This document shows, piece by piece, positions 1 through 64,000 of a stretch of DNA of 64,000 nucleotides. The position numbers were made by a program, and so were the translations under genes. Location: NCBI GenBank assembly GCA_036397555.1, contig DASWIS010000008.1, positions 124,001 to 188,000 of the forward strand. The letters are read 5' to 3'. The first letter of the stretch is position 1. The number at the start of each line of letters is the position of its first letter. A model generated the notes under the pieces. It had not been told where the DNA came from. It did no database searches and saw only the letters and a program-made list of their open reading frames with translations. The DNA comes from Candidatus Zixiibacteriota bacterium. GTDB taxonomy: Bacteria > Zixibacteria > MSB-5A5 > WJJR01.

Positions 1-177
1 CGAGGAAAGACACATCAGCGATGCCAGCTCGATTCCCGGCTCATCGCGCAGCCACGCGCAGACCTCGGCGACCGCATCGGTCCGCACGACGCAGGAGGGA
101 TCGACGCCCTCCGCCTGCGGGCCGACGATCTCTCCAAACTGTGCTGCGAGTTTTTGGTGAATCTCCTGCGTCGTCAT
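1..177 (-). CDS. nuoC: NADH-quinone oxidoreductase subunit C, second copy (N-terminal fragment)
   Basis: This is the first 59 codons of a gene that runs off the left edge. The start is the ATG at 175-177, 13 bases after the stop of the second nuoB. The visible sequence (MTTQEIHQKLAAQFGEIVG, then a stretch ending in ASLMCLSS) resembles the N-terminus of the complex I 30-kDa subunit, where a short helix precedes a strand leading to the Leu/Met-rich core. NuoC contacts NuoB and NuoD in the quinone-reducing arm. A complete nuoC lies at 7959-8498, so this is a second copy. The call rests on position after nuoB and on weak N-terminal resemblance only. Confidence 0.7.
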   Translation of the reverse strand, partial: MTTQEIHQKLAAQFGEIVGPQAEGVDPSCVVRTDAVAEVCAWLRDEPGIELASLMCLSS

Positions 178-190
178 TGGTGTCTGATTC

Positions 191-748
191 TCATGCGGCG
201 GTCATTGGCGCGAGCTTCTTGCCCAGCAAGGCCTCACGTTTGACTTTCTCCTGCAGCATCATCAGCCCTTCCAACAGCGCCTCCGGTCGCGGCGGGCATC
301 CCGCCACATAGACATCGACCGGCACCACCTGATCGACCCCTTTGAGCACGTGATACCCGTGCCGCCAGTACGGGCCGCCGCAGGTCGCGCACGATCCCAT
401 GGACACCACATACTTGGGTTCGGGCATCTGCTCGTACAGGCGCTTGATCCGCAGCGCCATTTTCAGCGTCACCGTCCCGGCAACAATCATCAAATCGGTC
501 TGACGGGGAGAGGCACGCATGACCCCCATGCCGAAACGGTCGAAATCATAGCGCGCGGCGGCCGTGGCCATCATCTCGATGGCACAGCACGCCAGCCCGA
601 AGGTCATCGGCCACAGCGACGACTGCCGCGCCCAAGCGAACACTTTGTCGATCGAGGTCACGATAACGTTATTGCCATGACGGCCCTCGAGCGGCAGCGT
701 GTCTTCGGCCTTCTTGACAATCTTCCGTTCGGTCTCTGTCGTGCTCAT
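191..748 (-). CDS. nuoB: NADH-quinone oxidoreductase subunit B, second copy
   Basis: A 185-residue NuoB, which carries the terminal [4Fe-4S] cluster N2 that passes electrons to quinone on the cytoplasmic arm. The cluster ligands are visible: the adjacent cysteines in [10 protein letters not shown], the cysteine in MGSCATCGG, and the GCPPRPE cysteine. The start is ATG at 746-748 with GGAGA just upstream. It follows nuoI by 48 bases and precedes another nuoC start. It differs clearly from the other NuoB at 8515-9009 (for example MGSCATCGG against FGVCTCTGG), so the two are old paralogues and not a recent duplication. It may belong to a second set of Q-module genes continuing to the left. Confidence 0.95.
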
Positions 749-796
749 AAGTCTCCGCGGATGGCCATCCTAAAGCATACAGGATTGATACGTCAA

Positions 797-1465
797 TCAG
801 GCCGCTCTGATTGCCTCTGCAGGCTTCAAATCGCTCGTGAAGCGCTTCTGAAGGGATTCCACGCCCTGTTTGGTCTGCTCCTCCCGCCCATTGAGTTCCA
901 ACAGTGTCCCGAGGTCCAAAACCATGCCATTTCGCGAGAGTGAGCCGATCTGCGTAATGCCGGTGTCCATGCGGATGGCATCCTCCGGACATGCCTCCAC
1001 GCAGTATCCGCAAAAGACACAGCGGCCAATGTCGATATCGAAAGATTTTGGGCGCTTCTCGATGTCGGGGTCATCGACTTCTTCCGCCACGATCTGGATG
1101 CAGAATGCCGGACAGACGGTTTCGCACATCATGCAGGCGACACAACGTGGTGTGCCATCGGGACGCCGAGTCAGTCTGTGCAGACTCCGCAGTCGCGGGG
1201 CCGAGGGGCGGCGGAATTCCGGATACTGAAAGGTGGCCGCTCCGGGCTCGGTCTTGATCCCGAAGAGCGTCAGCGTGTGACGCCACAGATTCACGAAAAA
1301 GTGCCGTGCGGTCAATGCCAACCCCGATATCACAGCAGGCAGATAGATCCGTTCCCAAAACGTCAGTTCTCGCCGGCGCTCCGAGACATTCACCACGCGA
1401 ACTGTGCGGGGCCGCTCGGCGGCAGCGGGGATGGTGTCTGCCGGTGTGGTGGTGATGTCCGTCAT
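797..1465 (-). CDS. nuoI: NADH-quinone oxidoreductase subunit I
   Basis: A 222-residue NuoI, the ferredoxin-like subunit holding clusters N6a and N6b that relay electrons towards NuoB. Two CxxCxxCxxxC motifs are visible, in CVACMMCETVCP and CVFCGYCVEACP. I place the start at the ATG at 1463-1465, which overlaps the nuoH stop as ATGA and implies translational coupling; a GTG three codons earlier is also open. An N-terminal extension of about 70 residues holds a hydrophobic stretch (YLPAVISGLALTARHFF), the usual membrane-contact helix. The C-terminal tail after the second cluster is about 60 residues long. Confidence 0.96.
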   Translation of the reverse strand: MTDITTTPADTIPAAAERPRTVRVVNVSERRRELTFWERIYLPAVISGLALTARHFFVNLWRHTLTLFGIKTEPGAATFQYPEFRRPSAPRLRSLHRLTRRPDGTPRCVACMMCETVCPAFCIQIVAEEVDDPDIEKRPKSFDIDIGRCVFCGYCVEACPEDAIRMDTGITQIGSLSRNGMVLDLGTLLELNGREEQTKQGVESLQKRFTSDLKPAEAIRAA

Positions 1466-2550
1466 TCGATCCACAGTACCACGATGGCCGTGATGATGGT
1501 GTTAGCCAGCGACATTGGCAAAAGAACTTTCCAGCCCAGCGTCATCAACTGGTCAAAGCGAAAGCGGGGCAAGGTCCAGCGAATCAGCATTTGAAACCAG
1601 CAGAAAAACGCAACCTTTGCAATGAACGAAGTCACCCGCAGGCCCTCGACCGCCCAATTGCCCATGGGGATTGTCCCGCCCCACGGAAAGGAGAAGCCGG
1701 CGTCGACGAGATAAGGCACCTGCCAACCGCCGAAGAACAGCGTGGTCACGACCGCCGAGACCAGAATCGTCTCGATGAAATCCGCGAACATGAACATGCC
1801 GAACTTCATCGAGGAGTATTCGACAAAGAATCCAATGATTTCTGACTCCCCCTCGGGAATGTCAAAGGGGATTCGTTTGGTCTCGGCGATGCCGGCAATG
1901 AGGAAGAGGACAAAGCCGACCGGCTGCAGCAACACACCCCACATCGGTAGAAATCCGAACAGCAGTTGGCCCTGTGCCTCGACGATCTGAGTGAGAGAGA
2001 GAGACTGATACACCATCAGAGCCCCGACCAGTGTCAGGCCGATTGTGATCTCATACGACAGCATCTGCGCCGAGGCGCGGATTCCGCCCAGCAGCGCATA
2101 GTTGTTGTTCGATGACCAGCCCGCCAGCACCACCCCGTAGACGCCGACCGAGAGCATCGCAAAGATAAAGAGCATACCAACTTCGCTGTCGAAAACGTGG
2201 AGCCCCACCCGTTGCCCGCCAATCGAGATGGCATGGCCGAACGGGATCACCGCAAACGCCAGCATGACAAAGAACAACGAGAGCACCGGCGCCAGACCAT
2301 GCAGAAACCGGTGCGGAGTGTCGGGGACAAAGTCTTCCTTCGTGAACATCTTCACCGAATCGGCGATGATGTGGAACAGTCCCCACAGTCGCAGTCCGAA
2401 AATGCTGGCGCGATTGGCCCCGATGCGATCCTGCATCACGGCCGACTGCTTACGCTCGACCCAGGTCAGGATCGCTGCCAGCGTCATCACGAATCCGATG
2501 ATGAAGACGGTCTTCCCGATTACCAGACTGATGGCCAATGTCGCGCTCAT
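1462..2550 (-). CDS. nuoH: NADH-quinone oxidoreductase subunit H
   Basis: A 362-residue membrane subunit of complex I that forms part of the quinone chamber and links the peripheral arm to the proton-pumping arm. Eight or so hydrophobic segments can be counted. Family hallmarks include TWVERKQSAVMQDRIG near residue 30, the acidic loop RIPFDIPEGESEIIGF, and the VEYSSMKFGMF stretch. The ATG is at 2548-2550, six bases after the nuoG stop, and the end overlaps nuoI by four bases. The length is normal for the family. Confidence 0.97.
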   Translation of the reverse strand: MSATLAISLVIGKTVFIIGFVMTLAAILTWVERKQSAVMQDRIGANRASIFGLRLWGLFHIIADSVKMFTKEDFVPDTPHRFLHGLAPVLSLFFVMLAFAVIPFGHAISIGGQRVGLHVFDSEVGMLFIFAMLSVGVYGVVLAGWSSNNNYALLGGIRASAQMLSYEITIGLTLVGALMVYQSLSLTQIVEAQGQLLFGFLPMWGVLLQPVGFVLFLIAGIAETKRIPFDIPEGESEIIGFFVEYSSMKFGMFMFADFIETILVSAVVTTLFFGGWQVPYLVDAGFSFPWGGTIPMGNWAVEGLRVTSFIAKVAFFCWFQMLIRWTLPRFRFDQLMTLGWKVLLPMSLANTIITAIVVLWIE

Positions 2551-2556
2551 GATTGG

Positions 2557-4182
2557 TTACGATGCCACCGCTTCGGCTTTCCTGTGCGCGGGATTGGTTC
2601 CCCATTGTCCGAGTGAATCGTAAGAGAGCCCGGCGAAGTACGAAACTGCTCCCGCCAATTCAGCGAAGCATTCTTCCGACTGACGCGGCGCAGCGGACTT
2701 TTCCCAACGCTGCGCAAGATCAGAGAGGATTTCCAACAGCGTCCGACTCTCTCCCTGTTCAGGAATGGCCCGTGCGAAACGCTGCACGTGGCCGAGGAAG
2801 TTGCAAATCGTGCCGTCGGTCTCGGCATACGTGCACATCGGCAGCACGATTGTGGCACAGTCGGTAATGGCCGACTGATGCGATTGGATCGCAACGATCG
2901 ATGCCGTGCCGGCGAACGCCTCGTGCAGGAAGTCGGAAGCAAATCGTCGTTCCAGGCCGCCCCCGATGACGATTAACGATTGGAATTTTCGCTCCTTCGC
3001 ACTGTTGAGGACGTCCTTCACCGTGATCGCCCGTATTCCCTCGTCTTTCAGAATCTCTCCGGCGCCGAAGGAATTCGGAAACGAATCGGCGCGCCGCAGC
3101 AGATCGTCATCGACGCCCTCGGGATCGGCAGGGCACGCATGAGCAATCGTGGCGATCTTCAATCCACGGGCAAAGAGCTTGCGCACCGCCCACAACTCCT
3201 CGTTCGACAGATTCGGTGTTGCAATAACCGCCGTCGAGTCTGGATCGCTATTGGCCACGATGTCATCGGCGCGAGCCAATGCCGCTGCCCAATCGACGTG
3301 TTCTTGTGCGCCGGCGGATGCTAACCCGGGATGGAGAAGTCGGCCGTCGCCTTCAACCTGCTTGTATGAGTAGCGTCCGGCGTCGCACATCCAGTACCCG
3401 TTGACCTCCGGATTAAAACGCGGCTTGTAGCGCGCGACCAGCTTGCCGTCGTTGTGATGCGGCCGGTGGCGATTGGTGTGAATCTCGATCGCGCAGTTGC
3501 GCGCGCAGCCGTGGCACACCGAGGGCGTCGCCTCCAGATACCACACACGCACCTTGAAACGGAAGTCGCGGTCGGTCAGGGCGCCGACCGGACAGATGTC
3601 GGCCAGACAACCGGAGTAGGCGTTGTCGACATTCGCGCTTTGGACGGGCAGCAGCTCCGAATGGACACCGCGTTCGAAGATTCCCAGTTCGTGCGTATGG
3701 GTCACGTCGTCGACAAAGCGCGTGCAGCGGGAGCACAGAATGCAGCGTTCGGAGTCAAGGATGATGTGTGGGCCGACCGGAAGCGCTTTGTGCTTTTTGT
3801 GTTTGTCCTCCAGGAGCGTCGAGTCGTAGCGTCCAAACTGCATGTAGAATTCCTGCAGTTTGCACTCGCCCGCCTGGTCGCATACCGGACAGTCCAACGG
3901 ATGGTTCGCCAGCAGGAACTCGAGGATCGCCTGACGCGCCACCGTGACCTCGTTGTCGGTCGTGCTGACGACCAGGCCATCGGTCGCCGGCGTGTAGCAG
4001 GCGATCTGCAGCTTTGGCGCTTTCTCAACCTTGACCAGACACATCCGGCAGGAGCCGGCGACCGGCAGTCCGGGATGGTAGCAGTAGTGCGGGATGAAGA
4101 TGCCGAGACGGTTTGCGGCCTCGATGACCGAGGTCCCAAGCGGGACTTCAATCGCGCGGCCGTCGATGGTGACTGTAGGCAA
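2557..4182 (-). CDS. nuoG: NADH-quinone oxidoreductase subunit G (short form)
   Basis: A 541-residue NuoG starting at a TTG (4180-4182), chosen because GGGGGA lies about 8 bases upstream and the conserved 2Fe-2S domain (PTVTIDGRAIEVP) begins there; the longer open frame upstream is an out-of-frame shadow of the preceding ferredoxin. Ligands are visible for N1b, for N5 (HPLDCPVCDQAGEC), for N4 (CILCSRC plus a later GCLADIC), and for an N7-like site (CHGCARNC plus a cysteine about 35 residues on). The molybdopterin-oxidoreductase-like region is shorter than in the roughly 700-900-residue family members. It sits after a small ferredoxin and before nuoH. Confidence 0.93.
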   Translation of the reverse strand: MPTVTIDGRAIEVPLGTSVIEAANRLGIFIPHYCYHPGLPVAGSCRMCLVKVEKAPKLQIACYTPATDGLVVSTTDNEVTVARQAILEFLLANHPLDCPVCDQAGECKLQEFYMQFGRYDSTLLEDKHKKHKALPVGPHIILDSERCILCSRCTRFVDDVTHTHELGIFERGVHSELLPVQSANVDNAYSGCLADICPVGALTDRDFRFKVRVWYLEATPSVCHGCARNCAIEIHTNRHRPHHNDGKLVARYKPRFNPEVNGYWMCDAGRYSYKQVEGDGRLLHPGLASAGAQEHVDWAAALARADDIVANSDPDSTAVIATPNLSNEELWAVRKLFARGLKIATIAHACPADPEGVDDDLLRRADSFPNSFGAGEILKDEGIRAITVKDVLNSAKERKFQSLIVIGGGLERRFASDFLHEAFAGTASIVAIQSHQSAITDCATIVLPMCTYAETDGTICNFLGHVQRFARAIPEQGESRTLLEILSDLAQRWEKSAAPRQSEECFAELAGAVSYFAGLSYDSLGQWGTNPAHRKAEAVAS

Positions 4183-4258
4183 GTGCGCCGTCCCCCGGTT
4201 AGGCGATTGCGTCTGTGCGGATTTAAGCCGCAGGCCGTCTAACTCAGCCTGCTGTCGA

Positions 4259-4585
4259 TCAGGCAACCTCGGAGGTGTAGTTGGCCGGAGTACCCAGCCC
4301 CGCGAATTTCTCGTACTGCGCATCGTACTCGGCAATCGGCACCATGTCGATCGTCTCCCACGGGCAGTTTTTCTCGCAGAGACGACAGCCGATGCACAGA
4401 TCATCGACCACGCGTACGGTCTGGCCGAATTGCGGGTTTTTCGAATCGGGACCGGGGACCGGGACAATGCACTCCGGCACCGGACAAAAATCGATGCACA
4501 CCTCGCAACCGGTGCATCCTTCCTCGATGATCACCGCCATCAGTTTGGGGCGCTTCTTTGCGCCTTTTGCCGCCGTTTCAGCCAT
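4259..4585 (-). CDS. 2x[4Fe-4S] ferredoxin inserted between nuoEF and nuoG
   Basis: A 108-residue protein with two four-cysteine clusters, CTGCEVCIDFCPVPEC and CIGCRLCEKNCP, typical of bacterial-type 2[4Fe-4S] ferredoxins. The first motif has an extra cysteine after the usual CP. It lies in the complex I operon, 24 bases after the nuoEF fusion and 76 bases before nuoG, so it is probably an accessory electron carrier or extra iron-sulfur subunit of the NADH-oxidising module. The N-terminus is short and lysine-rich with no signal peptide. It is not one of the canonical 14 Nuo subunits. Confidence 0.9.
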   Translation of the reverse strand: MAETAAKGAKKRPKLMAVIIEEGCTGCEVCIDFCPVPECIVPVPGPDSKNPQFGQTVRVVDDLCIGCRLCEKNCPWETIDMVPIAEYDAQYEKFAGLGTPANYTSEVA

Positions 4586-4609
4586 GTGCCATCCTGACTC
4601 GCTTGGCCA

Positions 4610-6565
4610 TCAAATAGTACGCCCGTGTGCCAATCCGTTTGTATGTTTCGGCCCGATCTCGCACTGCACCGCAGACGGCACTGATGCTCCCGCACCGACC
4701 GGAGCGGAAGCTCCAATATAAGTCGGTCGTATTGCTTGCGGGGGATGTTCTGCGCCTTTGGCGATCCAATCCTCGAATTCACGGCGGAACTTTCTGACAA
4801 TGGCGGCGATCGGCATCGCCGCGCCGTCGCCGAATGGGCAGATCGTGTTCCCCATGATGTTCCTGGCGATCCGCAGGACATTGTCCATATCGCCGGTTCG
4901 GCCGCGTTCGTTCAGCAGGCGACGGAAGATTGTCTCGATCCAGGCAGTGCCCTCACGACACGGTGTGCACTGCCCGCAGGATTCGTGCGAATAGAATTGC
5001 GCGATCACCAGCGCGGCCTCGACCATCGAGACCGTGTCATCGAACACGATGACTCCGGCCGAACCGGCCATCGTCCCGGCTCTTGCCAAGGCATCGAAAT
5101 CGATGGCGACATCGATCTCATCGGGTGTCAGAATCGGCGCCGAAGATCCGCCGGGAATGACCGCCTTCAGCGACCTGTCATCGACAATTCCACCGGCGTG
5201 TTCGTAGATCAGTCTTCGCAGTGTCGTCGTCATCGGTACTTCGAAGACACCCGGGTTCCTGACGCGACCCGACACGCTGATCAGGCGCATCCCGCCGCTG
5301 CGTTCGGTGCCCATCACGGCAAATGCCGCCGCGCCCATCTCAAAGATATGCGGTACATAGGCGAGCGTCTCGACATTGTTGATCACCGTGGGACAGCGCT
5401 GATATCCCTCAACCGCCGGAAAGGGGGGCTTCAATCGCGGCCAGCCGCGCTTGCCCTCCAACGATTCCAGCAGGGCCGTCTCCTCGCCGCAGATGTACGC
5501 TCCCGCGCCTCTGTGCACGACGATATCCAGAGGATAAGCATGCTCCATGACTTTGGCACCCAGGATGCCCGCAACTTTCGCCTCGGCGATGGCACTCTCC
5601 ATTCGCTCGATTGGCAGATCGTACTCGCCCCGGATATAGATGTATGCCATGTGCGCGCCGATGGCACGGCACGTTATAATAATCCCCTCGATCAACAAGT
5701 GCGGATCGGCAATCATGATGTACTTGTCTTTGCACGTGCCCGGTTCACCCTCATCGCCGTTGACAACGAGATACCGTGGCTTGGGCGAATCCTTCGGCAA
5801 AAAGCTCCACTTGCGCCCAGTGGGAAATCCTGCCCCGCCCAGGCCCCGCAAGTTCGCTTTGATGACCTCCTGTACCAGATCATCGGGGGACATGGCGAAC
5901 GCCTTCTCGATGCGGGTGTAGACGCCGTGGCGACGCGCCACCGCCAATGTGTGTTCGTCGTCGATCGCGAGGTGTTTGCTGACAATCGGCCCGGACGGGC
6001 ACAAGCTGGGATGGCCGGGCAGTGAATCAGCATGCGACGGGTTATCGATCAGCCGGTCGAGCGTTTCGCGCGTGACGTTGTTCACGTAGCGGTTATTCCA
6101 GCGCATGGTGGGCGCGTGTTCGCAGTTGCACAGGCACTCGACTTCCGAGAGCGTGAACTGGCCGTCGGTCGTCGTGCTGCCGACATCGAGGCCGAGACGC
6201 GCTTTCGCGTGTGCGACCAAGTCTCTTGATCCGGCCAGCCAGCAGGAGATGTTGCGACAAATCTGAATGTGATGTGTCCCGCGCGGTTGACGGGGGTACA
6301 TCGTATAAAACGTCGCCACTTCGTGCATCTCATTGAGCGGACGATCCAACACCTCGGCCGCAATCCGCTCGACCTCCGGTGAAATCCAGCCGAAGTCGCG
6401 CACCGCCAGCCACAAGACCGGTAGCGTCGCCGAACGCTTGTCGGGATAACGGCTGAAGATATCGTCGATTTCACGGCGCGCCGCATCGCTCCACGCCACC
6501 GGCCCGGCGTGATGCTGCATTCCGTAGTCGACCGTGCGCGGTGAGTGGTCGCGAGTCGTTGTCAT
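4610..6565 (-). CDS. nuoEF: NADH-quinone oxidoreductase NuoE-NuoF fusion
   Basis: A single 651-residue polypeptide combining NuoE and NuoF, the NADH-oxidising module. Residues about 20-180 are the thioredoxin-fold NuoE part with 2Fe-2S ligands Cys103, Cys108, Cys144 and Cys148 (CRNISC, CLCNC). From about residue 190 NuoF follows, with the FMN loop GLGGAGFPTGRKW at 241-253, the NADH-binding GDEGEPGTCKDK, and the N3 ligands SCGQCTPCREG plus a later NTICPFGDG. The ATG at 6563-6565 overlaps the nuoD stop as ATGA. No stop or frameshift separates the two parts. About 45 residues at the C-terminus are not typical of NuoF. Confidence 0.95.
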   Translation of the reverse strand: MTTTRDHSPRTVDYGMQHHAGPVAWSDAARREIDDIFSRYPDKRSATLPVLWLAVRDFGWISPEVERIAAEVLDRPLNEMHEVATFYTMYPRQPRGTHHIQICRNISCWLAGSRDLVAHAKARLGLDVGSTTTDGQFTLSEVECLCNCEHAPTMRWNNRYVNNVTRETLDRLIDNPSHADSLPGHPSLCPSGPIVSKHLAIDDEHTLAVARRHGVYTRIEKAFAMSPDDLVQEVIKANLRGLGGAGFPTGRKWSFLPKDSPKPRYLVVNGDEGEPGTCKDKYIMIADPHLLIEGIIITCRAIGAHMAYIYIRGEYDLPIERMESAIAEAKVAGILGAKVMEHAYPLDIVVHRGAGAYICGEETALLESLEGKRGWPRLKPPFPAVEGYQRCPTVINNVETLAYVPHIFEMGAAAFAVMGTERSGGMRLISVSGRVRNPGVFEVPMTTTLRRLIYEHAGGIVDDRSLKAVIPGGSSAPILTPDEIDVAIDFDALARAGTMAGSAGVIVFDDTVSMVEAALVIAQFYSHESCGQCTPCREGTAWIETIFRRLLNERGRTGDMDNVLRIARNIMGNTICPFGDGAAMPIAAIVRKFRREFEDWIAKGAEHPPQAIRPTYIGASAPVGAGASVPSAVQCEIGPKHTNGLAHGRTI

Positions 6566-7956
6566 CGGTCCAGCTCGCCGGCGATCATGTTGATGCTGCC
6601 GAAGGTCGGCACCACATCGGCGACCATGTCGCCGATGATCATGCGATCCAAACCCTGCATCAGATAGAAACACGGGGGGCGGCAACGCACGCGGTAGGCG
6701 CGGCCACTGCCGTCGGACACCATGTGAAACCCGAGTTCGCCGTTGGCCGCTTCATTGGCTATGTAGATTTCGCCCGGCGGCGGCTTGAGTCCCTCGCCCT
6801 CCATGATCAGCATAAAGTGGTTCATCAGACCCTCGATGTTGCCGTAGGTGTCCTCCTTGGGCGGCAACACCGCGCGCTTGTCATCGGCATTGATTTGTCG
6901 CGCATGCGCCTTGCCGGTGCCGTCCAGTGTCGGATCCGCCTGCACCGCTCGCAACAGCAGATCGGTCGTCATTCCCATCTTGGCGGCATCGACGACCTCG
7001 CTGGCCGACAGCGGGCGTCCGCTGAGATCGACCCGTACCGCGCCGCCGGGAATCTCCCGGATGCATTGACGGATGATCCGTGCCGACTGCTGCATTTCCT
7101 CGAGGCGAACGAGGTATCGGTCGTAATTGTCACCGACACTGCCGATCGGGACGTCGAAGTCCAGGCGGTCATAGACGAGATAGGGCTCATCCTTACGCAG
7201 ATCGCGGGCGCGTCCGGTCGAACGGAGGACCGGACCGGTGAATCCCAAAGACCAGGCGTCCTGTTGCGAAATGACCCCAACATTGCGCGTCCGGTCGATG
7301 AAGATGCGGTTGCGTGTCAGCAGCCGGTCGACCTCCGCGATTTCCTTGTCCACATTCACCAGCGCCGATTCGAGACGTTTCAGCCAGCCATCGGGCAGAT
7401 CGCCCTTGACGCCCCCGACCTTGACATACGAGACCGTCAGTCGCGCGCCGGTCAGTTCCTCGACGAGTTCGTAGAGGTACTCGCGTCCCTTCATCAGGTA
7501 GATAAACGGCGTCATCGCCCCCATCTCCATGGCGATGGCGGCAATGCACGTCAGGTGGTCGGTGATGCGGGACACCTCGCTGATGATGACGCGGATGTAT
7601 GCGCAGCGTTCGGTGATCGTCAGATCCAGCAGCTTTTCGACACCCATGGCATAGGTGACATTGTTGATCAGCGGCGAGACATAATTGAGCCGGTCCGTGT
7701 AGGGAAAGGCCTGCCCCCACCCGACCACCTCGCAATCCTTCTCAAAGCCGCGATGCAGATATCCGATCTCAATGTCCGCGCCGGCCACCTCTTCGCCGTC
7801 GAGCTCGGCAATGATGCGGATCACGCCGTGCATGGCGGGGTGCGCCGGGCCCATGTTCAGCATCATCGAACGGGTCCGACGCCCGGAGCGCGAATCGATG
7901 TGCTCCTCGACCGGGATGCGCGTCTGCGTTGGAAACGGTGTCTCGGAGGCCGGCAT
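6562..7956 (-). CDS. nuoD: NADH-quinone oxidoreductase subunit D
   Basis: A 464-residue NuoD, the 49-kDa subunit that with NuoB forms the quinone-reducing site. The conserved LNMGPAHPAMHG near residue 33 carries the two histidines of the quinone loop. Other family signatures are DRLNYVSPLINN, RNRIFIDRTRNVG and the C-terminal VVPTFGSINMIAGELDR. The length is somewhat above the usual 400-420 residues, mostly from an inserted stretch around residues 320-360. It starts two bases from the nuoC stop and overlaps the nuoEF fusion. A long antisense frame over this gene is a composition artefact. Confidence 0.97.
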   Translation of the reverse strand: MPASETPFPTQTRIPVEEHIDSRSGRRTRSMMLNMGPAHPAMHGVIRIIAELDGEEVAGADIEIGYLHRGFEKDCEVVGWGQAFPYTDRLNYVSPLINNVTYAMGVEKLLDLTITERCAYIRVIISEVSRITDHLTCIAAIAMEMGAMTPFIYLMKGREYLYELVEELTGARLTVSYVKVGGVKGDLPDGWLKRLESALVNVDKEIAEVDRLLTRNRIFIDRTRNVGVISQQDAWSLGFTGPVLRSTGRARDLRKDEPYLVYDRLDFDVPIGSVGDNYDRYLVRLEEMQQSARIIRQCIREIPGGAVRVDLSGRPLSASEVVDAAKMGMTTDLLLRAVQADPTLDGTGKAHARQINADDKRAVLPPKEDTYGNIEGLMNHFMLIMEGEGLKPPPGEIYIANEAANGELGFHMVSDGSGRAYRVRCRPPCFYLMQGLDRMIIGDMVADVVPTFGSINMIAGELDR

Positions 7957-7958
7957 GA

Positions 7959-8498
7959 TTACAGGAAGATCATTCCCGGACGATCATCGGGGATTTCACG
8001 CATCGGCACCCGCGGCTGACGTTTGTTGACCGGATAGTCCTTTCGCAACGGGTAGCCGACGAATTCCTCGTACATCAGGATGCGCGTCAGATTCGGATGC
8101 CCGGTGAACCGCACACCGAACATGTCATAGACCTCGCGCTCGGGCCAGTTCGCGGCCGGAAACAGATCGACGATCGAATCGATCACCGGATCGGCATCGT
8201 TGAGCGGACGCGTCTTGAGACGGAATCGGGAATTGGTCCGCGACGAATACAGATAAACAATCACTTCAAAGCGTGGCTTCAGTTTCAGTTCCAAGCGGTC
8301 GACACCGCACAGATCGGTCAGGAAGTCGAAAGCGCAGTCGGTGTCTTCCCGCAGAAACGCGATCACCTCATGATAGCGATCCGGACGCACAACCGCGGTG
8401 GCATCGCCCCGATGCGTGTGCGTTTCGATGAGACCGTCGCCGAACCGGGCGCTCAGGCAGGCGATGACCGGATGGGCGTGTGCGTTGGCGTCCGTCAT
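7959..8498 (-). CDS. nuoC: NADH-quinone oxidoreductase subunit C
   Basis: A 179-residue complete NuoC (30-kDa subunit), a scaffold of the peripheral arm with no cofactor. Family features are DFLTDLCGVDRLE in the first half and the C-terminal signature NWPEREVYDMFGVRFTGHP followed by RILMYEEFVGYPLRKDYP. The start is the ATG at 8496-8498, 16 bases after the stop of nuoB. Placement between nuoB and nuoD is standard. A fragment of a second, different nuoC is at the left edge of the window. Confidence 0.97.
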   Translation of the reverse strand: MTDANAHAHPVIACLSARFGDGLIETHTHRGDATAVVRPDRYHEVIAFLREDTDCAFDFLTDLCGVDRLELKLKPRFEVIVYLYSSRTNSRFRLKTRPLNDADPVIDSIVDLFPAANWPEREVYDMFGVRFTGHPNLTRILMYEEFVGYPLRKDYPVNKRQPRVPMREIPDDRPGMIFL

Positions 8499-8514
8499 TG
8501 ATGCAAACAGTCGG

Positions 8515-9009
8515 CTACGCGCTCTTGCGCACGGAGCCGGTCAGGGGGTGATATTCCGACTGGATTTTGTCCTGAAGCTTCATGAGGGCATCCAGCACCG
8601 TCTCCGGACGCGGCGGGCAGCCGGGGATGTAAACGTCGACCGGGATCACGCGGTCGATCCCCTGCACGGTCGCGTAGTTGTCGTAGAAGCCGCCCGTGCA
8701 GGTGCAGACACCGAACGCCACAACCCATTTCGGTTCGCACATCTGTTCGTAGACTGTTTTCAGGATCGGCGCCATCTTCTGCGAAATTGTCCCGACGACC
8801 ATGAGCATATCGGCCTGACGGGGTGAAAAGCGTGGCCAAGCCGCGCCGAAACGATCCAGATCGTAATGAGCCGCCGACACTGCCATGTATTCCATCCCGC
8901 AGCAGGCGGTCACGAACGGGTAGGGGAACAGCGACCACTTCCGTGCCCAGGCGATCCCGTCGGAGAGCCGGGACGTGAAAAACCCCCCCTGTCCCTCTTT
9001 TACCGCCAT
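8515..9009 (-). CDS. nuoB: NADH-quinone oxidoreductase subunit B
   Basis: A 164-residue NuoB starting at the ATG at 9007-9009, which overlaps the end of nuoA; the open frame extends further upstream but only as a shadow of nuoA. N2 cluster ligands are visible in VTACCGMEYM, in the GVCTCTGG loop and in PGCPPRPE. In the middle loop the usual SCANSGG is replaced by VCTCTGG, giving an additional cysteine. The C-terminal tail is short and basic. It differs clearly from the second NuoB at 191-748. The operon context, A-B-C-D with overlaps, makes this the core NuoB of the main complex. Confidence 0.96.
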   Translation of the reverse strand: MAVKEGQGGFFTSRLSDGIAWARKWSLFPYPFVTACCGMEYMAVSAAHYDLDRFGAAWPRFSPRQADMLMVVGTISQKMAPILKTVYEQMCEPKWVVAFGVCTCTGGFYDNYATVQGIDRVIPVDVYIPGCPPRPETVLDALMKLQDKIQSEYHPLTGSVRKSA

Positions 9010-9359
9010 TTCAAAGCACCCTTCTTCCAGTCGTACCACAGGCCGAACGCGAGAATGGCGATGAAAATACCCATGGCCCAGAACGCCGGGGCGCCGATCT
9101 CGCGAAAGACCACCGCCCACGGAAACAGAAATGCCAACTCGACATCGAAGATGACAAAGAGAATCGCAACAAGATAGAATTGTACGTCGAAATACCCGCC
9201 GGGCATCTGAAACGGCGCAAAGCCGCACTCAAACGGGCGCTGCTTGACAGGAGTTGGCCGCTTGGGACCCAGAATGCTCCCCAAAAGCCACATCACCGCG
9301 ACCAACAGCGCGACGAACGTTCCGATCACCAACAACGGCCAGTACTGCGCGATGATCAA
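9000..9359 (-). CDS. nuoA: NADH-quinone oxidoreductase subunit A
   Basis: A 119-residue NuoA with three membrane helices: residues about 5-30, 58-80 and 88-108. The conserved loop after helix 1 contains KQRPFECGFAPF, where the cysteine near the quinone tunnel is a family hallmark, and helix 2 has the VIFDVELAFLFPWA signature. It is the first canonical complex I gene, 99 bases downstream of the seven-iron ferredoxin gene, and its end overlaps nuoB by 10 bases. Confidence 0.97.
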   Translation of the reverse strand: MIIAQYWPLLVIGTFVALLVAVMWLLGSILGPKRPTPVKQRPFECGFAPFQMPGGYFDVQFYLVAILFVIFDVELAFLFPWAVVFREIGAPAFWAMGIFIAILAFGLWYDWKKGALKWR

Positions 9360-9458
9360 TCTCCCTCAAAAAGAAAACGGCCGGCGCCGTTTTCGGTGAA
9401 ATCTCTTCTTGTTCCCACGCGGCAGGGCCGGACGATCAATCCATCCGAGCCGCACGTG

Positions 9459-9719
9459 TTACTTCTGAAAATACTCTGCGTTCTTGGCCGTGTAGTCGGT
9501 CCACTTCTCGGGGACTTCACTTTCCTCGAAGATCGCCTCAACGGGGCAGGCGGGAACACAGGCGCCGCAATCGATGCACTCCGCGGGATCGATATACAGC
9601 ATTTCCGCCTCTTCAAACTCCGCTGCGTCCTTGGTCGGATGGATACAATCGACCGGGCAGGCATCTACACACGCGGTGTCTTTGGTTCCGATGCACGGTT
9701 CGCAGATGACATACGTCAT
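9459..9719 (-). CDS. Seven-iron (3Fe-4S + 4Fe-4S) ferredoxin
   Basis: An 86-residue ferredoxin closely resembling the Thermus/Azotobacter FdI type. The N-terminal motif CEPCIGTKDTACVDACPVDC has the spacing of a [3Fe-4S] site with a shared cysteine, and CIDCGACVPACPVEA binds a [4Fe-4S] cluster. It starts at the ATG at 9717-9719 with a strong AGGAGGAG ribosome-binding site. It lies between the Rrf2 regulator and nuoA on the same strand, about 100 bases from each, so it may be co-transcribed and supply or take electrons at complex I. That partnership is inference from position. Confidence 0.93.
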   Translation of the reverse strand: MTYVICEPCIGTKDTACVDACPVDCIHPTKDAAEFEEAEMLYIDPAECIDCGACVPACPVEAIFEESEVPEKWTDYTAKNAEYFQK

Positions 9720-9820
9720 GGACCGACTCCTCCTGACCAGGTGCTGTCAATCCGTTGACGGCCAATCGGTTGAATCGGCCGACACGGTGCTTTCTCCGGC
9801 GATCCCCGCCGAGGTAATGC

Positions 9821-10255
9821 TCATGGTTCAAACGCCCCGACGCTACTTTTGTTGGAGACAAAATCGCTGATTGTCATCGAATCGAACAGCACTTTGATGC
9901 GCTCGTGCAGAGCCCTTAACGGGTCGCTGATGATACACTCATCATACTGGGGACAATCAGCCCCATTGCCGTCGACACAACGCACCAGCGCTGCTTTGCC
10001 CTCGATGGCCATTAAGACTTCGCTGAGATTCAGCGCATGGGGTTCCCGAGCCAGGGAGTAACCGCCCTTCTTTCCCTGGTGTGACTTCAGCATTCCCGCG
10101 GTCTTCAACTCATGAAAGACTTTGGCCACCAACTTTCCCGGCATGTTGTGCTGATCCGCAACTTCCCGGACATTCACCACCGTGCCGGGAGACTGGGCGG
10201 CAAGGTGGGCCAGCCCGATCAGTGCATACTCGGTACGTCGCGTCAGGTTGAGCAT
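9821..10255 (-). CDS. Rrf2-family transcriptional regulator, probable Fe-S sensor
   Basis: A 144-residue Rrf2 protein (IscR/NsrR/RsrR superfamily). The N-terminal winged helix (LTRRTEYALIGLAHLA, then a recognition helix around residues 38-55) is followed by the wing GKKGGYSLAR. Three cysteines at 93, 101 and 107 (C-x7-C-x5-C) match the cluster-binding loop of family members that sense iron-sulfur state, NO or redox. The start is the ATG at 10253-10255, nine codons inside the longest frame, because conservation starts at MLNLTRRTEYA. It leads the ferredoxin-nuo operon, so it is a good candidate for its regulator. Confidence 0.93.
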   Translation of the reverse strand: MLNLTRRTEYALIGLAHLAAQSPGTVVNVREVADQHNMPGKLVAKVFHELKTAGMLKSHQGKKGGYSLAREPHALNLSEVLMAIEGKAALVRCVDGNGADCPQYDECIISDPLRALHERIKVLFDSMTISDFVSNKSSVGAFEP

Positions 10256-10679
10256 GGAATCCTCACTTCCAGAGGAGCCCAACTGCGTGGGGTGTAGGGA
10301 ATTCGCCTGGCTGCGTCAAGCACGTTTGAGCAGTGTGGTGCCGCCGCCGCGTCTGCACTCCACCTGTCGGACCCCTTGTGAAATGTAACATTATATCCCA
10401 TATTACCTTATGGGCGAACCACCATCCGGCCCGCTGAATCTCCCGGATGCAATGGGACACAGTCGTGCCTTCCGTGAATCAATACGCCTTGGGTCGACTT
10501 TGCGCCACCTACTCCGGCGGTTTTTTGACATCTCCGATGACGATCGGGCAGATATTGACAGATTCAGTCGTGTATGACCTGCTTGATTCGTCGGCAGCAA
10601 ATTATGTGATTGGTTCTTGCAATTCCGAGCGTGTCGGTAGCGATGATTATCAGCCAATCAGCCAAAGGGAGACTCTGAA
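10256..10679. other. Divergent intergenic region between rrf2 and osmC
   Basis: No coding sequence is supported here. The part near rrf2 holds the minus-strand -10 box and the inverted repeat described separately. The part near osmC is AT-richer than its surroundings and contains TTGACA-like hexamers at about 10526 and 10556, but I could not pair either with a convincing -10 box. The osmC ribosome-binding site (AAAGGGAGA) lies at the right end. No riboswitch or small RNA was recognised. Confidence 0.5.
10390..10414 (-). promoter_or_regulatory. Candidate promoter and operator of the Rrf2-nuo operon
   Basis: On the minus strand a perfect TATAAT sits at 10395-10390. Directly upstream of it, at 10397-10414, lies an 18-bp perfect inverted repeat, CCCATA-N6-TATGGG, which occupies the spacer between the -10 box and where a -35 would be. 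No good -35 is visible, which is common at promoters controlled by Rrf2 proteins. The position suggests autoregulation, but this is not a recognised IscR, NsrR or RsrR consensus. The site is about 135 bases upstream of the rrf2 start. Confidence 0.5.
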
Positions 10680-11108
10680 ATGCCAACACGGAAGGCGCAA
10701 GCCGAATGGAAAGGCGATCTGAGGAACGGTTCGGGCGTCATGAAGATGGCAACCGGTTCTTATGAGGGGCCGTATTCATTCGGTTCCCGATTCGAGGAGT
10801 CGAAGGGCACCAACCCAGAGGAGCTCATCGCAGCAGCACATGCCGGGTGTTTCTCGATGGCGCTCTCGGCCGGATTGGGCAAGGCCGGCTTCAGCCCCAA
10901 GCGGGTCAGCACCAAGGCAACGGTCCACCTCGAAAAAGTCGGCGATGGATTTCAAATCACGACAATCGAACTGGATACCGAAGCCGAAGTGCCGGGAATC
11001 GACAAAGCCACGTTCATGCAGCACGCCGAGGGTGCCAAAGCCGGATGCCCGATATCGAAGGCCCTGGCGGCGGTACCGTCGATCAAACTGACCGCGAAAT
11101 TGCTGTAG
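10680..11108 (+). CDS. osmC: OsmC-family peroxiredoxin-like hydroperoxide reductase
   Basis: A 142-residue OsmC protein, a thiol peroxidase that reduces organic hydroperoxides. The two catalytic cysteines are Cys57 in AAHAGCFSMAL and Cys123 in GCPISKAL, both in typical family context; the N-terminus shows the KGDLRNGSG strand pair, and TNPEELIAAAHA precedes the first cysteine. The ATG follows AAAGGGAGACTCTGAA, a good ribosome-binding site. It is transcribed away from the redox-sensing Rrf2 gene, so shared oxidative control is possible but not shown. Confidence 0.95.
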   Translation: MPTRKAQAEWKGDLRNGSGVMKMATGSYEGPYSFGSRFEESKGTNPEELIAAAHAGCFSMALSAGLGKAGFSPKRVSTKATVHLEKVGDGFQITTIELDTEAEVPGIDKATFMQHAEGAKAGCPISKALAAVPSIKLTAKLL

Positions 11109-11165
11109 TCCTGCGGAATCGCGCGCGGGGCAAGGCGGCCTCCCCCTGCCGTCGATTACGGGCTC

Positions 11166-12017
11166 TCACTCTCCCAGGAATCCCATCGGGTCGATGGCGA
11201 TGCCGTCTTTGCGTATCTCATAGTGCAGGTGCGGCGCCGTCGACTGGCCCGTGTTGCCGGAAAATGCGATTCGGTCCCCACGCGATACCGCGTCCCCCTC
11301 GGTGACGAGCAAGACGGAGTTGTGCCCGTACGTTGTCCCAAAGCCGTTGGCGTGATCGATGACGATCATAAATCCGAAGGCGTCATCTTTCCCCGCAAAG
11401 GCGACCGTGCCATCTGCGGTCGCCATGATCGCCGTTCCCTCGCGGGCGGCGAAGTCGATGCCGGTGTGACGCAACACGGGATTATTCGAATGCGGCGAGA
11501 ATCCGCGCGATAGCCGTCCGGCGATCGGTTTGCCGCGTGGACGGTTATTGGGGTCGGGCGCGCAATTGGGAACCAGGACGCCTGGGTCTGTGCCGCCCGA
11601 TGCGACATCGGCCCATTCCGAGCCGGTGTCCGTTGCGGCACTGTCGTATCCGTCGGCCAGCACTCCCTCAGGCAGACGGTCGGGTCGAATCGAATCTGCA
11701 AAATCCGGCACCGAAATTCCCATCAGATCGGCAATTTGACGGGTAAACTCGCGGTGGCGTGTCAGTTCCGCTTCCAGGCGATCGACTTTCGCCATCGAAC
11801 CGAGCAACTGCTGGTTCTCGATCGACAAGGACTCGATACGATGCACCGAACGCCAATACAACAGCGTAAACATCGTCGTGACCAACAGTGCGATCAGGAC
11901 TGCCGCCGCCACCGTGATCAGCAGACGCATCGTGTACCATGGAAGACGGAAGGCCCGGACCGGACGATCCGGGCCGCCTTCCTCCATGACCATCAGTTGG
12001 TAGCCGGGACGTTTCAT
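11166..12017 (-). CDS. M23-family peptidase with N-terminal membrane anchor
   Basis: A 283-residue LytM-type metallopeptidase. Residues 31-54 form one transmembrane helix after a short cytoplasmic tail, then a coiled-coil-prone stretch (about 60-95) and a linker lead to the M23 domain at about 165-283. Zinc-site residues are visible: His184 and Asp188 in HTGID, and His265 in HLHYE, with His263 as partner. Such anchored M23 proteins cleave peptidoglycan cross-links or, when degenerate, activate amidases; the intact ligands here favour activity. It stands alone between two plus-strand units. Confidence 0.93.
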   Translation of the reverse strand: MKRPGYQLMVMEEGGPDRPVRAFRLPWYTMRLLITVAAAVLIALLVTTMFTLLYWRSVHRIESLSIENQQLLGSMAKVDRLEAELTRHREFTRQIADLMGISVPDFADSIRPDRLPEGVLADGYDSAATDTGSEWADVASGGTDPGVLVPNCAPDPNNRPRGKPIAGRLSRGFSPHSNNPVLRHTGIDFAAREGTAIMATADGTVAFAGKDDAFGFMIVIDHANGFGTTYGHNSVLLVTEGDAVSRGDRIAFSGNTGQSTAPHLHYEIRKDGIAIDPMGFLGE

Positions 12018-12151
12018 TGCCGTCGTTGACGCGAGACATTATACGGGCATCGCAACACGACGTCAGCCCGATTCGCATGCAACTTGCCGCGTGATTCCGG
12101 CGGTCATGGACCGTTTATTGAGCCGTTACGGCAATCCGAGGTCCATGCCAC

Positions 12152-13510
12152 GTGCCTGAGACATCCGAACTGAAACGATCCGTATCCGGCGTACGCGGTA
12201 TCGTCGGCGACACACTGACTCCCGAACTGGTCGCCCGGCACGCTGCGGCATTCGGCAGCCTTCTGAGTGGCGACAAGGTTGTCGTCGCCTCCGACACGCG
12301 TCCGACCGGCCCCATGATCAAGGAAGCGGCCATCAGCGGATTGCAGTCGGTCGGCTGCGATGTCATTGACATCGGGATCGCGCCGACCCCGACGGTGCCA
12401 TTGGCGGTCACGCACTTCAAGGCCGCAGGCGGGATTGCAGTCACCGCTTCGCACAATCCCATCGAGTGGAATGCGCTGAAATTCATCGGGTCGGCGACGC
12501 AATTGCTGTCGCCGACGCTATTTGACCGCATCTACGATCTCGCCGATGGGAACGGTCGAATCGCATACAGGGGCTGGGACAAGATCGGTTCACGCACATC
12601 GTCGTTGGCGATGTTGAATGTTCACATTCGGCGCGTTCTCTCGTTGAAGCAGGTCGCAACACGTGCCGTCGCACGGCGCAAACCGAAAGTGGTCCTCGAT
12701 GCGGTCAATGGCGCCGGATCGGTGTATGCACCGGCGCTGCTGAGGAAACTGGCATGTCGCGTGGTCGAGATTCACTGCAGGCCCGACGGACGATTCCCGA
12801 GAGGAACCGAGCCGTTGCCCGAGAACTTGAAGGATCTGTGTGCGGCAGTAGTGAGGCATCGCGCCGATATCGGCTTTGCGCTTGATCCCGATGCCGACCG
12901 TCTGGCCGTCGTCGACGAGCAGGGCAAGCCCCTGGGAGAAGAGCGCACGCTCGTGCTGGCGACCGAATGGGTACTCTCGCGCACGCCGGGACCGGTGGTC
13001 ATCAATCTTTCGACGACACAGGCGGTTCTCGATGTCGCCAAATCACACAAACAGCGCGGGTACACCGCCAAAGTCGGCGAGGCGAATGTCGCCGCAATGA
13101 TCAAGTCCAAACACGCCGTCATCGGGGGCGAGGGCAACGGCGGCGTAATCATGCCCTCGCTGCATCCGGGGCGCGATGCGATGCTGGGGATGGCATTGGT
13201 GTTGTCGTACTTATCCCACGCCGATCAACCAATATCACAGTTGTCGGCCGGGCTGCCGATGTATTATGCCGCCAAAACCAGGAAAGCCCAGTCCGGGGAT
13301 TGGCAGGACCGATTGAGTCGTTTTGCCGATCACTTCGGTACAAGGGGACAGATCGACACGCGGGATGGGATTAAAGTCACGATGGACGGTGAATCGGTTC
13401 ATGCGCGCGCTTCCAATACTGAGCCAATTGTCCGTATATCGACTGAGGCTAGAACGCAGAAGCAAGCGAAGGCGTTGCTCTCGGAGGCATTGGAGTCGCT
13501 GGGGTATTGA
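12152..13510 (+). CDS. glmM: Phosphoglucosamine mutase-type alpha-D-phosphohexomutase
   Basis: A 452-residue phosphohexomutase. The phosphoserine loop TASHNP (Ser100), the metal loop DPDADRL, the sugar-binding GGEGNGGVI and the phosphate-binding RASNTEPIVRI are all present. The sugar loop and the N in SNTEP resemble archaeal-type mutases more than E. coli GlmM, so substrate choice (glucosamine-, mannose- or glucose-phosphate) is not certain; nearness to glmS favours phosphoglucosamine. The start is GTG at 12152, as no in-frame ATG is available near the conserved N-terminus. It begins a plus-strand group ending with glmS. Confidence 0.85.
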   Translation: MPETSELKRSVSGVRGIVGDTLTPELVARHAAAFGSLLSGDKVVVASDTRPTGPMIKEAAISGLQSVGCDVIDIGIAPTPTVPLAVTHFKAAGGIAVTASHNPIEWNALKFIGSATQLLSPTLFDRIYDLADGNGRIAYRGWDKIGSRTSSLAMLNVHIRRVLSLKQVATRAVARRKPKVVLDAVNGAGSVYAPALLRKLACRVVEIHCRPDGRFPRGTEPLPENLKDLCAAVVRHRADIGFALDPDADRLAVVDEQGKPLGEERTLVLATEWVLSRTPGPVVINLSTTQAVLDVAKSHKQRGYTAKVGEANVAAMIKSKHAVIGGEGNGGVIMPSLHPGRDAMLGMALVLSYLSHADQPISQLSAGLPMYYAAKTRKAQSGDWQDRLSRFADHFGTRGQIDTRDGIKVTMDGESVHARASNTEPIVRISTEARTQKQAKALLSEALESLGY

Positions 13511-13607
13511 TCGATCGGTGTCCCGGAGCGATCATCCCGGAGTTCAGACGGATGAGTTCACTCGCCTCATCGACACCGGAACCTCGTGGGGTGTAAGGTA
13601 CAAGGGA

Positions 13608-14369
13608 GTGAGTACAGCTCAGACATTTGCCATCGCAGCCAATCTGATCGTGGTTACGAATTGGTCGGTAGTACACGCGCAGCTCGACTCAATTGATGCG
13701 CGTAGTTTATTCTGTGATGCTCTGTATCAGTACCTGAGAGTCGAAGGGGTATCGGACAGTGCACTCGATGCACTGAGCGACTGTGTTCCAATGCGGATTG
13801 TGCATCACATATCACAGGATCCCGAGTACATTAACTTCGAGTTGGCGTGTATTCCAGTCCCTCTTCGTCATGGTGACAGTTCATTTGTGCCGAGCAAGAG
13901 TGAGGTGTTTTGCGGATGCTCAGATGGCCACGGCCTTACGTACGTAGTCATACTAAAGCAGAATCTGAACGGTTGGGAATCGATCTGGGACACAACTTTG
14001 CACTTCAGTTGTGCCCCGATTGGTCTGATGCATCAAGATCTCGGCATCGGTAAGGGTTCTTATCCCACGCTACATCTGATGGAGTCATGGGTTTGGGGTG
14101 TTACTAATTGGCTGATCGAATGGAACGGCGTGGCAGGACGATTTGTCTCCGATGCAACACGATTTGGCCCACAAACTATCACGGGGTGGTTTGAACCCAT
14201 TGACATGAACGGAGACGGCGTCATGGAACTCAGTGTCCAGGACACCCACGGACCCGAGGCGCTCCACGGGAGAGTGTGGACATTCGATCAACGCACACAG
14301 CAGTACAGACTCGACTCAGCATTATCGGAGTACATGTTTCCAGGAAACGCGTTGGATTCAATAGAATAG
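13608..14369 (+). CDS. Secreted protein of unknown function between glmM and glmS
   Basis: A 253-residue protein with a likely signal peptide: after the GTG start at 13608 comes a hydrophobic stretch ending in WSVVHAQ, which looks like a cleavage site. The start is chosen because the longer frame overlaps glmM and the signal begins here; AAGG lies nine bases upstream. The mature part is rich in Trp and Asp and contains MNGDGVMEL near the C-terminus, which resembles an FG-GAP/VCBS calcium loop. It ends nine bases before glmS. Its codon use is less G+C-rich than its neighbours. I do not recognise a specific family. Confidence 0.7.
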   Translation: MSTAQTFAIAANLIVVTNWSVVHAQLDSIDARSLFCDALYQYLRVEGVSDSALDALSDCVPMRIVHHISQDPEYINFELACIPVPLRHGDSSFVPSKSEVFCGCSDGHGLTYVVILKQNLNGWESIWDTTLHFSCAPIGLMHQDLGIGKGSYPTLHLMESWVWGVTNWLIEWNGVAGRFVSDATRFGPQTITGWFEPIDMNGDGVMELSVQDTHGPEALHGRVWTFDQRTQQYRLDSALSEYMFPGNALDSIE

Positions 14370-14378
14370 AGGGCCCCC

Positions 14379-16205
<1,827 letters not shown>

Positions 16206-16264
16206 GGCGGCAAGTGTCGATTGCGCTGGTAGGGGCGCGATTCATTCGCAAACACGTATAGAAG

Positions 16265-16296
16265 AAAGCCCCCGCCGTTTCCGGCAGGGGCTTTTT
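16265..16296. terminator. Bidirectional intrinsic terminator after glmS
   Basis: The arms AAAGCCCC (16265-16272) and GGGGCTTT (16287-16294) pair around a loop that itself contains GCCG/CGGC pairs. The plus strand continues in TTTTT and the minus strand shows an A/T-rich flank, so it can serve both glmS and the converging gene at 16322-16624. Confidence 0.85.
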
Positions 16297-16321
16297 CGTT
16301 CGAGTGAGGCGATCTCTCTTG

Positions 16322-16624
16322 TTAGCTCCTGCTCTTCATCGCCTTCTCGATTCCCGCTTTCAGGTCGGCGGCGTTCATGACCGGGGTCATATAGACTTCG
16401 GCGTTCAGTCCGAAGAAAAACGACTCGGCGACCGAGGGGATGTGTGTCGGGTCAGGCAGATCGATCACGAACATCGCGGTTCGCTTCCCGGCTTCGGCAA
16501 AGAAATACGCCGCTTCGGGTTTGAAGCGCTGCATGAAGGCCTCCATCACCTTCGGCAACGTACCGTTCTCAATTGCTTTGTTCCCCGCTTCGACCGGGAT
16601 TGAGGCCTTCACTAAGGTGCGCAT
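16322..16624 (-). CDS. Conserved hypothetical protein, about 100 residues
   Basis: A 100-residue soluble protein beginning MRTLVKASIPVEAGNKAI. The layout, a short beta strand, a helix around residues 15-35, strands at 38-56 (AAYFFAEAGKRTAMFVIDL) and a C-terminal strand and helix, suggests a ferredoxin-like alpha/beta fold, such as dimeric alpha-beta barrel proteins. No catalytic motif is visible. It is a single-gene unit: glmS converges on it through a shared terminator, and a second terminator lies upstream. I recognise no named family. Confidence 0.75.
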   Translation of the reverse strand: MRTLVKASIPVEAGNKAIENGTLPKVMEAFMQRFKPEAAYFFAEAGKRTAMFVIDLPDPTHIPSVAESFFFGLNAEVYMTPVMNAADLKAGIEKAMKSRS

Positions 16625-16740
16625 GGTCTGCGGCTCCTGTCTTGTGGGTGGATTGTGTGTTCTGTGGTGTTTCGCCCACAGATCCTGAAGCTAAGTAAAC
16701 CGTGCCGGGGCGTCGCAGCTTAAGTTGAAAGCGAATGAAA

Positions 16741-16773
16741 AAAGCCCCGTCCCGGCAGTCGGGACGGGGCTTT
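16741..16773 (-). terminator. Intrinsic terminator of the cysteine-repeat gene
   Basis: Perfect 13-bp arms (AAAGCCCCGTCCC at 16741-16753 and its complement at 16761-16773) surround a seven-base loop. On the minus strand the hairpin is followed by a run of six T, so it terminates the gene at 16799-17797. Confidence 0.9.
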
Positions 16774-16798
16774 GATGTTTCGTAATTCGACGCACGGC

Positions 16799-17797
16799 TT
16801 AACGGCTGCCGCCGGCAGAGGTGTTCTGGACCGGGGCGGATTGCTCGGTCTCGGTCGCGGACAACAGCTTTACGGCCGCAGTCGGGGTCTCGCCCTTGCT
16901 CTCATGCTTGGCGATGTACGCTTCGGCATCGGCACGGCTCATACCGCGCGCGACACAGGCGTCGATGCAGGCCTCACGCGACGGGACCGCATTCAGGTCC
17001 ACCGCCACAGCGGCCTTGCCCGCCGACACGGCGCACTGAGCGTACTTTGCTTCCGCCTGCGAGCGTGTGAAACCATCGGCCATCAGACGGTTGAGGCACT
17101 CTTCCTTGCTGATGTTGCAGGCCTTGCCATCAGTCGCTGAGGCCAAGCTGGCGGTCGTCTTCGAACCGCTGCAGCCGGAGGCGCTGGCGGTCTGTGCATT
17201 GGCTTTCGAAGCACAGCCACTGGCGCTGGCGGTCTGCGCATTGGCTTTGGAGGCGCAACCATCAGCGCTCGCCAAGCTGGCAGTGGTCTTGGAAGCGGAG
17301 CAACCACTGGCGCTGGCAGTCTGAGCACTGGCCTTGGAGGCACAGCCATCGGCACTCGCCAAGCTGGCGTTTGCCTTGGAAGCACAACCGCTGGCGCTGG
17401 CAGTCTGAGCACTGGCCTTGGAGGCACAGCCGCTGGCGTTTGCTTGCTGGACGGCGGCGGCCTTGGAGGCACAGCCGCTGCCTTCGCTCGCGTTGGCCTG
17501 GTACACCTTGGCCTCGTTGCCGCAGCCCTTGGCAACGCATGCAGCCCATTTGGCCTCGGCATCAGCGCGCGTTAGACCATCGGCCATCAGCTTGGCAACG
17601 CACTCTTCCTTGGTGCAGGATTTTCCATCGGCGCCGACCAACTTGGCATCGGCCGAGGAAACCTGGGCGGTCGTTGCATCTTTCGATGCTTTCGCGTGTG
17701 AGTCGCAGGCGTATCCGTCGGCAATCGACAGACCGCCACCCAGCGCAACCACGGCCAACAGGGCGATGATTGTCTGGTGACGTTTCAGAAACTGCAT
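16799..17797 (-). CDS. Exported Cys/Ala/Ser-rich repeat protein
   Basis: A 332-residue exported protein of unknown function. The start at 17797 follows a strong AAAGGGAGG site and begins a clear signal peptide (hydrophobic residues 10-25). A helix-pair unit of about 30 residues occurs three times: 61-92, 227-255 and 274-297, with ECxxxLMADGxTRxxAEAK as its core in the first two. Between copies one and two lies a low-complexity array at 106-222, in which a G-C-A-S-K core returns every 14-15 residues (Cys109, 124, 138, 152, 166, 181, 195, 209). The regular cysteines suggest metal binding or disulfide cross-linking; this is inference. Confidence 0.8.
   Translation of the reverse strand: MQFLKRHQTIIALLAVVALGGGLSIADGYACDSHAKASKDATTAQVSSADAKLVGADGKSCTKEECVAKLMADGLTRADAEAKWAACVAKGCGNEAKVYQANASEGSGCASKAAAVQQANASGCASKASAQTASASGCASKANASLASADGCASKASAQTASASGCSASKTTASLASADGCASKANAQTASASGCASKANAQTASASGCSGSKTTASLASATDGKACNISKEECLNRLMADGFTRSQAEAKYAQCAVSAGKAAVAVDLNAVPSREACIDACVARGMSRADAEAYIAKHESKGETPTAAVKLLSATETEQSAPVQNTSAGGSR
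17132..17482 (-). repeat. In-gene tandem repeat of about 42 bp
   Basis: This is the DNA behind the repetitive cysteine array of the surrounding gene. Units of 42-45 bp encode variants of SGCASKANAQTASA. Unit ends alternate between QTASASG and SLASADG, suggesting that the array grew by duplication of two-unit blocks. The units remain in frame with no stop. Confidence 0.85.
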
Positions 17798-18062
17798 GGT
17801 ACCTCCCTTTGGGTTACAGATAATCAACTCGTTGTCGAATTCAACACTCTGAGTCAACAATTGATCCCGGAAAATTGTCCTATCAGTTTAATTCGGCAAG
17901 TAAATTCGTCTGACTTCAAGCAAAATGGAACACACAATTGCCGCTCTTGTCAATCCTTTTCGCCACACGGGGTTACCGACCAGCGCCGGTTTTATGCCAG
18001 CCTAAGCGCTCTAATCGTAAAATTGTGTCGCGATAGTTGAGGCAATTCGAGGATAACAGACT

Positions 18063-18770
18063 GTGCACCATGATATTACGATCCTGCTTGTAACGGCAGC
18101 CTCCATCGGGTTTATCCACACCCTCTTGGGACCCGACCATTATATCCCGTTTGTGGCCATGGCGAAATCGGGCCCATGGTCTCTGAGGAAGACCATCGCT
18201 GTCGTCTTGGTTTGCGGGTTGGGACACGTGGGCAGTTCGGTCATCATCGGCGCTCTCGGGATCGGGCTGGGCTGGGCGTTGGGCGCGATGGAAGCACTCG
18301 AAACGATGCGCGGCGATTGGGCAGCGCTGGCGCTGATCGGTTTCGGACTGGCATACATGATCTGGGGTATTCATCGCTGACTGCGTCAACATACGCACAC
18401 ACACTTCCATGTCGGTGGTGATGGGAATCCGGTTGTTCACGCACATGCTCACGTCGGCGAACACGTCCACGCCGATGCCCTCCCATACCGTTTCTCACCT
18501 TGGGCGCTGTTTGTCGTGTTCATTCTGGGGCCCTGTGAGCCATTGATCCCGCTGCTGATCATCCCGGCGTCTCAGCACAGTTGGTGGGGTGTGGCCGCCG
18601 TCATCCTGGTCTTCGGCGCAGTCACCATCATCACCATGCTGGCAATGACTTTCGCCCTCATCCACGGATTGAGTCTGATCCCGGTTCGGTCTTTTGAACG
18701 CTGGGTGTCTGCCCTGGCGGAATTTGCCCTTTTTGTTTCCGGAGCCCCGATCCGCTGGCTGGGGCTCTGA
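18063..18770 (+). CDS. TauE/SafE-NicO-like membrane transporter with an in-frame TGA
   Basis: One reading frame of 236 codons starts at GTG 18063 (GAGGA nine bases upstream) and is open to 18770 except for a TGA at 18378-18380. Both sides belong together: residues 1-105 hold three membrane helices with HTLLGPDHYIPF, and the part after the TGA has a histidine-rich loop (HTHTHFH, HAHAHVGEHVH), then FILGPCEPLIPLL and two further helices, as in UreH/NicO-type metal or anion exporters. The TGA falls just before the His loop, where as far as I recall relatives have a small residue such as Ala. Either a nonsense mutation or a recoded codon would explain it. Confidence 0.7.
18405..18426 (+). promoter_or_regulatory. 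Hairpin downstream of the in-frame TGA (possible bacterial SECIS)
   Basis: A six-base-pair stem (TTCCAT with ATGGGA, including one G-U pair) closes a ten-base loop that begins with G. The loop starts 30 bases after the TGA, within the 16-37 base range known for bacterial SECIS elements. Such short hairpins are common by chance, so this is weak support. Confidence 0.25.
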
Positions 18771-18878
18771 CGCCCCCGATTCTCCAATCCGAAGACCGGC
18801 TTGAATCAGGGCGATCAATCCGCTATCGTCGAAAGTCTGTGCCGTTTGTGGTTAGCAAAGGGCCAGAGAAAACACCGC

Positions 18879-20738
18879 ATGCCCACTGAATCCAAATCCC
18901 TCCATCCGGAAGACATCAAAGTCATCCTGGCGACCGACTGCGGTTCCACCACCACCAAGGCGATTTTGATCGAGAAGACCGGCGATGAGTATCGGCTGAT
19001 CGTCCGCGGCGAAGCTCCGACCACGGTCGAGGCGCCGTTTGAGGATGTCACGATGGGTGTTCTCAATGCCGTGGGCGAGGTCGAGGAATTGGCGGGGCGC
19101 AAGCTCCTGGACGAAAACGGCAGGATCATCAGTCCTGCCAACGGCAAGGTCGGCACCGACATCTACATTTCGACTTCATCGGCGGGCGGCGGACTGCAAA
19201 TGATGGTCGCCGGCGTCGTGCGCTCGATGACCGCCGAATCGGCCGAACGCGCCGCGTTGGGCGCCGGCTCAATCGTGATGGACGTGATCGCCTCCAATGA
19301 CCGGCGGCAGCCGCATGAGCAGATCGAACGGATCCGTCGGCTGCGTCCCGACATGATCCTGCTTTCAGGGGGCATCGACGGCGGCACCACGACGCACGTC
19401 GTCGAAATCGCCGAATTGATTGCGGCGGCCGATCCCAAGCCGCGGCTGGGCACCGGATACAAGTTGCCGGTGATCTATGCGGGCAATAAGGACGCAACCG
19501 ACGCGGTCAAAGAGACCCTGGCCGAAAAGACCGACTTGTCGGTCGTCGACAATCTGCGTCCGGTCCTCGAGCGCGAGAACCTGCTGCCGGCGCGCGAGAA
19601 AATCCATGACCTCTTCATGGAGCATGTCATGGCGCAGGCGCCCGGCTATCGCAAGCTGATGAGCTGGACCGATGCGCCGATCATGCCCACCCCGGGCGCG
19701 GTCGGCTCGATCATCAAACGGGTGTCCGAGATCGAAAACATCGAAGTGGTTGGTGTCGACATCGGCGGGGCGACCACCGATGTCTTCTCGGTTTTTCAGG
19801 GCGTGTTCAACCGCACCGTCTCGGCCAATCTCGGCATGTCGTATTCGATCTCGAATGTCTTCGCCGAATCCGGATTGCCCAATGTCATGCGTTGGGTGCC
19901 GTTTCACTTAGACGAGGGCGACCTGCGCAATCGCGTCAAAAACAAGATGATCCGTCCAACAACGATCCCGCAGATGATGGAAGAGCTGATCTTCGAGCAG
20001 GCGATTGCCAAGGAGGCGCTGCGGCTGGCGTTCATTCAGCACAAGTCGTTCGCCACAGTGCTGAAAGGGATCCAACAACAACGCACCATCGCCGATGCGT
20101 TCGAACAGACCGGATCGGGGCATACGCTGGTCAACATGATGACCCTGAATATGCTGATCGGGTCCGGCGGCGTGCTCTCGCACGCGCCGCGCCGACAGCA
20201 GGCGGCGCTCATGTTGATCGACGCGTTTGTGCCGGAGGGAATCACGCGGTTGGCGGTCGACTCGATCTTCATGATGCCCCAGTTGGGTGTCTTAGCCGAG
20301 GTCCATCCCAGGGCAGCGACCGAAGTGTTCAACAAGGACTGCCTGATTCATCTGGGCGTCTGTGTCGCCCCGGTCGGTGAATCGAAAGCGGGCAAAGGCG
20401 AAACGATGCATTACAAAATCGAACGCCCCGATGGCACGGTCGACGAAGGCACACTCGCGTTCGGCCAGATGACACTGATCCCGCTGGGGTTTGACGAGAA
20501 ATCCTCGTTGCCGATCTCCGCCAAAGCCGTTCTGGAGCCCGCGCGCGGATTCGATGTCGGAGCCGGCAGGGGGAACAAACTGGAATGCCAACTTTCCGGC
20601 GGCGTGGTCGGTATCATTCTTGACGGGCGCGGACGGCCTTTCGTCCTGCCGACCGATGACAAGGTCCGCGTCGCCAAGCTCAAAGAGTGGATGACGACGC
20701 TGGATATATATCCCGTCGAAGCATTGCAGAGATTATAG
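18879..20738 (+). CDS. MutL/GlmL-type ASKHA ATPase
   Basis: A 619-residue protein of the glutamate-mutase MutL (GlmL) family, members of the actin/HSP70 ATPase fold. Phosphate-binding loops are visible at residues 19-31 (TDCGSTTTKAIL) and near 290 (VVGVDIGGATTDVFSV), with SGGIDGGTTTHV between them. GlmL itself sits beside the B12-dependent mutase subunits MutS and MutE, but none are here. Instead the gene heads a run of envelope genes, so it more likely acts as a chaperone or energiser of that system. The ATG at 18879 is preferred over an upstream TTG. Confidence 0.85.
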   Translation: MPTESKSLHPEDIKVILATDCGSTTTKAILIEKTGDEYRLIVRGEAPTTVEAPFEDVTMGVLNAVGEVEELAGRKLLDENGRIISPANGKVGTDIYISTSSAGGGLQMMVAGVVRSMTAESAERAALGAGSIVMDVIASNDRRQPHEQIERIRRLRPDMILLSGGIDGGTTTHVVEIAELIAAADPKPRLGTGYKLPVIYAGNKDATDAVKETLAEKTDLSVVDNLRPVLERENLLPAREKIHDLFMEHVMAQAPGYRKLMSWTDAPIMPTPGAVGSIIKRVSEIENIEVVGVDIGGATTDVFSVFQGVFNRTVSANLGMSYSISNVFAESGLPNVMRWVPFHLDEGDLRNRVKNKMIRPTTIPQMMEELIFEQAIAKEALRLAFIQHKSFATVLKGIQQQRTIADAFEQTGSGHTLVNMMTLNMLIGSGGVLSHAPRRQQAALMLIDAFVPEGITRLAVDSIFMMPQLGVLAEVHPRAATEVFNKDCLIHLGVCVAPVGESKAGKGETMHYKIERPDGTVDEGTLAFGQMTLIPLGFDEKSSLPISAKAVLEPARGFDVGAGRGNKLECQLSGGVVGIILDGRGRPFVLPTDDKVRVAKLKEWMTTLDIYPVEALQRL

Positions 20739-20746
20739 GGTACAAA

Positions 20747-21454
20747 GTGCGGACGAGTGGGACTATCAGTCGTGTGTTCGCCGGAGTTCTATTTGCATCC
20801 CTCTGGTCCATCCTGCTTGTGAGTTGTTCCAACGACGACGAGAAAGACAACAACGCCATCACCGGGCAGGTCATCGATTCCGACAGTCTGCCCGTGCCCG
20901 CAGCACACATCGCCATCGACTTCCGTCTGGCGGACGACTCTGAATTGTTTGGGAAGGTAGCGGTCGTTACGACGCTCAAGCCATATCCCGCCGACATCAG
21001 TGACAGCAGTTGCAACTATATCTTCGATTGGTGCGGCGAGTTGTTGACCACGATCAAATGCATCGGTGATGAACTGTGCATTTGGGACGGCACGCAACTG
21101 GGTGTGCTGAATGCCTCGCCGGGACTGTACACGATCGAGAGGCGCGATTGTGAAACGGGAATAACCGCGCAGGTCGACACTGTCCTGCTCATCCGGACCG
21201 ACCTGGAAGACGAACTCAATGATATGCTCATTCCGCTGGCGACGACCGACTTTCAGGGACGATTCGCGATTCCCCGTTGTCTAGTGCCGACCGGCGTCCA
21301 ATTCGGCTGCGTTCCCGAAGGCGAGCCCGCTGTCTGCGAGGTCGATCCGTTCGTGTTGGTCTATGCATGGAAAGATGACAAGCAGGGACTGGAACGTATC
21401 ACGATCCCCGACCGTGGCACGGTGGAAGTGACGATTCAATTGTCGGGGAAGTGA
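20747..21454 (+). CDS. Lipoprotein with carboxypeptidase-regulatory-like domain
   Basis: A 235-residue lipoprotein starting at GTG 20747, eight bases after the ATPase stop. The signal ends in the lipobox LLVSC, followed by SNDDEKD. Residues after that (AITGQVIDSDSLPVPAAHIAI) look like a carboxypeptidase-D regulatory/CNA-B-type beta-sandwich, and a second conserved strand set occurs near DFQGRFAIP. Four to six cysteines in the middle may form disulfides. Its position inside the ATPase-to-cassette run suggests it works with that system, but it may be a passenger. Confidence 0.75.
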   Translation: MRTSGTISRVFAGVLFASLWSILLVSCSNDDEKDNNAITGQVIDSDSLPVPAAHIAIDFRLADDSELFGKVAVVTTLKPYPADISDSSCNYIFDWCGELLTTIKCIGDELCIWDGTQLGVLNASPGLYTIERRDCETGITAQVDTVLLIRTDLEDELNDMLIPLATTDFQGRFAIPRCLVPTGVQFGCVPEGEPAVCEVDPFVLVYAWKDDKQGLERITIPDRGTVEVTIQLSGK

Positions 21455-21475
21455 TCGGGGATCTGCACGCTGAAC

Positions 21476-21488
21476 TCAGCCCACCATT
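21476..21488. repeat. Fragment of an interspersed palindromic repeat
   Basis: CTCAGCCCACCAT here is the exact complement of a 13-mer within the palindrome at 50644-50664, and a related GGCGGGCTGAACCC follows about 35 bases later. Both lie in the gap between two genes. Confidence 0.5.
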
Positions 21489-21553
21489 TTCAGATCGATT
21501 GAGCACCACGAGTAAGGCGGGCTGAACCCACACACTGCAAATACGGGAAAACG

Positions 21554-22675
21554 ATGGCACACGCATACACACCCGGATTGAAAGTCACCGATCAAGTTCG
21601 ATTGGTCAAAGAGCGTATCCTGCCTTTGAAAGGCGAGGTGTTGGTCAAGAAGGGCGATCTCGTTGATCCCGGCACGGTCGTGGCGCAGACCCATCTGCCG
21701 GGACCGGTCGAGCCGGTCAATGTCGCCAACATCCTCGGTGTTCCTCCCGAGGACATTCAGGACTGCATGCTCAAGCGCGAGGGCGACCCGGTCGAGAAGG
21801 GTGAAGCGATCGCGCGTTCGAGTTCATTCTTCGGCCTGTTCAAGTCCGAATGCAAATCGAAGATCAAGGGCACGGTTGAAAACATCTCGCACATCACCGG
21901 GCAAGTGCTGCTGCGGGGCGAGCCGGTCCCGGTGCAGGTGCGCGCCTACATCAAAGGCGAAGTCGTCGATGTCCATCCCAACGAGGGTGTCTCGGTCGCC
22001 TGTCAGGCGGCGTTCGTGCAGGGCATCTTCGGAATCGGCGGTGAAACACACGGTGCGATCAAGGTTCTCTCGCGCGACCACAACGAAGTGTTGGATGCCG
22101 AAAAGATTACGCCCGACTGCGTCGGCCAGGTTCTGATCGGCGGCTCGCGGGTCACCGCCGATGCGCTCAAAAGGGCCATCGTGGTCAAAGCCAATGGGAT
22201 CGTTGCCGGCGGATTCGACGATCAGGATCTGCGCAACTTTCTGGGGCGTGACCTCGGTGTGGCGATCACCGGCTCCGAAGATCTCGGCGTGACGCTGGTA
22301 GTGACAGAAGGATTCGGTACCATCGCCATGGCCGAGAAAACTTTCGAGTTGTTCAAGCGGCATGAGGGCGAGTTGGCGTGCATCAACGGCGCTACGCAGA
22401 TTCGCGCCGGTGTGATCCGCCCCGAAGTGGTCATTCCGCAAGCCGTGGCGGTCGCTTCCGACCGTGAAGTAGAGATTGCCGGTCTGGCGGTCGGTTCACC
22501 GGTCCGTGTGATTCGCCAACCATACTTCGGCAAATTGGGCACCGTGTCCGACCTTCCGGCGCCGTTGCAGAAGCTCGAATCCGAATCGATGGCGCGTGTC
22601 CTGGAGGTACAGTTCAACGGCGCCGGAAAAGCCATCATCCCGCGTGCGAATGTCGAAATGATCGAAGAAGTGTAG
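21554..22675 (+). CDS. Barrel-sandwich/KOW-like protein of unknown function
   Basis: A 373-residue soluble protein with no signal peptide. Residues about 10-45 (RILPLKGEVLVKKGDLVDPGTVVAQ) read like a biotinyl/lipoyl-type barrel-sandwich half as in RnfC, with a second half around 75-130 (EGDPVEKGEAIA, then GTVENISHITGQVLL). The middle (about 170-290) is rich in glycine and GxxVxAD-type turns, and the last 65 residues (GSPVRVIRQPYFGKLGTV) resemble a KOW/SH3-like domain. No lipoylation lysine context was clear. It lies between the MutL-type ATPase and the membrane cassettes and is probably the adaptor between them. Confidence 0.7.
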   Translation: MAHAYTPGLKVTDQVRLVKERILPLKGEVLVKKGDLVDPGTVVAQTHLPGPVEPVNVANILGVPPEDIQDCMLKREGDPVEKGEAIARSSSFFGLFKSECKSKIKGTVENISHITGQVLLRGEPVPVQVRAYIKGEVVDVHPNEGVSVACQAAFVQGIFGIGGETHGAIKVLSRDHNEVLDAEKITPDCVGQVLIGGSRVTADALKRAIVVKANGIVAGGFDDQDLRNFLGRDLGVAITGSEDLGVTLVVTEGFGTIAMAEKTFELFKRHEGELACINGATQIRAGVIRPEVVIPQAVAVASDREVEIAGLAVGSPVRVIRQPYFGKLGTVSDLPAPLQKLESESMARVLEVQFNGAGKAIIPRANVEMIEEV

Positions 22676-22825
22676 CGCGGGCATGGCCTTGAGGTCTGGG
22701 TGCGTGGTTTTCTATCCTTGACACCCGCTTAACACGCCGATAGGTTCAATCGGTACGCGCCCATCCTCCCGGGCGACAAGCAACGGGACTTGATGCCCGC
22801 AGTGGCACGCGACTGAAGCCCGAAT

Positions 22826-24175
22826 TTGAAGACAGCACCCGCACCATTTCGTCGTTCCTGTCACGCTGAACGTATCCTTGTTGTCATCTGCTTGGCGACT
22901 GCGCTGTGTCTGCTGATCCGGACTCGATCCGCTACTGCTCAATCGTCATTACGGATGTCGCCTGACACATCCTCCAATCTGGCCCCAATCGGATCGGCGA
23001 TCATAAACCCGGACACCTTGTTGGAATTGTCGACTCCCTCCGTTGTGGTCCCGACGCCACAGTTCCGCCTGGGTCCGAGTCCTGCGACCGATGTTACCGC
23101 CGAGGACGCTCCCAACGATGTGGGTGGGGCGATTGTCGTGAATTGGAAGCCATCGCCGGACGAAGGCGCCGGACTCGGCTCCGTTACTGCTTACACACTC
23201 CTGCGCTCGACCTCTCTAAGCGGACCATTTGATACCGTCGGCACGATGACGTCAGGGATGACATCATTCATCGACGGTGGCGTCCTGGACGGCGTCGACT
23301 ACTACTACATCGTGGATGCTATATCCATAGTGAATGGAGTAGCGGGGTTTATGACGCTGTCCGTACGATCCGAACCGTCCGTCGCCGTTCAGTCGCATGC
23401 GCAATGGTTTCACAAAGGACGAATCAATGCCTTGATCGCGGTCATCATCCTCTCCGGTTCGATTCTGTATTTCATCACACAAGCCAAATCGGGGCGTGAG
23501 TTGTTCATCCGCAAGATCGCGGGACTGGAAGCTGTCGATGAAGCGGTGGGGCGCGCAACCGAGATGGGGCGCGAGATTTTCTTCGTTCCGGGCATTGAAG
23601 ACATGAACAATGTTCAGACGATTGCCGGGGTGACCATCCTCGGGCGGGTCGCCAAAATGGCGGCAACGTATGATGCAAAGCTCGATGTCCCGGTGCGCCG
23701 TTCTTTGGTGATGGTTGCCGGGCGCGAGACGGTCAAAGAGGCATATCTCGACGCGGGACGGCCCGATGCCTACCACGACGACATGGTGCATTATCTCACC
23801 GACGACCAGTTCGGGTATGCCGCCGGCGTCGATGGCATGGTTGTTCGGCGCAAACCGGCCACTATCTTCTACATGGGCGCGTTCTATGCCGAGTCGCTGA
23901 TCCTGGCGGAAACCGGCAATTCGATCGGGGCCATCCAGATCGCCGGGACCGCACAGCCCGCGCAGTTGCCGTTTTTTGTCGCCGCATGCGATTACACGCT
24001 CATCGGCGAGGAACTCTTCGCGGCGTCCGCGTATCTGTCCAAAGAACCGCGACAATTGGGGTCGCTGAAGGGGCAGGATGTGGGCAAATTCTTCATCCTG
24101 GCCTTCGCGATCATCGGGATTCTGCTGGCGACGTTCAATCTGCTCGACATGTCGCACTGGTTCACTGTGAACTGA
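22826..24175 (+). CDS. Cassette 1, gene A: FN3-like ectodomain, membrane helix and DUF6754-like domain
   Basis: A 449-residue membrane protein. A signal-like hydrophobic stretch (about 18-35), a fibronectin-III-like domain (about 90-180, with VVNWKPSPDEG) and a transmembrane helix (about 197-216, ALIAVIILSGSILYFI) precede a conserved cytoplasmic domain containing AVDEAVGRATEMGR, EAYLDAGRPDAY and YAESLILAETG, then a final helix near the C-terminus. I believe this is the DUF6754 family but cannot confirm it. The start is TTG at 22826 and is uncertain. A paralogue is at 27196-28560 with the same order of partners. Confidence 0.8.
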   Translation: MKTAPAPFRRSCHAERILVVICLATALCLLIRTRSATAQSSLRMSPDTSSNLAPIGSAIINPDTLLELSTPSVVVPTPQFRLGPSPATDVTAEDAPNDVGGAIVVNWKPSPDEGAGLGSVTAYTLLRSTSLSGPFDTVGTMTSGMTSFIDGGVLDGVDYYYIVDAISIVNGVAGFMTLSVRSEPSVAVQSHAQWFHKGRINALIAVIILSGSILYFITQAKSGRELFIRKIAGLEAVDEAVGRATEMGREIFFVPGIEDMNNVQTIAGVTILGRVAKMAATYDAKLDVPVRRSLVMVAGRETVKEAYLDAGRPDAYHDDMVHYLTDDQFGYAAGVDGMVVRRKPATIFYMGAFYAESLILAETGNSIGAIQIAGTAQPAQLPFFVAACDYTLIGEELFAASAYLSKEPRQLGSLKGQDVGKFFILAFAIIGILLATFNLLDMSHWFTVN

Positions 24176-24196
24176 CAGCCCATCACAACGGCCGCC

Positions 24197-25000
24197 ATGA
24201 AACGTGAAGTCCCTCTCATCCTGACCGGCGTTGTCGGTGTTGTGTTCATCATCCAGTTTTTCATCCCGCATGAACCGTTTCACTCGCTGGCCGATGTCTT
24301 CTCCGATTGGTTTTCGATCATCGAGTCGTGCGCCATCTGGCTGGGGGCGTTCAATCTGATCAAGCTGTCGATGGACCGACTGGGACGCAGGATTCTCATC
24401 CCGACCGTCGGGGTCGTTTCATTGGCGCTGCTCTACGGGATTATCGCGGCGCCCGGATTTCTCCAGGGGCAACTGCCGCTGATCTTGTTCCTGATGGCAT
24501 TCCTGCTTTTGGCGGCCGGACAGTACTCGCGCAGCAAGATGTCGGATGAATGGTTTCTCTCGTTTTCGACCATCGTGTCGTTCGTGCTGATTCTGATCGT
24601 CGGCTTCGGCTTCTCCGCTGGACGCCGTTTCCTGGAGCCGGGAACCAGCTTCGACTACTTGTATGTGAATGTCTATTCGCCGCTGTCGTCGACGATGTTC
24701 GCCATGCTGGCGTTCTTCGTCGCGTCGGCGTCGTATCGCGCATTCCGCGCACGCAATCGCGAGGCGACACTATTGCTCTTGGCGGCATTCTTCGTGATGC
24801 TTGGGCGCGTCCCGCTGGGAGACTTGATGAGCTCGTTTATGCCGGAGGGAGCGCGGCTCTCGAATTTCGCGGACTGGATCATGAACTTTCCCAACGCGGC
24901 CGGTCAACGCGCCATCATGATCGGGATCGCGCTGGGGATCGTTTCGACATCGCTGCGTGTGATCCTCGGCATCGAACGGTCACACTTAGGCGGTGACTAG
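24197..25000 (+). CDS. Cassette 1, gene B: polytopic membrane protein
   Basis: A 267-residue integral membrane protein with about seven hydrophobic segments. It begins MKREVPLILTGVVGVVFIIQFF and has a conserved core with STMFAMLAFFVASASYRAFRARN and a C-terminal RAIMIGIALGIVSTSLRVILGIERS. These stretches are nearly identical in gene B of cassette 2 (28576-29202). That paralogue is about 60 residues shorter because one region around residues 80-120 (two helices) is absent. It lies 21 bases after gene A. No enzymatic motif is visible. Confidence 0.8.
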   Translation: MKREVPLILTGVVGVVFIIQFFIPHEPFHSLADVFSDWFSIIESCAIWLGAFNLIKLSMDRLGRRILIPTVGVVSLALLYGIIAAPGFLQGQLPLILFLMAFLLLAAGQYSRSKMSDEWFLSFSTIVSFVLILIVGFGFSAGRRFLEPGTSFDYLYVNVYSPLSSTMFAMLAFFVASASYRAFRARNREATLLLLAAFFVMLGRVPLGDLMSSFMPEGARLSNFADWIMNFPNAAGQRAIMIGIALGIVSTSLRVILGIERSHLGGD

Positions 25001-25011
25001 GAAGCCCGCAT

Positions 25012-25908
25012 ATGCAGATGAATCAGGCACCGGGCAAGATCAATTTCTGGGACCGGCTGATCGCCATCGACCGGCGCGTCATCTTCCTCGCGGTCGGCCT
25101 GGCGGTGTCGCTGCCGCTCTTTTTGAACATTTCGCAGAAGATCTACATATCGCCGGAAGCGCGCGACCTTTACGACGCGCTGGAGGCGCTCCCCGCCGGA
25201 TCGAAAGTCTTGATACCCTGCGACTACGACCCACCATCCGCACCGGAGCTGCAACCGATGGCGGTGGCGTTTATGCGCTACTGCCTGCGCCGTGATTTTA
25301 AGATGATCATCATGGGTCTGTGGCCGCAGGGACCGCAGCAGGCGAATTTGGCGCTCGAGACGGTGGCCGGCACGACGCCCGGCACGGAATTCACCTATGA
25401 AGGTCGTACCCTGCGTTACGGAGTCGACTGGGTGAATCTCGGATTCCAGGAAGGGCGTGAGTTTGTCATCGCCCGCATGGGGTCGTCATTTGCCGCCGCC
25501 TTTCCGCGCGACTACAGCGGCACGCCGGTCGGTGAACTGCCGCTGATGCGCGGAGTCTCCAACTTCAACAATGTCGACTTCGTCTTCAACCTGTCGGCCG
25601 GATATCCCGGCACCATCGAGTGGGTGCAATTGGCCGGTGACCGCTTTCATGCCGCGCTGGGGGCGGCCAACACGGCGGTGCAGGCGCCGATGGTATACCC
25701 CTACTACCGCGCCGGGCAGCTCAGCGGCATCCTCGGCGGGATGAAGGGCGCCGCCGAGTTTGAAGCGTTGGTGGGTGCGACAGGAAAAGGCACCAAGGCG
25801 ATGCTGTCGCAGTCGTTCGCGCACGCGATCACGATACTGTTTATCATCATGGGGAATATCGCCTTCTTCGTCGGCGGACGCCGCTCGCGCCTGGCGACAA
25901 AGGGATAG
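25012..25908 (+). CDS. Cassette 1, gene C: membrane-anchored protein with terminal helices
   Basis: A 298-residue protein with one helix near the N-terminus (about 22-40, VIFLAVGLAVSLPLFL) and one at the C-terminus (about 268-286), enclosing a globular domain of about 220 residues. Shared features with gene C of cassette 2 are ISPEARDLYDALE, a conserved acidic DYDP, PELQPMAVA and the GGMKGAAEFEALV segment before the last helix. The domain lies either outside or inside the membrane; topology was not resolved. It starts 11 bases after gene B, with AGGAAG upstream. Confidence 0.8.
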   Translation: MQMNQAPGKINFWDRLIAIDRRVIFLAVGLAVSLPLFLNISQKIYISPEARDLYDALEALPAGSKVLIPCDYDPPSAPELQPMAVAFMRYCLRRDFKMIIMGLWPQGPQQANLALETVAGTTPGTEFTYEGRTLRYGVDWVNLGFQEGREFVIARMGSSFAAAFPRDYSGTPVGELPLMRGVSNFNNVDFVFNLSAGYPGTIEWVQLAGDRFHAALGAANTAVQAPMVYPYYRAGQLSGILGGMKGAAEFEALVGATGKGTKAMLSQSFAHAITILFIIMGNIAFFVGGRRSRLATKG

Positions 25909-25920
25909 GAAGTTGAGCCG

Positions 25921-26637
25921 GTGAAACTGCGTGCCTCATCGATCATCCTCTTGCTGGTCTCAGCGGGCTTGTTCGCCCTGTCGGCGAACTCGTTTGGCTT
26001 TGCGATGACGCTGGCCGCGTTCTTCACGCTCGGCATCTTCTCATTTCTCTACACAGACAACCCGTACTACAAGTTCTGCGAGGCGGTGTTTGTCGGCATT
26101 TCAGCGGGATACTGGTTTGTCTCACTGTACTACCAAAACTTGCTGGCGAAATTGATCGACACGCTGATGGACTCACCGTTTGGGTGGAACTACATTGCCT
26201 ACGTATTCGCCGGCGTCCTCGGTGTCATGATGTTGTTACGGCTGGCCCCGAAGATCGGCTGGATTTCGCGCTGGGCGCTGGCGGTGATTGTCGGCGCGAC
26301 CGCCGGGCTCTGGTTCATCACCTACCTGCAGTCCAATGCCATGCACCAGCTCGAGGACACCATCAAGCCATTGCAGGCATACGCCGCCGATGGTTCCTTG
26401 TCGTGGTACCAGACCATCGGCAACATCACGGTCGCCATCGGCACCGTGACCGGCGTCATCTATTTTTTCTTCTCCAAGGAGCACAAGGGCGCATTCGGCA
26501 CCGCCGCACGCGTCGGCATATGGTTCTTAATGATCACCTTCGGTGCATCGTTCGGATACACCGTCATGAGCCGCATGTCGCTGTTGATCGGGCGGCTGGA
26601 CTTCTTGTACGGCAGTTGGCTGCGACTGATCAATTGA
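25921..26637 (+). CDS. Cassette 1, gene D: polytopic membrane protein
   Basis: A 238-residue membrane protein of about six helices starting at GTG 25921. Conserved features shared with gene D of cassette 2 (30090-30725) are FFTLGIFSFLYTDNPYYKF near the start, VGISAGYWFV, a glycine-rich helix and IYFFFSKEHKGAFG before the last two helices. The N-terminal 25-residue helix is extra compared with the paralogue. It ends cassette 1; a cold-shock gene follows. Confidence 0.8.
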   Translation: MKLRASSIILLLVSAGLFALSANSFGFAMTLAAFFTLGIFSFLYTDNPYYKFCEAVFVGISAGYWFVSLYYQNLLAKLIDTLMDSPFGWNYIAYVFAGVLGVMMLLRLAPKIGWISRWALAVIVGATAGLWFITYLQSNAMHQLEDTIKPLQAYAADGSLSWYQTIGNITVAIGTVTGVIYFFFSKEHKGAFGTAARVGIWFLMITFGASFGYTVMSRMSLLIGRLDFLYGSWLRLIN

Positions 26638-26848
26638 CGTGTGAGGCGCTGCTGAAATCCGCTTGATGATCGCTTAAACGATGTCGATATTATTTTTATA
26701 GGTGGGTAACGGAAACATCGGACTTGAATGGGATCCGCTCGCAGTCCCCGCACACACAACTCCAGACACAGGACCGATTTGTTTCAACGGCCATAACGGC
26801 CAACGGACCTGGGGCACCGATTCGCCCCGAGCAGCAAAGGAAGTGGAT

Positions 26849-27052
26849 ATGCCGGAAGGAACGGTCAAGTGGTTCAATGACAGCAAGGGATTCGGCTTCA
26901 TCTCCCTGGATGACGGCAAGGACGTCTTCGTCCATCACACCGCGATCCAGATGGATGGTTTCCGTTCGCTCCAGCAGGGCGACCGGGTAACCTTCGATGA
27001 GGTCGAGGGGCCCAAAGGACCACAGGCCGCCAACGTGCGGAAGGTCACATAA
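26849..27052 (+). CDS. Cold-shock domain protein
   Basis: A 67-residue CspA-type protein, a single-stranded nucleic-acid binding OB fold. RNP1 (KGFGFI, in [10 protein letters not shown]) and RNP2 (VFVHHTAI) are present, with the N-terminal [18 protein letters not shown] precedes the ATG at 26849. A long leader from about 26640 and a terminator at 27079 make it a separate unit that splits the two membrane cassettes. Its function in RNA folding is family knowledge. No link to the cassettes beyond position is visible. Confidence 0.96.
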
Positions 27053-27078
27053 GACCTCCTCGTCTCGCTGACGATGCT

Positions 27079-27115
27079 CCCGGTTCCGGTCAAATCCGGG
27101 ACCGGGATTTCTTTT
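27079..27115 (+). terminator. Intrinsic terminator after the cold-shock gene
   Basis: Eleven-base arms (27079-27089 and 27096-27106, with one G-U pair) enclose a six-base loop and are followed by ATTTCTTTT. It lies 27 bases after the csp stop. Confidence 0.85.
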
Positions 27116-27195
27116 GCCCGAATACGCGCCGTGCATTTCCATTGCGTTGTGTACGGCGGCGGGTTAGGTTGGATCGCCGTTCGAGATCACTGCTG

Positions 27196-28560
27196 ATGAC
27201 GATCCCGAATCACCACTCAGTGTTGCGTCAATTGTTCTCAACTGTATTCAGCGGCCTGTTGCTGCTGTGGGCCGTTTCCGTCGCCAGCGCCCAGGCCGAC
27301 GACATCGACACAACGGCCGCCGCGGACACGACGCGGACCATGACGCCGCCGCCGGCGCCTGCGTCGTCGGTTCGCGCCGATGACAAACCCAACGATCATG
27401 GACATGGGATCATCGTCGAGTGGGATCTCTCTCCTGATGACGGCGGTGGACGAAAGAACGTCATCCTCTACCAAGTGCTCCGCAGCCCCAGGATGGTCGG
27501 GCCGTTCTCCCCCGACTCAATTCCCGCCGGTGATGCGTCCTATCGCACGTTTTCCAGCGCAGCCTATCGCACCGCCGCCTGGCGATTGGTCGACGGCGAA
27601 TGGGATACGGTTGGCCAGGCGCCCGCGGGGACTGACCGCTTCGAAAATGTCGGGGGGAAGTTCCGTGACGGTCGTGACTACTTACCGGATGATTTCGATT
27701 TCCGCTATGCCATTGAGACGCATTCGGTCAGCGGTGCGATGTCGATCTCACAAGCATCGCCGCCCGCGCACGCGCGCGGTCATTGGGTACACCTCGATCG
27801 GCTGTTCCACATCGGATTCCCTACGGCTCTCTATACCGCGCTGGTTCTCGGGTTTATCGCGGCCGCGCAAAAAGGTCGCGACCTGTATATCCGCCCGCTC
27901 CCCGGCATCAGCGCGGTCGATGAGGCGATCGGGCGCGCCACCGAGATGAACCGCCCGATCCTCTACGTGCTCGGGCTGGGCGCCGCCGATGAGATCGCGA
28001 CGATTGCCTCGTTTACGATTCTCTCGCGTGTCGCCAAGAAGGTCGCGGAGCACCGCACCGAATTATTGGTCCCCTGCTACGATGCCGTAGTCATGTCGGT
28101 TGCGCAGGAGACGGTCCGGCAGGCGTATCTCGATGCGGGCCGCCCCGATGAGTACAAAGAAGACATCGTCTATTTTGTCACGCAGGATCAGTTTCCGTAT
28201 GTCGCTGCGGTCAACGGCACCATGCTGCGGCGCAAGACGGCCACGAACTTCTATCTGGGCGTGTTCTACGCCGAGTCGCTGATCTTGGCGGAGACCGGCT
28301 CCCTGGCGGGATCGATACAGATTTCCGGGACCGACCGTGTCACGCAGATTCCGTTTTTCGTCGTCGCCTGCGACTACACGTTGATCGGTGAGGAGCTCTA
28401 CGCGGCGTCTGCCTACCTGGGGCGCGAGCCGAAACTGTTGGGGACGTTGAAGGGGCAGGATTGGTTCAAGATGTGTTTTCTGGCGGTTCTCGGACTCGGC
28501 GCTGTCGGTGCGGCCCTCAACATCGATTGGGTTCTCGCTATATTCCGAATGAGTTTGTAA
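27196..28560 (+). CDS. Cassette 2, gene A: FN3-like ectodomain, membrane helix and DUF6754-like domain
   Basis: A 454-residue paralogue of the gene at 22826. The ATG at 27196 begins a signal peptide ending SVASAQ. A proline/threonine linker and FN3-like domain (about 60-205) precede a helix near 212-235 and the conserved cytoplasmic domain with AVDEAIGRATEMNR, QAYLDAGRPDEY and YAESLILAETG. The conserved half is very similar to cassette 1 while the ectodomain has diverged. It follows the csp terminator by about 80 bases, so cassette 2 probably has its own promoter. Confidence 0.8.
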   Translation: MTIPNHHSVLRQLFSTVFSGLLLLWAVSVASAQADDIDTTAAADTTRTMTPPPAPASSVRADDKPNDHGHGIIVEWDLSPDDGGGRKNVILYQVLRSPRMVGPFSPDSIPAGDASYRTFSSAAYRTAAWRLVDGEWDTVGQAPAGTDRFENVGGKFRDGRDYLPDDFDFRYAIETHSVSGAMSISQASPPAHARGHWVHLDRLFHIGFPTALYTALVLGFIAAAQKGRDLYIRPLPGISAVDEAIGRATEMNRPILYVLGLGAADEIATIASFTILSRVAKKVAEHRTELLVPCYDAVVMSVAQETVRQAYLDAGRPDEYKEDIVYFVTQDQFPYVAAVNGTMLRRKTATNFYLGVFYAESLILAETGSLAGSIQISGTDRVTQIPFFVVACDYTLIGEELYAASAYLGREPKLLGTLKGQDWFKMCFLAVLGLGAVGAALNIDWVLAIFRMSL

Positions 28561-28575
28561 CCGGACGCGACGATC

Positions 28576-29202
28576 ATGAAACGCCAACTACCGCTCATCA
28601 TTATATTCATCCTCGGTGTCTTCATGGTCGTGCAGTACCACGTTCCGCATGAGTCGTCGGAGTTTTTCTATGAGTTTGTCGCGCTCGACTGGCCGCCGAT
28701 CATCGGTATGTTCGCCCTGACATTGGGGATCATCTCATTGGTGCGCGTCTCGATCAATCGCGTGCGGCAACGTCAGGATAATTGGCAGTACTCGATTTTC
28801 ACGCTCGTGGCGCTGACGGTCATCATGATTGCCGGTTTTTTGCCTCCATACATGGGACCCGAGGCGACATCGGTGCGCTGGATGTTCGACCGGATGATCA
28901 TCCCGGTGTCGGCCACAATGTTCTCGTTGCTGGCGTTTTTTATCGCCTCGGCCTCGTATCGCGCCTTTCGCGCGCGCTCGGTCCTGGCGACGATCCTGCT
29001 GGTCGCCGCCGTCATAGTGATGTTGCGCTTCTTTCCGCTGGGCCCATTCGGCGATCCCATCGCCGCAACGGCGGGCTGGATTCTGAATGTCCCGAACCTG
29101 GCCGCCAAGCGGGCGATCATCATTGGAGTCGGCTTGGGAATCGTCTCAACGGCGTTGAAGGTCATTCTCGGAGTGGAGCGTTCGTATTTGGGGCGTGATT
29201 AG
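28576..29202 (+). CDS. Cassette 2, gene B: polytopic membrane protein, shorter paralogue
   Basis: A 208-residue membrane protein beginning MKRQLPLIIIFILGVFMVVQY, 15 bases after gene A. The core SATMFSLLAFFIASASYRAFRARS and the C-terminal RAIIIGVGLGIVSTALKVILGVERS match gene B of cassette 1. It has about five helices and lacks a two-helix segment present in the longer paralogue. The function is unknown. Confidence 0.8.
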   Translation: MKRQLPLIIIFILGVFMVVQYHVPHESSEFFYEFVALDWPPIIGMFALTLGIISLVRVSINRVRQRQDNWQYSIFTLVALTVIMIAGFLPPYMGPEATSVRWMFDRMIIPVSATMFSLLAFFIASASYRAFRARSVLATILLVAAVIVMLRFFPLGPFGDPIAATAGWILNVPNLAAKRAIIIGVGLGIVSTALKVILGVERSYLGRD

Positions 29203-29216
29203 GAACGGCGCAGACG

Positions 29217-30068
29217 ATGAACATCTTCGAGAAAATGTTCGCCTTCGACCGGCGCTGGGTCTATCTGATGCTCGGGGTCGCGGTGGTCATTGCAGTCAAA
29301 GTGCCGTTCACCGTTCCGATCCGAATCTCCAAGGAAGCGCGCAACATCCATCTGTATTTGGACACGCTCAAAGCCGGGGATGCCATCCATCTGGCCATGG
29401 ATTACGATCCGTCGGTCATGGCGGAACTGCAACCGATGACCGATGCGGTTCTCAAGCAGTGTTTCCAGCGTAAGGTCAAGGTCGTTGTCTCCGCCTTGCA
29501 CCAGTTCGGTCCGGCGCTGGCGGCACGGGCGCTGGATACGGCGGTGTCGAAGCACTTTGAGTTGACCGGGGAGAAGCTCGTCAATGGCGTCGACTATGTC
29601 TTCCTCGGATACAAACCCTACCCGGCGCTTATTATCCTCGGCATGGGGCAAAACTACCGGATTCCGTTCCCCACTGATTATTACAACGTGCCGCTGGATT
29701 CGCTGCCGATGATGGACCGCATCCGCAACTACAGCGATGTCAAGGCCGTCATCAACATATCCGGGACATCGGCGACCGACTGGTGGATCTCCTATGGGAA
29801 CGGACGCTACGGCATTCCGTTGGCGATCGGTGTCACGGGCGTCATGGCGACCGACTATTACCCGTATTTGCAGACAAATCAAATCTTCGGGATGCTGGGC
29901 GGCATGGTCGGCGCGGCAGAGTATGAAACTCTCGTCAACACACCGGGCCCGGCCGTCGAATCGATGAAAGTCCAGGTCGTGGCGCACACAATCGTGATCA
30001 TCTTCATCATCATCGGCAATATCGGCTACTTTGCCACGCGCCGCAAACAGCGGCAGAACATCGTATAG
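29217..30068 (+). CDS. Cassette 2, gene C: membrane-anchored protein with terminal helices
   Basis: A 283-residue paralogue of the gene at 25012. It has an N-terminal helix at about residues 15-35 (WVYLMLGVAVVIAVKVPF) and a C-terminal helix near 255-275, with ISKEARNIHLYLDTLK, the conserved DYDP, AELQPMTDAV and GGMVGAAEYETLV between them. Fourteen bases separate it from gene B. No active-site motif was recognised. Confidence 0.8.
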   Translation: MNIFEKMFAFDRRWVYLMLGVAVVIAVKVPFTVPIRISKEARNIHLYLDTLKAGDAIHLAMDYDPSVMAELQPMTDAVLKQCFQRKVKVVVSALHQFGPALAARALDTAVSKHFELTGEKLVNGVDYVFLGYKPYPALIILGMGQNYRIPFPTDYYNVPLDSLPMMDRIRNYSDVKAVINISGTSATDWWISYGNGRYGIPLAIGVTGVMATDYYPYLQTNQIFGMLGGMVGAAEYETLVNTPGPAVESMKVQVVAHTIVIIFIIIGNIGYFATRRKQRQNIV

Positions 30069-30089
30069 GAGTCGCGACGGACTGACCGT

Positions 30090-30725
30090 ATGGAATGGGG
30101 AACCGCGATCGCAACAACGGTGTCAGCGCTGATTACGCTGGCGATCTTCTCGTTCCTGTACAAAGACAACCCATTTTACAAGATTGCCGAGCATACTGCT
30201 GTCGGCCTGTCAGCGGGATACTGGGTACTACTGCTGTTTTACAATGTCGCCATTCCCAACATCTACCAGAAGCTGGCCGAGGGCCAGTGGTGGTATATCT
30301 TTCCGACGTTGTTGGGTGCGCTCATGTGGACGCGCCTGTTTCGCGGCGTTTCGTGGATCTCGCGCTATCCCCTGGCGTTCTATTTGGGGATTGCCACCGG
30401 CGTGGCCATCCCTTTGGAGATGCGGGCGAAGATCATCGAGCAGCTCAATGGCTCGGTCGGGCTGATCTCCTACTGGCATTCCCCGGGGGCGCTCACCGCC
30501 ACCGGTTTCAACAACGCGCTGATCCTGGTCGGTGTCGTGGCGGCCCTGATATACTTCTTCTTCTCGAAGGAGCACAAAGGCGTGACCGGTGCGGTGGCGC
30601 AGTTCGGCATCGGTGTGCTGATGATCGGTTTTGGTGCGGCGTTCGGGTTTACCGTAATGGCGCGCGTTTCACTGCTGATCGAACGTGTGCAATTCCTGCT
30701 GTTCGACTGGTTGCGCTGGTATTAG
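30090..30725 (+). CDS. Cassette 2, gene D: polytopic membrane protein
   Basis: A 211-residue membrane protein, paralogue of the gene at 25921 without its first helix. Shared stretches are FSFLYKDNPFYKIAE, GLSAGYWVL and IYFFFSKEHKGVTG. It is the last gene of the plus-strand run; a GC-rich palindrome at 30727-30740 follows its stop, but there is no clear T-run. The next gene converges from the other strand. Confidence 0.8.
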   Translation: MEWGTAIATTVSALITLAIFSFLYKDNPFYKIAEHTAVGLSAGYWVLLLFYNVAIPNIYQKLAEGQWWYIFPTLLGALMWTRLFRGVSWISRYPLAFYLGIATGVAIPLEMRAKIIEQLNGSVGLISYWHSPGALTATGFNNALILVGVVAALIYFFFSKEHKGVTGAVAQFGIGVLMIGFGAAFGFTVMARVSLLIERVQFLLFDWLRWY

Positions 30726-30783
30726 CGGCGGCGCGCCGCCCGGCGGCGCCGCAAATTCTCGACAATAGAGTTACAGTTTGATT

Positions 30784-31458
30784 CTAATGATCGCGTCCTT
30801 CGAGGAACGCGACGATGCGCTTGGCGCGCTTGGGGCCGATGCCCCCGATCTTTCCCAACTCGCGGACGTCGGCGGAGAAGATACCGCGGAGATTGCCGAA
30901 GTGCTCGATCAGCGCCCGGGCATGCTCGTCACCGATGCCGGGCAACAAGCGGAGAATGCGGTCGGATGGCGGAAGCTCTTCATCGCCGGGCACTCCCTGG
31001 CCATTGCCCGAGGGCGGAGTGGCGGACACCTGGGCATCGACCGATTCGCCCATGCCGATCTGTACCTGGGTCGCCATGGCATAAAGCCAGTCCGCCGTCG
31101 CGGCGGCATCCTCGGCGAATAGCACGGGGACCCGGTTGTGTACGGCGACGAAGGCCAGGGCGCCGCGCATCGCACTGCGCGACGGGGAACCGCCATTGAC
31201 TGGCAGTTCGCCTTCGACGATCACAACCGGCTCACGCACCGACTTCTTGAGATTTGTAATACGCCGAAAGATCTCGCGCTCAGCGGTCCACCGCGCGAGA
31301 TCGACGGCGGAGACGCACAGGACCGTGCATCGGGTTGAAACCCGGAAGTCCCCGACCGGAAGATTGTCCAATGTGATCGTCGCGCCGCGTTCCCGCAGTC
31401 GCGCCGTCACTTCCGAGCTTTCGCGCAGGTGGTCTACTGCAATGGTGATGTGTTTCAC
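30784..31458 (-). CDS. XPF/ERCC4-like protein with degenerate nuclease motif and helix-hairpin-helix
   Basis: A 224-residue protein with the layout of archaeal XPF/Hef C-terminal halves: an ERCC4-like domain (1-130) and tandem helix-hairpin-helix motifs (172-222, LLPGIGDEHARAL and IGGIGPKRAKRI). Early motifs are kept, VDHLRESSE and LPVGDF (Asp37). The catalytic ERKxxxD should lie at 47-53, but the residues there are LCVSAVD: Glu, Arg and Lys are replaced and only Asp53 remains. That predicts a structure-specific DNA-binding protein without nuclease activity, similar in principle to the inactive partners in XPF-type heterodimers. Confidence 0.8.
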   Translation of the reverse strand: MKHITIAVDHLRESSEVTARLRERGATITLDNLPVGDFRVSTRCTVLCVSAVDLARWTAEREIFRRITNLKKSVREPVVIVEGELPVNGGSPSRSAMRGALAFVAVHNRVPVLFAEDAAATADWLYAMATQVQIGMGESVDAQVSATPPSGNGQGVPGDEELPPSDRILRLLPGIGDEHARALIEHFGNLRGIFSADVRELGKIGGIGPKRAKRIVAFLEGRDH

Positions 31459-31771
31459 AGCCGTATGGTCCTTTCGACCGGCGGCGGTGGCTGCCTCACC
31501 GACAACCGCAAGTTTTTTTGCTGTCCTCAGTCCAGAACCGCGTCGCGTGACCGGTGTTCCCGGCTGGAGAGCGATTCTGTGGTCGATCAGTACGCGTGGA
31601 CTGCTGAAGTTTCCGACGGACGGTCCACCCGATCGTCGGTCGCCGTTCCCCCCGGATCGGCAATGATATCCGACTCCGCTGCCCCGACTGCAGGATGAGA
31701 CGGTCTACAGTACGGCCCCACAATATAGCATCGAATCGGATTTGCGCAAGGCCCCTGCGACAACCCACTGG
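31459..31771. other. Intergenic region without recognised gene
   Basis: About 310 bases between two minus-strand genes. A minus-strand open frame crosses it, but the translation is Arg/Ser-rich and has no recognisable domain. It should contain the promoter of the XPF-like gene, yet no convincing -10/-35 pair is visible. Confidence 0.4.
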
Positions 31772-33088
31772 TCAAGTTTTGCGCTCCTTTTTGCGCGCGG
31801 CCGGGAAGAGGACGTTGTTGAGGATCAGACGATACCCCGGCGAGTTGCGATGCAGCGACAGGTCTGTCGGAGGATCGTAAATCAAGTGCTGATAGTCTTC
31901 CGGATCGTGGCCGCCCAGAAAGGTGAAGGTCCCCTTGTCGAGGTTGCCGTGCAGGTAGCGGACTTCGTTTTGCCCGGCATTCTCGCCCAGCAGGATCGCG
32001 TATTTCTTGACCAGCGACTTGCGAAACGCCGTCGTCTGACCCATAAAACCGGGGATGGCATCGACATGGCACTGCACCAGCATCGTCGGCACCGGATCGA
32101 GCTTCGCGGAGAATTCAAATAGCTGAAAGTAGTCACCCGCCTGGCTGAAGCGCGACGCGATCCGATCGGGTGTCGTGTCGATGTTGGAATGTGAATACTC
32201 CATCGGCTCCAGCGAGATCGTAAAATCGGTGAATGCCATGCAACGCTCGTACTCGAGCTTGGACTGGCAATTGGGGTCGGGCGGGTCGCCGTCAAACGGT
32301 TCCGGCACGATGTCGACATCACCTGCGGATAAGATGATGTCGAGAGTCTCCGGCGCCGAACACATCGCAAACAAAAATCCACCGCGTGAGACATAGTCTT
32401 TGATCGTCAAGGCCACCGTTCGTTTCAAATCGGACACCTTACGGAATCCGAGCAGACGGGCGGTCTCCTCGTTGAGCTGGACCTGCTGACGATACCACAA
32501 CTCGTTGCGGTAGGAGCCGTAGAATTTTCCGTACTGTCCGGTGAAATCCTCGTGGTGCAAGTGCAGCCAGTCGAAACGGTCCAAGGCACCGTCCAAAACC
32601 TCCTGATCCCAGATCGTCGCGTAAGCGATTTGCGCGTAGGTCAGCGCCAGGGTGACCGCGTCATCCCACGGCTCGTTGCCCGGTGGCGCATAGATCGCGA
32701 TCAATGGCGCCTTTTCGAGAAGGACCGACTCCATGTTTTCATTCTCGATGGTTTGACGAATGGCCGCGACTTCTGCGTCGCCGACCGATGTATACCGGAC
32801 CCCGCGCAGATCACACGAGTCGGCGATGTCCTGGTAGTAGCTGGCGAGGAAACTTCCGCCACGGTAGTTGAGCAGCCATTCGACCTTGACGCCGCGCGTC
32901 AGGAGATGGAATGCGACTCCATACGCCTTCAGGTGATCGGTCTGTGCATTGTCCATCGGGATGAGCATCGACTGCCCGATGGCGGACGTTGTCAGGCCGC
33001 CGGTGAGTACAGCCGCGAGAGCAATGCTGCGCAACCAGCGTCGCGCCGAGCGCACAATGTCAGTACTCTGCTGGCCGGTATCGATCAT
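31772..33088 (-). CDS. Exported protein of unknown function
   Basis: A 438-residue protein with a signal peptide ending TSAIGQS when started at the ATG at 33086-33088. The mature part begins with MDNAQTDHLKAYGVAFH and has the repeated GG-containing motifs YRGGSFL, SRGGFLFAMC, and a C-terminal LGGHDPEDYQ and RLILNNVLFPAARKK, which suggests a class-I glutamine-amidotransferase-like alpha/beta fold (DUF4159-like). Similar proteins are sometimes labelled asparagine synthetase B in databases without good reason, and none of the AsnB catalytic residues are seen here. It lies directly downstream of a DUF5683 gene on the same strand. Confidence 0.75.
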   Translation of the reverse strand: MIDTGQQSTDIVRSARRWLRSIALAAVLTGGLTTSAIGQSMLIPMDNAQTDHLKAYGVAFHLLTRGVKVEWLLNYRGGSFLASYYQDIADSCDLRGVRYTSVGDAEVAAIRQTIENENMESVLLEKAPLIAIYAPPGNEPWDDAVTLALTYAQIAYATIWDQEVLDGALDRFDWLHLHHEDFTGQYGKFYGSYRNELWYRQQVQLNEETARLLGFRKVSDLKRTVALTIKDYVSRGGFLFAMCSAPETLDIILSAGDVDIVPEPFDGDPPDPNCQSKLEYERCMAFTDFTISLEPMEYSHSNIDTTPDRIASRFSQAGDYFQLFEFSAKLDPVPTMLVQCHVDAIPGFMGQTTAFRKSLVKKYAILLGENAGQNEVRYLHGNLDKGTFTFLGGHDPEDYQHLIYDPPTDLSLHRNSPGYRLILNNVLFPAARKKERKT

Positions 33089-33164
33089 GTTGATCTCAAG
33101 GTGTTGCTCGCACTGGACGGCGTCCCCACGGCTCAATTAAACCCCATCGGCGCGATTCGGTTCG

Positions 33165-33806
33165 TTAAAAGCTGAGACTCACCGAGAGGCGGAGCGGCCG
33201 ATTGCGGCCAAGGGCATCCAAGTCCAGATCGGAGTGTGCCTTACCGCCCCAGAACTCATCATCGAGCCGCCTGGTTCGCTCCAGATCGAGCAGATACGAA
33301 TCGGCGTAAGCATCGAACATCGAGACGAAGATCGTGATTCCCGTCAGCCAAGTGAAGAAGTTGCGTCGGTCGCGACGGTGATCGTAGGTGTCGTACTCGA
33401 TTCCTGACTCGCGCGCACGGTGTCGCCAAATCAGGGCTTTGGTGACGAAGTATGTCTCGACGGCGAAGTAGATTGCGGCCTTTTGTCTCTTGCCGTTGGA
33501 CCACTGTCCCCAGCCGGGGAAGGCGACCGACTTGAGCAGTGCCCCGGTGGGTGACGAAAAAAACGGGCGGTGCGAGGCGACCAGGGCCAATCGCTTTCCC
33601 CTCACACCCGTGTTTTGTACGTCACCTGAGTCATTCGACGCCTGTGCAAAGTACCTCAAGTCCCGGTCTGGTGACCGAGCAACGAGATAGGACCGTATCC
33701 GTGAAGGATCGTACGGCACTTCTGAGCCGAATGCGAGGCATGTCGGCAAGAGCACCGTCAGGAGCGCGAGCTGCATCAGGTTCCGCTGCGGGGCGTGGCT
33801 TTTCAT
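33165..33806 (-). CDS. DUF5683-family exported membrane protein
   Basis: A 213-residue protein with a signal peptide (MQLALLTVLLPTCLAFGSE). The DUF5683 hallmark SPTGALLKSVAFPGWGQWSNGKRQKA is followed by one hydrophobic helix and a second near 155-170 (FFTWLTGITIFVSMFDAYAD). The family occurs in Bacteroidetes and related FCB lineages, usually as an envelope protein of unknown role. It is 76 bases upstream of the exported protein at 31772 and probably in the same unit. Confidence 0.85.
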   Translation of the reverse strand: MKSHAPQRNLMQLALLTVLLPTCLAFGSEVPYDPSRIRSYLVARSPDRDLRYFAQASNDSGDVQNTGVRGKRLALVASHRPFFSSPTGALLKSVAFPGWGQWSNGKRQKAAIYFAVETYFVTKALIWRHRARESGIEYDTYDHRRDRRNFFTWLTGITIFVSMFDAYADSYLLDLERTRRLDDEFWGGKAHSDLDLDALGRNRPLRLSVSLSF

Positions 33807-33919
33807 CGATCGATGCTCACTTCGGGTTCGCTGGATTCGGACACCTATTGTACCCCTTCAGCAGCGCGTCGCTGGAGGTGAGTGTTGGCTCCGCCGGGCT
33901 GTCTCAATATATTGCGGCG

Positions 33920-34753
33920 ATGCCGGTTCCGTCGATACCGCAGAGTCTGATCGAGCGGCTGGATCCTGCCCGCAGCATCTGTGTTTTCACCGGTGCGGGG
34001 ATGTCGGCCGAAAGCGGGATTCCGACCTTTCGATCTCCGGGCGGGCTCTGGGAGCGCTTTCAACCCGAGGAGTTGGCAACGCCGGCGGCCTTCGCCGTGA
34101 GGCCGCAGACCGTTTGGGAATGGTATCAACACCGTAGACGGATCATCGCAGAGGCAAAACCGCATCCGGGTCACCGGGCGATCGCCGACCTGAAGAAGAG
34201 ATGTGCCCGTGTGGCGGTGGCAACGCAGAACGTCGATGGTTTCCATCAACGGGCCGGATCGGACGTGGTCTATGAGCTGCACGGCAGCATTCATCGGATT
34301 CGCTGTCAGCGGTGTCAAACGCGTGATTCCAGTCCTTCGCTGGCTGATTCCGCAACGGTGCCGCGTTGTCGCTGCGGAGGATTGCTGCGCCCCGATGTCG
34401 TCTGGTTCGGGGAAACTCTGCCGGAGGCGGTCTTCGAAGCCGCATTGAGCGCGGCTGTCTCGTGCGAGGTTTTTCTTTCGGTGGGAACCTCGAGTATCGT
34501 CTATCCCGCTGCGGGACTGATCGATGCCGCCCGGGACGCGGGGGCATTCCTGATCGAGATCAACCCAGAGGCGACAGAGCGCTCGGTATTGTTCGATGTC
34601 GCTCTCCGCGGTGCGGCTGGTAAAATCCTTCCCGAACTCTGCGCAGTTGTCGGGGTAACCTGTAATGAGACCATGTCTCCGGAGGGAACCGAACAAGCCG
34701 TTTTGGGTCGGTCCAGTGATATGCCCTCCGTTCCGAAAGAGAACCAGGGGTAA
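33920..34753 (+). CDS. Sirtuin (NAD-dependent protein deacylase), class III-like
   Basis: A 277-residue Sir2 protein. The NAD loop TGAGMSAESGIPTFRS is at 24-39, TQNVDG at 102-107, the catalytic His121 in YELHGS, and a zinc site of Cys129, Cys132, Cys150 and Cys152. Tyr69 and Arg72 in WYQHRR match the YxxR pair that in SIRT5-type enzymes binds succinyl-lysine, so desuccinylase activity is plausible. The C-terminal 30 residues are a low-complexity tail. The start at 33920 is taken from conservation; a GTG at 33881 is also possible. Confidence 0.92.
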   Translation: MPVPSIPQSLIERLDPARSICVFTGAGMSAESGIPTFRSPGGLWERFQPEELATPAAFAVRPQTVWEWYQHRRRIIAEAKPHPGHRAIADLKKRCARVAVATQNVDGFHQRAGSDVVYELHGSIHRIRCQRCQTRDSSPSLADSATVPRCRCGGLLRPDVVWFGETLPEAVFEAALSAAVSCEVFLSVGTSSIVYPAAGLIDAARDAGAFLIEINPEATERSVLFDVALRGAAGKILPELCAVVGVTCNETMSPEGTEQAVLGRSSDMPSVPKENQG

Positions 34754-34758
34754 CTGAG

Positions 34759-37476
34759 TTGACTTCGATCCATCATCAGAGACGAGAGGAAGCCGGCCAT
34801 TCGGAGTCGGCGCGGCGTTGCCCAAGTTCGCTCTTGTCGATGGCCGTGATCTTGACCGTTGCCCTCTTGGGCGCCGGGTGCGTGTACTTCAACACCTATT
34901 ACAATGCCAACAAGTATTTCAAGCAAGCGGAGCGCCAGAATCAGGGCAACACAACCGGCGGCGTCGGCGCCAACAGACGATTGTATGAGGATGCGATCCT
35001 CAAGGCGCAGAAAATCGTCGACAAGCACCCCAACAGCAAATACCACGACGACGCGCTCTTCATGATCGGTGTCTGCTACTTCCGCATGGAAGATTTCCCA
35101 CGCTCGGAACGGTATTTCCGCGAACTGCTGGCGACACATTCGCAGACGGGGTTTCTCGAGGAATCCCAACTCTATCTGGCGCGATGCCGGATGTTTCTCG
35201 GCGATCAGCAGGCCGGTTTTCGGACATTCACAGAGCTGGCAACAACCGCTCAGAAGCCCACATGGCGTTCCGAGGCACACTACCAGCGGGGTCTCTACTT
35301 TCTCGAAACCGAAATGTACGACTCGGCGGCTGCGGCATTCACGACGGTCTTCACAGACTACCAGGACACTGAGCGAGCGGACGAGTCACGGCTGCAGGCG
35401 GCGGCCGCGCTGCGCAGAATCGGCCGTCCTCTGGGCGCCATCGAGATCTACCAACCGCTGCGCGACGATCAAGACTTAGTCCTGCAGTTCAAAGCGCGGG
35501 CGGGCATCGGCAGCGCCTACCTGGATGCGGGAAACTTCGACTCGAGCATCGCGGTGTTCGAGCGGATGGCGGCCAACGATGACTTCTACGATTCGACTGC
35601 GATCGTCCGTCTCGCCTTGGGGCGCGCGTATGAGGGCATCGGCGATCAAAGCGCGGCGTGGCGTCAGTATGAGCAGGTTGCCGCGGGGTATGATCTGACC
35701 AACTGGTCGGGCGAGGCGCACTTCCGCATGGCGGAGATCAAGCAATTCCGGGAGGCGGATCTGTTGGCGGCCAAGGAGTTCTATGATGCCTCGCGACAGC
35801 AGGACTCCCGCGGTGAATTGGCCAATCTCGCGCTCACTCGTTCCGCAAACATCACCAGGCTGGAACAATTCCGTAAGGATCTGGGTCGCGGCGGCCTGTC
35901 CCAGGCCGGTGGAGACGCGGATCGATGGACCGATCCTGCCGACCTTCCCCCGTCGGAGCAAAGGAATCGCTCCTCACGCCGCGAGACCCGTCCCTTGCCC
36001 GTGCTTGTCTCGCTGCCGACTCACGGTCCGACTTTCCAGGAGTTAATGGCCGAGTCCGTCTACGGTCCCATCACCCCTGCCGAGGAAACTGCTGACACTG
36101 GAGCATACGCCCAGTTGCTGGCTGGCTTAGTCGACGCGGATACCCTGGGGCCGCCGACGGACCTGGCGCCCACGCTTGGACCGCCACTCAGTTGGTCGGA
36201 TATCGAATTTAATCGCAAACGCAATTTGTTGCTCAGCGACAAGGAGTGGTGGTCGCTGCTGGGACGCGATTCGGTTCTCGGGCCGCCGTCGCCCGGCTAC
36301 CGATATGCTTTCGGCCGGGGTCCCCTTCTGGGACCACCAGTGCCGTCCGACTCCGCGCTCGCTGCCTGGGCGGCGGCCGAGCGCAGCAATCCGGCCCGGC
36401 TTGAACGCGAGGCACGCTTGGCGACGCTTGAAGAACGAAAGGCGTACTTGACCGAACTCCAGACGGCCGCATCCACGCAGTTTAAGCTCGCCGAGCTATA
36501 TCGGTTCGATCTTGGCTATCCGGATTCGGCGCTCACAGAATACGAACACCTGATCGATCAGTACCATGGGACCGCATATGCCGCCAAGGCGCTCCTGGGT
36601 GCGGCGGACATTCTGATCTCACTGCGGGGCGACACGGCCTCAGGGCGCGAATATCTGCGACGGATCACGCGCGAGCATCCCTATACCGATTACGCCGGCG
36701 ATGCCATTGGGCGTCTGGGGCTCTCCGGCACGGCAGCGGACACGGCGCATCCGGCATGGGCGTACGCCAAGGCGGAGCGAGCCTATATTGACGAGGACAA
36801 TTCGTCCAAAGCCCGACGACTGCTGAAGGACTTCGTCACCCGCTACCCGGATTCCCGCTTGATCCCTTCGGCGGAATTTTCGCTGGCCTTCCTCACCGAA
36901 CACGAAGCGCAGGGGAATGACTCCAGCGTTGTGTGGGCGTATCAAGACATTCTGGCTGCCTATCCGCAGTCGGAGTGGGCGGCGGCGGCGCAGGCCAAGC
37001 TGACCACAACCGTCCAGCGCCCCACTCCGCGGCATCAGCAACCGTTACAAGAACAGGAAGGCGCCCTGGCGGCTGCGGACTCGGCCGCTCAAAGTGATAC
37101 CGCGGGCGTGGCTGCGGCCTCACTTCCCAGAGCTCCCAAGCCGAAGGAAGCGGGCCAATTCCAATTCCCGCAGTCGGAAGTCGGGTCGGACATGAGACCG
37201 CACGTCATCGTGTACGCGATCCGAATTGACTTCCTGGGAGACATTGCCGAGTATGATGTTCTGCAGCCGTCGCCCTCGTACAATATCAACGAGGCCGCGC
37301 GGCACACGCTGGAGAACACGACCTTCTGGGCTGACTCGATCGCTCCCGATTCGCTGAACATATGGTACCGCTACGAACTGACGATTCAGCCGCCCGCGCG
37401 CGAGTTGGATGAATTCGACCGCCTCGGGATCAGTCCCACAAAGCCGGAACAATCGTTAGACGACGAAGAGCCGTGA
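34759..37476 (+). CDS. Large TPR lipoprotein
   Basis: A 905-residue lipoprotein with lipobox LLGAGC followed by VYFNTYYNANKYF, starting at TTG 34759 (AGGGG upstream). Many tetratricopeptide-type helix pairs occur at about 40-360, 560-650 and 690-760 (phrases like YHDDALFMIGVCYFRMEDF and YPDSRLIPSAEFSLAFL), separated by a proline/leucine-rich region with repeated LGPP motifs at 470-530. The C-terminal 90 residues resemble a TonB-C-like alpha/beta domain. It resembles BamD/YbgF-style outer-membrane assembly factors but is much longer. It begins five bases after the sirtuin and overlaps pyrK. Confidence 0.85.
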   Translation: MTSIHHQRREEAGHSESARRCPSSLLSMAVILTVALLGAGCVYFNTYYNANKYFKQAERQNQGNTTGGVGANRRLYEDAILKAQKIVDKHPNSKYHDDALFMIGVCYFRMEDFPRSERYFRELLATHSQTGFLEESQLYLARCRMFLGDQQAGFRTFTELATTAQKPTWRSEAHYQRGLYFLETEMYDSAAAAFTTVFTDYQDTERADESRLQAAAALRRIGRPLGAIEIYQPLRDDQDLVLQFKARAGIGSAYLDAGNFDSSIAVFERMAANDDFYDSTAIVRLALGRAYEGIGDQSAAWRQYEQVAAGYDLTNWSGEAHFRMAEIKQFREADLLAAKEFYDASRQQDSRGELANLALTRSANITRLEQFRKDLGRGGLSQAGGDADRWTDPADLPPSEQRNRSSRRETRPLPVLVSLPTHGPTFQELMAESVYGPITPAEETADTGAYAQLLAGLVDADTLGPPTDLAPTLGPPLSWSDIEFNRKRNLLLSDKEWWSLLGRDSVLGPPSPGYRYAFGRGPLLGPPVPSDSALAAWAAAERSNPARLEREARLATLEERKAYLTELQTAASTQFKLAELYRFDLGYPDSALTEYEHLIDQYHGTAYAAKALLGAADILISLRGDTASGREYLRRITREHPYTDYAGDAIGRLGLSGTAADTAHPAWAYAKAERAYIDEDNSSKARRLLKDFVTRYPDSRLIPSAEFSLAFLTEHEAQGNDSSVVWAYQDILAAYPQSEWAAAAQAKLTTTVQRPTPRHQQPLQEQEGALAAADSAAQSDTAGVAAASLPRAPKPKEAGQFQFPQSEVGSDMRPHVIVYAIRIDFLGDIAEYDVLQPSPSYNINEAARHTLENTTFWADSIAPDSLNIWYRYELTIQPPARELDEFDRLGISPTKPEQSLDDEEP

Positions 37477-38282
37477 GGCGACACCGCTTAGTCACCCTGC
37501 TGTCAACCCGACGCGTCGGGCCCAACGTTTTCCAACAACGATTTGAAGATCCGTTGATCGCGCGACGGGCGCGGGCGGGACAGTTCGTGCATTTGTTGCC
37601 CGGGTCTGAGCAGCTCTTTCGTCGTGCCTTTTCGGTCTATGCCACCGACCCGGACGCCGAAACGTTTGATGTGCTGCATCAAGTCTACGGCGAGGGAACG
37701 CGGCTGTTGTCGTGTCTGCCGAGGGGGGCCAGCATCGATGCCATTGGTCCACTGGGAAATCGCTTCACAGTTCCACCGCGCGGGCACACGCCAGTTTTGG
37801 TCGGAGGCGGCTTGGGCATGGCGCCGTTGCGACTTTGGGCGGCAGAGCTGCTCGACTCCGGAACTTCGAAACGGTCTGCGCCGCCGCTGCTGGTACTCGG
37901 CGCGCGCAATCGTGCGCTCTGCGTGACACCGTATGCGCTCCCGGGACTGTCCAGGCGGACACACTGGGCGACCGATGATGGATCACGCGGAATTCACGGC
38001 ACTGCGGTCTCTTTGTTGGAACGTCTCATTGCCGAACAACAGATCGATGCGCATGCCGCCACCGTTTACGGATGCGGCCCCGAACCGATGCTGCGCGCGC
38101 TGGCAACGGTGTGTGCGGGGCATGGCATGCCGTGTCAAGTTTCGCTGGAGCGTTCGATGCCGTGCGGGTTCGGTGTCTGCATGGGTTGCGTCGTGCGCGC
38201 CCGAGACACGTCGGGGTACGACACTTTCAAACGCGTCTGTCGCGATGGTCCCGTCTTCGACAGTCACGCGATCATTCTCTAA
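37473..38282 (+). CDS. pyrK: Dihydroorotate dehydrogenase electron-transfer subunit
   Basis: A 269-residue PyrK, which passes electrons from PyrD1B to NAD through FAD and a 2Fe-2S cluster. A beta-barrel FAD domain (RRAFSVY at about 50), the NAD-binding VLVGGGLGMAPLR, and a C-terminal Cys motif PCGFGVCMGCVV with a final cysteine in FKRVCRDGP are all present. The GTG start overlaps the stop of the TPR gene (GTGA), implying coupling. pyrD follows after five bases. Confidence 0.94.
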   Translation: MRRHRLVTLLSTRRVGPNVFQQRFEDPLIARRARAGQFVHLLPGSEQLFRRAFSVYATDPDAETFDVLHQVYGEGTRLLSCLPRGASIDAIGPLGNRFTVPPRGHTPVLVGGGLGMAPLRLWAAELLDSGTSKRSAPPLLVLGARNRALCVTPYALPGLSRRTHWATDDGSRGIHGTAVSLLERLIAEQQIDAHAATVYGCGPEPMLRALATVCAGHGMPCQVSLERSMPCGFGVCMGCVVRARDTSGYDTFKRVCRDGPVFDSHAIIL

Positions 38283-38287
38283 CTGGT

Positions 38288-39244
38288 ATGAAGACAGCCA
38301 AACGCAGGCAGCCCGACCTCTCTGTCACGATTGCGGGGATTCAGTTTGCCACGCCGGTCTGGACCGCGTCGGGGACCGCCGGCACCGGCGAGGAAATCAA
38401 CCAATGGTGCGACGTCCGACATCTCGGGGCGATGGTGACCAAGTCGGTCTCGCTAAGTCCGCGAGCAGGACATCCGTATCCGCGTACCGTCGAGACGGCG
38501 AGTGGCCTGCTCAACGCCATTGGTCTGCAGAACAAAGGGATCGAGGCCTTCGTGCGCGAGGAACTGCCGCGTCTGCGCGAGATGCCGACGCGCGTGGTCG
38601 TCAATCTGGTCGGCGACACGCAGGAGGAGTACGCCGAACTGGCACGCCGCCTCTCCGCTGAAGACGGAATCGACGCGTACGAACTGAATCTCTCCTGTCC
38701 GAACGTCGAGAAGGGAATCGATCAGGGCGCCGATCCGCAGTGGGTCGGATCCTGCACGGCGAAAGTCCGTGCCGCGACCGAACGCCCGATGATCGTCAAG
38801 CTGACGCCGAACACGCACGACATCGACGCGCTGGCGCGTGCCGCCGAGGATGCCGGCGCCGACGCGATCTCGGCGATCAATACGCTGGTCGGCATGGCCG
38901 TCAATCACCGCACGTTCGGGCCGCGGCTGGCGAATGTCACTGGCGGACTGTCAGGTCCGGCGGTCAAACCCGTGGCGCTGGCGCTGGTCTACAAGATCGC
39001 ACGCGCGGTGCGCATCCCGGTCATCGGTATCGGCGGCATCGCCGCCGGTACTGACGCCGCCGAATTCCTGATCATCGGCGCAAGCGCCGTGCAAGTCGGC
39101 ACCGCGACATTCCGCCAACCGGATGCCGCCGTGACGGTCGCAGACGAACTATCCGACTATCTCCAAGAGAAGGGAATGAAGAGCGTCGGCGAGTTGATCG
39201 GGCGGTTTGACGCTCCCAAGCCGAAGTTGACAGGAGCCGGATAA
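38288..39244 (+). CDS. pyrD: Dihydroorotate dehydrogenase, class 1B catalytic subunit
   Basis: A 318-residue FMN TIM-barrel enzyme converting dihydroorotate to orotate. The N-terminal LSVTIAGIQFATPVWTASGT and the active-site NLSCPNVEKG, with Cys137 as the class 1B base, are visible, as is the FMN phosphate loop GIGGIAAGTDAAEFLIIGA near the end. The ATG at 38288 is used; the longer frame upstream overlaps pyrK and is a shadow. Direct neighbours pyrK and pyrF support the role. Confidence 0.96.
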   Translation: MKTAKRRQPDLSVTIAGIQFATPVWTASGTAGTGEEINQWCDVRHLGAMVTKSVSLSPRAGHPYPRTVETASGLLNAIGLQNKGIEAFVREELPRLREMPTRVVVNLVGDTQEEYAELARRLSAEDGIDAYELNLSCPNVEKGIDQGADPQWVGSCTAKVRAATERPMIVKLTPNTHDIDALARAAEDAGADAISAINTLVGMAVNHRTFGPRLANVTGGLSGPAVKPVALALVYKIARAVRIPVIGIGGIAAGTDAAEFLIIGASAVQVGTATFRQPDAAVTVADELSDYLQEKGMKSVGELIGRFDAPKPKLTGAG

Positions 39245-39246
39245 TC

Positions 39247-40053
39247 GTGACCTCGTTCCAGGACAAACTCAGCCAACGTGCCCGCGCGACCGGCGGCATC
39301 CTCTGCGTCGGCTTGGATCCCGATCCGGAGCAGATGCCGAAATCGATGACGGGCTCTCCCGATTCGCTGTATGGGTTTTGTTCGCCGATCGTGGCGGCAA
39401 CGAAGCGATATGCTGTTGCCTACAAGCCCAATCTGGCGTTCTTCGAAGCGCATGGCTCGCGCGGCATCGCCCAGCTTGAGCGCCTGCTGGCGGAGATACC
39501 CAGCGACATTCCGACCATTCTCGACGGCAAGCGCGGCGACATCGGCAACACCGCGCGCCTGTACGCCCGGTTTCTCTTCGAGCATTTGAATGGCGACGCC
39601 GCCACAGTCAGCCCGTATCTGGGACGCGATTCGCTCGACCCGTTTTTCGCCTACGAGGGCCGTATCCCATTCGTGCTGTGCGTGACCTCCAATCTGGGTG
39701 CTCAAGATGTCCAATTGGCGCCGAGCGGCGATAGACGAATCTATCATCGGATCATCGATCTGCTCGAACGGATGGGGAAGCCGTATGGTCTGGTGACCGG
39801 CGCGACACATGTTGCGTTGCTCGAAGAAATCCGACGTCTCGCGCCGAACGCCCCGCTGCTCATTCCCGGAATCGGCGCTCAAGGGGGCGATCTCTCGGCG
39901 ACACTCGCCGCGGTCGCCGGTGGCGCGGCGCTGGTCAATGTTTCACGCGATATCCTGTATGCGTCCACCGGCGAGGACTTCGCCGAAGCCGCCGGACGGC
40001 GCGCGCAGTGGTATGTTGAACAGATGAAACCGCACTGCCACACGTCGCTATGA
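39247..40053 (+). CDS. pyrF: Orotidine-5'-phosphate decarboxylase
   Basis: A 268-residue type-2 (longer) OMP decarboxylase, the last step of UMP synthesis. The catalytic array is LDGKRGDIGNTA, with Asp93, Lys95 and Asp98; the N-terminal CVGLDPDPEQMP and the C-terminal LLIPGIGAQGGDL phosphate loop are typical. It starts at GTG 39247, two bases after the pyrD stop, and overlaps the next gene by four bases. Confidence 0.96.
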   Translation: MTSFQDKLSQRARATGGILCVGLDPDPEQMPKSMTGSPDSLYGFCSPIVAATKRYAVAYKPNLAFFEAHGSRGIAQLERLLAEIPSDIPTILDGKRGDIGNTARLYARFLFEHLNGDAATVSPYLGRDSLDPFFAYEGRIPFVLCVTSNLGAQDVQLAPSGDRRIYHRIIDLLERMGKPYGLVTGATHVALLEEIRRLAPNAPLLIPGIGAQGGDLSATLAAVAGGAALVNVSRDILYASTGEDFAEAAGRRAQWYVEQMKPHCHTSL

Positions 40054-41618
40054 ACCCCTCCGACTGCCAGCGCATCGTCACCCCGACGCAGATGCAGGCG
40101 ATCGACCGGCGCGCGATCGAGTCGCTCGGCGTCCCCGGCCTGACATTGATGGAGAATGCTGGACGCGGTATCGCCGAAGGTGTACGCGACCGCATCTTCG
40201 ACGGCGATGTCTCCGACAAACGCATCGCGATCATCTGCGGCCCCGGCAACAACGGCGGCGATGGATTTGTGGCGGGACGCTATCTGATCGAGATGGGCGC
40301 TACTGTCACGGCGTTTCTGACTGAGAAAGCCGCGACTCTCACGGGCGGTGCGAAGACCAATGCCGAGCGCTACCGCGGCATGAATCAGGTGATTATTGAG
40401 ATTGCAGAGGGGACCGAGTTTCCCGACTTCGGCGACCATGACTGCCTCGTCGACGCCATCTTCGGCACCGGTTTTCATGGCCGAATCGAAGGGACGATCG
40501 CGCGTGTCATCGAAGCGATGAACGAGTCGGGATTGCCGATAGTCGCCATCGATACGCCGTCCGGGCTCGACAATGCGGCCGGCGCATTGGGGGTGCCGAG
40601 CGTTTATGCCACGCACACGATGGCCTTGGCGTGCAGCAAACGCGGCCAATGGTTCTGGCCCGGGCGCATGGCCGTTGGGGAACTGACGACCATTGACATC
40701 GGGATTCCGCGCGAAGCGGTCGATGCTGAGAATGTGAAGCTCTCGTTGATTACCGAAGAATATGTAGCGGGTGCGCTGCCGCAACGCCCCCCGGACGTCC
40801 ACAAGGGCCATTTCGGCAAGGCGCTCATCGTCGGCGGGTCGGTGGGGATGAGCGGCGCCGTTGTCTTGGCCGTGCGCGCTGCGATGCGCAGCGGGTTGGG
40901 ATTGTCGTATGCCGCGGTGCCTGCTTCGCTGGCCAATCTGGTCGATGCCGGGTCCATCGAAACAGTTGTGCGTCCGTTGCCCGAAGTGCGGCAACGTCGC
41001 TGCCTCGCCACACGCTCACTCGGCGAGATTCTCAAGCTGTGTGAATCTGTCGAGGCTGTGGCCATCGGTCCCGGTCTCGGGACGCATCACGAGACACAGG
41101 AATTGGTCCGGCGCCTGATCGCCCGCCGCACCAAGCCGACTGTGCTGGATGCCGATGGGCTGAATGCCTGCGCCGCCGCCACGTCAGTGTTTCAATCGGC
41201 AACCGATGCCCCTCTCATTCTGACGCCGCATGTCGGTGAGATGGCGCGCCTGCTCGGCATGGATCCGTCGGAGGTTGCCGCCGACCGCGAAGCAATCGCG
41301 CGTCGGGCTGCGGCACAATTCGCATGCATTGTCGTGATGAAAGGCGCGCCGACTTTTGTCGCCGAGCCATCGGGGCATGTGTGGCTCAATCCCACCGGGA
41401 ATTCCGGCATGGCGACCGGCGGCTCGGGCGATGTCCTCACCGGGCTGATCGTCTCATTCCTTGCGCAGGGATGCGATGCGCTCACTGCTTCTTTGCTCGG
41501 AGTCTTCATTCACGGCGCTGCCGGCGATTTGGCCGCCGCCGAACTGGGCGAGCGCTCACTGATCGCAACCGACTTGATCGACGCGCTGCCGGAGGTGCTG
41601 GGGCATTTGGAGGCGTAG
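40050..41618 (+). CDS. nnr: Bifunctional NAD(P)H-hydrate epimerase/dehydratase
   Basis: A 522-residue fusion of the YjeF N-terminal epimerase (1-220, with CGPGNNGGDGFVAGR and FGTGFHGRIEG) and the C-terminal ADP-dependent dehydratase (about 230-520, with GKALIVGGSVGMSGA, LTPHVGEMARLL and TGNSGMATGGSGDVLTG). It repairs hydrated NADH and NADPH. It overlaps pyrF as ATGA, giving a pyrK-pyrD-pyrF-nnr operon in which a cofactor-repair enzyme rides with pyrimidine synthesis. Confidence 0.96.
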   Translation: MNPSDCQRIVTPTQMQAIDRRAIESLGVPGLTLMENAGRGIAEGVRDRIFDGDVSDKRIAIICGPGNNGGDGFVAGRYLIEMGATVTAFLTEKAATLTGGAKTNAERYRGMNQVIIEIAEGTEFPDFGDHDCLVDAIFGTGFHGRIEGTIARVIEAMNESGLPIVAIDTPSGLDNAAGALGVPSVYATHTMALACSKRGQWFWPGRMAVGELTTIDIGIPREAVDAENVKLSLITEEYVAGALPQRPPDVHKGHFGKALIVGGSVGMSGAVVLAVRAAMRSGLGLSYAAVPASLANLVDAGSIETVVRPLPEVRQRRCLATRSLGEILKLCESVEAVAIGPGLGTHHETQELVRRLIARRTKPTVLDADGLNACAAATSVFQSATDAPLILTPHVGEMARLLGMDPSEVAADREAIARRAAAQFACIVVMKGAPTFVAEPSGHVWLNPTGNSGMATGGSGDVLTGLIVSFLAQGCDALTASLLGVFIHGAAGDLAAAELGERSLIATDLIDALPEVLGHLEA

Positions 41619-41722
41619 GAATGTGTTCCCGCTGAAGAGACCTTGCCACAGCGGAGCCGTGGGGCAAATGGCGTCAGGCCTTGGCGCTTATGGGAGTGTT
41701 GTAAAACCCATCGGAACCCACA

Positions 41723-42376
41723 TTATCGAGTTTCATGGAAATAATCATTCGGGTCATTCCGAGCGAAGCGAGGAATCTCCAACGCGTTGTCGGCGGCCAC
41801 GCGCGCATCGAGACCGCTCGCTCCGCTCGGAGTGACATCAAATTGGGCTTTTTCAACACGCCCGCTTATATACAGGAGTACGCCGTCCTTCAAAGGCTCC
41901 AGCACGGTATCAATGGACGTATCAAAGCCAGTCACTCTCGATGCGATTCTCGGAAAGAGTTTCTCGAAAAGTGCACGCGTGGTGCGGTGCTTTGGATTAT
42001 TGTCGTCGTATTCCCACTCCCCATGGGCAAAGCGGTGACGCAGGAGCTTTACGAGATGCGTATATTCCCCTCCGGCAAGTGACGTATCTGGATTTGTACC
42101 ATAGGGAATCACGTCGCGTTCCTCGAGTATTGCCGCCAGCTGAATTATAAAGCTCCGATTGATTGAGTCTGCAATTTCCCGCAATTCAAGAATGTCGCCT
42201 CGTGTAAGCGGTTTTGCGAGGTCAACGAAATAGACTGCGCCCCGAGCTCGATACCAACCTGCCGACTGGTAGCCCATCCGTCCTACTGCATTGTCTCCAA
42301 TGTAAGGACACAATGCACGCGCCTTAACGAAGGTCTTCCATGCCGCCTCAATTGCATCGATCGCTACTCGATCCAT
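41723..42376 (-). CDS. HEPN-like protein with repeat-derived C-terminus
   Basis: A 217-residue helical protein with no homologue I can name. An RHRFAH segment, Arg113-x4-His118, matches the active-site spacing of HEPN ribonucleases and related proteins, and sits in a helix after YTHLVKLL. Residues about 181-208 are encoded by an interspersed palindromic repeat (41753-41836) translated in frame, so the natural C-terminus probably ended near residue 178. It has no partner nucleotidyltransferase next to it. Identification as HEPN rests on one motif. Confidence 0.6.
   Translation of the reverse strand: MDRVAIDAIEAAWKTFVKARALCPYIGDNAVGRMGYQSAGWYRARGAVYFVDLAKPLTRGDILELREIADSINRSFIIQLAAILEERDVIPYGTNPDTSLAGGEYTHLVKLLRHRFAHGEWEYDDNNPKHRTTRALFEKLFPRIASRVTGFDTSIDTVLEPLKDGVLLYISGRVEKAQFDVTPSGASGLDARVAADNALEIPRFARNDPNDYFHETR
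41753..41836. repeat. Interspersed repeat with 20-bp inverted ends
   Basis: An 84-bp element bounded by GTCATTCCGAGCGAAGCGAG (left) and the complement of GTCACTCCGAGCGGAGCGAG (right), matching at 18 of 20 bases. This is the widespread repeat whose translation reads HSERSEES. It overlaps the end of the HEPN-like gene. A related core, GAGCGAAGC, appears in the repeat at 54441-54480. Confidence 0.85.
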
Positions 42377-42474
42377 TTAGTTTTCCCTGTATTGATGAGA
42401 TTAGACTTGTGCCTTGTGCCCAGCAGCTCTGATACAGGAATGTTCGAGACCCGAGCCGCAGCAGATAAGTCCGC

Positions 42475-43428
42475 TCACTCCTCCGGGTCCGCGTACACCC
42501 CCACTTCCACCGTGTCGGCGCCGATGAAGTTGATGTTGCCCTGCGACGTGCGCGGATAGAAAAAGGCGAAGACGTTGGAGTGTTCTTCGGTGATGTTGTG
42601 TCCGCCGAAGGGGATTGCCACATCGGTCGGGTTGTCGTAGGTGCAGGTGTAGATGATCCCTTCCCCCTCCGAGATGGTGACCGGGGGATCGAGCGCCACG
42701 AAGGGGGGCTCATCCCAAGTGGTGCTCTCGAAGATCAACTCGCCCTTTTCCTGCTGGGCATTGCAGGTCCAGACACGGAACTCCTTGCCCCGGCTGTGAA
42801 AGTGGCCGGTGAGCGCCATCAGGTGAATCGTCTGGGGCATAATGCAGGTTTTGGTAAACGAGGCCTCCGAATGAGGCGGGATCAGGACATTCGGGTTCCA
42901 CGCGAAGAACGCCGCCGCCTCCTGCTCGATCTCTTCCTGCTCGACCGTGTACCAGCGGACCGTGCCCTGGGCGTTGGCCGGCGTCGGCTGGGTTTGGGTG
43001 TTCGTGTAGTGCAACTGCAGGTTCAGCTTCTCGTGCGCTTCGATCCGGAAGGCGACGCCCGCCGGCAGCGACCAGTCGATGTCGCCGGATTGATTGTCGA
43101 TGATAAGCTGCCAGGGCGGATTGAAGAACCGGGTGTCGAAACTCGATTCAAAACCGCCGTCGGCATATGTCGGGTCCTCGCCCAGCAGTCGGTAAACGTT
43201 GAAATGATGGCTCCCCTCGTTCATGAAGAGATGTATGCGGTTGATGTAGACCGGCTCTTCCGATGGGAAGTCCATGAAGTAGTTGTGCTGGAGTTCTTCG
43301 CCCTGGGGGACATTGAACTCCGGCGTAAACATCTCGATGTAGTCTGCCGTTTCCGGTTTGGTGGCGTTGTTGCAGCTGACGGCAATCTGTAGCACGAGCC
43401 ACGCGGCGACGATCGGTCTAATAGTCAT
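42475..43428 (-). CDS. Copper type II monooxygenase-like lipoprotein
   Basis: A 317-residue exported protein, probably a lipoprotein (IAVSC near residue 19). It resembles the PHM/DBH-type copper monooxygenase fold: His74-His75 in GSHHFN and His140 in LQLHYTN could form the CuH site, and the His209-x-His211 pair in TGHFHSRGKEF plus a Met in CIMP the CuM site. The start overlaps the stop of the upstream haem-motif protein by 11 bases, so the two are one unit. Whether it hydroxylates a substrate or only binds copper is not clear from sequence. Confidence 0.75.
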   Translation of the reverse strand: MTIRPIVAAWLVLQIAVSCNNATKPETADYIEMFTPEFNVPQGEELQHNYFMDFPSEEPVYINRIHLFMNEGSHHFNVYRLLGEDPTYADGGFESSFDTRFFNPPWQLIIDNQSGDIDWSLPAGVAFRIEAHEKLNLQLHYTNTQTQPTPANAQGTVRWYTVEQEEIEQEAAAFFAWNPNVLIPPHSEASFTKTCIMPQTIHLMALTGHFHSRGKEFRVWTCNAQQEKGELIFESTTWDEPPFVALDPPVTISEGEGIIYTCTYDNPTDVAIPFGGHNITEEHSNVFAFFYPRTSQGNINFIGADTVEVGVYADPEE

Positions 43429-44275
43429 TGGGCAGCGCTCCCTGATCGATCCAGTTCCCGATCCACGTCTTGTGGATGGCCGTCAATGCCGGTCCGGTGG
43501 GCGGCATCCGGCTCCCGTATTCCGAAGACGGTCCGTTGATCTTCATCCACAGGAAACTGGCCTCGGAGTCGCCGGGAACGACGCGTTTCATCCCGTTGTC
43601 CCGGGCGGCGGCGTTTTCGGGCTCGACCATCACCAACTGCGCGTAGGCCTCCCCATCGTCCAGGTGCAGGTTTGCGATCCGGGCGTTGCCATGGCATGAG
43701 GTGATGGCGCACGATGTCGCAAAGGTGTTCTGTTCGATGTGGGCCAGCAGGTTCGACGACCGAAATGTCACGCTCTTGCGGATTGCCGGCTCAAGCGGCA
43801 AACCCTCCACATCGACCAGTTCAATCGTTAATTGGTGATCCCCCTGATGGACGCCCGTGATGACAAAGCTCTCCATGGTCGCGATCCGCGCTCCGGCAGA
43901 GTCATCGTCGAGCCAGGACTTGGCGTATCCGGCGACAACCTCCTCCTGCGCCACACCGGAGTAACCCAGCGAGTGCGAGGGTCCCAGTGCCCCCGCGATG
44001 CCCGCGGTCTGATTAATGCGTGAGAGTCCGCCACGACTGACAATGGCCGGATCGGCGAACTCAAAGCCGCTGGTCTTGATTTCCACCTCGATCCAACTGC
44101 CGAGAACAATTTGCCCCGTGCCGGGCGCAACGATCGACAGGGAGGGTCCGGAGGACCTCGGTGTCGGATCATCGCCTCCGCAGCTGCAGAATACTGCGGC
44201 CATAGCGATGGCCCCGGCAATTCGGCCGGTCGACTGCCCCTGTTTCCTGCCTTTACGAATCAGGAGATCCGGCAT
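43418..44275 (-). CDS. Exported protein with cytochrome-like CX4CH haem motif
   Basis: A 285-residue protein, probably a lipoprotein (FCSCGGDD near residue 32). Residues 40-175 look like an Ig-like beta domain. The C-terminal 110 residues resemble cytochrome-c-like domains of planctomycete type, with Cys189-x4-Cys194-His195 (CAITSCH) instead of CXXCH, and a distal RMPPTGP methionine. A CX4CH motif can bind haem in some multihaem proteins but is rare. It is coupled to the copper-monooxygenase-like gene and could be its electron partner. Confidence 0.7.
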   Translation of the reverse strand: MPDLLIRKGRKQGQSTGRIAGAIAMAAVFCSCGGDDPTPRSSGPSLSIVAPGTGQIVLGSWIEVEIKTSGFEFADPAIVSRGGLSRINQTAGIAGALGPSHSLGYSGVAQEEVVAGYAKSWLDDDSAGARIATMESFVITGVHQGDHQLTIELVDVEGLPLEPAIRKSVTFRSSNLLAHIEQNTFATSCAITSCHGNARIANLHLDDGEAYAQLVMVEPENAAARDNGMKRVVPGDSEASFLWMKINGPSSEYGSRMPPTGPALTAIHKTWIGNWIDQGALPNDY

Positions 44276-44395
44276 CCGGTTGCAACCTCGGCTCAGACGC
44301 GCAACAGCCGCATGACTCCGACAATATCATTTATCGGACGAAAACCGTGGAGTTCAATGAGTATGGCCTCCCTCGGCGGTTCGGAGTGGCCGCAC

Positions 44396-45265
44396 TCACC
44401 CGCACGGATCGCAGAAGACTGCGCCCGGATCCCCGCTGCGAAACGCCACATCGACCAATGCCACGACATCGAACACATCGGTTTCATCGGAGCAATTGAC
44501 ATCGGTGCGCTCGTACGGGCAGAGCGGATCGGTCACCGCGGCGCCGTTGCGGAAGGCGACATCGACCGCCAAAACGACATCGAAGACATTGACCAGCCCA
44601 TCGCAGGCGGGGTCGGCATGGCAAGTGCATTCGCACATGACCGTGACGATGCCGGATGTGAATTCGGGTACGATGAGATCGGTCCCGGGATCGAGCCCCG
44701 TAACATAGAGAAGATGGTTGTCGGGCGCGGCGCAGGTGGTGTCGATCTCGAAGGTGCCCGACGCCGAAGCGACATCGAACGAAAGCGCCAGCGACGGCGT
44801 TCCGGCGCCGGGGAGTCCGTCATCGCCGGGAGAAATATCGGTGGCGACCCCATATCCCCAGTACAGAGCGGCATCGGGGCTGACAAAATCGGCCGCCGTG
44901 TCCAATGGCGAGCTCCCCCACACCAGCCCGATCGAGTCAGGGGCGCAGCTTGTGATGCCGGGTGCGCCTTTCTGACCCATCCGACGATAGAGATTGGTTC
45001 CCTGCCCGGCCGTGTCCCAGACCAGGAATCGTCCACCTGCCGAGATCGTGAGCGAATTCTCGATGAACGCGCCGCCCGATGTCGAACGCAACTCCAACGG
45101 CACGGCCAGGCCGCGCAGGGAGTCGTCATTGGCGAAGTACACCCCGAGTGTGACACTGTCGCTTCCGGGGATGACCGATTTGGATTCGACAATCACCGTG
45201 TTGGCCGCATGCGCGGCCGACGCCATCAACAAGAGTATGGCGGCACAAAATTCCATGCGTCTCAT
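44396..45265 (-). CDS. Secreted protein with dockerin-type calcium repeats
   Basis: A 289-residue protein with signal peptide (LLMASAAHA). The N-terminal half (IVESKSVIPGSDSVTLGVYF, then GLAVPLELRS) resembles a cohesin-like beta-sandwich. The C-terminal 75 residues contain paired dockerin-type EF-hand-like repeats, DPACDGLVNVFDVV and DVNCSDETDVFDVV, each followed by a VAFR helix end. Cysteine-rich loops link the two. In FCB bacteria such pairs are common in surface proteins without a cellulosome. Confidence 0.8.
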   Translation of the reverse strand: MRRMEFCAAILLLMASAAHAANTVIVESKSVIPGSDSVTLGVYFANDDSLRGLAVPLELRSTSGGAFIENSLTISAGGRFLVWDTAGQGTNLYRRMGQKGAPGITSCAPDSIGLVWGSSPLDTAADFVSPDAALYWGYGVATDISPGDDGLPGAGTPSLALSFDVASASGTFEIDTTCAAPDNHLLYVTGLDPGTDLIVPEFTSGIVTVMCECTCHADPACDGLVNVFDVVLAVDVAFRNGAAVTDPLCPYERTDVNCSDETDVFDVVALVDVAFRSGDPGAVFCDPCG

Positions 45266-45447
45266 GGGAACGACCTCCGCGATTGTATTGCGTTACGAAT
45301 GGCGCGAGTACCGAGGAACCGACCAAGGCCTAATATAATACCCGTTGCGGGCGGCGCAGATGTAAAATGAGCCGGGCAGCCCCTGCCTTTGCCCCAGCCA
45401 CGGCGCGGCGCGAGGGATCACCAACCGAATCGTACTCAGCCGGATTA

Positions 45448-46569
45448 TCACGACAGTTTCTTGGAGAACTTCAGCACGCCCAGAGTCACGGTCAGCGGCG
45501 CGAAGATGAGCAACGGCCAAATGTGCGGCCACAGGTCGACAGGGCCGGTTCCCTTCAGGACAATTCCACGCAACACGACAAGGAAGTAGGTCAACGGCAG
45601 AAGGTTCGACAGTTTCTGAACGATCCATGGCATCGAGGCGATCGGAAACATGAATCCCGACAGCAGAATGTTCGGCAGGAAGAAGAAGAACGCCATCTGC
45701 ATCGTCTGCAACTGCGTCCTGCCCAGCGTGGAGAGAAACATCCCCACCCCCAGACTGGCGACGATGAAGAGGAATCCGACCCCGTACAGCAGCCACAAAC
45801 TGCCGTGAATCTGCACCCCGAACAAAAAGCGGCCGATCAGCAGCACGAAGGTCATCTGCACATACCCGACCACGATGTAGGGGATGATCTTGCCGATCAT
45901 CAATTCGAGCTTGGAGACGGGCGTCGTGATCAGACTCTCAAACGTGCCGCGTTCGCGTTCACGCACGATTGCCCCCGCGGTGATCAGCACCATGGTCATT
46001 GTCAAGATCACCCCGATCAGTCCCGGCACGATGTAGGTCGGCGAATCAAGACTCGGATTGTATAGCGCCCGGGCACGGACCTCGATCGGGAACCGGGCGG
46101 CGCCCGCACCGAACAGTTCTCCGCGCAGGATTTCGATGTTCATCAACTGACCGAGCTGTGCCGCCGTCGACATTGCCGACTGCGCCAGGAGCGGATCGGC
46201 CGCATCAACCAACAATCCGACCTCGGCATCGCCGCGCTTGAGCCGTCGCGGATAGTCGGCCGGGATCAACAGCGCCGCTTTGGCATCCTCGCTGTCCATC
46301 GTCTCCTTGGCCTCGCGATAAGTCGGCACCTGCGCGACCAAATCGAAAAACGTCGTGTTGATGAGACGGTCGGTCAGTTCGCGTCCGTGCGACGACTGCG
46401 ACAAGTCGCAGACCACCAGCGGGATATGATCGACCTGCGTGTTGATCGCGTATCCGAAGAGAATTAGCTGCAGGACCGGAATGCCGAGCATGATCGCGAA
46501 GGTGACACGGTCGCGCCGCATCTGAATAAACTCTTTGTTGGCCACCGCGCCGAAACGGGTCCAATTCAT
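45448..46569 (-). CDS. ABC-2 type transporter permease
   Basis: A 373-residue permease of the YhhJ/YbhR type, with one N-terminal helix, a large extracytoplasmic domain (about 45-175) and five C-terminal helices, including the conserved RERERGTFESLITTPVSKLE amphipathic segment. It overlaps the ATPase gene by four bases. With HlyD-type and ATPase partners it should form an exporter for drugs, lipids or other envelope molecules; only one permease gene is present. Confidence 0.93.
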   Translation of the reverse strand: MNWTRFGAVANKEFIQMRRDRVTFAIMLGIPVLQLILFGYAINTQVDHIPLVVCDLSQSSHGRELTDRLINTTFFDLVAQVPTYREAKETMDSEDAKAALLIPADYPRRLKRGDAEVGLLVDAADPLLAQSAMSTAAQLGQLMNIEILRGELFGAGAARFPIEVRARALYNPSLDSPTYIVPGLIGVILTMTMVLITAGAIVRERERGTFESLITTPVSKLELMIGKIIPYIVVGYVQMTFVLLIGRFLFGVQIHGSLWLLYGVGFLFIVASLGVGMFLSTLGRTQLQTMQMAFFFFLPNILLSGFMFPIASMPWIVQKLSNLLPLTYFLVVLRGIVLKGTGPVDLWPHIWPLLIFAPLTVTLGVLKFSKKLS

Positions 46570-47537
46570 GCGCCGCCTCCTGCGACCCGGTCGCGGCGCT
46601 CCAATGTCTCCGACAGGTGCACGAAGACATCTTCCAATGACGGCTCCGACTCATTCACGGCGCGCACCGTTACACCTCGGTCGGTCAGCATCCGTTCAAT
46701 CAGCGACGCATCGGTGAAATTGCGCTGCGTCGTGATGCGCAATACGTTGCCCGGAATCGAGACATCCTGCACGAATGGTGCATTGCGCAACGAGTCGGCG
46801 GCCCGGGCCAGCGGCGTACAGTCGACCGACCACTGACGCGCGTCGAAGTGCCGGGCCTTGAGATCATCGGGCGTGCCGGTCGCAATCAGTCTGCCCCGAT
46901 GAATGAACACCATACGATCGAATTGCTCAGCTTCGTCCATGTAGTGGGTCGTGACCAGCACCGTGGTCCCCTCATCGGCAATATGGTAGATCATGTCCCA
47001 GAATCGCCGCCGCGAGACCGGATCGACGCCCGAGGTCGGCTCGTCCAGAAACACCATCGCCGGTTCGTGCACCAACGCGCAGGCCAGCGCCAGACGTTGC
47101 TTCCAGCCTCCGGAGAGATGCCCTGCAAGCTGATGTGGCCGCTCCGAGAGCCCGCTGAGTGAGAGCATGGCAGCCATGCGATCGCGGATGCGATGGCGCG
47201 GCACACATTGAACTCCGGCGTAAAAGCGCAGGTTTTCGGTCACTGTCAGATCGTCATACAGCGAAAAGCGCTGCGACATGTAACCGATGCGGGATTTTAT
47301 CGCTTCGCCCTGTGTGGCGACGTCCAGCCCGAGCACCGTTCCCTCGCCGCCGGTCGGCGGCAGAATGCCGCAGAGCATGCGGATGGTCGTGGTCTTGCCG
47401 GAGCCGTTGGGCCCCAAAAAACCGAAGACTTCACCCCGCCGAATGTCGAACTCGATGCCGTCGACCGCGATGAGATTGTCGAAACGTCGGCTCAAGCCGC
47501 GCACCGAGACGGCGACTTCTGAAGGGTCATTGTTCAC
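46566..47537 (-). CDS. ABC transporter ATP-binding protein
   Basis: A 323-residue ATPase with a single nucleotide-binding domain: Walker A GPNGSGKTT near residue 41, signature LSGGWKQRLALA, Walker B MVFLDEPTSGVDP and a switch histidine in VTTHYMDEAE. The C-terminal 90 residues hold a DUF4162-like extension. It overlaps its neighbours on both sides by four bases, so the three genes are translationally coupled. Confidence 0.95.
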   Translation of the reverse strand: MNNDPSEVAVSVRGLSRRFDNLIAVDGIEFDIRRGEVFGFLGPNGSGKTTTIRMLCGILPPTGGEGTVLGLDVATQGEAIKSRIGYMSQRFSLYDDLTVTENLRFYAGVQCVPRHRIRDRMAAMLSLSGLSERPHQLAGHLSGGWKQRLALACALVHEPAMVFLDEPTSGVDPVSRRRFWDMIYHIADEGTTVLVTTHYMDEAEQFDRMVFIHRGRLIATGTPDDLKARHFDARQWSVDCTPLARAADSLRNAPFVQDVSIPGNVLRITTQRNFTDASLIERMLTDRGVTVRAVNESEPSLEDVFVHLSETLERRDRVAGGGA

Positions 47538-48556
47538 GGCTGGTCGGAATCGAAGACAAAGTCGGCGGGCATCCCGGCGCGCAGTTCCTCTTGTCCGGGG
47601 TCGACTGTCAGTTTGATCGCGTAGACGAGATTGAGACGCTCATCGGGGGTCTGCACATCGCGGGGCGTGAATTCGGCAGTGGCTGCGACATGCACCACGG
47701 TCGCCCCAAACGATGTCCCGGGGTGCGCGTCGACCCGGAAGGAAACTGTCATCCCCGGCGAGACACGATTGAGGTATTCTTCCGGCAGGTACACCCGTGC
47801 CCAGAGTTTGTCGGCATCGTGAATCGTGACGACTGCTCGTCCTGCCCGAACGTACTCGCCGACCTGATACGGGAGCCACTGTATAACGCCATCGTGCTGC
47901 GCGATCAGGATCAATTGGTCATGTGACCGACGCGCGGCATCCAACTGAGAGACAGCCCGATCTCGCGCCGCTTCGGCGGCCTCCAGCTCGTGCACGCGCG
48001 CACCCCGGCGCAGATCGGCCAACCGTTCTTCGGCGACCGTCACCGCCGCGCGGGCGTTGTCGCGGGATAGGCGTGCCTGCTCCAGCGAGCGGGAGTCGAT
48101 CAACTTGGCGGCAAAAAGTGAATCGGAACGGACCAGGTCCCGCTCGGCCTGGTCACGGTTGTACTGCGCGATCTCGACCTCGGCACGCGCCGCGCGTATT
48201 TTCTCCACATCGGAACCGGCTTCCAGATCCTTGACGCGCGCCTGTGCCTCGTTCGCCGTGGCCCGCGCGGCGCGATACGCCGCCGCGGCGGCAATCGTAT
48301 CCAGAACCGCCACCGTGTCCCCCACTGCAACGGCATCGCCCTCACGGACGCGAATGGCGAACAATTGCGCCGTGGCCGGGGCAATCAGGTCATGGTCGTC
48401 GGTCTCCAGTGTTCCGGAGAGGACAATTTGTCCATCGCGGCCCGAACACGCCCCGACAACCGCCAAAAGTAAGCCGGTGACCGCAAATCGGGTCATCGGA
48501 CGTGTCCATTGGATTGTCATACTCAAACGCCAGGAGTGGTTGTGCATGACCGGCAT
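47534..48556 (-). CDS. HlyD-family membrane fusion lipoprotein
   Basis: A 340-residue periplasmic adaptor. The ATG at 48556 follows AAAGGAAA; its signal ends in a VVGAC lipobox, so the protein is probably lipid-anchored. A lipoyl-like half (VREGDAVAVGDTVAVLD), a long alpha-hairpin coiled coil (about 90-190, with ARATANEAQARVKDLEAG) and a beta-barrel domain (ARVYLPEEYLNRVSPGM) follow the usual order. It is the first gene of the exporter operon and is divergent from the MoeB-type gene. Confidence 0.93.
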   Translation of the reverse strand: MPVMHNHSWRLSMTIQWTRPMTRFAVTGLLLAVVGACSGRDGQIVLSGTLETDDHDLIAPATAQLFAIRVREGDAVAVGDTVAVLDTIAAAAAYRAARATANEAQARVKDLEAGSDVEKIRAARAEVEIAQYNRDQAERDLVRSDSLFAAKLIDSRSLEQARLSRDNARAAVTVAEERLADLRRGARVHELEAAEAARDRAVSQLDAARRSHDQLILIAQHDGVIQWLPYQVGEYVRAGRAVVTIHDADKLWARVYLPEEYLNRVSPGMTVSFRVDAHPGTSFGATVVHVAATAEFTPRDVQTPDERLNLVYAIKLTVDPGQEELRAGMPADFVFDSDQP

Positions 48557-48635
48557 AATATCTTTCCTTTGAGGCGGCGGCAATGACAAGACGGTGCGTA
48601 GAAGAATCGCAGGTTTCCAGGCCGTAACCGACACG

Positions 48636-49799
48636 ATGATACTCGATCCCGGACAACTCCGCCGCTGGTCGCGCCAGGTCCGCCTGCCGCAGCTCGGCCC
48701 CGAAGGGCAGGAAAAGCTCGCCGCGGCCACAGTGGCGATCGTCGGGGTCGGAGGACTGGGGTGTCCGGCCGCGCTCTACTTGGCGGCGGCGGGTGTCGGA
48801 ACGCTTGGCTTGATCGACGATGATGCAGTCGATGCGACCAATCTGCAACGGCAGGTGCTCTTCACCGAGCGCGATATCGGCAGGGGCAAGGTGGAAGTCG
48901 CCGCGCAGCGTTTGGCGGCGATGCACGAGCGACTGACCATCAATCAGCATGCGACCCGTCTGACCGCAGCCAACGCGCGTGAATTGCTCGCGCAATACGA
49001 GATCGTTGTCGACGGCAACGATAACTTTCCGACACGATACGCGGTCAACGACGCCTGTGTCCTGTCGGGCAAACCGAACGTATACGGGAGTGTCCTGCAG
49101 TTCGAAGGTCGGGCGTCGCTGTTTGTGCCGGGCCACGGCCCGTGCTACCGGTGTCTCTACGCCGAGCCTCCTCCTCCCGGACTGGTGCCCAATTGCGCCG
49201 ACGCGGGCGTGCTCGGAGTGCTGCCGGGTGTCATCGGCTCGATCCAGGCCGCCGAGGCGATCAAATGGATCTGCGGGATCGGTGAAACATTGGTTGGACG
49301 TCTGCTGGTCATTGATATGCTGGCGATGAGCTTCGATGAGTTCGAAGTCGCGCGCAACCCGCAATGCGCGCTGTGCGGAGACACGCCGACAATCACCGAG
49401 CCGGTTGCGTACACCGAGTTTTGCGATACTTCGGCGAATGCGGGCGAGTATCCCGATGATGACTACGATCGGGACGATCGCATCACGCCGCGCGTCGCCA
49501 AGCGGCGTATCGATGCCGGTGATCCGATTGTTCTGTTGGATGTGCGTGAGCCGATTGAATTGCAGATGGCGGCCGTGCAACCGTCGCAATGGCTGCCATT
49601 GGGCGAATTCGAACAGCGCTGGCAACGGGAAATCTTGCCGCATCGCCACGACGAAGTCATCGTGCTCTGCCATCACGGGGTCCGGTCGCGCATGGTGGTC
49701 GATTTCCTCCGCGAACAGGGATTCGCCCGCGCCAAGAATCTCGACGGCGGAATCGATCGCTGGTCCACCGACGCCGACCGTTCGATCCCACGGTACTGA
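48636..49799 (+). CDS. moeB: MoeB/ThiF-type adenylyltransferase with rhodanese domain
   Basis: A 387-residue E1-like enzyme that adenylates the C-terminal glycine of a ubiquitin-like sulfur carrier, with a C-terminal rhodanese domain. The ATP loop GVGGLGCPAALYLAAAGVG lies near residue 40; a zinc site is formed by CYRC and CALC pairs. The rhodanese part (about 285-387) has LLDVREPIE and the active loop VLCHHGVRSR, with its catalytic cysteine. The next gene encodes the matching MoaD carrier. The exact start (48636 or the GTG at 48594) is uncertain. Confidence 0.92.
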   Translation: MILDPGQLRRWSRQVRLPQLGPEGQEKLAAATVAIVGVGGLGCPAALYLAAAGVGTLGLIDDDAVDATNLQRQVLFTERDIGRGKVEVAAQRLAAMHERLTINQHATRLTAANARELLAQYEIVVDGNDNFPTRYAVNDACVLSGKPNVYGSVLQFEGRASLFVPGHGPCYRCLYAEPPPPGLVPNCADAGVLGVLPGVIGSIQAAEAIKWICGIGETLVGRLLVIDMLAMSFDEFEVARNPQCALCGDTPTITEPVAYTEFCDTSANAGEYPDDDYDRDDRITPRVAKRRIDAGDPIVLLDVREPIELQMAAVQPSQWLPLGEFEQRWQREILPHRHDEVIVLCHHGVRSRMVVDFLREQGFARAKNLDGGIDRWSTDADRSIPRY

Positions 49800-49804
49800 C
49801 CGAC

Positions 49805-50059
49805 ATGACAGAGACGATCACTGTCACAGTAAAGCTGTTCGCTGCCTACCGCGACATGTTGGGACGCAAAGAGCAGTCGGTGACCATCAACCCCGGCGAG
49901 ACAGTGGCGTCGTTGTATGATCGGCTGATCGCGGAGCGCGCCTCCGAGGCACTCCGGCGTGCCACGCTGTTTGCCGTGAATGAATCGTACGTCCCACGTG
50001 ATATGGTGCTCAAAGACGGCGACCGTGTCGCGTTCATTCCGCCGGTGTCGGGAGGTTGA
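49805..50059 (+). CDS. moaD: Molybdopterin synthase small subunit (sulfur carrier)
   Basis: An 84-residue beta-grasp protein ending in the required PPVSGG double glycine, which is thiocarboxylated to supply sulfur for molybdopterin. It begins MTETITVTVKLFAAYRD and has the typical FAVNESYVPRDMVLKDGD core. It starts five bases after the MoeB-type gene and is followed by moaE. No moaA, moaC or mogA are in the window. Confidence 0.94.
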   Translation: MTETITVTVKLFAAYRDMLGRKEQSVTINPGETVASLYDRLIAERASEALRRATLFAVNESYVPRDMVLKDGDRVAFIPPVSGG

Positions 50060-50135
50060 TGGGCGCGAGGAACTCGGTCTGGTCCGGGTGCCACGGGCGT
50101 TCGGGCCCGAGCGTCAGCGATCCCGAAGGCGAACC

Positions 50136-50567
50136 ATGAAAGCAGCTCCGCACATCGCAATTACCGATCAACCGTTCACCGTCTCCGAAACCGAATCGCT
50201 GGTCGCCGATCCGGCCAATGGCGCGGTCTGCTCATTCTCCGGACTGGTGCGCGACAACTCGCATGGCAAGACTGTCACCATGCTTGAGTATGACGCCTAT
50301 GTCCCGATGGCCGAAAAACTGATGCGCATGATCGCCGAGGAAATCGACCGCGAATTTCCGGTCAACCGGCTGGCAATGGTGCACCGCATCGGACGGATGC
50401 AGGTGGGCGAATTGGTCGTGGTCGTCTCCGCCGGCGCAGCGCACCGCGATGCGGCCTTTGGCGCGGCGCGAGCCGGGATCGACCGTTTGAAGAAGACCGT
50501 CCCGATCTGGAAGAAAGAATACTTCGAGGATGGCTCGCAATGGGTGGGCGAGACACCGGAGGGGTAA
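50136..50567 (+). CDS. moaE: Molybdopterin synthase catalytic subunit
   Basis: A 143-residue MoaE. Conserved features are GAVCSFSGLVRDNSHGK, LEYDAYVPMAEKLM, VHRIGRMQVGELVV and the C-terminal KKTVPIWKKEYFEDGSQW, where the lysines hold the substrate. The ATG at 50136 follows AAGG; the longer frame overlapping moaD is a shadow. It completes the MoeB-MoaD-MoaE set for dithiolene formation. Confidence 0.95.
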   Translation: MKAAPHIAITDQPFTVSETESLVADPANGAVCSFSGLVRDNSHGKTVTMLEYDAYVPMAEKLMRMIAEEIDREFPVNRLAMVHRIGRMQVGELVVVVSAGAAHRDAAFGAARAGIDRLKKTVPIWKKEYFEDGSQWVGETPEG

Positions 50568-50589
50568 ATTGGTTTCCCACCAGCTTGAT

Positions 50590-50665
50590 TCGGTGCAGTG
50601 TAGGGTGGGCCCAGCCCTCCGACGTGTCTTCCGCTGCCCAATAATGGTGGGCTGAGCCCACCATA
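50590..50665. repeat. Intergenic palindromic repeat
   Basis: A perfect palindrome ATGGTGGGC-TGA-GCCCACCAT at 50644-50664 is preceded by an imperfect GGGTGGGCCCAGCCCTCC unit. A 13-base piece recurs at 21476-21488. No T-run makes it a terminator, and it lies between converging genes. Confidence 0.65.
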
Positions 50666-50688
50666 CGGACCAAGGACGGCTTGAACAA

Positions 50689-51477
50689 TCAGCTCTGCTT
50701 GCGGGCCAATACGAGCGTGTTTTCGGCGGAGTGCGAAACCGAGTCGCTACCGTTGGTCAAACCGGCCAGGGTCTGTTCAAATGCGGCGAAGGCCCGCTCG
50801 AACTCTTCGGGGGGATACAAGGCAAAGGTGGAGTAGTGATGATGGCGGGCGCGTTCCTTGAGGATGTCGGTCGGCTCACTGCGACGGAATGAAAACTCCT
50901 GCACGCTATCGAGCTTCAAAGCTGCGACCGGACGAATCGCGCCTTCCAATTGCTTGCGCGTGTAAAGGCGCCGTTCGTACTCGTTGAATCCGGGAAAGTG
51001 TTGCCCCCAAATGGTTCGCGCATTCTGCTCCGGTGTGCGCGTGTAGATCGCCAGCACTCCACCCGGGCTCAGGACGCGGGCGGCTTCACGAACGAACGGT
51101 TCCAGATCGAAATGGTGAACGGCATTGAAGGTGACGACAGCATCGAGAGAATTGTCGGCCATCGGGAGGTTGTCGGCGCTGGTCTGCACGAATTCGACGT
51201 GCTTGCCGATCATCGTTTGACGGAGCGTCTGACGGCACTGCATGAGCATCTCCTCGGAGGCGTCGCAGCAGAACATGCGCGCGTTGCCGTTGAGATGATC
51301 TAAAATCAGCGCCGAATAGCGCCCGGTGCCGCAGCCGACATCAGCCAGTTCGATGTGATCGCGCTGGGGAAACCGTGAGGCGATTGTTTCAACGATCTCA
51401 GGGTCGGTATTGCGCAGCCGCGTGTAGACCGGGGCGACCCGTGAAAAATGCGTCTTGGCTCCGCGCCCGATGGTCAT
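50689..51477 (-). CDS. SAM-dependent methyltransferase
   Basis: A 262-residue class I methyltransferase with SAM loop LADVGCGTGRYS, acidic loop MFCCDASEEML, SADNLPMADNSLDAVVTFNAVHHF and the post-motif RVLSPGGVLAIYTRTP. It resembles UbiE/BioC-type enzymes; the substrate cannot be inferred. GAGGG lies before the ATG at 51477. It is separated from neighbours on both sides by more than 100 bases. Confidence 0.9.
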   Translation of the reverse strand: MTIGRGAKTHFSRVAPVYTRLRNTDPEIVETIASRFPQRDHIELADVGCGTGRYSALILDHLNGNARMFCCDASEEMLMQCRQTLRQTMIGKHVEFVQTSADNLPMADNSLDAVVTFNAVHHFDLEPFVREAARVLSPGGVLAIYTRTPEQNARTIWGQHFPGFNEYERRLYTRKQLEGAIRPVAALKLDSVQEFSFRRSEPTDILKERARHHHYSTFALYPPEEFERAFAAFEQTLAGLTNGSDSVSHSAENTLVLARKQS

Positions 51478-51693
51478 AAGACCCTCTCTTCGAACTGTGC
51501 CCCCTAAACCTAATGCCGGTAAGACCCGCAGATTCAGTGCCAATATACGACTTCCTGCGGTTCTACGCCATAAGCTGCTGAGCCGCTTGGCGGTCAATAT
51601 CTTATTGAAGACCAAACGCCGACCGCGGTCGTCACCTGGGCCGCCCGATGGTACCCGACCCTCGTCAGTGTGCAATGCGCCGCACACTCGCAC

Positions 51694-52788
51694 TCAGCGG
51701 ATGCGTCGACGGCGGTGCGAGATGAAATCCCAAAAGATGAAGCCGCCGAGGCGATCCGGCGGCGTGAAGTAGGCCCGTCCCTGATTCAACTCCGTGAGCT
51801 TGCGGACGAATTGCTGCAAGTATGGATCGGCTGTCACCATAAACGTGGTAATCGTGATCCTCTTCTTGCGGCAAATGACTGCTTCTTCAAGCGTGCGATT
51901 GACAATCATCGGGTCCAAGCCGACGGGATTCTTGTAGAGCATCCCGTTGCTGCGCCGGATCACCGAGGGTTTGCCGTCAGTGATCATGAAGATCTGTTTG
52001 TTGTGGTGTTTGCGGTGCAGGAGAATCTGACGCGCCCGCCGCAGCCCCGCCTGCGTGTTGGTGTGGTACGGTCCGACGCCCGCGTAGGGGAGTTCGGCCA
52101 CGTCGATCTCCTCCGCATCGTCGCCGAATAGCACGACATTGAGCGCATCTTTGGGATAACGCGTCATGATCATCTCGGCGAATGCCATCGCCACCTGCTT
52201 GGCCGGCGTGATGCGGTCTTCACCGTAGAGGATCATCGAATGCGAAACATCCAACAGCAGGACGGTTGCGCAGGACACGGTCGCTTCGGTTTGCCGTACC
52301 GACAAATCGGGCTCAGTGAGCGAGAAGTCGCCCAGCCCGCTGCGACGCATCGCATTCGTAAAGGACTGGTTGAAATCGATGTCGGCGGCGCTGTCGCCGA
52401 ACGAAAATGGGCGTCGTTCGGGCAACGGTTCCGGCGATGTTCCGCCCTCTCGCGGGATCGAATGATTGCCGCGCGCATCGGGCTTCAGCGACGAGAACAC
52501 GCGGTCTAATGAATCCTGCCGAATCTGTTTTTCGCCCTTGGGCGTCAGGACACGGCGCTGGCCATCCTGTCGGATGATGCGGTCGTCGCGCAGACGCTTC
52601 TCGAAGTCGTCCAAATCGACGTTGTTGGGGAGAATGCCGCGTTCTTTCAGATAGCGCATCCAGCGCAGCGCTTCATCGACATCACCGTCTGTCTGCAGGA
52701 GCAGGTGGTTGAACAGACGCATCAGGTCGCGGTTCGCCAACACGCGACGGACCGCATCTTCGTCCCATTCGGAATAACGGAACTTCAC
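51694..52788 (-). CDS. VWA-domain protein, magnesium-chelatase D/CoxE-like
   Basis: A 364-residue protein with a helical N-terminal region (1-140) and a C-terminal von Willebrand factor A domain whose metal site LLLDVSHSM (DxSxS) is intact; the conserved TMITD-like TDGKPSV follows. Such proteins partner MoxR-type AAA ATPases, here the gene eight bases upstream on the same strand. Together they form a metal-dependent chaperone or insertase pair of unknown client. Confidence 0.88.
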   Translation of the reverse strand: MKFRYSEWDEDAVRRVLANRDLMRLFNHLLLQTDGDVDEALRWMRYLKERGILPNNVDLDDFEKRLRDDRIIRQDGQRRVLTPKGEKQIRQDSLDRVFSSLKPDARGNHSIPREGGTSPEPLPERRPFSFGDSAADIDFNQSFTNAMRRSGLGDFSLTEPDLSVRQTEATVSCATVLLLDVSHSMILYGEDRITPAKQVAMAFAEMIMTRYPKDALNVVLFGDDAEEIDVAELPYAGVGPYHTNTQAGLRRARQILLHRKHHNKQIFMITDGKPSVIRRSNGMLYKNPVGLDPMIVNRTLEEAVICRKKRITITTFMVTADPYLQQFVRKLTELNQGRAYFTPPDRLGGFIFWDFISHRRRRIR

Positions 52789-52795
52789 GGCTGCC

Positions 52796-54271
52796 TCAAT
52801 CGTCGGGCTGTACGTTGTGCAACATCGTGGCCAGCATGTCGGTGTAGCGATAGATCGAATCGACCGCGGTTTTGGCGATCAGGTTTTGCTGATGCAGGCC
52901 CTCGAGAATGAACTCCATTCCCAGAGCGGTCTCATGCCGATCCGTCGTCTTGAGGAATTGCTGCGCCACGGTCTTGAGCGTCGGCACCGCCGCGAGCGAG
53001 TGCTCGTATCCATCAAACGGCATTTCATCGGAGAGTTCGACCATCTCATCACCCGAGAAGTACGAGATGATCTTGCCGAACACGGCATCGGCTTTCGCCG
53101 GCAGGCCATTGTCCTTTTCGACCGAGGGAAACCGGGATGCGAATGCTGTCTCGACCGCGCGACCGATGACATTGACCGCGATCATGCGCGGACCTTCGCG
53201 TTCGCCCTCATAGACAAGTTCCAGCTTTCCCGACACGGCGGGAATCGCCGCGTGCAGATCGGCCATGCGCGGGTACGGTGTCTTGTCGGCGTTGCGAATC
53301 GAGCGCCGCTCGATGTTGGAGATCACATTCTCCAGCGCGGCGATCGGCAGGCGCGCCGATACGCCGGAGGACTGATCCACATACTCCGAATCGCGGGCGG
53401 CGAAGGCGATCGACTCGACAATCTCGCGATAGAATCCCGGAATCCCCAGCGTGATCCCGCGCTCGATCCAGGCCTCCTGATCGGTGATCCGGCAGGAATC
53501 GGCCAGCGAGGTCGGATAATGTGTTGCGATCTGCGAATCGATGCGGTCTTTCAACGGCGTAATGATGTTGCCGCGGTTGGTGTAATCCTCCGGATTGGCA
53601 GTGAAGACCAGCACCATATCCAGTTCGATTCGCACCGGGTAGCCGCGAATCTGCAGGTCGCACTCCTCCAGGATGTTCAGCAGACCGACCTGGATACGTG
53701 GCTGCAGATCGGGCAGCTCGTTGATCGCGAATATGCCGCGATTGGTGCGCGGGATGATGCCGTAGTGAATGGTCTCCTCATCAGAGAAGTCGCGTTGTTC
53801 GCGCGCCGCTTTGATCGGGTCCAGATCGCCGATCAGATCGGCAATGGTGACATCGGGTGTGGCCAGCTTCTCTTGATAACGCTTGTCTCTTGAAATCCAC
53901 TCAATCGGTGTGCCGTCACCGCTTTCGGCGATCACACGCCGCGAATAGGCGCACATCGGTCGTAAGGGGTGGCAGTTCAGCGGCGACCCGGCGATCACCG
54001 GCGTTTCATCATCCAGAAAGCCCGTCAGCGCCCGCACCAGACGGGTTTTGGCCTGGCCGCGCAGTCCCAGCAGAATGAAATTGTGTCGCGATAGAATCGC
54101 GTTTTCCAGCGCCGGAATGACCGATTTGTCATAGCCGACGATCCCCGGAAACAATGTCTCGCCCGCGCGGATCTTGGCGATCAGATTGCGCCGCATCTCG
54201 TCTTTGACCGACTCATAGGCCCGATCGCTGCGTTTGAACTGCCCCAATGTCATCGGGCGCTTTTCACTCAT
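52796..54271 (-). CDS. MoxR/magnesium-chelatase I-like AAA ATPase
   Basis: A 491-residue AAA+ protein. The ATP loop at 69-77 reads GLRGQAKTR, where the usual sixth-position glycine of Walker A is alanine; the Walker-B-like segment is IFAINELPDL, with Asn in place of Asp. Sensor and lid features (FTANPEDYTNRGNIITPLKDRI, and ALENVISNIERRSI later) match the MgChl-I group. The substitutions are probably family traits, not loss of function. It partners the VWA gene downstream. Confidence 0.88.
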   Translation of the reverse strand: MSEKRPMTLGQFKRSDRAYESVKDEMRRNLIAKIRAGETLFPGIVGYDKSVIPALENAILSRHNFILLGLRGQAKTRLVRALTGFLDDETPVIAGSPLNCHPLRPMCAYSRRVIAESGDGTPIEWISRDKRYQEKLATPDVTIADLIGDLDPIKAAREQRDFSDEETIHYGIIPRTNRGIFAINELPDLQPRIQVGLLNILEECDLQIRGYPVRIELDMVLVFTANPEDYTNRGNIITPLKDRIDSQIATHYPTSLADSCRITDQEAWIERGITLGIPGFYREIVESIAFAARDSEYVDQSSGVSARLPIAALENVISNIERRSIRNADKTPYPRMADLHAAIPAVSGKLELVYEGEREGPRMIAVNVIGRAVETAFASRFPSVEKDNGLPAKADAVFGKIISYFSGDEMVELSDEMPFDGYEHSLAAVPTLKTVAQQFLKTTDRHETALGMEFILEGLHQQNLIAKTAVDSIYRYTDMLATMLHNVQPDD

Positions 54272-54440
54272 CGATGCTGATCCTTTCCCTGGGAATTTGA
54301 CTCGGCGTGAATGTCGTAAACACCTCCTGTTACGGCCGGGTGCTGAAATACGGCTTGAATTGCCATTCTGAACCCCGCCGCTCGCCGGCGGACTGAAGAA
54401 TCTGTCTTATTCTCACAGGTGAAGAAAGCCAATGCTTTGC

Positions 54441-54480
54441 TTCCCTCGGCTTCGCTCGGGACAAGTCGCTCAGCACGGCA
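54441..54480. repeat. Interspersed repeat (SEAEGS-type)
   Basis: TTCCCTCGGCTTCGCTCGGGACAAGTCGCTCAGCACGGC-type sequence lies in the 260-base gap between MoxR and DUF1015 genes. Its complement contains CCGAGCGAAGC, the same core as the element at 41753-41836. No coding sequence was found in this gap. Confidence 0.6.
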
Positions 54481-54532
54481 GTAGTCGTCTTCCGGCGCGG
54501 GTCGGATTTTGTCAGCAATCGGCAGATCAATC

Positions 54533-55840
54533 TCAGTCACCCGCCGTCGTCCCAATTCGGTGAACCGTCAGGCCGGTCAGGAGTTTCGGGAAAAAGAATG
54601 TCGACTTTTGCGGCATGTTTTCACGCAGCCGCGCCATCTCGAAGATGGCATCCAGCGGCGTCGGCGAAAGGACGAAACCGAGCTGGTTGTGGCCGGACCG
54701 GACCGATTCGACGACCGCGCTGGCGTCTTTCAAGAACTCGACTCGCTCTCCGGCCTCGATCAAATGTTCTTCGAATTGGAGGACTCCGCGCAATACTCCG
54801 GTCTCGAAGATTGCGGTCGGCAACGTGCGGCCGGTCGTGGATGTTTCCTTCGGCCAGCGCCAGTTCGCGGTGTCCGCCGGGGTTTCCAGCAGGATGATTG
54901 CGCTATCGTCGCGGACGACCATGGCGATCGCGCCGCGGCCCGACTTGCCGCGCTCACGGACCAGCCCCTGCATCTGTGCGGCGATCCCCCCCGCATCGCG
55001 TTCGACTATCGGGTACCGGCGCACGTCGAAGTGACCGCTGAATCGCTCCAGCAACGGGTCCCGCCGCGACGCTTCGGACAGATGCACGGCACGGTGAATC
55101 GGCATCACGGTCATGCCCGGCGCTTCGGCATTGAAGAACGCCATCATCGTGAATGCCCAACGTTCGTCCCTGGCCTGCTGCCAGGTGTCGAACGCTGCGG
55201 CGGTGCGATGATGCCCGTCGGCAATTACACAGTCGAATGCCGACATGGTTTTGATAATCCCGTCGATCCGTTTCGGGTCGGAACATCCGTAGAGACGGTG
55301 CAACGATCCGTCGGGCTGTTCGGCGATCAGCAGCGGCGCGGTCGCCTCACAGTCTCGCAGAAAACGGTCAATGCCCTGCGAGGGGTCCGAGTAGACCATG
55401 AACACCAACCCGAAGTCGGCTGCGGTTGCACGGCGCAGGCGCGCGCGATCATCGCGGATGTGGCGGTGTGTTTCTTCGTGCGGACGGATCGCCGTGTCGC
55501 GCAAATCGCCCAGTGCGATAAACCCGTGCCGAGTCAGGCGCTCTCCCGCCACCGAATACGCCTGCGAATACGGGTACACGCCCGGTGCGGCATCACACGT
55601 GAGCGCCCGTTGTGCGACCCATGTCTCCAGAATCCTTCTGGCCTCTTCATAACGCGCGCCGGTCTCGTCCGGGGAGATCTTCGGCGCTTTGACGATTCGG
55701 GCGATGTTGTACGGGCTCTGGGCTTCGAGCCGGGCCACCGTCCCCGACGTGAATTGATCGTACGGCGGACTTAAACACATTGACGGGTCGCCGACGACCT
55801 TGGAATTAAAACGCCAGGCGGCGAAGGGCTGAATGCGAAT
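54533..55840 (-). CDS. DUF1015-family protein with probable ATT start
   Basis: A 435-residue protein of the DUF1015 family, of unknown function but often near serine or NAD metabolism genes. The conserved N-terminus reads IRIQPFAAWRFNSKVVGDPS then PPYDQF, and later CVIADGHHRTAAAF and the C-terminal PQKSTFFFPKLLTGL. The first ATG (55778-55780) would remove the conserved IQPFAAWRF. Upstream is a TGA at 55859-55861 with no ATG, GTG or TTG between, but AGGAG (55849-55853) lies eight bases before an ATT at 55838-55840, so ATT is the best start. Confidence 0.85.
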   Translation of the reverse strand: MRIQPFAAWRFNSKVVGDPSMCLSPPYDQFTSGTVARLEAQSPYNIARIVKAPKISPDETGARYEEARRILETWVAQRALTCDAAPGVYPYSQAYSVAGERLTRHGFIALGDLRDTAIRPHEETHRHIRDDRARLRRATAADFGLVFMVYSDPSQGIDRFLRDCEATAPLLIAEQPDGSLHRLYGCSDPKRIDGIIKTMSAFDCVIADGHHRTAAAFDTWQQARDERWAFTMMAFFNAEAPGMTVMPIHRAVHLSEASRRDPLLERFSGHFDVRRYPIVERDAGGIAAQMQGLVRERGKSGRGAIAMVVRDDSAIILLETPADTANWRWPKETSTTGRTLPTAIFETGVLRGVLQFEEHLIEAGERVEFLKDASAVVESVRSGHNQLGFVLSPTPLDAIFEMARLRENMPQKSTFFFPKLLTGLTVHRIGTTAGD

Positions 55841-55896
55841 GGGGACAACTCCTGACTGTCACCGGCCCGATGACCGGCGCGTAGGGTAATAGTAAC

Positions 55897-56961
55897 CTAC
55901 AAAACGATCTCCAAGTGAGGTTCATCTGTAGCAAAGACCTCTCCGCAGATCGCGGCATCCTCGATTCCCATATCGATCAGGCGGTTCAGGAGCAATTGTG
56001 CCTGCCGCTCATCGATTGTAATCAGCAAACCACCGGAGGTTTGGGGATCGAACAGAATGCTTCGCTGAATCGGATCGAGCGACTCGGTAATTCTGATCTT
56101 CCCATCCAACGCTTGCGCATTCGACGCGGTGACCCCGGTTGAGGCGCCTGCGGCGATGAGTTGCTCCGAGATCGTCCAGCGGGGAATATCCGCAAATCGG
56201 AAGCGAACGCCGACACTCGATGCCTGGGCCACCTCAAATGAATGTCCCGCCAACCCGAACCCGGTGATGTCGGTGACTCCGTGTGTACCGTCGAATCCCA
56301 GCATCGCCTCACAGGCGCTCTTGTTCAATTCCGCCATCTTTTTCAGAACTGGGTGTGCGACGGCCCAATCGATCTGCTCCGCCCGCAGGCCGTTGACGAT
56401 GACGCCGGTTCCGATCCGCTTGGTGAGGATGACCACGTCACCCGGTTTGGCGCCGGCGTTTGTCTTCAAATCGGCATCCCGCACGATGCCCGTCACCGAC
56501 AAGCCATACTTCAGTTCATTGTCTTTGACTGTGTGGCCGCCGATCAGGACCGCTCCGGCAAGGGTCGTCACTTCCAATCCGCCGCGCATGATCTCGGTGA
56601 GCAACTCGCCGGCGATGCCGCGCGTCGGAAAACAACAAAGATTGAGAACCGCCTTGGGAGTGCCTCCCATGGCGTACACGTCGGAGAGCGAGTTGGCCGC
56701 GGCGATCTGGCCGTACAAGAATGGATCGTCGCACGGCGGCGTGATAAAATCCGCCGTCAACACCAGCGACAGATCAGGGCCGATGCGATACACGCCCGCG
56801 TCGTCGGATGTCCCCAATCCGACGATTACCTCGGGCGGCGATGGGACGTCCAACTCGTCTACGATGCGATGCAGGTCCACCGGACCGATTTTACCGGCTC
56901 AACCACCGGAGCGGGCAAACTGTGTAAGCTGTCCCGGCGTCGATATGCGGCATTCCGACAC
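55897..56961 (-). CDS. selD: Selenide, water dikinase, with selenocysteine at the active site
   Basis: A SelD protein making selenophosphate from selenide and ATP. The conventional frame from GTG 56880 (MDLHRIVDELDV) lacks the N-terminal active-site loop; the frame upstream reads LTQFARSGG, TGA at 56899-56901, AGKIGPVDL, exactly the family motif with Sec in place of Cys21 and Lys24 conserved. The full gene starts at GTG 56961, nine bases after GGAGG, giving 354 residues. TADFITPPCDDPF, GGTPKAVLNL and the IGGHTVKDNELKYGLSV site also fit. It is 56 bases upstream of the DUF1015 gene. Confidence 0.93.
56874..56898 (-). promoter_or_regulatory. Probable bacterial SECIS element in selD
   Basis: On the minus strand, 12 bases after the TGA, GGTCC and GGACC pair perfectly around a GGT loop (56886-56874). 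The loop begins with G and starts 17 bases after the TGA, matching the known bacterial SECIS geometry (16-37 bases, G in the first two loop positions). Confidence 0.7.
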
Positions 56962-57667
56962 TGTCACTCACCTCCTCTCCGTCTCGCGGCCGGCGCCATG
57001 GATCGACGTCGACCGGTTTTGCAAGATACGCGATCAAGTCGGTCCGAATGAGCCCCAAGTCAGGGGTCTTTTGTCTCACGCATAAGATAACGTCCCGCGC
57101 CCTGACCGGGCGCGGGACGCCACGCTGTAGGTTTCTGCCTGTTGATGATGCTCTTGTCGGACTTCCGGCACCTCCTGACCGGTGTCGATGGCGGCCACCG
57201 GTCGCTGCCGCCTTGATTTTTGTGCGGGACTTGCACGCGCCCACATGCCGTGATTCGCATGCGCACCGCACAGTTTCTATGGGAGATGATTCTGGAGAAC
57301 GCAGGCCGACGTCCGGGCGCGGTCAATGTCCCGGCACTATGGTCAGGCCCGCCCGGTACAGATACACTTGTTACGGGAACCGAAGCCGACCAGTGAGATG
57401 TCGGCGATGAGGATGTGGTATGCGATCCGCTTCATTCGATCACAACTTTCAACTCTGTAAAGTATACGCAATTGGTCCGATCTTTGGGGGATGAATCTTT
57501 GACGCCGCGATGCCCCCTTTGCCACAGCGCGCTCGTCGCAACAGGAAGGGCGGGGGTCCCCCGCCGAGCCGGAAGAGAAGCTTGGGCGGATTGGCACCGC
57601 CGTCCCGGATTTGGTATCATCCCGGCGCAGGGAAGGCAAAGCGAACGCCTGAACGCAGGAGCAACGA
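56962..57667. other. Intergenic region with hairpins, no recognised gene
   Basis: A 706-base stretch between selD and pruA. Open frames of 60-134 residues exist on both strands but look random (Arg/Pro/Ser-rich). Notable are a 12-bp perfect hairpin at 57091-57119 and a palindrome GGCGGGGGTCCCCCGCC at 57549-57565. It must contain promoters for two divergent genes; I could not assign them. No tRNA or known riboswitch was seen. Confidence 0.5.
57091..57119. repeat. Perfect 12-bp inverted repeat
   Basis: CGTCCCGCGCCC and its exact complement surround TGACC. No T-run follows on the plus strand; on the minus strand GTTATCTTATG is only weakly T-rich. Possible REP-like element or weak terminator. 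Confidence 0.6.
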
Positions 57668-59293
57668 ATGAATAATGCCATCGTCAATGTCCCGACACCC
57701 CGCAACGAGCCGGTCAAGTCATACGTACCCGGCAGTCCGGAACGCAAAGAGCTGCAGGAGGAAATCCGAAATCAGCGCCGGGAGCGGATCGAAATCCCGC
57801 TGATCATCGGCGGCGAGGAGGTCCGTACCGGCGACTTGGCCGACTGCCTCATGCCGCACGAGCACAGTCATCTCCTTGCACATTTCCACAAGGCGTCACG
57901 AGCGCATGTGAAGCTGGCCATCGAGGCGGCCAGGGCGGCGCAGCCCGCGTGGGCGGCGCTGGATTGGGAACATCGTCTCGCGATCTTCCTGAAAGCGGCC
58001 GATTTGTTGTCCGGGACGTATCGGTCCATCATCAACGGCGCCACCATGAACGGCCAGAGCAAGAATGTCATGCAGGCCGAGTTGGACGCCGCCTGCGAGT
58101 TGATTGACTTCTGGAGGTTCAACTGCTCCTATGCCCGCCAGATTTACGCCCAGCAGCCCGAATCCTCAACGGGGATATGGAATTACATGGAATACCGGCC
58201 ATTGGAGGGGTTCGTGTTCGCGGTGACGCCCTTCAACTTCACCGCCATCGGCGGCAACCTGCCAACCGCCCCGGCGATGCTGGGCAATGTGACGTTGTGG
58301 AAGCCCGCCTCCAGCGCCGTTTATGCGGCGTGGTTTGTCATGCAGGTGCTGATTGATGCCGGGCTGCCGCCGGGGGTGATCAACTTCATCCCCGGTTCCG
58401 GGGCCGAAGTCGGCGATCCGGCGCTCGATTCCCCGGACCTGGCGGGGGTCCATTTTACCGGTTCGACCGCGACCTTTCAGGGGATGTGGCGCCGCATTGG
58501 GCAGAACATTGCCAATTACAAGTCGTACCCACGCATTGTCGGCGAGACCGGCGGCAAGGATTTTGTCTTCGCGCATCCGTCGGCCGATGTCGAGGCGCTG
58601 AATACCGCACTCTTGCGTGGCGCATTCGAGTATCAGGGGCAAAAGTGCTCGGCCGCGTCACGGGCCTTCATTCCCGAGTCGATTTGGCCGAAGCTCCGGG
58701 ACCGCCTGCTCGATGAGGTCACGCAGATGAAGATGGGCGACCCCTTGGAATTCGACAACTTCATCAACGCTGTCATCGACCGCAACGCCTTCAAGTCCAT
58801 CAAGTCCTATATCGACTTTGCGCAGTCGTCGTCCGACGCCATGGTCCTCTGCGGCGGACGCTGCGACGACAAGAAGGGATACTTCATCGAGCCGACCGTG
58901 GTGCAGACCACCGATCCGAAGTTCAAGCTGCTCTGCGAGGAAATTTTCGGTCCGGTCCTCACGGTCCTTGTCTATCCCGACAATAAGCTCGATGAAGCGC
59001 TGACCATGTGCGACACCGGCTCGCCCTATGGGCTGACCGGCGCGGTTTTCGCGCAGGACCGTTATGTCATCGCGCGGATCGCACGGCGTCTGGTCAACAC
59101 GGCGGGGAACTTCTACATCAACGATAAACCGACCGGCGCGGTGGTCGGCCAGCAGCCCTTCGGCGGCAGCCGCGCCTCCGGCACCAATGACAAGGCGGGC
59201 AGCTTGCTCAACATGATCCGCTGGGTCACCCCGCGCGTGATCAAAGAGAACTTCGTCCCGCCCAAGGACTGGCGGTATCCGTTTTTGGGGTAG
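57668..59293 (+). CDS. pruA: 1-pyrroline-5-carboxylate dehydrogenase
   Basis: A 541-residue aldehyde dehydrogenase of the P5C type, oxidising glutamate semialdehyde to glutamate with NAD. The catalytic pair is visible: Glu in VGETGGKDF and Cys in YQGQKCSAASR. P5CDH-specific features are NGATMNGQSKNVMQAELDA, ATPFNFTAIGGNLPTAP-like VTPFNFTAIGGN, and the C-terminal FGGSRASGTNDKAGS. GCAGGAGCAAC precedes the ATG. No proline dehydrogenase lies next to it. Confidence 0.96.
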   Translation: MNNAIVNVPTPRNEPVKSYVPGSPERKELQEEIRNQRRERIEIPLIIGGEEVRTGDLADCLMPHEHSHLLAHFHKASRAHVKLAIEAARAAQPAWAALDWEHRLAIFLKAADLLSGTYRSIINGATMNGQSKNVMQAELDAACELIDFWRFNCSYARQIYAQQPESSTGIWNYMEYRPLEGFVFAVTPFNFTAIGGNLPTAPAMLGNVTLWKPASSAVYAAWFVMQVLIDAGLPPGVINFIPGSGAEVGDPALDSPDLAGVHFTGSTATFQGMWRRIGQNIANYKSYPRIVGETGGKDFVFAHPSADVEALNTALLRGAFEYQGQKCSAASRAFIPESIWPKLRDRLLDEVTQMKMGDPLEFDNFINAVIDRNAFKSIKSYIDFAQSSSDAMVLCGGRCDDKKGYFIEPTVVQTTDPKFKLLCEEIFGPVLTVLVYPDNKLDEALTMCDTGSPYGLTGAVFAQDRYVIARIARRLVNTAGNFYINDKPTGAVVGQQPFGGSRASGTNDKAGSLLNMIRWVTPRVIKENFVPPKDWRYPFLG

Positions 59294-59321
59294 GAGTTGT
59301 CCGTAGGCAGAGGAATCTGGT

Positions 59322-60125
59322 GTGGATTCAAACCCAGACAGATTGAAATCTGAGCTTCATTGGCTCGTTTTGATTGGGGAGTCGATGGAACTTGATCTCA
59401 TGCTTCGCCGCCGAGCTGAGTCCGGCGCACCGGTTCTTGATAAGGAACCCCAGCGCGCGGCGGAGAAGTTTAAGCCGTCCTTTGAAAGAGATTACCAAAA
59501 GTGGTATACGCAAGCGGACGCTGTAATCCGCCTGATTCTGCCGAGCAGGCTGCCCGAATTCGAACTACTTTACAGGAGCGAAGGAAAGCGTAAGGCGATT
59601 GACGCCCAGAACTACTCTATCCAAGATTGGCTCTTGGGACTTCGAGTGACGCACGGGTACCCCGCTACGGAGTCGTTTGACCATCTTGGTTGCGCCGCCT
59701 CACGACTCTCATTGCAGCGGAAGATCTTAGAATCCGCTCGCGCCAAATTCGATGGCAGCCTGCTCGATATACGCCACATCGTTCAAGCCGATCTCTTCGA
59801 CTCTGAACTGGACGCGGCTAGAGAGTTGCTAAAGCACGGATTCCTTCGGCCGGCAGGAGTCGTTGCTGGGGTTGTCCTCGAACGCCACCTCAGTCACGTG
59901 TGTTTGAGCCACGACGTGAGGAGCAGGAAGCAGAATCCTACACTCAGCGACTTCAATGATCTTCTGAAAAATAAAAGCGTCATTGACATTATTCTCTGGC
60001 GCAAGGTGCAGCATTTGGGCGATCTCCGTAATCTCTGCGCTCACGACAAGGAGCGTGACCCAACTAAGGAAGAAGTCCTTGAGTTGATTGATGGGGCAGG
60101 GAAGATTACAAAGACACTCGTGTGA
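59322..60125 (+). CDS. HEPN-like protein of unknown function
   Basis: A 267-residue mostly helical protein starting at GTG 59322. The C-terminal RNLCAHDKERDPT contains Arg236-x4-His241, the HEPN signature, in a context like RNxxAH of DUF4145-type and RiboL-PSP-HEPN proteins. The central KHGFLRPAGVVAGVVLERHL is typical of this family. Lower G+C and different codon use than neighbours suggest acquisition. It follows pruA by 28 bases. No partner toxin-antitoxin gene is beside it. Confidence 0.7.
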   Translation: MDSNPDRLKSELHWLVLIGESMELDLMLRRRAESGAPVLDKEPQRAAEKFKPSFERDYQKWYTQADAVIRLILPSRLPEFELLYRSEGKRKAIDAQNYSIQDWLLGLRVTHGYPATESFDHLGCAASRLSLQRKILESARAKFDGSLLDIRHIVQADLFDSELDAARELLKHGFLRPAGVVAGVVLERHLSHVCLSHDVRSRKQNPTLSDFNDLLKNKSVIDIILWRKVQHLGDLRNLCAHDKERDPTKEEVLELIDGAGKITKTLV

Positions 60126-60134
60126 CACTGGATT

Positions 60135-60290
60135 GCGACAGGGCGGCCCGTCCCTCAATCAGGGTTTCACGTTTCGGAAGCGTGATGGGCACGATACGTC
60201 GCCTGTCCCGAATGCAGTGAGGGGTGCCCCTACAACGACACGACGATTCGCTTACGGAGGGCGCGGGGACCGCGCCCCTACAGTCTGAAA
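60135..60290. repeat. Intergenic repeat cluster
   Basis: Several short palindromes lie here: AGGGGTGCCCCT-type at about 60223 and GGGCGCGG-GGA-CCGCGCCC at 60259-60277 with CGCGCCCCTAC at its end. The complement GTAGGGGCGCG recurs at about 16230 after glmS. These are widespread non-coding repeats. Confidence 0.6.
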
Positions 60291-60305
60291 CGGAGTAGCG
60301 GCGCA

Positions 60306-61100
60306 ATGCCTCTCACCATCCACCAAGTCGACGCATTCACCGACACGCTGTTTGCGGGAAATCCGGCGGCCGTGTGCATTCTGCCGGCGGTGGGCGACGA
60401 GACGTGGATGCAGCATGTCGCGCGGGAGATGAACCTCTCCGAGACGGCCTTCCTCGTCAAAACCGACGACGGATACGATTTGCGCTGGTTTACCCCCGTG
60501 CACGAGGTCGACTTGTGCGGGCATGCAACACTGGCGAGTGCGCACATTCTCTACGAAACAGGAGTACTCGCGCGGTCCGCTGAAGCGCGATTCCACACCA
60601 AGAGTGGACGGCTCACCGCGCGCCGTGATGGCGACTGGATCGTGATGGATTTCCCCGCGACGCCGGTCAAGCCCACCGATCAACTGGACGCGCTCAACCA
60701 GGGGCTGGGCGTGACTCCGAAGTTCACCGGCCGAAGCAAGTTCGACTATCTGTTGGAGCTGGATTCGGAACGGACAGTTCGACGGTTGCAGCCGGACATG
60801 TCGAAGCTCGGAGAGATCGTGACCCGTGGGATCATCGTGACCGCCAATTCGGATTCACGAGACTACGATTTTGTCTCGCGGTTCTTTGCGCCGCGGTCGG
60901 GCATCGACGAAGACCCGGTCACCGGCTCGTCACACTGCGCGCTCGGCCCATTCTGGAACGGCAAACTCGGCAAGGACCACTTGATCGCAAAACAAGTCTC
61001 CGCCCGCACCGGAATTGTCCGGGTCACGATCAAAGGCGAACGTGTCCTCCTCGGCGGCCAGGCGGTTACCGTGATGCGGGGGGAGATGCTCTCTGTATAG
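60306..61100 (+). CDS. PhzF-family isomerase/epimerase
   Basis: A 264-residue diaminopimelate-epimerase-like fold protein of the PhzF family. Signatures are FTDTLFAGNPAAVCIL, EMNLSETAFLVK with the catalytic-type Glu, WFTPVHEVDLCGHATLASAHIL, and the C-terminal DPVTGSSHCALGPFW. Specific substrate unknown; such genes occur as singletons widely. It starts at ATG 60306, and a repeat cluster precedes it. Confidence 0.93.
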   Translation: MPLTIHQVDAFTDTLFAGNPAAVCILPAVGDETWMQHVAREMNLSETAFLVKTDDGYDLRWFTPVHEVDLCGHATLASAHILYETGVLARSAEARFHTKSGRLTARRDGDWIVMDFPATPVKPTDQLDALNQGLGVTPKFTGRSKFDYLLELDSERTVRRLQPDMSKLGEIVTRGIIVTANSDSRDYDFVSRFFAPRSGIDEDPVTGSSHCALGPFWNGKLGKDHLIAKQVSARTGIVRVTIKGERVLLGGQAVTVMRGEMLSV

Positions 61101-61230
61101 CTCGACAAATCAGAGTCTCTCATGTCTGGAATCGGCTCGATAAACGAAGGGACTCTGTGATGCATCGAGTTCCCTCCCCGCGTCGATCCGCCGGTGACGG
61201 ATCGACTCGCCCCTCCTGCCAGGCGGGGAT

Positions 61231-61275
61231 ATCGGCTCCCTCTCCCATCGGGAGAGGGTTGGGGTGAGGGACAAA
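61231..61275. repeat. Widespread CCCTCTCCC-type intergenic repeat
   Basis: CCCTCTCCCATCGGGAGAGGG followed by TTGGGGTGAGGG is a known class of repeat common in many bacterial genomes. It lies in the 270-base gap between PhzF and the converging GerW gene; nothing else was recognised there. Confidence 0.7.
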
Positions 61276-61372
61276 CAATCGTCACACGTGATGGGTCATG
61301 CAGCGACTCGCCTCGAAAACCGTGCGGGACTCAGAGTAACCGGCTTGAAGACACGACTGCGGAGTCGAGAAT

Positions 61373-61768
61373 TCACGACTTCGTGGTACTGTCTTTGGGC
61401 GATTCCCCGCCGTCCTTCTTCGCCGTCCACTTCTTGATCAGTTCGACCACCTCCGGCGCAGCATCGAGGAGCGCGTCGAAGGAGCCCTTCTTCTTCGCGG
61501 GTAGGACGGAGACTTTGTCGGGTTCCAACACTAAGAAGACTGCCGGCTCGACCATCGCGCCGCCGCCGCCACCACCGCCGAATCCGGTGGCTTTGTCGGT
61601 CTGGCTGCCTTCGCCGCCGCCGACACCGAAGCCGACCGTGATGCGCGTGATGGGGATGACCGTCCGCCCGCCGACACTGACCGGCTGGCCGACCACGGTC
61701 TCCGACCGCGCAATCGTGCGCAGTTCACCGACAATACCCTGTAACAGTTCCGTAATGTTGTTCGCCAT
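61373..61768 (-). CDS. GerW/YtfJ-family protein
   Basis: A 131-residue protein of the GerW family, named for Bacillus YtfJ of the spore. Signature VVGQPVSVGGRTVIPITRITVGFGVGGGEG is followed by a glycine-rich stretch (FGGGGGGGAMVEP) and VFLVLEPDKVSVLP. The C-terminal tail is Lys/Ser-rich. Outside spore-formers its function is unknown. A DUF2953 (YtfI-like) gene lies 16 bases upstream, the same pairing as in Bacillus. Confidence 0.9.
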   Translation of the reverse strand: MANNITELLQGIVGELRTIARSETVVGQPVSVGGRTVIPITRITVGFGVGGGEGSQTDKATGFGGGGGGGAMVEPAVFLVLEPDKVSVLPAKKKGSFDALLDAAPEVVELIKKWTAKKDGGESPKDSTTKS

Positions 61769-61784
61769 CGTTCCTCCCTGAGCG

Positions 61785-62429
61785 TCAGGTCGTCCTGGTC
61801 CGCCTCATCCGCCAAATGCCGCGCCATGGCAGTGTGGCCACGGCACGGGCGACATGGATGAGCGGTGTGAGCGGAATGACCCGCCAGACCAAGTCGGCCT
61901 CTCCATGAAATGTGGCACGGTCAAAAGTGCCCCGAAGTTCCCATTCTAACTGCGGCCAGCGCCGCAGAATCATGCCGCGCGCCGCGTACAGATACCCGAT
62001 GGCCATCCCGGTCGTTGCCGGATCACCGGTTCCGACCGCCATGGCGATGCGCCCCCGCTCCAGCCGCCATGCCCGCAGCAGCCGTCCGGCCAACCGCAAG
62101 GCGACGCGTGTAATTTTCAAGAGAACCGGACGATTCTGCCGCGCCGATTCGATTCGTTGAGACAGCGTCCGAACGGGTTTCTTGAGTCCCGGCTTCTTCG
62201 GGCGAGCCCCTTTTTCGCGTACGGCCCCAATCGGGGTGCTGGAGACCTGCCATCCGAGGATGGACACAATCCTCTGTCCACCGATAACCGTCACCGTCAG
62301 ACCGAACCACGATACCGCCACCCGCACACCGCCAATCGTCGTGAACCGCAGCCGTACGGGGGAAAGTACCGCGACCGCCATCACGGCTGCAAACGCGAGC
62401 AGCATGCATCCCAATAGAGTCATCAGCAC
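61785..62429 (-). CDS. DUF2953-family (YtfI-like) membrane protein
   Basis: A 214-residue protein with an N-terminal membrane helix (about 1-22), a basic, proline-containing linker and the DUF2953 core, recognised from RIAMAVGTGDPATTGMAIGYLYAARGM and WELRGTFDRATFHGEADLVWR. It lies immediately upstream of GerW and probably forms one unit with it. A conserved partner role at the membrane is plausible; no enzymatic motif is visible. Confidence 0.85.
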   Translation of the reverse strand: MLMTLLGCMLLAFAAVMAVAVLSPVRLRFTTIGGVRVAVSWFGLTVTVIGGQRIVSILGWQVSSTPIGAVREKGARPKKPGLKKPVRTLSQRIESARQNRPVLLKITRVALRLAGRLLRAWRLERGRIAMAVGTGDPATTGMAIGYLYAARGMILRRWPQLEWELRGTFDRATFHGEADLVWRVIPLTPLIHVARAVATLPWRGIWRMRRTRTT

Positions 62430-62571
62430 CTATCCCCGATCATCGACGATTATTCCCAATATAATGTTTCGGCAGACTGGACGTGGCCCGCAGCCGTCAA
62501 ATCCCCGCTCAGACCGGGCAAGGTCGCGTCCGATATAAGAATCAAGAAGGCGTAACGGTCCGGGGAGCGCT

Positions 62572-63357
62572 ATGAAGGCTATCATTCGTTTCAGCAATGC
62601 GATACTCTGTTCGCTGGGCATCTTGCTGATCGCCTATGGGTGTCCCAGTTCACCAGACGGCAACGGCAATGGGATCGCCGATTACGAGTTGTGGGTCGTG
62701 CTGGAAAAGAATCTGGACGCCAACAGTGATAATTTGAGCGTGGAGTTTCGACACGACGGCGATCCGGTGTCGGGCGGCAGTGTCTCGGTCGCCGGCGACC
62801 CGATCATTACATTCGACAACAATGGCAACGCGCAGAAGTCATACTCCCTCGGCCAGTGGACGACCGGCGCCTGGATTCATATCATTGCGCGCGATTCGAC
62901 CGGGGCCGCGGTCTATCGCGATTCGATCGTGATCCCCAGCGAGTTTTTGGTCAACGTCTTCCCGGAAGATCAACCCTGGCGTCCGGGCCAGACGCTCCCG
63001 CGCATCGAGTGGGGCACCTCGATCATGGCGACCAACTACGCGATTTCAGTCAGAGCGCGCACCGCCGGCAACGCGCCGCGCGGTTTCGCCGAATACTATC
63101 AGTCAGCGCAGGCGCTCTCACAAACATTCCAGCAGAGCGTTTTCAGCGACATTTTTGACAATGTCATTCCCGATATGTACGACATCCACGTTGTGGCATC
63201 ATCTCCCAATTTCATTGAGCCATCGACCGCGCACGCATATCGGACGCCCGATTTCGACGATATTCCGCAGCCGATCGATGACGACGATGTCACCGGCGCG
63301 ATCGCGGCGCTGTGTGTCGCCGAGCGGGTCACCGTTTCGGTCGAGACCTTACAGTAG
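62572..63357 (+). CDS. Lipoprotein of unknown function
   Basis: A 261-residue lipoprotein with signal LGILLIAYGC and a Gly/Asn/Asp-rich start to the mature part (PSSPDGNGNGIADYELW). Beta-rich sequence (VLEKNLDANSDNLSVEFRHDG, then GGSVSVAGDPIITFDNNG) suggests one or two beta-sandwich domains. No family name is clear. It is a single-gene unit on the plus strand with a terminator at 63648. Confidence 0.75.
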   Translation: MKAIIRFSNAILCSLGILLIAYGCPSSPDGNGNGIADYELWVVLEKNLDANSDNLSVEFRHDGDPVSGGSVSVAGDPIITFDNNGNAQKSYSLGQWTTGAWIHIIARDSTGAAVYRDSIVIPSEFLVNVFPEDQPWRPGQTLPRIEWGTSIMATNYAISVRARTAGNAPRGFAEYYQSAQALSQTFQQSVFSDIFDNVIPDMYDIHVVASSPNFIEPSTAHAYRTPDFDDIPQPIDDDDVTGAIAALCVAERVTVSVETLQ

Positions 63358-63766
63358 TGGTTGAAGTGCGCGGGTTCGCGGCGACTTTTTTAGATTCGAT
63401 GAAGTTTTGGGCTTGACAACCATCCCCGGAATCAGCACATAGGCCACGGCCGACACGGTTGTTGTTACTCGGCACTGTCTTCGAAATGTTCGTTTTGCGA
63501 GTATAGGATATTCCGAGAGGGGGGCCTTCGGCGGTTCCAGCGAGCCGGGGACCCAGGTGAGGCAAGAGCACAGACGCATGCCAGATTCGCAAATCGGCGC
63601 TTTGCCAGTCCCGGGAATCGGGACGCGCCGTCCGGTTTTTTGAAGTTACGTCCCGCTTCGGCGGGACGTTTTTTTTGCGTGATGCGCATGAGATAACTAC
63701 TGCTTCTCCCACCATTCACCGTCCCCCCGTGCCGTGACGCGAGGGGCTTTGCTACGGGAGGTTTTA
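63358..63766. other. Intergenic region with terminator and hairpins
   Basis: About 410 bases with no supported gene. It holds GTCCCG-GGAAT-CGGGAC at 63609-63624, a following GGACGCGCCGTCC hairpin with a T6 run ending at 63641, and the strong terminator at 63648. The T-run suggests a first terminator for the lipoprotein gene. A TTGACA at about 63412 has no good -10 partner. Confidence 0.5.
63648..63676 (+). terminator. Intrinsic terminator upstream of the AsnRS-like gene
   Basis: Nine-base arms ACGTCCCGC and GCGGGACGT enclose a TTCG tetraloop and are followed by eight T. It ends a transcript reading rightward about 90 bases before the last gene, or acts as an attenuator for it. Confidence 0.9.
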
Positions 63767-64000
63767 GTGAACAAGAATCAGATTTACGACCGCGTCCTCA
63801 AGGCGCTGTGGCAGTGGACCATCGAGAAGGACTATCAGTTCCGTCCCACGCCGCGCATCGTCACCGCCACCGGCGCCTGCGAGAATGTCGACACGCTCTG
63901 GGAGGTGACCGCCGAGAGCGTTCCGGGCACTTACTTTTTCGCGCAGACCGGGCAGCTCTATCTCGAAATGGGTCTGGCGGAAGTGCCGCGCGCGTTTACC
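63767..64000 (+). CDS. Class II aminoacyl-tRNA synthetase core, AsnRS/AspRS-like (N-terminal fragment)
   Basis: The first 78 codons of a gene running off the right edge, starting at GTG 63767 with GGGAGG five bases upstream. The sequence RPTPRIVTATGACENVDTLWEV followed by YFFAQTGQLYLEMGLAEVPRAFT matches the catalytic-core motif around the QSGQLYLE segment of asparaginyl/aspartyl-tRNA synthetases. The N-terminal anticodon-binding domain is missing, so this may be a synthetase-like paralogue, such as an AsnA-type asparagine synthetase, instead of a tRNA ligase. The rest is outside the window. Confidence 0.75.
   Translation, partial: MNKNQIYDRVLKALWQWTIEKDYQFRPTPRIVTATGACENVDTLWEVTAESVPGTYFFAQTGQLYLEMGLAEVPRAFT

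Follow-up and report, generated by a model that had tools for sequence, protein, structure and literature searches.

Our analysis indicates, with a probability of roughly three in four, that the transporter gene at 18063-18770 (+) is an ordinary nonsense-interrupted pseudogene of fairly recent origin and not a selenoprotein. The gene lies in the window, by which we mean the whole stretch of 64,000 nucleotides that was analysed, and the preliminary description offered two readings of its in-frame TGA. A nonsense mutation or error is supported by our findings, and a new selenoprotein is contradicted by the lack of Cys or TGA in 45 relatives and by an unconserved hairpin. The value of this result lies mainly in annotation, where an interrupted gene, rather than a selenoprotein, should be recorded.

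The interrupted gene and its predicted product

The features considered in this work are the following:

18063-18770 (+): whole interrupted gene for a His-rich DsbD_2/NicO-like membrane protein; 235 codons and a stop codon, with full-length relatives and a Pfam DsbD_2 match
18063-18380 (+): segment that should still be translated, comprising the helices that come ahead of the His-rich loop; 105 residues, ending at the TGA
18378-18380 (+): in-frame TGA, codon 106, at the end of the helix leading into the His-rich loop; almost all relatives have Ala or Gly
18405-18426 (+): candidate SECIS hairpin of 6 pairs; a chance match
18381-18767 (+): part after the TGA, the His-rich loop and remaining helices; evolving faster, when set against the first part, than in all compared relatives, with Gly220 changed to Glu and His216 to Ser

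From the GTG at 18063, which has a Shine-Dalgarno-like GAGG 10 bases upstream, the frame runs to 18767 with the TGA at 18378-18380 as its sole interruption and closes with a terminal TGA at 18768-18770; it is otherwise intact, as previously described. The 235-residue read-through protein matches Pfam DsbD_2 (PF13386) above the cut-off (E=2.4e-6). Single intact proteins of relatives cover both halves in end-to-end alignments, with 53-61% identity within the family, which agrees with the earlier view that the halves form one protein. The product therefore has the profile match and the full-length alignment expected of a DsbD_2/NicO-like protein, and what the gene lacks is an intact frame. The predicted structure is helical (mean pLDDT 80) apart from a loop of low prediction quality around residues 109-145, and codon 106 maps to where the long helix leading into this His-rich loop ends. 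A search for other copies found the gene to be single-copy in the genome. The NCBIfam search gave no real match, and solved structures, searched by sequence and by fold, contained no relative of the transporter.

Residue 106 in relatives

Intact full-length relatives number in the dozens and come from several phyla. At residue 106, the 45 distinct relatives compared (L026, the same record as L004, was taken once, and four relatives belong to the same family) carry Ala in 35 cases, Gly in 5 and Gln in 2, the rest being Val, Leu or a gap; Cys, TGA or any other stop occurs there in none of the 45. The nearest relative compared, in a set drawn from other genera, is 61% identical. One same-family relative has the codon GGA, a single base change from TGA, and no stop was found inside the gene in any of the 38 further genomes from this phylum that have a match. 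The statement in the preliminary description that relatives carry a small residue and not Cys at this site is thus borne out. It had also proposed that a sense codon for a non-Cys residue in all close relatives, together with an unconserved hairpin, would point to a nonsense mutation or an error; the homologue comparison returned this pattern, with sense codons of other residues, as expected for a nonsense pseudogene.

Constraint before and after the stop

If the nonsense mutation is real, one Gly or Ala codon of an ancestral single-copy His-rich DsbD_2/NicO-like transporter would have become TGA. Translation would end there, and the product would be limited to the helices preceding the His-rich loop, with neither that loop nor the GPCEP half being produced. 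We infer a loss of function, and the transporter is very probably not made. Relaxed constraint on the untranslated part should then allow it to evolve faster.

On a single fixed tree, branch lengths were estimated independently for the segments on either side of the His-rich loop, and the interrupted gene has the highest after/before terminal-branch ratio of 44 (1.94), a modest excess, as the next two relatives are close at 1.92 and 1.77. A tree-free ratio based on pairwise distances again places it at the top rank, at 1.32 times the family mean (bootstrap 1.11-1.59). Two conserved sites near the C-terminus are also altered, namely Gly220, conserved as Gly in 44/44 relatives and replaced by Glu in this gene, and His216, which is His in 40 of the 44 and Ser here. 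This faster evolution and the lost residues would fit relaxed constraint after a real nonsense mutation. The 129 codons after the TGA hold no further disruption, and third-position G+C remains high (0.72 in the last part, 0.71 before the TGA); decay therefore appears slight, and with the remaining frame clean the nonsense event is probably not old. The first half keeps its usual constraint on the fixed tree, and for this reason one may speculate that the short product retains some use.

The main rival is a sequencing or assembly error, a wrong base in the assembly, which comprises 35 contigs, such that the organism would have a sense codon and an intact transporter. We consider this unlikely, although a single base, in the only copy in the genome and in a frame with no other lesion, is what such an error would leave, and in-frame stops known from one sequence have been left unresolved in the literature for this reason (PMC1088965). 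An isolated base error would not, however, produce faster evolution after the TGA or the loss of Gly220 and His216. Judged from sequence comparison, these changes argue against a pure base-calling error, without proving the point, and we infer that the stop is truly in the cell's DNA.

It is very unlikely that the gene is deliberately split or leaky, with a 105-residue first part made on purpose, readthrough of the stop, or a restart at the CTG that directly follows the TGA. The break does fall between two helical halves, the first of them normally constrained, but the first ATG, GTG or TTG after the stop comes only at residue 152, which lies inside the next helix, and the CTG has no Shine-Dalgarno-like sequence nearby. 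Moreover, constraint is being lost in the half after the stop, and all relatives compared lack a stop in this gene.

Selenocysteine decoding and the candidate hairpin

The genome encodes tRNA-Sec with anticodon TCA, selA and selB, all in one cluster, and the window encodes SelD at 56002-56967 (-), so that the machinery is complete and the decoding capacity that had been deduced from selD is confirmed. The selD gene has its own in-frame TGA at 56901-56899, in the motif SGG-U-AGKIGP, at the site where SelD is known to carry Sec or Cys. Next comes a GC-rich hairpin of 5 pairs, GGUCC-GGU-GGACC, whose GGU loop starts 18 bases downstream of the TGA. This SelD is a selenoprotein of a recognised family and of an already known kind; the gene is likely to be misannotated as truncated. 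By its gene content, the organism is a selenocysteine decoder, and selenocysteine at the transporter TGA was therefore a fair hypothesis.

The hairpin noted earlier downstream of the transporter TGA exists, with a stem of 6 pairs (TTCCAT at 18405-18410, ATGGGA at 18421-18426) and a 10-base loop that begins 31 bases after the TGA. According to the bSECIS model, the loop has 3-9 bases with G in the first two positions, lies 16-37 bases from the UGA and folds at -7.5 kcal/mol or below, and some true elements fall outside these limits (PMC13188914). The earlier statement that the hairpin is within SECIS limits holds for its spacing and fails for its loop, one base over the limit, and for its energy, which is too weak at -3.8 kcal/mol (-4.7 kcal/mol in a form with a 4-base inner loop); the scoring against a bacterial SECIS model that had been proposed thus places it outside the published model. 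In the relatives, just 2-4 of the 6 pairs can form, and an Rfam scan around the gene returned neither a SECIS nor any other match above threshold. That such hairpins are common by chance, as had been cautioned, is clear from the window itself, where 551 of 2014 TGAs (27%) have a downstream stem of 6 or more pairs by the same rule, one looser than the published model. Of 150 sampled TGAs, 88 have a hairpin at least as stable and 70 satisfy the published criteria. The hairpin is a chance-level match, and because a quarter of the TGAs in the window have one like it, an isolated in-frame TGA with a hairpin is weak evidence for selenocysteine even in a Sec-decoding genome.

Prokaryotic selenoprotein searches have been built on Cys/TGA pairs (PMC1088965), and Cys homologues are said to exist for every known selenoprotein (PMC12013277). 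Here neither Cys homologues nor a TGA in more than one sequence were found, the site, at the end of a helix, holds a small residue and has no redox motif, and the family members G002 and G003, which have their own tRNA-Sec and selB, carry Ala and Gly there. Despite the complete machinery, the use of TGA rather than TAA or TAG, and the permitted spacing, it is highly improbable that SelB acts at this hairpin to have the TGA decoded as selenocysteine. A selenocysteine that arose from Ala or Gly beside a metal-binding His loop, at a site that was never Cys and with an atypical SECIS, would be a real surprise, and we give it almost no credence, as the evidence points away from it.

Genomic surroundings

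The divergent upstream neighbour (16799-17791, -) encodes a Cys-rich, probably secreted protein with ASGCASKA-type repeats and segments such as KEECVAKLMADGLTRADAEA, for which no Pfam match was found. Its homologue in L002 (146-1027, -) is 38% identical over 179 residues, a value somewhat inflated by low complexity, and stands in the same divergent arrangement with an intact transporter. That the two genes stay paired in at least one relative hints at a common function, which may be metal handling. A bacterial-like globin (PF01152; L004:72-686, -) is encoded close to a relative's intact transporter. Downstream of the interrupted gene, the large ORF at 18801-20738 (+) may encode a GlmL/MutL-type ATPase protein, which it resembles. 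A codon-usage scan of 400 kb for further genes with in-frame stops flagged three places that look like reverse-strand shadow frames of other genes; it scored the His-rich loop as non-coding, and its sensitivity is too low for estimating how often genes are interrupted.

Comparison with known systems

Like the transporter gene, the selD gene of the window combines an in-frame TGA with a downstream hairpin; it differs in belonging to a recognised selenoprotein family, in having its TGA at the known Sec/Cys position and in its closer, GC-rich hairpin. Predicted bacterial selenoprotein transporters include a mercuric transporter, YeeE/YedE and the SO_0444 Cu/Zn efflux protein (PMC13188914), with which the present gene shares a membrane transporter product, an in-frame TGA and a Sec-decoding host. 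Whereas selenoprotein families have Cys in homologues at the Sec site, the homologues of the interrupted transporter have Ala or Gly. With the DsbD_2 (PF13386)/NicO-like transporters that carry a His-rich loop, it shares the Pfam match, the length and the full-length alignment, and it departs from them in being stopped before that loop and in its altered Gly220 and His216.
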